In this document: positions 1 to 9,420 of the stretch, piece after piece
Position numbering within the stretch: position 1 is the stretch's first letter
Layout of the letters: each line of letters begins with the position of its first letter
DNA from: Clostridia bacterium
GTDB lineage: Bacteria > CBDUZB01 > JAGLHV01
Assembly: GCA_030595925.1 (NCBI GenBank)
Contig: JAUVLC010000094.1
Span: 1 to 9,420 of the forward strand
Reading direction: 5' to 3'
Length of the DNA stretch: 9,420 nucleotides
The notes under the pieces: generated by a model
What the model saw: the letters and a program-made list of their open reading frames with translations, nothing else
What the model was told of the DNA's origin: nothing
Database searches by the model: none
Made by a program: the position numbers and the translations under genes

Positions 1-953
1 AAATAATTATTATTATAAATTTGGGTCAACGGGTCTAACTGGTTTTTTATTTTGAGCTCTTCATAAAAACGGGCATTGGTAATGGAAACTGATGCCTGCA
101 GGGCAAGTAATTTTAAAATATCTCTATCCTCTTTCGGAAAAGCATCGATTTTATCACTATCCACATTTAAAACCCCAATAAACCGTTCTCCGGAAAACAA
201 TGGTATAGTAAAAATACATTTCACCTCTCCATAGGGCTCAACAAATCTTTTATCGTTTGATATGTCCGGAATATATAAAGGTTTTTTATTTTGAGCTACC
301 CATCCGGCTACCCCCTGTCCTATTTTAAACTTTATCTGGGAAATTTTTTTCTCTCTGTATCCGGAAATAACTTTTAATTCTAATTCCCCTTCTTCATTTA
401 AAAGCATAATAGAAAAAGAATAGTAATTTGCCAGAGATAAAACTTCATCGGCAATAAGATTTAAAAGCTTGTCCAAATCTAACATTTTATTCATTGCGGA
501 AGAAATAACCAAAAGCATGGACAATTCCTGTATTTTTCTATCCAAAACACTTTTTTGTTCTATAATAATTTTTTCATGGAATGTAAAATAAAAGTCCGAC
601 ATTTTAAAAACAAGTCGAAATAAAACTTTCTCAATTTCTTTTAAAATTAATTCCCCGGAAAAATCAACTTTCTCAACCTTTTCTTTTAAATACAACGCAA
701 ATACTTCCCTAAAATCTAAAAAACATTCCTGTAGGGAAGATGCCTTTATATTTTTATAAGGAGGTATTTCAGAAATTTCTTTCACTAAACTCTCTAATTT
801 TCGCTCATCTTTTTTTTCTATTATTTCCAATATTTTGCCAATATATTTTGAAAGAATTTGTCCATATTTTTTATCTTTTAAAAGTTTCCCATATTTTGAA
901 ATAAAATAGGATTCGTTTTGTTGTATTATTTCTCTCCACTCGATACTTTTCAT
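1..953 (-). CDS. GAF-domain sensor protein with start of a GGDEF domain (partial, C-terminus off window)
   Basis: The reading frame starts with ATG at 953, with AAGGAG seven bases upstream, and stays open for 317 codons to the window edge. Residues 1-130 are mostly helical by composition and match no family I recognise. Residues ~128-155 look like a helical linker. Residues ~160-297 read as a GAF domain, with the typical GQGVAGWVA (212-220), PLYIPDIS (225-232) and PLFSGERFIGVLNVDS (251-266) segments. After the linker ARFYEELKIKNQ comes LDPLTQIYNNNY (306-317), which matches the DPLTGLYNRRYF opening of GGDEF domains. The likely product is a cytoplasmic GAF-GGDEF diguanylate cyclase, or a degenerate cyclase acting as a c-di-GMP sensor. 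The GGDEF signature itself would lie outside the window, so catalytic competence cannot be judged. No signal peptide or membrane segment is visible. The gene lies 442 bp downstream of tktB on the same strand and probably has its own promoter. Confidence 0.85.
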   Translation of the reverse strand, partial: MKSIEWREIIQQNESYFISKYGKLLKDKKYGQILSKYIGKILEIIEKKDERKLESLVKEISEIPPYKNIKASSLQECFLDFREVFALYLKEKVEKVDFSGELILKEIEKVLFRLVFKMSDFYFTFHEKIIIEQKSVLDRKIQELSMLLVISSAMNKMLDLDKLLNLIADEVLSLANYYSFSIMLLNEEGELELKVISGYREKKISQIKFKIGQGVAGWVAQNKKPLYIPDISNDKRFVEPYGEVKCIFTIPLFSGERFIGVLNVDSDKIDAFPKEDRDILKLLALQASVSITNARFYEELKIKNQLDPLTQIYNNNY

Positions 954-990
954 TTCTTTCTCCTTAATAATTTTTTAGCAATAAATTAAA

Positions 991-1018
991 ATTATCCACA
1001 ACACTATTTTTCATACAA
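991..1018 (-). promoter_or_regulatory. Candidate promoter for the GAF gene, proximal
   Basis: On the minus strand a GATAAT (991-996, five of six to TATAAT) lies 16 bp downstream of TTGTAT (1013-1018), which matches only the TTG of a -35 box. It would give a leader of about 30 nt. The -10 overlaps a perfect DnaA-box 9-mer at 992-1000. This is a weak match in AT-rich DNA. Confidence 0.25.
992..1000 (+). promoter_or_regulatory. DnaA-box consensus 9-mer
   Basis: TTATCCACA matches the E. coli consensus DnaA box exactly. It is single, lies between the GAF gene start and its candidate promoters, and overlaps the proximal -10. I estimate about 0.1 such perfect matches expected by chance in a window of this size and composition, so it may be fortuitous. 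If functional it could bind the host's DnaA as a regulator; there is no cluster of boxes that would suggest an origin. Confidence 0.2.
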
Positions 1019-1046
1019 ACCCTATCCGTTAAAAAACTTTTGTTTT

Positions 1047-1076
1047 ATTATATTTAAATAAACTACCCCGCAGCAA
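1047..1076 (-). promoter_or_regulatory. Candidate promoter for the GAF gene, distal
   Basis: A perfect TATAAT lies on the minus strand at 1047-1052. An 18 bp spacer separates it from TTGCTG (1071-1076), a half-match to the -35 consensus that falls inside the palindrome at the edge of the dispersed repeat. Transcription would start near 1040 and give a leader of about 87 nt. If real, the repeat contributes the -35 half of the promoter. The second repeat copy has no TATAAT at the equivalent place. Confidence 0.35.
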
Positions 1077-1085
1077 GCTACGGGG
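1066..1085 (-). repeat. GC-rich palindrome at left edge of repeat copy 1
   Basis: CCCCGCAGCAAGCTACGGGG folds into a 9-bp near-perfect stem. As minus-strand RNA the single mismatch becomes a G-U pair, so the stem is continuous on that strand. In this AT-rich context it is the strongest short hairpin in the gap. The same 20 bases occur at 8892-8911. No U-run follows, so it is not a standard intrinsic terminator, but it resembles REP elements. Confidence 0.7.
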
Positions 1086-1199
1086 TGTCAAAGGTTTATC
1101 CCACATAACTTTTGCACAGTAAACTGCAAGGAATCGAAGATTTATCCCACATACCTTTTGAGCAATAAGATACGGGATAATTAAACCCAAGCCCCTTCG

Positions 1200-1216
1200 A
1201 CTCCCTTCAAGGGAGT
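1200..1216. repeat. Perfect hairpin inside repeat copy 1
   Basis: ACTCCCTTCAAGGGAGT has arms that pair perfectly around a TTCAA loop (or an 8-bp palindrome with one central base). The equivalent segment of copy 2, near 8980-8997, has lost full pairing through substitutions. Confidence 0.6.
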
Positions 1217-1316
1217 TTATGCTGAACAAAACGATGTGCTCAGAATCTATTCGACTACAGATTTTTTGTCAGCATAGCTGAAAAAACTCTAAGCCTCACT
1301 GAATTACAGAAGCAGG

Positions 1317-1382
1317 AAAAAACCAAGTAAATTTTCCAAAATTTAAAACTATGAACTTCACAATAATTTTTTATTGGTTTTT
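1317..1382 (-). terminator. Possible weak terminator of the operon
   Basis: Just past the tktB stop, the minus strand has AAAAACCAA (1374-1382) and later TTGGTTTTTT (1317-1326), able to form a 9-bp stem whose 3' arm ends in a T-run. The loop is long and contains CAATAA/TTATTG (1361-1366 and 1371-1376) and a short AAATTTT/AAAATTT palindrome (1329-1344). The stem is AT-rich, so this is only a plausible termination zone. Confidence 0.25.
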
Positions 1383-1395
1383 AAAATTTCGTAAT

Positions 1396-2355
1396 TTATA
1401 AAGGAATGATTTTTTTCTTTCTTTTCATTACTTTTCTCACTGCTATCGCAATTGCTTTTGCTGTCAATCCAAATTTTTCCATCAACTCTTTTGCCGTTCC
1501 TGACTCTCCAAAGCTATCTTTGATTCCTACCATTTCCAAAGGGACCGGCATTTCCTTTGCTATAATTTCACTAACCATCCCCCCTAATCCCCCTATGAGC
1601 TGATGTTCTTCAGCTGTAACTAAAGCCCCCGTCTGTTTTGCGGCCTGAATAATCGCTTCTTTATCCGGCGGCTTAATTGTATGAAAATTTAATACTTTTA
1701 CAGAGATTCCTTCCTTTTTTAACTCTTCAACAGCTTTTAATGCTTCCCCTACCATTATTCCACAAGCAATAATCGTAACATCTTTCCCTTCATTAAGGGT
1801 AAGCGCTTTACCAAAAATAAATGGGGTTGATTCATGGGTTATCATAGGAATCGCTGCCCTGCCTAATCTAAAATAAACAGGCCCTTTAACTTCTTCTGCT
1901 ATTTTAAATACGGCCTTACGTGCTTCCAATGCATCACAGGGAACAACTACTTTCATATTGGGAATAACCCTCATTAGAGCAATATCTTCCAAAGCCTGAT
2001 GAGTTGCTCCATCTGCTCCCACTGTTATTCCTGCATGGGTCGCACCTATTTTTACATTTAAATTACAATAACAAATAACATTTCTAATCTGGTCCCACGC
2101 TTTTCCTGAAACAAAAATACTATACCCGCTGGCAAAAGCAATTTTATCGGTTAAAGATAATCCCGCGGCTATTCCCATTAAATTTTGTTCAGCAACTCCT
2201 ACATTAAAAAACCTATGTGGAAATTTTTTGGCAAACATATCTGTTTTAGTAGAACAAGAAGTGTCCGCATCTAAAACAACCACTTTCTTATTTTTTTCTC
2301 CCAGAAGAACCAATCCTTCCCCACACCCCTCTCTTGTTGAACTCATTTTTACCAT
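1396..2355 (-). CDS. tktB: Transketolase, C-terminal subunit (Pyr plus C domains)
   Basis: 319 residues, the usual size for the C-terminal half of a split transketolase. With the N-terminal subunit it transfers two-carbon ketol groups between sugar phosphates in the non-oxidative pentose phosphate pathway, in the cytoplasm. The pyrimidine-binding domain (about 1-165) has FFNVGVAEQNLMG (49-61), whose Glu56 is the residue that activates thiamine diphosphate, plus SGYSIFVSGKAWDQIR (76-91) and THAGITVGADGATHQALEDIAL (split as 106-113 and 114-127). The C domain (about 180-305) has HTIKPPDKEAI (225-235) and AEEHQLIGGLGG (248-259). A basic tail, KVMKRKKKIIPL, ends it. ATG at 2355 has AAGGA at a suitable distance; the ATG three codons later does not. 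The gene follows tktA by 28 bp and is last in the operon. A DXS-type enzyme is unlikely given the split layout. Confidence 0.93.
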   Translation of the reverse strand: MVKMSSTREGCGEGLVLLGEKNKKVVVLDADTSCSTKTDMFAKKFPHRFFNVGVAEQNLMGIAAGLSLTDKIAFASGYSIFVSGKAWDQIRNVICYCNLNVKIGATHAGITVGADGATHQALEDIALMRVIPNMKVVVPCDALEARKAVFKIAEEVKGPVYFRLGRAAIPMITHESTPFIFGKALTLNEGKDVTIIACGIMVGEALKAVEELKKEGISVKVLNFHTIKPPDKEAIIQAAKQTGALVTAEEHQLIGGLGGMVSEIIAKEMPVPLEMVGIKDSFGESGTAKELMEKFGLTAKAIAIAVRKVMKRKKKIIPL

Positions 2356-2383
2356 AATAAAATATCCTTATTTTTTTAGAAAA

Positions 2384-3199
2384 TCAAAAACTTAATTCTT
2401 TTAATGCCTGATCTGCCTGTTCTTTATTAGGGGCTTTCCCATGCCATCCAACGACATTCTCCATGAAAGATATGCCTTTCCCTTTTATCGTATGAGCAAT
2501 TATTGCTGTTGGTTTATTTTTTTCTTTTTCTGCGGTTTTAAAAGCATTAAGAACTTCTTGCATATTATGTCCGTCAATCTCTACCGTATGCCATCCAAAA
2601 GAATTCCATTTTTCCCTTAAAGGTTCAATGTTCATTACATCCTTTAAACACCCATCTATTTGCAATCCATTATTATCTACAATAGCACATAAATTATTTA
2701 ATCTATAATGTGCAGCAGCCATTGCGGCTTCCCATACCTGTCCTTCATTAAGCTCTCCATCTCCCATTAAACAATAAACTCTTTGTCCTTGATTATCCAG
2801 TTTGATCCCTAAAGCATTCCCAACAGCTATGGATAAACCCTGCCCCAGGGAACCGCTGGAAACTTCAATCCCTGGTAATTTTCTATCTTTTCCCGGATGA
2901 CCTTGCAGTCGACTACCTAATTTACGTAAAGTAAATAATTCTTCCTCAGAAAAATATCCGGCCCGGGCCAAACAAGCATAATGTACCGGACAACTATGGC
3001 CCTTAGATAAAATAAAACGATCCCTCATAACCCAGTCAGGATTTTCAGGATTATGTTTTAAAACAGAAAAATATAAAGCAACCATAATTTCAGTCGAAGA
3101 CAAAGATCCTCCCGGATGCCCCGAACCGGATTCTAACAGCATTAGAACAATATCTCTCCTTATCTGGTTAGCTTTTTTCTCTAATTCTTTATTTGTCAC
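2384..3199 (-). CDS. tktA: Transketolase, N-terminal subunit (thiamine diphosphate-binding)
   Basis: 271 residues, typical for the N-terminal half of a split transketolase. Visible signatures are SGHPGGSLS (26-34), SKGHSCPVHY (65-74), GHPG (100-103), GSLGQGLSIAVG (116-127), the thiamine diphosphate-Mg motif GDGELNEGQVWEA (146-158) ending in VDNNGLQIDG (174-183), HTIKGKGISFME (236-247) and WHG (252-254). Histidines 28, 68, 101 and 253 are those expected for substrate and cofactor contact in the family. It forms the active site together with the product of the next gene, 28 bp downstream. The start is GTG at 3199, with a GAGGGG about 9 bases upstream; the stop is TGA. The split is the normal two-gene form known from many bacteria and archaea, since the second gene has its own ribosome site. 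Confidence 0.93.
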   Translation of the reverse strand: MTNKELEKKANQIRRDIVLMLLESGSGHPGGSLSSTEIMVALYFSVLKHNPENPDWVMRDRFILSKGHSCPVHYACLARAGYFSEEELFTLRKLGSRLQGHPGKDRKLPGIEVSSGSLGQGLSIAVGNALGIKLDNQGQRVYCLMGDGELNEGQVWEAAMAAAHYRLNNLCAIVDNNGLQIDGCLKDVMNIEPLREKWNSFGWHTVEIDGHNMQEVLNAFKTAEKEKNKPTAIIAHTIKGKGISFMENVVGWHGKAPNKEQADQALKELSF

Positions 3200-3232
3200 T
3201 TTAAACTACCCCTCAATTAAAATCTAAAATTT

Positions 3233-5362
3233 TTATTTTTTATGACTGACCAAGACGATATCTAAAACCAAATTTAAAAATCTAAATTGTTTCCCTATAT
3301 CTCCAAACGGCACAAACTGTAAAGAAATTTTTTCATCCTCTAAAAAAGCTTTTAAAGCAGTAGAAAACTCTGCTTCTTTCAATTCTTTTCCCTTTGGCGG
3401 ACCCAACACTATAACAATCTTTACCCCGGCCTTTTTACATAAATCAACAAAAAACTTATATTCTACTTTTTCATATAGAACATAGTTTTTTTCAAATACT
3501 CCTTCTAATTGAAATTTTAATTTATGTTTTTCAATAACACTCTCAAATTCTTTTTTTATCTTTTTTAAATCTTCGCCATGTTCGTCAGGATAAAAATAGC
3601 CTACTTTAACTACTTTAAAAGTTTTACCATTTTCAGTCACTTCTTCCATAATGGGGTTTTTTGTCGGATAAATTTCTTCCACTAAAGGAATTTTTTCTAT
3701 CGGTTTTTGTTCAGATTTTTCTTCGGAAACTTTCTCCGACTCACTTTTTTTATCTTTAAATCCAAACACTTCTTTTTCCAAAAACTCTTCCGCTCTCCTT
3801 TTTTCCTCTTCTTTATCGTCAATTAATTTTTCGCTTTTTTCCGGTTCTTTCTCTTTTTCCGGTTCTTTCTCTTTTTGTTCCTCTTTTACTTCCAGTATTA
3901 TTTCTTCCGAAATTATCTTTTCCTCCGGAAGAAGTTCTCCCAGCAATGTTTTTATTGCATCTAAAGTTATTTTCTGTTTAGTAAGTTGGACATATGCATC
4001 TATTCTTTTCAAAAAACCTTCCAATTCGCGAATATTTGATTTTAATCTTCCGGCAATATAGAGAAGAATATCATCATCCAATTTTATATTTTGATTTTCT
4101 TCTTTCTTTTTTAAAATAGCTACCCTTGTTTCCAAATTAGGAGATTTTATATCCGCGGTTAATCCCCACTCAAATCTCGATTTCAACCGTTCTTCTACAT
4201 CTATTAATCTCTTGGGAGGTTTATCACTGGTGATAACAATTTGCTTTTGCGCATCATACAAAATATTAAACGTATGAAAAAATTCTTCCTGTGTAGATTC
4301 CGCTTCTGCCAAAAACTGAATATCATCAACCAACAAAATATCAAATTTTCTGCAGTGGCTCCGAAACTTTCGCACTGTTCCCTGCCGAATCGCATCAATT
4401 ACATCTTCTATAAATTTTTCTGCAGTAATATACAGGATTCGCAATTTTTTATTTTTCCTCTGAGAAAAATGTCCAATAGCGTGTAAAAGATGAGTCTTTC
4501 CCAGTCCTACCCCACCATAAATAAATAAAGGATTATAAATCTTTCCGGGATTTTCTGCTACAGCCAAAGCGGCCGCATGGGTAAACCGGCTATTCGGCCC
4601 AACGACAAAAGAATCAAAAGTATATTCCGGATTTAATTTCAATTCTCCGAAAGACTTTTCTTCATTGTCATTTTCTTGCTGCCCTTCTTGTGAATGTATA
4701 GTTTTTTCTATATCTTTCTTCTGTAATATTTCTTCAGTAAGATTCTTCTCTTCAGGAGAAAATTCAATTTCGCCGTTTTTATCACTTTTTTTATCAATAT
4801 CCAACAACTCTTTATCTTTCAAAATATCCATAATTTCCGCACTTCTTTCACTTGTTCCGAATCCCTCGCTGAATTCGTCATTTTTCTTTATCTGTATTTT
4901 TTCTTCTACTTCTTCCGGTTTTTCTTGTTTCACCTTTTCTTTTTTTACTTCTTCCGGTTTTTCTTGCTTCACCTTTTCTTTTTTTACTTCTTCCTCATCC
5001 CCCTTCGAAGCAGTACCCTGTTTATCATAAGATACTATATTTTCTAAAATAAATTCCAAAGATGGAGCACTTTCCGTATTAGAAGAATCTGCCACGTTGT
5101 CCTTCTTTGTTTTTTCCTCGAATGCAACAGGACAAATTTCTTTCAAAATATTTTCGATTCTTTCTTTCTCACCCTTATCTACATTATAGATATAAAAAAC
5201 CCATTTAAAAACTTTACTTATAGGAATAAAAGATTTCCCACAATCTTTCCCTATCTCTTTCGTTAAATTAGAAAGATCCTTTTCTTCCCCATCTATCCTT
5301 ATCTTGTATCTGCGAGCATCTTTTTCACATGGGGCATAAATAAATTCCCATTTTTTTATCAT
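3233..5362 (-). CDS. DnaA-type AAA+ ATPase lacking domain IV, with novel N- and C-terminal domains
   Basis: 709 residues. Residues 241-475 are a complete DnaA domain III: NPEYTFDSFVVG (244-255), Walker A GGVGLGKT (283-290), Walker B ILLVDD (342-347), sensor I VITSD (376-380), arginine-finger box ERLKSRFEWG (391-400, Arg396) and sensor II NIRELEG (443-449, Arg445). ATP binding and DnaA-like oligomerisation look intact. It is not the replication initiator: the helix-turn-helix domain IV that should follow residue ~475 is missing, and so is a recognisable domain I. Instead residues 1-82 form a small alpha/beta-like module, 83-240 a Lys/Glu-rich linker with a 13-residue tandem repeat, 480-570 a second charged linker, and about 575-709 an unassigned alpha/beta-looking domain with KIVIVLGPPKG (648-658). 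Start ATG at 5362 has AGGA 11 bases upstream; gcvH ends 21 bp before it and tktA follows by 33 bp. Hda/DnaA-paralog is the nearest known class. The function is unknown. Confidence 0.88.
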   Translation of the reverse strand: MIKKWEFIYAPCEKDARRYKIRIDGEEKDLSNLTKEIGKDCGKSFIPISKVFKWVFYIYNVDKGEKERIENILKEICPVAFEEKTKKDNVADSSNTESAPSLEFILENIVSYDKQGTASKGDEEEVKKEKVKQEKPEEVKKEKVKQEKPEEVEEKIQIKKNDEFSEGFGTSERSAEIMDILKDKELLDIDKKSDKNGEIEFSPEEKNLTEEILQKKDIEKTIHSQEGQQENDNEEKSFGELKLNPEYTFDSFVVGPNSRFTHAAALAVAENPGKIYNPLFIYGGVGLGKTHLLHAIGHFSQRKNKKLRILYITAEKFIEDVIDAIRQGTVRKFRSHCRKFDILLVDDIQFLAEAESTQEEFFHTFNILYDAQKQIVITSDKPPKRLIDVEERLKSRFEWGLTADIKSPNLETRVAILKKKEENQNIKLDDDILLYIAGRLKSNIRELEGFLKRIDAYVQLTKQKITLDAIKTLLGELLPEEKIISEEIILEVKEEQKEKEPEKEKEPEKSEKLIDDKEEEKRRAEEFLEKEVFGFKDKKSESEKVSEEKSEQKPIEKIPLVEEIYPTKNPIMEEVTENGKTFKVVKVGYFYPDEHGEDLKKIKKEFESVIEKHKLKFQLEGVFEKNYVLYEKVEYKFFVDLCKKAGVKIVIVLGPPKGKELKEAEFSTALKAFLEDEKISLQFVPFGDIGKQFRFLNLVLDIVLVSHKK
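3841..3876 (-). repeat. 18-bp tandem repeat in the DnaA-like gene
   Basis: Two exact copies of an 18-bp unit (CCGGTTCTTTCTCTTTTT on the plus strand) encode repeated KEKEPE-type hexapeptides around residues 496-508, in the second charged linker. This in-frame array can expand or contract without breaking the frame. Confidence 0.8.
4908..4994 (-). repeat. 39-bp tandem repeat in the DnaA-like gene
   Basis: Two 39-bp units (4908-4946 and 4947-4985) differ at one base, T or C at the same site, and a third partial unit of 9 bp follows. They encode two copies of the 13-residue EEVKKEKVKQEKP motif, residues about 124-150, in the first linker. The near identity suggests recent duplication by slippage or unequal exchange. 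Confidence 0.85.
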
Positions 5363-5383
5363 TTCTATCTTTTTCCTAAAATT

Positions 5384-5782
5384 TTATTTTTTATTATCTT
5401 CTTTTGTAATTTTTGCATACTCTTCCGCATTTAACAATAAATCTATTTCTGATATATCATTTATTTTTAATTTCATTATCCACCCAGACTGATAAACACT
5501 TGTATTTATTACATTGGGAATGTCACTCAAAGAAAAATTAACATCAATTATTTCCCCGCTTAAAGGGGTAAATAAATCGGACACCGATTTAGCCGATTCT
5601 ATAATTCCAAAACTGTCTCCTTTTTTCAACTCTTTCCCGATCGGCGGTAATTCTATAAAAATTATTTCTCCCATTACTCTTTGTGCATAATCACTAATTC
5701 CTATTATGCCTGAATCTCCCTCAACTTTTACCCAACTATGCAACGGAGAATATTTTAATTCTTGAAGAAAAAGTCCTTCCAC
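5384..5782 (-). CDS. gcvH: Glycine cleavage system H-like lipoyl carrier protein
   Basis: 132 residues, the normal size for H protein. Family features are YSPLHSWVKVEGDSGIIGISDYAQRVMG (starting at 11), the early strand FIELPPIGKELKKGD (42-56), the lipoylation hairpin GIIESAKSVSDL (59-70) with Lys65 as the expected lipoyl site, FTPLSGEIIDVN (71-82) and the SGWIMKLKI strand (99-107). In the glycine cleavage system it shuttles the aminomethyl group between P, T and L proteins. No gcvP, gcvT, lpd or lipoate ligase gene lies in this window, so partners would be elsewhere or it serves another lipoyl-dependent role. Start is GTG at 5782 with a strong AGGAGG; that site overlaps the pilT stop codon (13 bp gap), so translational coupling is likely. 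The DnaA-like gene follows by 21 bp. Confidence 0.9.
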   Translation of the reverse strand: MEGLFLQELKYSPLHSWVKVEGDSGIIGISDYAQRVMGEIIFIELPPIGKELKKGDSFGIIESAKSVSDLFTPLSGEIIDVNFSLSDIPNVINTSVYQSGWIMKLKINDISEIDLLLNAEEYAKITKEDNKK

Positions 5783-5795
5783 TTTTGGTATCCTC

Positions 5796-6872
5796 CTAAG
5801 TCTCTCTGGATATCCCTTTGATTTTTAACATTAAATTATCAGGGTTAGTAGAATAAGCCATTGCATTATCTAAAGAGATTTTTTTCTCTAAAAACAACTG
5901 GTAAATATCCTGATCAAATGTTTTCATCCCGTAAAATTCTCCCTGATCCATTACCTTGTACAAATCCTTATTCTGAGCATCTAAAATAAGTTTTTTGATT
6001 AAAGATGTTCCGATTAATACCTCGGTAGCAGGAACTAAACTTTCATTACTATCCATAGAGGGAATCAATCTTTGAGCTACAATTCCACGCAATACATTGG
6101 CTAATTGTATTCTCGCTTCCGTATTATGTGCGGGAGGATAAAGACTTATTATCCGGTCAAGGGTCTGTACTGCATCCAGAGTATGAATAGTAGAAAAAAC
6201 CAAATGTCCCGTTTCAGCAGCAAGAATCCCTTCCCGAATAGTTTCAAAATCCCTCATTTCTCCAACTACAACAATATCCGGGTCCTGTCTCAAAACATAT
6301 TTTAAGGCACTGGAAAAAGAATGGGTATCTTCTCCCACTTCCCTCTGACTAATAGAAGATTTTTCATCCTGATGATAAAATTCAATGGGATCTTCAATAG
6401 TAATGATATTACACACTTTATTCTTATTGATATAATCAATCATTGTATTCATTGTTGTTGTTTTTCCCGCTCCGGTTACTCCCGTTATTAAAATCAATCC
6501 CCTTTTTTCCTGACACAATTTTATTAATGTTTCTGCAGGTAAATTTAAATCTTCAAACTTTTTCATTTTCAAAGGAATAACCCTTAAAGTAAGAGCTATA
6601 GTTCCCTTTTGACGATACATATTTACCCGAAAACGGGAAACACCTGTAATAGTATAGGAAAAATCCAATTCTTTTTCCCGTTCAAAAACTTTCTTTTGCT
6701 CTGGGTTCAGCAATTTATAAGCAAGTTCTTCTATGTGTTTGCCAGTAAATCCTTCAAATTTAGTACTAACTAATTCACCATTTATTCTAACCGAGGGAGA
6801 AACTCCAGCTTTAAAATGAATATCCGAAATACCTTTCTTAATCATTAATTGCAAAATTTCATTAACATCCAT
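5796..6872 (-). CDS. pilT: PilT-like type IV pilus retraction ATPase
   Basis: 358 residues, the normal length for PilT. It is a cytoplasmic hexameric ATPase of the secretion ATPase superfamily that powers pilus retraction (twitching motility, DNA uptake). The N-terminal PAS-like domain contains ISDIHFKAGVSPSVRINGEL (15-34). The ATPase core has Walker A GVTGAGKTTT (131-140), the Asp box ITIEDPIEF (157-165), Walker B VVVGEMRD (201-208) and the His box HLVFSTIHTLDA (223-234). Arg81 and other arginines of FRVNMYRQKG lie where family members contact nucleotide. The AIRNLIRE motif typical of canonical PilT is not recognisable; the matching region reads SLIKKLILDAQ (290-300), so a PilT2/PilU-type paralog is possible. 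Start ATG at 6872 has an ideal AAGGAGG six bases upstream. It lies 25 bp after rpiB, and no other pilus gene is in the window. Confidence 0.92.
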   Translation of the reverse strand: MDVNEILQLMIKKGISDIHFKAGVSPSVRINGELVSTKFEGFTGKHIEELAYKLLNPEQKKVFEREKELDFSYTITGVSRFRVNMYRQKGTIALTLRVIPLKMKKFEDLNLPAETLIKLCQEKRGLILITGVTGAGKTTTMNTMIDYINKNKVCNIITIEDPIEFYHQDEKSSISQREVGEDTHSFSSALKYVLRQDPDIVVVGEMRDFETIREGILAAETGHLVFSTIHTLDAVQTLDRIISLYPPAHNTEARIQLANVLRGIVAQRLIPSMDSNESLVPATEVLIGTSLIKKLILDAQNKDLYKVMDQGEFYGMKTFDQDIYQLFLEKKISLDNAMAYSTNPDNLMLKIKGISRET

Positions 6873-6897
6873 TTATTCCTCCTTATCTAACTTTTGC

Positions 6898-7374
6898 TTA
6901 AACGAATTTTTCCTCTGTGTTATTTTTTCTTAAAGCACCTTCTATCCGCATAATTTTTTCAATGCGACATATATGCCTTTCTTCATTGGAAAATGGAGTA
7001 ATCAACCAGTTTTCAACTATTTGATTAGCTTTATTTCTATCTACAATCTCACTTCCCAGGCAAAGAATATTTGCTCTATTATGTTTCCTTACCAAGAAAG
7101 CTATTTGTTCATCATAAACAAGAGCAGCCCTTATTCCTCGAACCTTATTCGCCGCAATACTCATTCCCACTCCGGTAGCACAAAAAAGAATCCCTCTTTC
7201 ATATTCATGATTACTTACTGCTTCTGCAGTAAGTAAAGCAAAATCAGGATAATCACATGATTGTTGACTAAAACAACCAAAATCCTTCACTTGATGTCCG
7301 GCTTTTATTAAAAAAAATTTTATTTTTTCTTTTAACTCAAAACCTCTGTGATCTGCTCCCAAAGCAATTTTCAT
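6898..7374 (-). CDS. rpiB: Ribose-5-phosphate isomerase B
   Basis: 158 residues, close to the usual ~150 for RpiB. It interconverts ribose 5-phosphate and ribulose 5-phosphate and so supplies the transketolase encoded further down the operon. Family marks are GADHRGFELK (6-15), YPDFA (42-46), the phosphate-binding/catalytic stretch FCATGVGMSIAANKVRGIRA (64-83) with Cys65 at the position of the E. coli catalytic cysteine, the following YDEQIAFLVRKHN, and ILCLGSE. I chose ATG at 7374 rather than the TTG one codon earlier; AAGGA lies about 10 bases upstream. The C-terminal ~15 residues (RKNNTEEKFV end) extend slightly beyond the common core. LacA/LacB galactose-6-phosphate isomerase subunits share the fold, but the pentose-phosphate neighbours favour RpiB. 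Confidence 0.93.
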   Translation of the reverse strand: MKIALGADHRGFELKEKIKFFLIKAGHQVKDFGCFSQQSCDYPDFALLTAEAVSNHEYERGILFCATGVGMSIAANKVRGIRAALVYDEQIAFLVRKHNRANILCLGSEIVDRNKANQIVENWLITPFSNEERHICRIEKIMRIEGALRKNNTEEKFV

Positions 7375-7396
7375 CAAAAATTTTCCTTATTTTAAA

Positions 7397-7999
7397 TTAT
7401 TTTTCCGCAAAATCAATAATTTTTACCTTGTCCCCATTTTTTAATCCGCAGGCATTAGCTTCATCTGTATCTATATGACACTCCAGGGCAAAATCTCCTC
7501 TTACCCTTACCTGAACATTCCCAAAAACAAGCCCTCTTTCTCCCTCCACCTCTACAGACACTTTGTCTTTGTCTTTAACTTTATATTGTTGAGCATCTTC
7601 TGTCCTCATATGAATATGCCGGCGAACTACAATACAACTTGATTTTATTTCCTTTTCCCCTTTCGGCCCAATAACCTTTATTCCAACAGTCCCTTCTAAA
7701 TCTCCGGAATCTCTTAAAGGCGGATTTATTCCCAAAAAAAATGCATCTGTTCGGGAAATTTCTATCTGGGTTTTTTTTCTTAAAGGCCCAATTATTCTCA
7801 CTTTATTAATTCTATTTTTCGGCCCGACAATAACCAATTTTTCTTTACAGGCGAATTGTCCCGGTTGAAGTAAATCCTTTATTTTGTTTAATTTAGAACC
7901 CTTTCCAAAAAAGAAAAATAAATCATCCTCGCATAAATGAATATGATGATTAGAAATATTAGCAATAATAGGTTCCCCGATACTTTCTAACCGAATCAT
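7397..7999 (-). CDS. pduL: PduL-type phosphate acyltransferase (phosphotransacylase)
   Basis: 200 residues, the usual size of PduL-like phosphotransacylases. The family exchanges phosphate and CoA on acyl groups (acetyl- or propanoyl-CoA to acyl phosphate) and is unrelated to Pta. Two PTAC domains are visible: the first with NHHIHL (17-22), GQFACKEKLVIVGPK (47-61) and GPLRKKTQIEISRTDA (71-86), the second with VVRRHIHMRTEDA (124-136) and LECHIDTDEANACGL (172-186). Histidines 19, 21, 128, 130 and 175 are the expected zinc ligands, and Arg74 and Arg96 (PPLRDSGDLEG) sit where phosphate is bound. No microcompartment encapsulation peptide or shell gene is seen, so a soluble housekeeping form making acetyl phosphate for an acetate kinase encoded elsewhere is the best guess. 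ATG at 7999 has a GGGGAG site unusually close. It sits 41 bp after tpiA and 22 bp before rpiB. Confidence 0.9.
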   Translation of the reverse strand: MIRLESIGEPIIANISNHHIHLCEDDLFFFFGKGSKLNKIKDLLQPGQFACKEKLVIVGPKNRINKVRIIGPLRKKTQIEISRTDAFFLGINPPLRDSGDLEGTVGIKVIGPKGEKEIKSSCIVVRRHIHMRTEDAQQYKVKDKDKVSVEVEGERGLVFGNVQVRVRGDFALECHIDTDEANACGLKNGDKVKIIDFAEK

Positions 8000-8040
8000 T
8001 ATCTCCCCAAAAAATAATATTAGAATTAAATTATAGTTAT

Positions 8041-8790
8041 TTACATAAACTTTACTATTTTAATAAAATTATCCACGGACAAACTTGCCCCACCTATCAA
8101 TCCCCCATCTATATTCTGACAGGACATCAACGCTGAAATGTTCTCCGGCTTTATACTTCCGCCATATAAAATTCTTATTTCCTCTGATTTACCTATAAAA
8201 ATACTTTCCAAAATTTCTCTGATGAATTTATGAATTTCTTCCGCTTGCAAAGGGGTTGCCGTTTTACCGGTACCAATAGCCCAAACAGGTTCATAAGCAA
8301 CGACTAATTTACTAAAGTCTTCTACTTTTAAATCTGCCAAACCCTCTCTTAATTGTTTTTCTACTACCCCAAAAGCTTCTCCTTTTTCTCTTTGGGTTAA
8401 TGTTTCACCTACACAAACAATCGGTATTAAATCATAACAAAATGCAGTTTTTACTTTTTTGTTAACAGATTCATTGGTCTCTCCGAAATAAGCCCTTCTT
8501 TCCGAATGCCCAATAATTACATATTTACATCCTACATCCTTTAACATCAAAGGAGATATTTCCCCTGTATAAGCTCCTTCTTTTTCCCAATACATATTTT
8601 GTCCGCCCAAAAAAATGTTTGAATCACAAATAATTTTTTTTAGTTCTCCTAAAAGCGTAAAAGGGGGACAAACAACAATTTCTCTATCTAGTATGTCTCT
8701 TAATTCTGTCTTTAATTCGCCTACCAAAAATAGAGCACTTTCCGTTTCTTTATTCATTTTCCAATTTCCGGCAATTAATACCTTTCTCAA
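8041..8790 (-). CDS. tpiA: Triosephosphate isomerase
   Basis: 249 residues, the standard length. It interconverts dihydroxyacetone phosphate and glyceraldehyde 3-phosphate in the cytoplasm and supplies the triose phosphate that transketolase uses. Catalytic residues are all present: Asn9 and Lys11 in AGNWKMN (7-13), His95 in IIGHSERR (92-99), Glu167 in AYEPVWAIGTGKTA (165-178, which includes the mobile loop 6), and YGGSI (209-213) with GGLIGGASL (229-237) for phosphate binding. The start is TTG at 8790 (TTG AGA AAG), supported by AAGGAGG nine bases upstream; no in-frame ATG gives an N-terminus of family length. It is the first gene of the operon, with the 484-bp gap upstream, and pduL follows 41 bp downstream. 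Confidence 0.95.
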   Translation of the reverse strand: MRKVLIAGNWKMNKETESALFLVGELKTELRDILDREIVVCPPFTLLGELKKIICDSNIFLGGQNMYWEKEGAYTGEISPLMLKDVGCKYVIIGHSERRAYFGETNESVNKKVKTAFCYDLIPIVCVGETLTQREKGEAFGVVEKQLREGLADLKVEDFSKLVVAYEPVWAIGTGKTATPLQAEEIHKFIREILESIFIGKSEEIRILYGGSIKPENISALMSCQNIDGGLIGGASLSVDNFIKIVKFM

Positions 8791-8823
8791 ACCAATTCTC
8801 CTCCTTTATTATCATTCTTTGGA

Positions 8824-8829
8824 TTTATA
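8824..8829 (-). promoter_or_regulatory. Candidate -10 box for the tpiA-led operon
   Basis: The minus strand reads TATAAA here, about 34 bases before the tpiA start codon. No convincing -35 hexamer sits 16-18 bp upstream, so this is a weak call. The repeat at 8887-9132 lies immediately upstream, so an alternative promoter inside the repeat is possible. Confidence 0.3.
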
Positions 8830-8891
8830 CAAAATAGACACCGCCAATTTTTAAAAGCAGGCTATTACGCACCTGAACGACAAACCAACTA

Positions 8892-8911
8892 CCCCGCAGC
8901 AAGCTACGGGG
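8892..8911 (-). repeat. GC-rich palindrome at left edge of repeat copy 2
   Basis: The same 20 bases as at 1066-1085 (CCCCGCAGCAAGCTACGGGG), with a 9-bp stem that is continuous, with one G-U pair, on the minus strand. Exact conservation between the two copies contrasts with the drift in the middle of the element, suggesting that this end is what is recognised or was most recently copied. Confidence 0.7.
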
Positions 8912-9002
8912 AATCTAAGATTTATCCCACATACCTTTTGAGCGGTAAAATACGGGATAATCAACCCCGAAGCCCTTCGACTCCCTACAAGAGAGTTTAT
9001 GC

Positions 9003-9070
9003 TGAGCACTTCGACTGAGTTTATGCTGAACAAAGCAAAGTGCTCAAGATAAACTCAGCTGAAGTGTTCA
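9003..9070. repeat. Long imperfect stem-loop in repeat copy 2
   Basis: The 22-base arms at 9003-9024 and 9049-9070 are inverted repeats with three mismatches, one of which is a G-U wobble in RNA. The 24-base loop can pair further (TGAACA with TGCTCA, one mismatch). Copy 1 has no equivalent long stem. This is the largest secondary structure in the window. Confidence 0.75.
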
Positions 9071-9222
9071 GGGTTTATTCGACTGCAGAATTTTTACCAG
9101 CGTAGCTGAAAAAACGCAACGTCTCATTGAATCAAAATCAAAGATATAACATAGCCTGTTAATGCAAAATCTATAATGTTCTTAGATATTAATAGATGAT
9201 ATGATAAAGTGTCAAGCTTCCC

Positions 9223-9248
9223 TTGAAAGATGGTATAATATCTTTCAA
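9223..9248 (+). promoter_or_regulatory. Extended -10 promoter inside a 9-bp inverted repeat
   Basis: TTGAAAGAT (9223-9231) and ATCTTTCAA (9240-9248) are perfect inverted repeats. Their 8-base loop contains TATAAT (9234-9239), and the preceding TGG makes a perfect extended -10 (TGNTATAAT). No good -35 is seen, as expected for an extended -10. Transcription would start near 9246, giving a leader of about 29 nt to the transposase ATG. The palindrome could be an operator. Confidence 0.6.
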
Positions 9249-9274
9249 CAAAAATTAACCAAAGGAGGAAAAAC

Positions 9275-9420
9275 ATGATAACAAATCATTTACCAAAGAA
9301 CTACGACACATTTATTGGAATCGATGTTGACAAAAAAAGTTTTTCATTTACTGTTAAGGACAATTATACCATGAATCGATCTAAAAAAATACCAGCTAAG
9401 CCAAAACAATTTTATGAGTA
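9275..9420 (+). CDS. IS110-family transposase (partial, N-terminus only)
   Basis: Forty-eight codons are visible before the window ends. Start ATG at 9275 has an excellent AAGGAGG six bases upstream. FIGIDVDKKSFSFTVKDN (13-30) is the first strand of the RuvC-like DEDD domain of IS110-family transposases, usually seen as FIGIDVSK; Asp17 would be the first catalytic acidic residue. The family recombines DNA guided by a bridge RNA and ends in a Tnp20 domain with a conserved serine, which lie beyond the window. The gene is divergent from the operon. Whether it is intact cannot be told from this fragment. A RuvC or other RNase-H-like protein is a less likely alternative. Confidence 0.85.
   Translation, partial: MITNHLPKNYDTFIGIDVDKKSFSFTVKDNYTMNRSKKIPAKPKQFYE

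Follow-up and report, generated by a model that had tools for sequence, protein, structure and literature searches.

What does a DnaA-type ATPase without domain IV do in an operon of carbon enzymes? The question is raised by a window of 9,420 nucleotides (nt), the whole stretch of Clostridia bacterium DNA analyzed here, in which a frame that we named DnaA* is preceded by gcvH and followed by transketolase genes (Table 1). A first-pass annotation of this DNA had credited the frame with a complete set of domain III motifs, and this was borne out. A Pfam search of the window protein returned a Bac_DnaA match (PF00308) at residues 243-403 (E=1.1e-68) and a weak Hda_lid match at residues 412-474, the Walker B aspartates were located at residues 346/347 and sensor I at about 375-380, and Walker A, the Arg finger and sensor II were present as well. 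The closest solved chains were DnaA structures, which aligned over residues 200-490 only. At E<=1, the same Pfam search found neither DnaA_N (PF11638, domain I) nor Bac_DnaA_C (PF08299, domain IV) in the protein. The lack of domain IV, likewise claimed at first pass, was corroborated by a whole-genome search with PF08299, which located the domain on another contig and not in the window protein.

Table 1. Features of the DnaA* frame and of its neighbors, in positions of the window
Feature	Position	Strand	Remarks
DnaA* ORF (DnaA-derived AAA+, without domains I and IV)	3233..5362	-	709 aa, ATG start
N-terminal domain, residues 1-80	5123..5362	-	orphan family, profiles A2/A7
Charged, fast-evolving linker, residues 81-240	4643..5122	-	identity comparison with congener
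DnaA domain III AAA+ core and lid, residues 241-475	3938..4642	-	Pfam, structure and alignment matches
Walker A GGVGLGKT, residues 283-290	4493..4516	-	
Ala354	4301..4303	-	replaces invariant DnaA lysine (B. subtilis K222, ssDNA contact)
Arg396, Arg-finger position	4175..4177	-	B. subtilis R264; 26/26 kept
Arg445, sensor II	4028..4030	-	B. subtilis R313; 26/26 kept
Charged linker 2, residues 476-573	3644..3937	-	no zinc ribbon in window protein
C-terminal domain, residues 574-709	3236..3643	-	orphan family, profiles A1/A6
gcvH	5384..5782	-	upstream neighbor, 21 nt from DnaA*
pilT-type ATPase (T2SSE)	5796..6872	-	
rpiB	6898..7377	-	
pduL-type phosphate propanoyltransferase (PTAC)	7397..7999	-	
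tpiA	8041..8790	-	
Transketolase N-terminal subunit	2384..3199	-	directly downstream, 33 nt from DnaA*
Transketolase C-terminal subunit	1396..2355	-	
GAF protein	3..953	-	cut by contig end

A profile search of the window genome revealed three PF00308 cores, namely that of the window gene and those on contigs C175 and C78. The C175 protein is a DnaA of 457 aa that adjoins dnaN and carries domain IV, which excluded the possibility that the window gene is the sole dnaA of its genome. DnaA with domain IV was also present in 19 of the 20 genomes having DnaA*, and the 20th genome is 66% complete. The NCBIfam DnaA model TIGR00362 nevertheless accepts the window protein (354.1 bits against a cut-off of 343.9), and automatic annotation would therefore probably label it DnaA, a wrong name that it probably bears in databases. 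With the Hda model TIGR03420, the protein scored 119 bits and remained below the cut-off of 194.8. Elsewhere in the window genome, weak PF08299 matches fell mostly within frames of ~330 aa, the one profiled of which proved to be a Y1_Tnp transposase. Y1-type frames of ~330 aa with a C-terminal stretch matching the DnaA domain IV model were observed in loci L005, L006 and L007 (contigs C100, C129 and C155 of the window genome, G000), and such frames may distort dnaA gene counts.

The architecture of the window protein recurs in related genomes. The C-domain profile A1 detected it in all 16 genomes in the phylum of G074, in five of the six in the phylum of G069 (the exception being a genome of 76% completeness), in 5/5 genomes in the phylum of G258 and in all three genomes of the window genus, that is, in 29 of the 30 genomes from four small phyla, and it was absent from ~375 other sampled bacteria. 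The window genus appears to represent the fourth of these phyla, since the kinship listing has nothing nearer than "same domain" outside the genus. A broader profile, A6, run against 386 genomes across bacteria, returned identical lineages and one chance match; this match, in G209 (E=5e-4), was treated as such and contains four internal stop codons. The N-domain profile A7 again recovered the DnaA* lineages and nothing beyond, and a Priestia candidate (L043) was discarded as a short core match only. Nearly all intact relatives share the layout of N-domain, linker, core, linker and C-domain.

We placed 71 cores in a maximum-likelihood tree with 200 bootstrap trees. All 26 DnaA* cores fell on one side of a branch with support of 99 (bootstrap, not fully settled) and 97 (SH-aLRT), the root position being untested, and their single origin was recovered in 100% of the 200 bootstrap trees. 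The DnaA proteins from DnaA*-carrying genomes fell among ordinary DnaA. We infer from these data that the DnaA* cores form a clade, and an old dnaA duplication, inherited vertically, is the simplest account of its origin.

Compared with the nearest congener, the N- and C-domains are 89% and 90% identical, versus 62% and 79% for the two linkers. The same held across relatives, in which the linkers are free to vary while the core and both terminal domains are held constant, and this strong constraint ruled out that DnaA* is a degenerate copy. The terminal modules proposed at first pass thus proved to be real conserved domains, both of which are recovered by profiles in four phyla. Since profile searches yielded no significant Pfam or PDB match for either of them, they are, as judged from sequence, two previously undescribed domain families. 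In profile comparisons, the C-domain showed no similarity to DnaA domain IV, domain I or receivers, and the N-domain showed none to DnaA domain I. AlphaFold2, run with three sequences as input, gave a mean pLDDT of 38.5 for the C-domain and a low-confidence 57.4 for the N-domain, and the outcome of the search for a hidden domain IV helix-turn-helix in the C-terminal part, of which no sequence evidence was found, rests on sequence. Two further candidates for the C-domain, a generic alpha/beta fold and an Argonaute MID-like pattern, gained no support from the Pfam and PDB profile searches. One or two zinc ribbons occur in the second linker of many relatives from two phyla.

The two domains are also found together in a partner protein without ATPase, in which the N-domain and the C-domain are joined by a linker alone. 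The partner gene lies directly upstream of DnaA*, at 0-34 nt, in eight genomes (G074, G098, G099, G100, G101, G102, G106 and G107) and a few genes upstream in G258 and G384. Profile searches with A6 and A7 found no second copy of either domain in the window genome, and the partner is therefore lost or unrecognisable there.

To compare individual residues, we aligned 41 DnaA and 26 DnaA* cores with B. subtilis DnaA as the reference. The positions K157, D214, D215, R264, R313 and G317, which cover the Walker A lysine, the Walker B aspartates, the Arg finger and sensor II, were unchanged in all 26 DnaA* cores, and the ATPase core of DnaA* is thus intact as judged from sequence. Between phyla, the AAA+ cores are 61-71% identical. 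In contrast, the K222 position is occupied by lysine in all 41 DnaA and in none of the 26 DnaA*, which have alanine, serine or a gap instead; these 26 cases go back to a single evolutionary event, and the loss has persisted in all of them. Mutagenesis of B. subtilis DnaA documented that I190 and K222 are essential in the ssDNA-binding motif and that R202, R206, F218, H231, R264, L269, G317 and R321 are essential at the filament interface (PMC6669920). The window protein lacks K222 and retains all eight interface residues as well as I190, so some contact with ssDNA could persist. In the G074 family, the core is far more diverged and the interface positions R202, R206 and H231 are changed, which makes it less likely that DnaA* and DnaA must form a mixed filament in this family. 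Collectively, the absence of domain IV and of the ssDNA lysine, the presence of a separate DnaA in nearly every genome and the single ancient origin strengthened the view that DnaA* is a DnaA paralog that has lost DNA recognition and gained new modules. That part of the first-pass annotation stood, and the function of a "scaffold or switch" that it attached to the protein remains conjecture.

The same annotation had found no obvious answer in the placement of the gene. A comparison across relatives revealed conserved receivers, histidine kinases, enzymes of triose, pentose and deoxynucleoside metabolism and the ATPase-less partner. A receiver or kinase lies beside DnaA* in most relatives and the partner in many; in the window, neither these genes nor those for a microcompartment (BMC) shell adjoin DnaA*, and no receiver, kinase or partner adjoins it in the window genus, so this setting was invisible from the window alone. 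With local gaps, the gene order in the four phyla is tpiA, rpiB, (deoC), (pilT), (partner), (gcv genes), DnaA*, (lplA), (histidine kinase), one or two receivers, transketolase N and C, deoB, (PiT, PhoU) and PNP. In several genomes, DnaA* and the receiver or kinase gene that follows it share 11-26 nt. The identities of HisKA/HATPase with GAF, receivers, DeoC, FTCD_C, LplA, BMC shell, transketolase, RpiB, PduL-type PTAC and TIM were checked, whereas the labels DeoB, PNP, adenosine deaminase, PiT and PhoU represent our own reading of the sequences. The intact relative of the window GAF protein in G001 is a GAF-GGDEF diguanylate cyclase.

Several other features of these loci were observed. At L085:7546-8025 (minus strand), and in similar genes of L086-L092, a degenerate receiver carries, by eye, Glu in place of the phospho-acceptor Asp; in several genomes, the stop codon of DnaA* lies within the gene of this Glu-type receiver, and a normal receiver usually lies slightly further on. 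Among the stand-alone receivers of the window genome, the best one (C74, 43%) lies, by eye, beside a membrane sensor and a uvrA-like gene and is not clearly the missing partner. In the window itself, two intergenic repeat blocks of ~90% identity (1061-1304 and 8887-9132) lie on either side of the operon and share words such as TTTATCCCACATACCTTTTGAGC, and an IS110-like transposase frame (by eye) starts at 9275-9420 (plus strand) and is cut by the contig end.

In the G106-G112 lineage, genes for a BMC shell, DeoC and RpiB form part of the DnaA* locus. Such a combination marks SPU microcompartments, for which the breakdown products of DNA are the presumed substrates (PMC8217296). DeoC (PF01791), RpiB (PF02502) and a BMC shell thus occur together in this lineage, and the window has RpiB and PduL. 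DnaA* and a histidine kinase were observed within SPU-type loci in L092, L094, L097 and L098 (genomes G106, G108, G107 and G110, respectively). The main texts of two microcompartment surveys mention no DnaA-like component (PMC8217296, PMC4207490).

Overall, DnaA* is best read, on the strength of its sequence and setting, as an ATP-dependent assembling switch that operates without DNA binding, is driven by two-component and metabolic input and probably acts via AAA+ contacts with itself or with DnaA. In the mechanism that we propose, dnaA would have been duplicated before the four phyla separated, giving rise to DnaA*. As suggested by its residues, DnaA* would bind ATP and assemble through a DnaA-type AAA+/AAA+ interface; with no domain IV it would no longer hold dsDNA, and with the K222 equivalent gone it has probably lost its hold on ssDNA as well. 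The two new domains and the ATPase-less partner would provide input and docking surfaces, and the operon structure suggests that the neighboring receivers and histidine kinases set the state of DnaA* by carbon and nucleoside supply. The least certain step is the last one: the output would most likely be an ATP-state-dependent contact with the real DnaA, the filament of which would be capped or remodelled as by Hda, and replication initiation would then track pentose, triose and deoxynucleoside status.

Taken as a whole, the mechanism of a duplicated, DNA-blind ATPase that is set by signals and acts on DnaA and replication initiation is put forward tentatively, at somewhat below an even chance. 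It is favored by the core motifs, the separate DnaA, the single origin, the kept interface residues, the overlaps with receiver and kinase genes, the enzyme neighbors and the partner genes. We also counted in its favor that E. coli genetics connects enzymes of central carbon metabolism with replication proteins, although DnaA* is not involved there (PMC3080795). Counted against it were the lack of a conserved Hda-type clamp-binding motif, the fact that in the window genus, where receivers, kinase and partner are not adjacent, the signalling input is deduced from relatives, and the consideration that an operon neighborhood may reflect shared expression and not shared function. More doubtful is the further claim that an undescribed ATP-driven signalling system exists, that its receivers and histidine kinase steer, by way of two new domain families, both the DNA-blind AAA+ assembly derived from DnaA and the ATPase-less partner, and that it couples pentose and deoxynucleoside metabolism directly to replication initiation.

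Almost equal in rating to the mechanism aimed at DnaA, and differing from it only in the DnaA target, is a two-component effector unrelated to replication. DnaA* would here be an ATP self-assembling signalling scaffold on metabolic enzymes, a microcompartment or a second-messenger output; the receivers would dock on the new domains, and the DnaA ancestry would supply only the assembling ATPase. The metabolic and signalling character of the neighbors, with no replication gene conserved beside DnaA*, fits such a role, as do the overlaps with receiver and kinase genes, the position inside SPU-type loci in one lineage, the loss of both DNA-binding elements and the diverged interface of the G074 family. 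However, the between-phyla identity of the core at surfaces that DnaA uses exceeds what a free-standing scaffold would need, and DnaA is available for contact in nearly every genome.

Pilus polarity had been named at first pass as one possible target; a regulator of cell polarity or pili that positions or switches the PilT motor is improbable. The pilT gene is the second gene upstream of DnaA* in the window and also lies close to it in the G001, G002 and G384 loci, but it is absent from the sampled neighborhoods of two of the four phyla. The C78 paralog, in which MshEN is combined with a DnaA core, has MglA-like GTPase, roadblock and DUF4388 genes as its neighbors, yet it belongs to a different lineage, among other DnaA cores, and keeps K222. 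Just as hard to credit is a second initiator or helicase loader that loads on DNA via the new C-terminal domain. Its AAA+ ancestry of the DnaA/DnaC/IstB type, the zinc ribbons of many relatives and a C-domain that might bind nucleic acid would suit this role, but the gene context is not replicon-like, the C-domain does not resemble domain IV, the partner carries the same C-domain without any ATPase and the ssDNA lysine is lost. Finally, an Hda equivalent that stimulates DnaA-ATP hydrolysis at the clamp (RIDA) would agree with the Hda lid and Hda model matches, the kept Arg finger and the absence of any other Hda-like protein from the window genome, but it is the least probable reading, because a regular-expression scan of 25 members found no conserved clamp-binding motif, the Hda score is below the cut-off and the protein has three times the length of Hda and two extra domains.

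Besides DnaA*, other unusual proteins with a DnaA core were observed, and this core appears to have been put to new use on several occasions. The C78 paralog (L003:988-2472, minus strand; L058:2364-7522) has relatives at L054:155-1639 and L055:1653-3155; its cluster comprises an MglA-like GTPase, a roadblock protein, two DUF4388 proteins and an ExeA-like AAA protein, and it may be a polarity or motility ATPase. In an unrelated genome, a TPR-like protein of ~2000 aa ends in a DnaA core (L051:5958-11999, minus strand). Further examples from unrelated genomes are a protein with two such cores, encoded near DUF4388 and roadblock-like genes (L050:3643-5598, minus strand), a coiled-coil-like protein of 1746 aa with a DnaA core (L052:3512-8752, minus strand) and a DnaA-like protein of 375 aa, the gene of which adjoins dnaN (L053:4638-5765, plus strand).

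It is an open question how bacterial cells adjust the start of replication to their nutrient state. Genetic links of carbon enzymes with replication proteins have been described in E. coli and B. subtilis, and their mechanism is unsettled (PMC3080795, PMC7231150). A copy of DnaA that keeps the assembly surfaces, has dropped DNA binding and is tied by gene order to sensors and to enzymes of triose, pentose and deoxynucleoside metabolism would be a concrete, testable candidate for a link between nutrients and replication. If DnaA* acts outside replication, the DnaA core would have taken on a new role as a general signalling ATPase. In both cases, the analysis defines two new domain families and identifies a protein that, despite scoring over the DnaA cut-off, is not an ordinary DnaA.

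In the open literature on DnaA paralogs, DnaA-like ATPases and microcompartments, with subscription journals and preprints outside the scope, we found no description of the DnaA* family. Its loci in the G106-G112 lineage resemble the SPU microcompartment loci in that DnaA* lies beside BMC shell, DeoC and RpiB genes (PMC8217296, PMC4207490), whereas the window has only tpiA, rpiB and pduL and no shell genes. The C78 paralog shares with DnaA* the DnaA core, the lack of domain IV, an extra N-terminal domain and its occurrence in the window genus, but it differs in its c-di-GMP-type MshEN domain, its cluster of MglA, roadblock and DUF4388 genes, the kept K222 and its separate branch. DnaA itself (TIGR00362; domain III, PF00308) has the same AAA+ core with Walker A/B, sensor I, Arg finger and sensor II, and DnaA* scores over the cut-off of its model; unlike DnaA, DnaA* is without domains I and IV, has lost the K222 equivalent, carries two orphan domains and occupies a separate branch of the tree. 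With Hda/HdaA (TIGR03420), it shares a DnaA-derived AAA+ core with lid, the absence of domain IV and the Arg finger; at 709 aa, it compares with ~230-250 aa for Hda. DnaA* is thus a DnaA-derived ATPase that is Hda-like in lacking domain IV and unlike Hda in size, domains, genomic context, clamp-binding motif and cut-off score.
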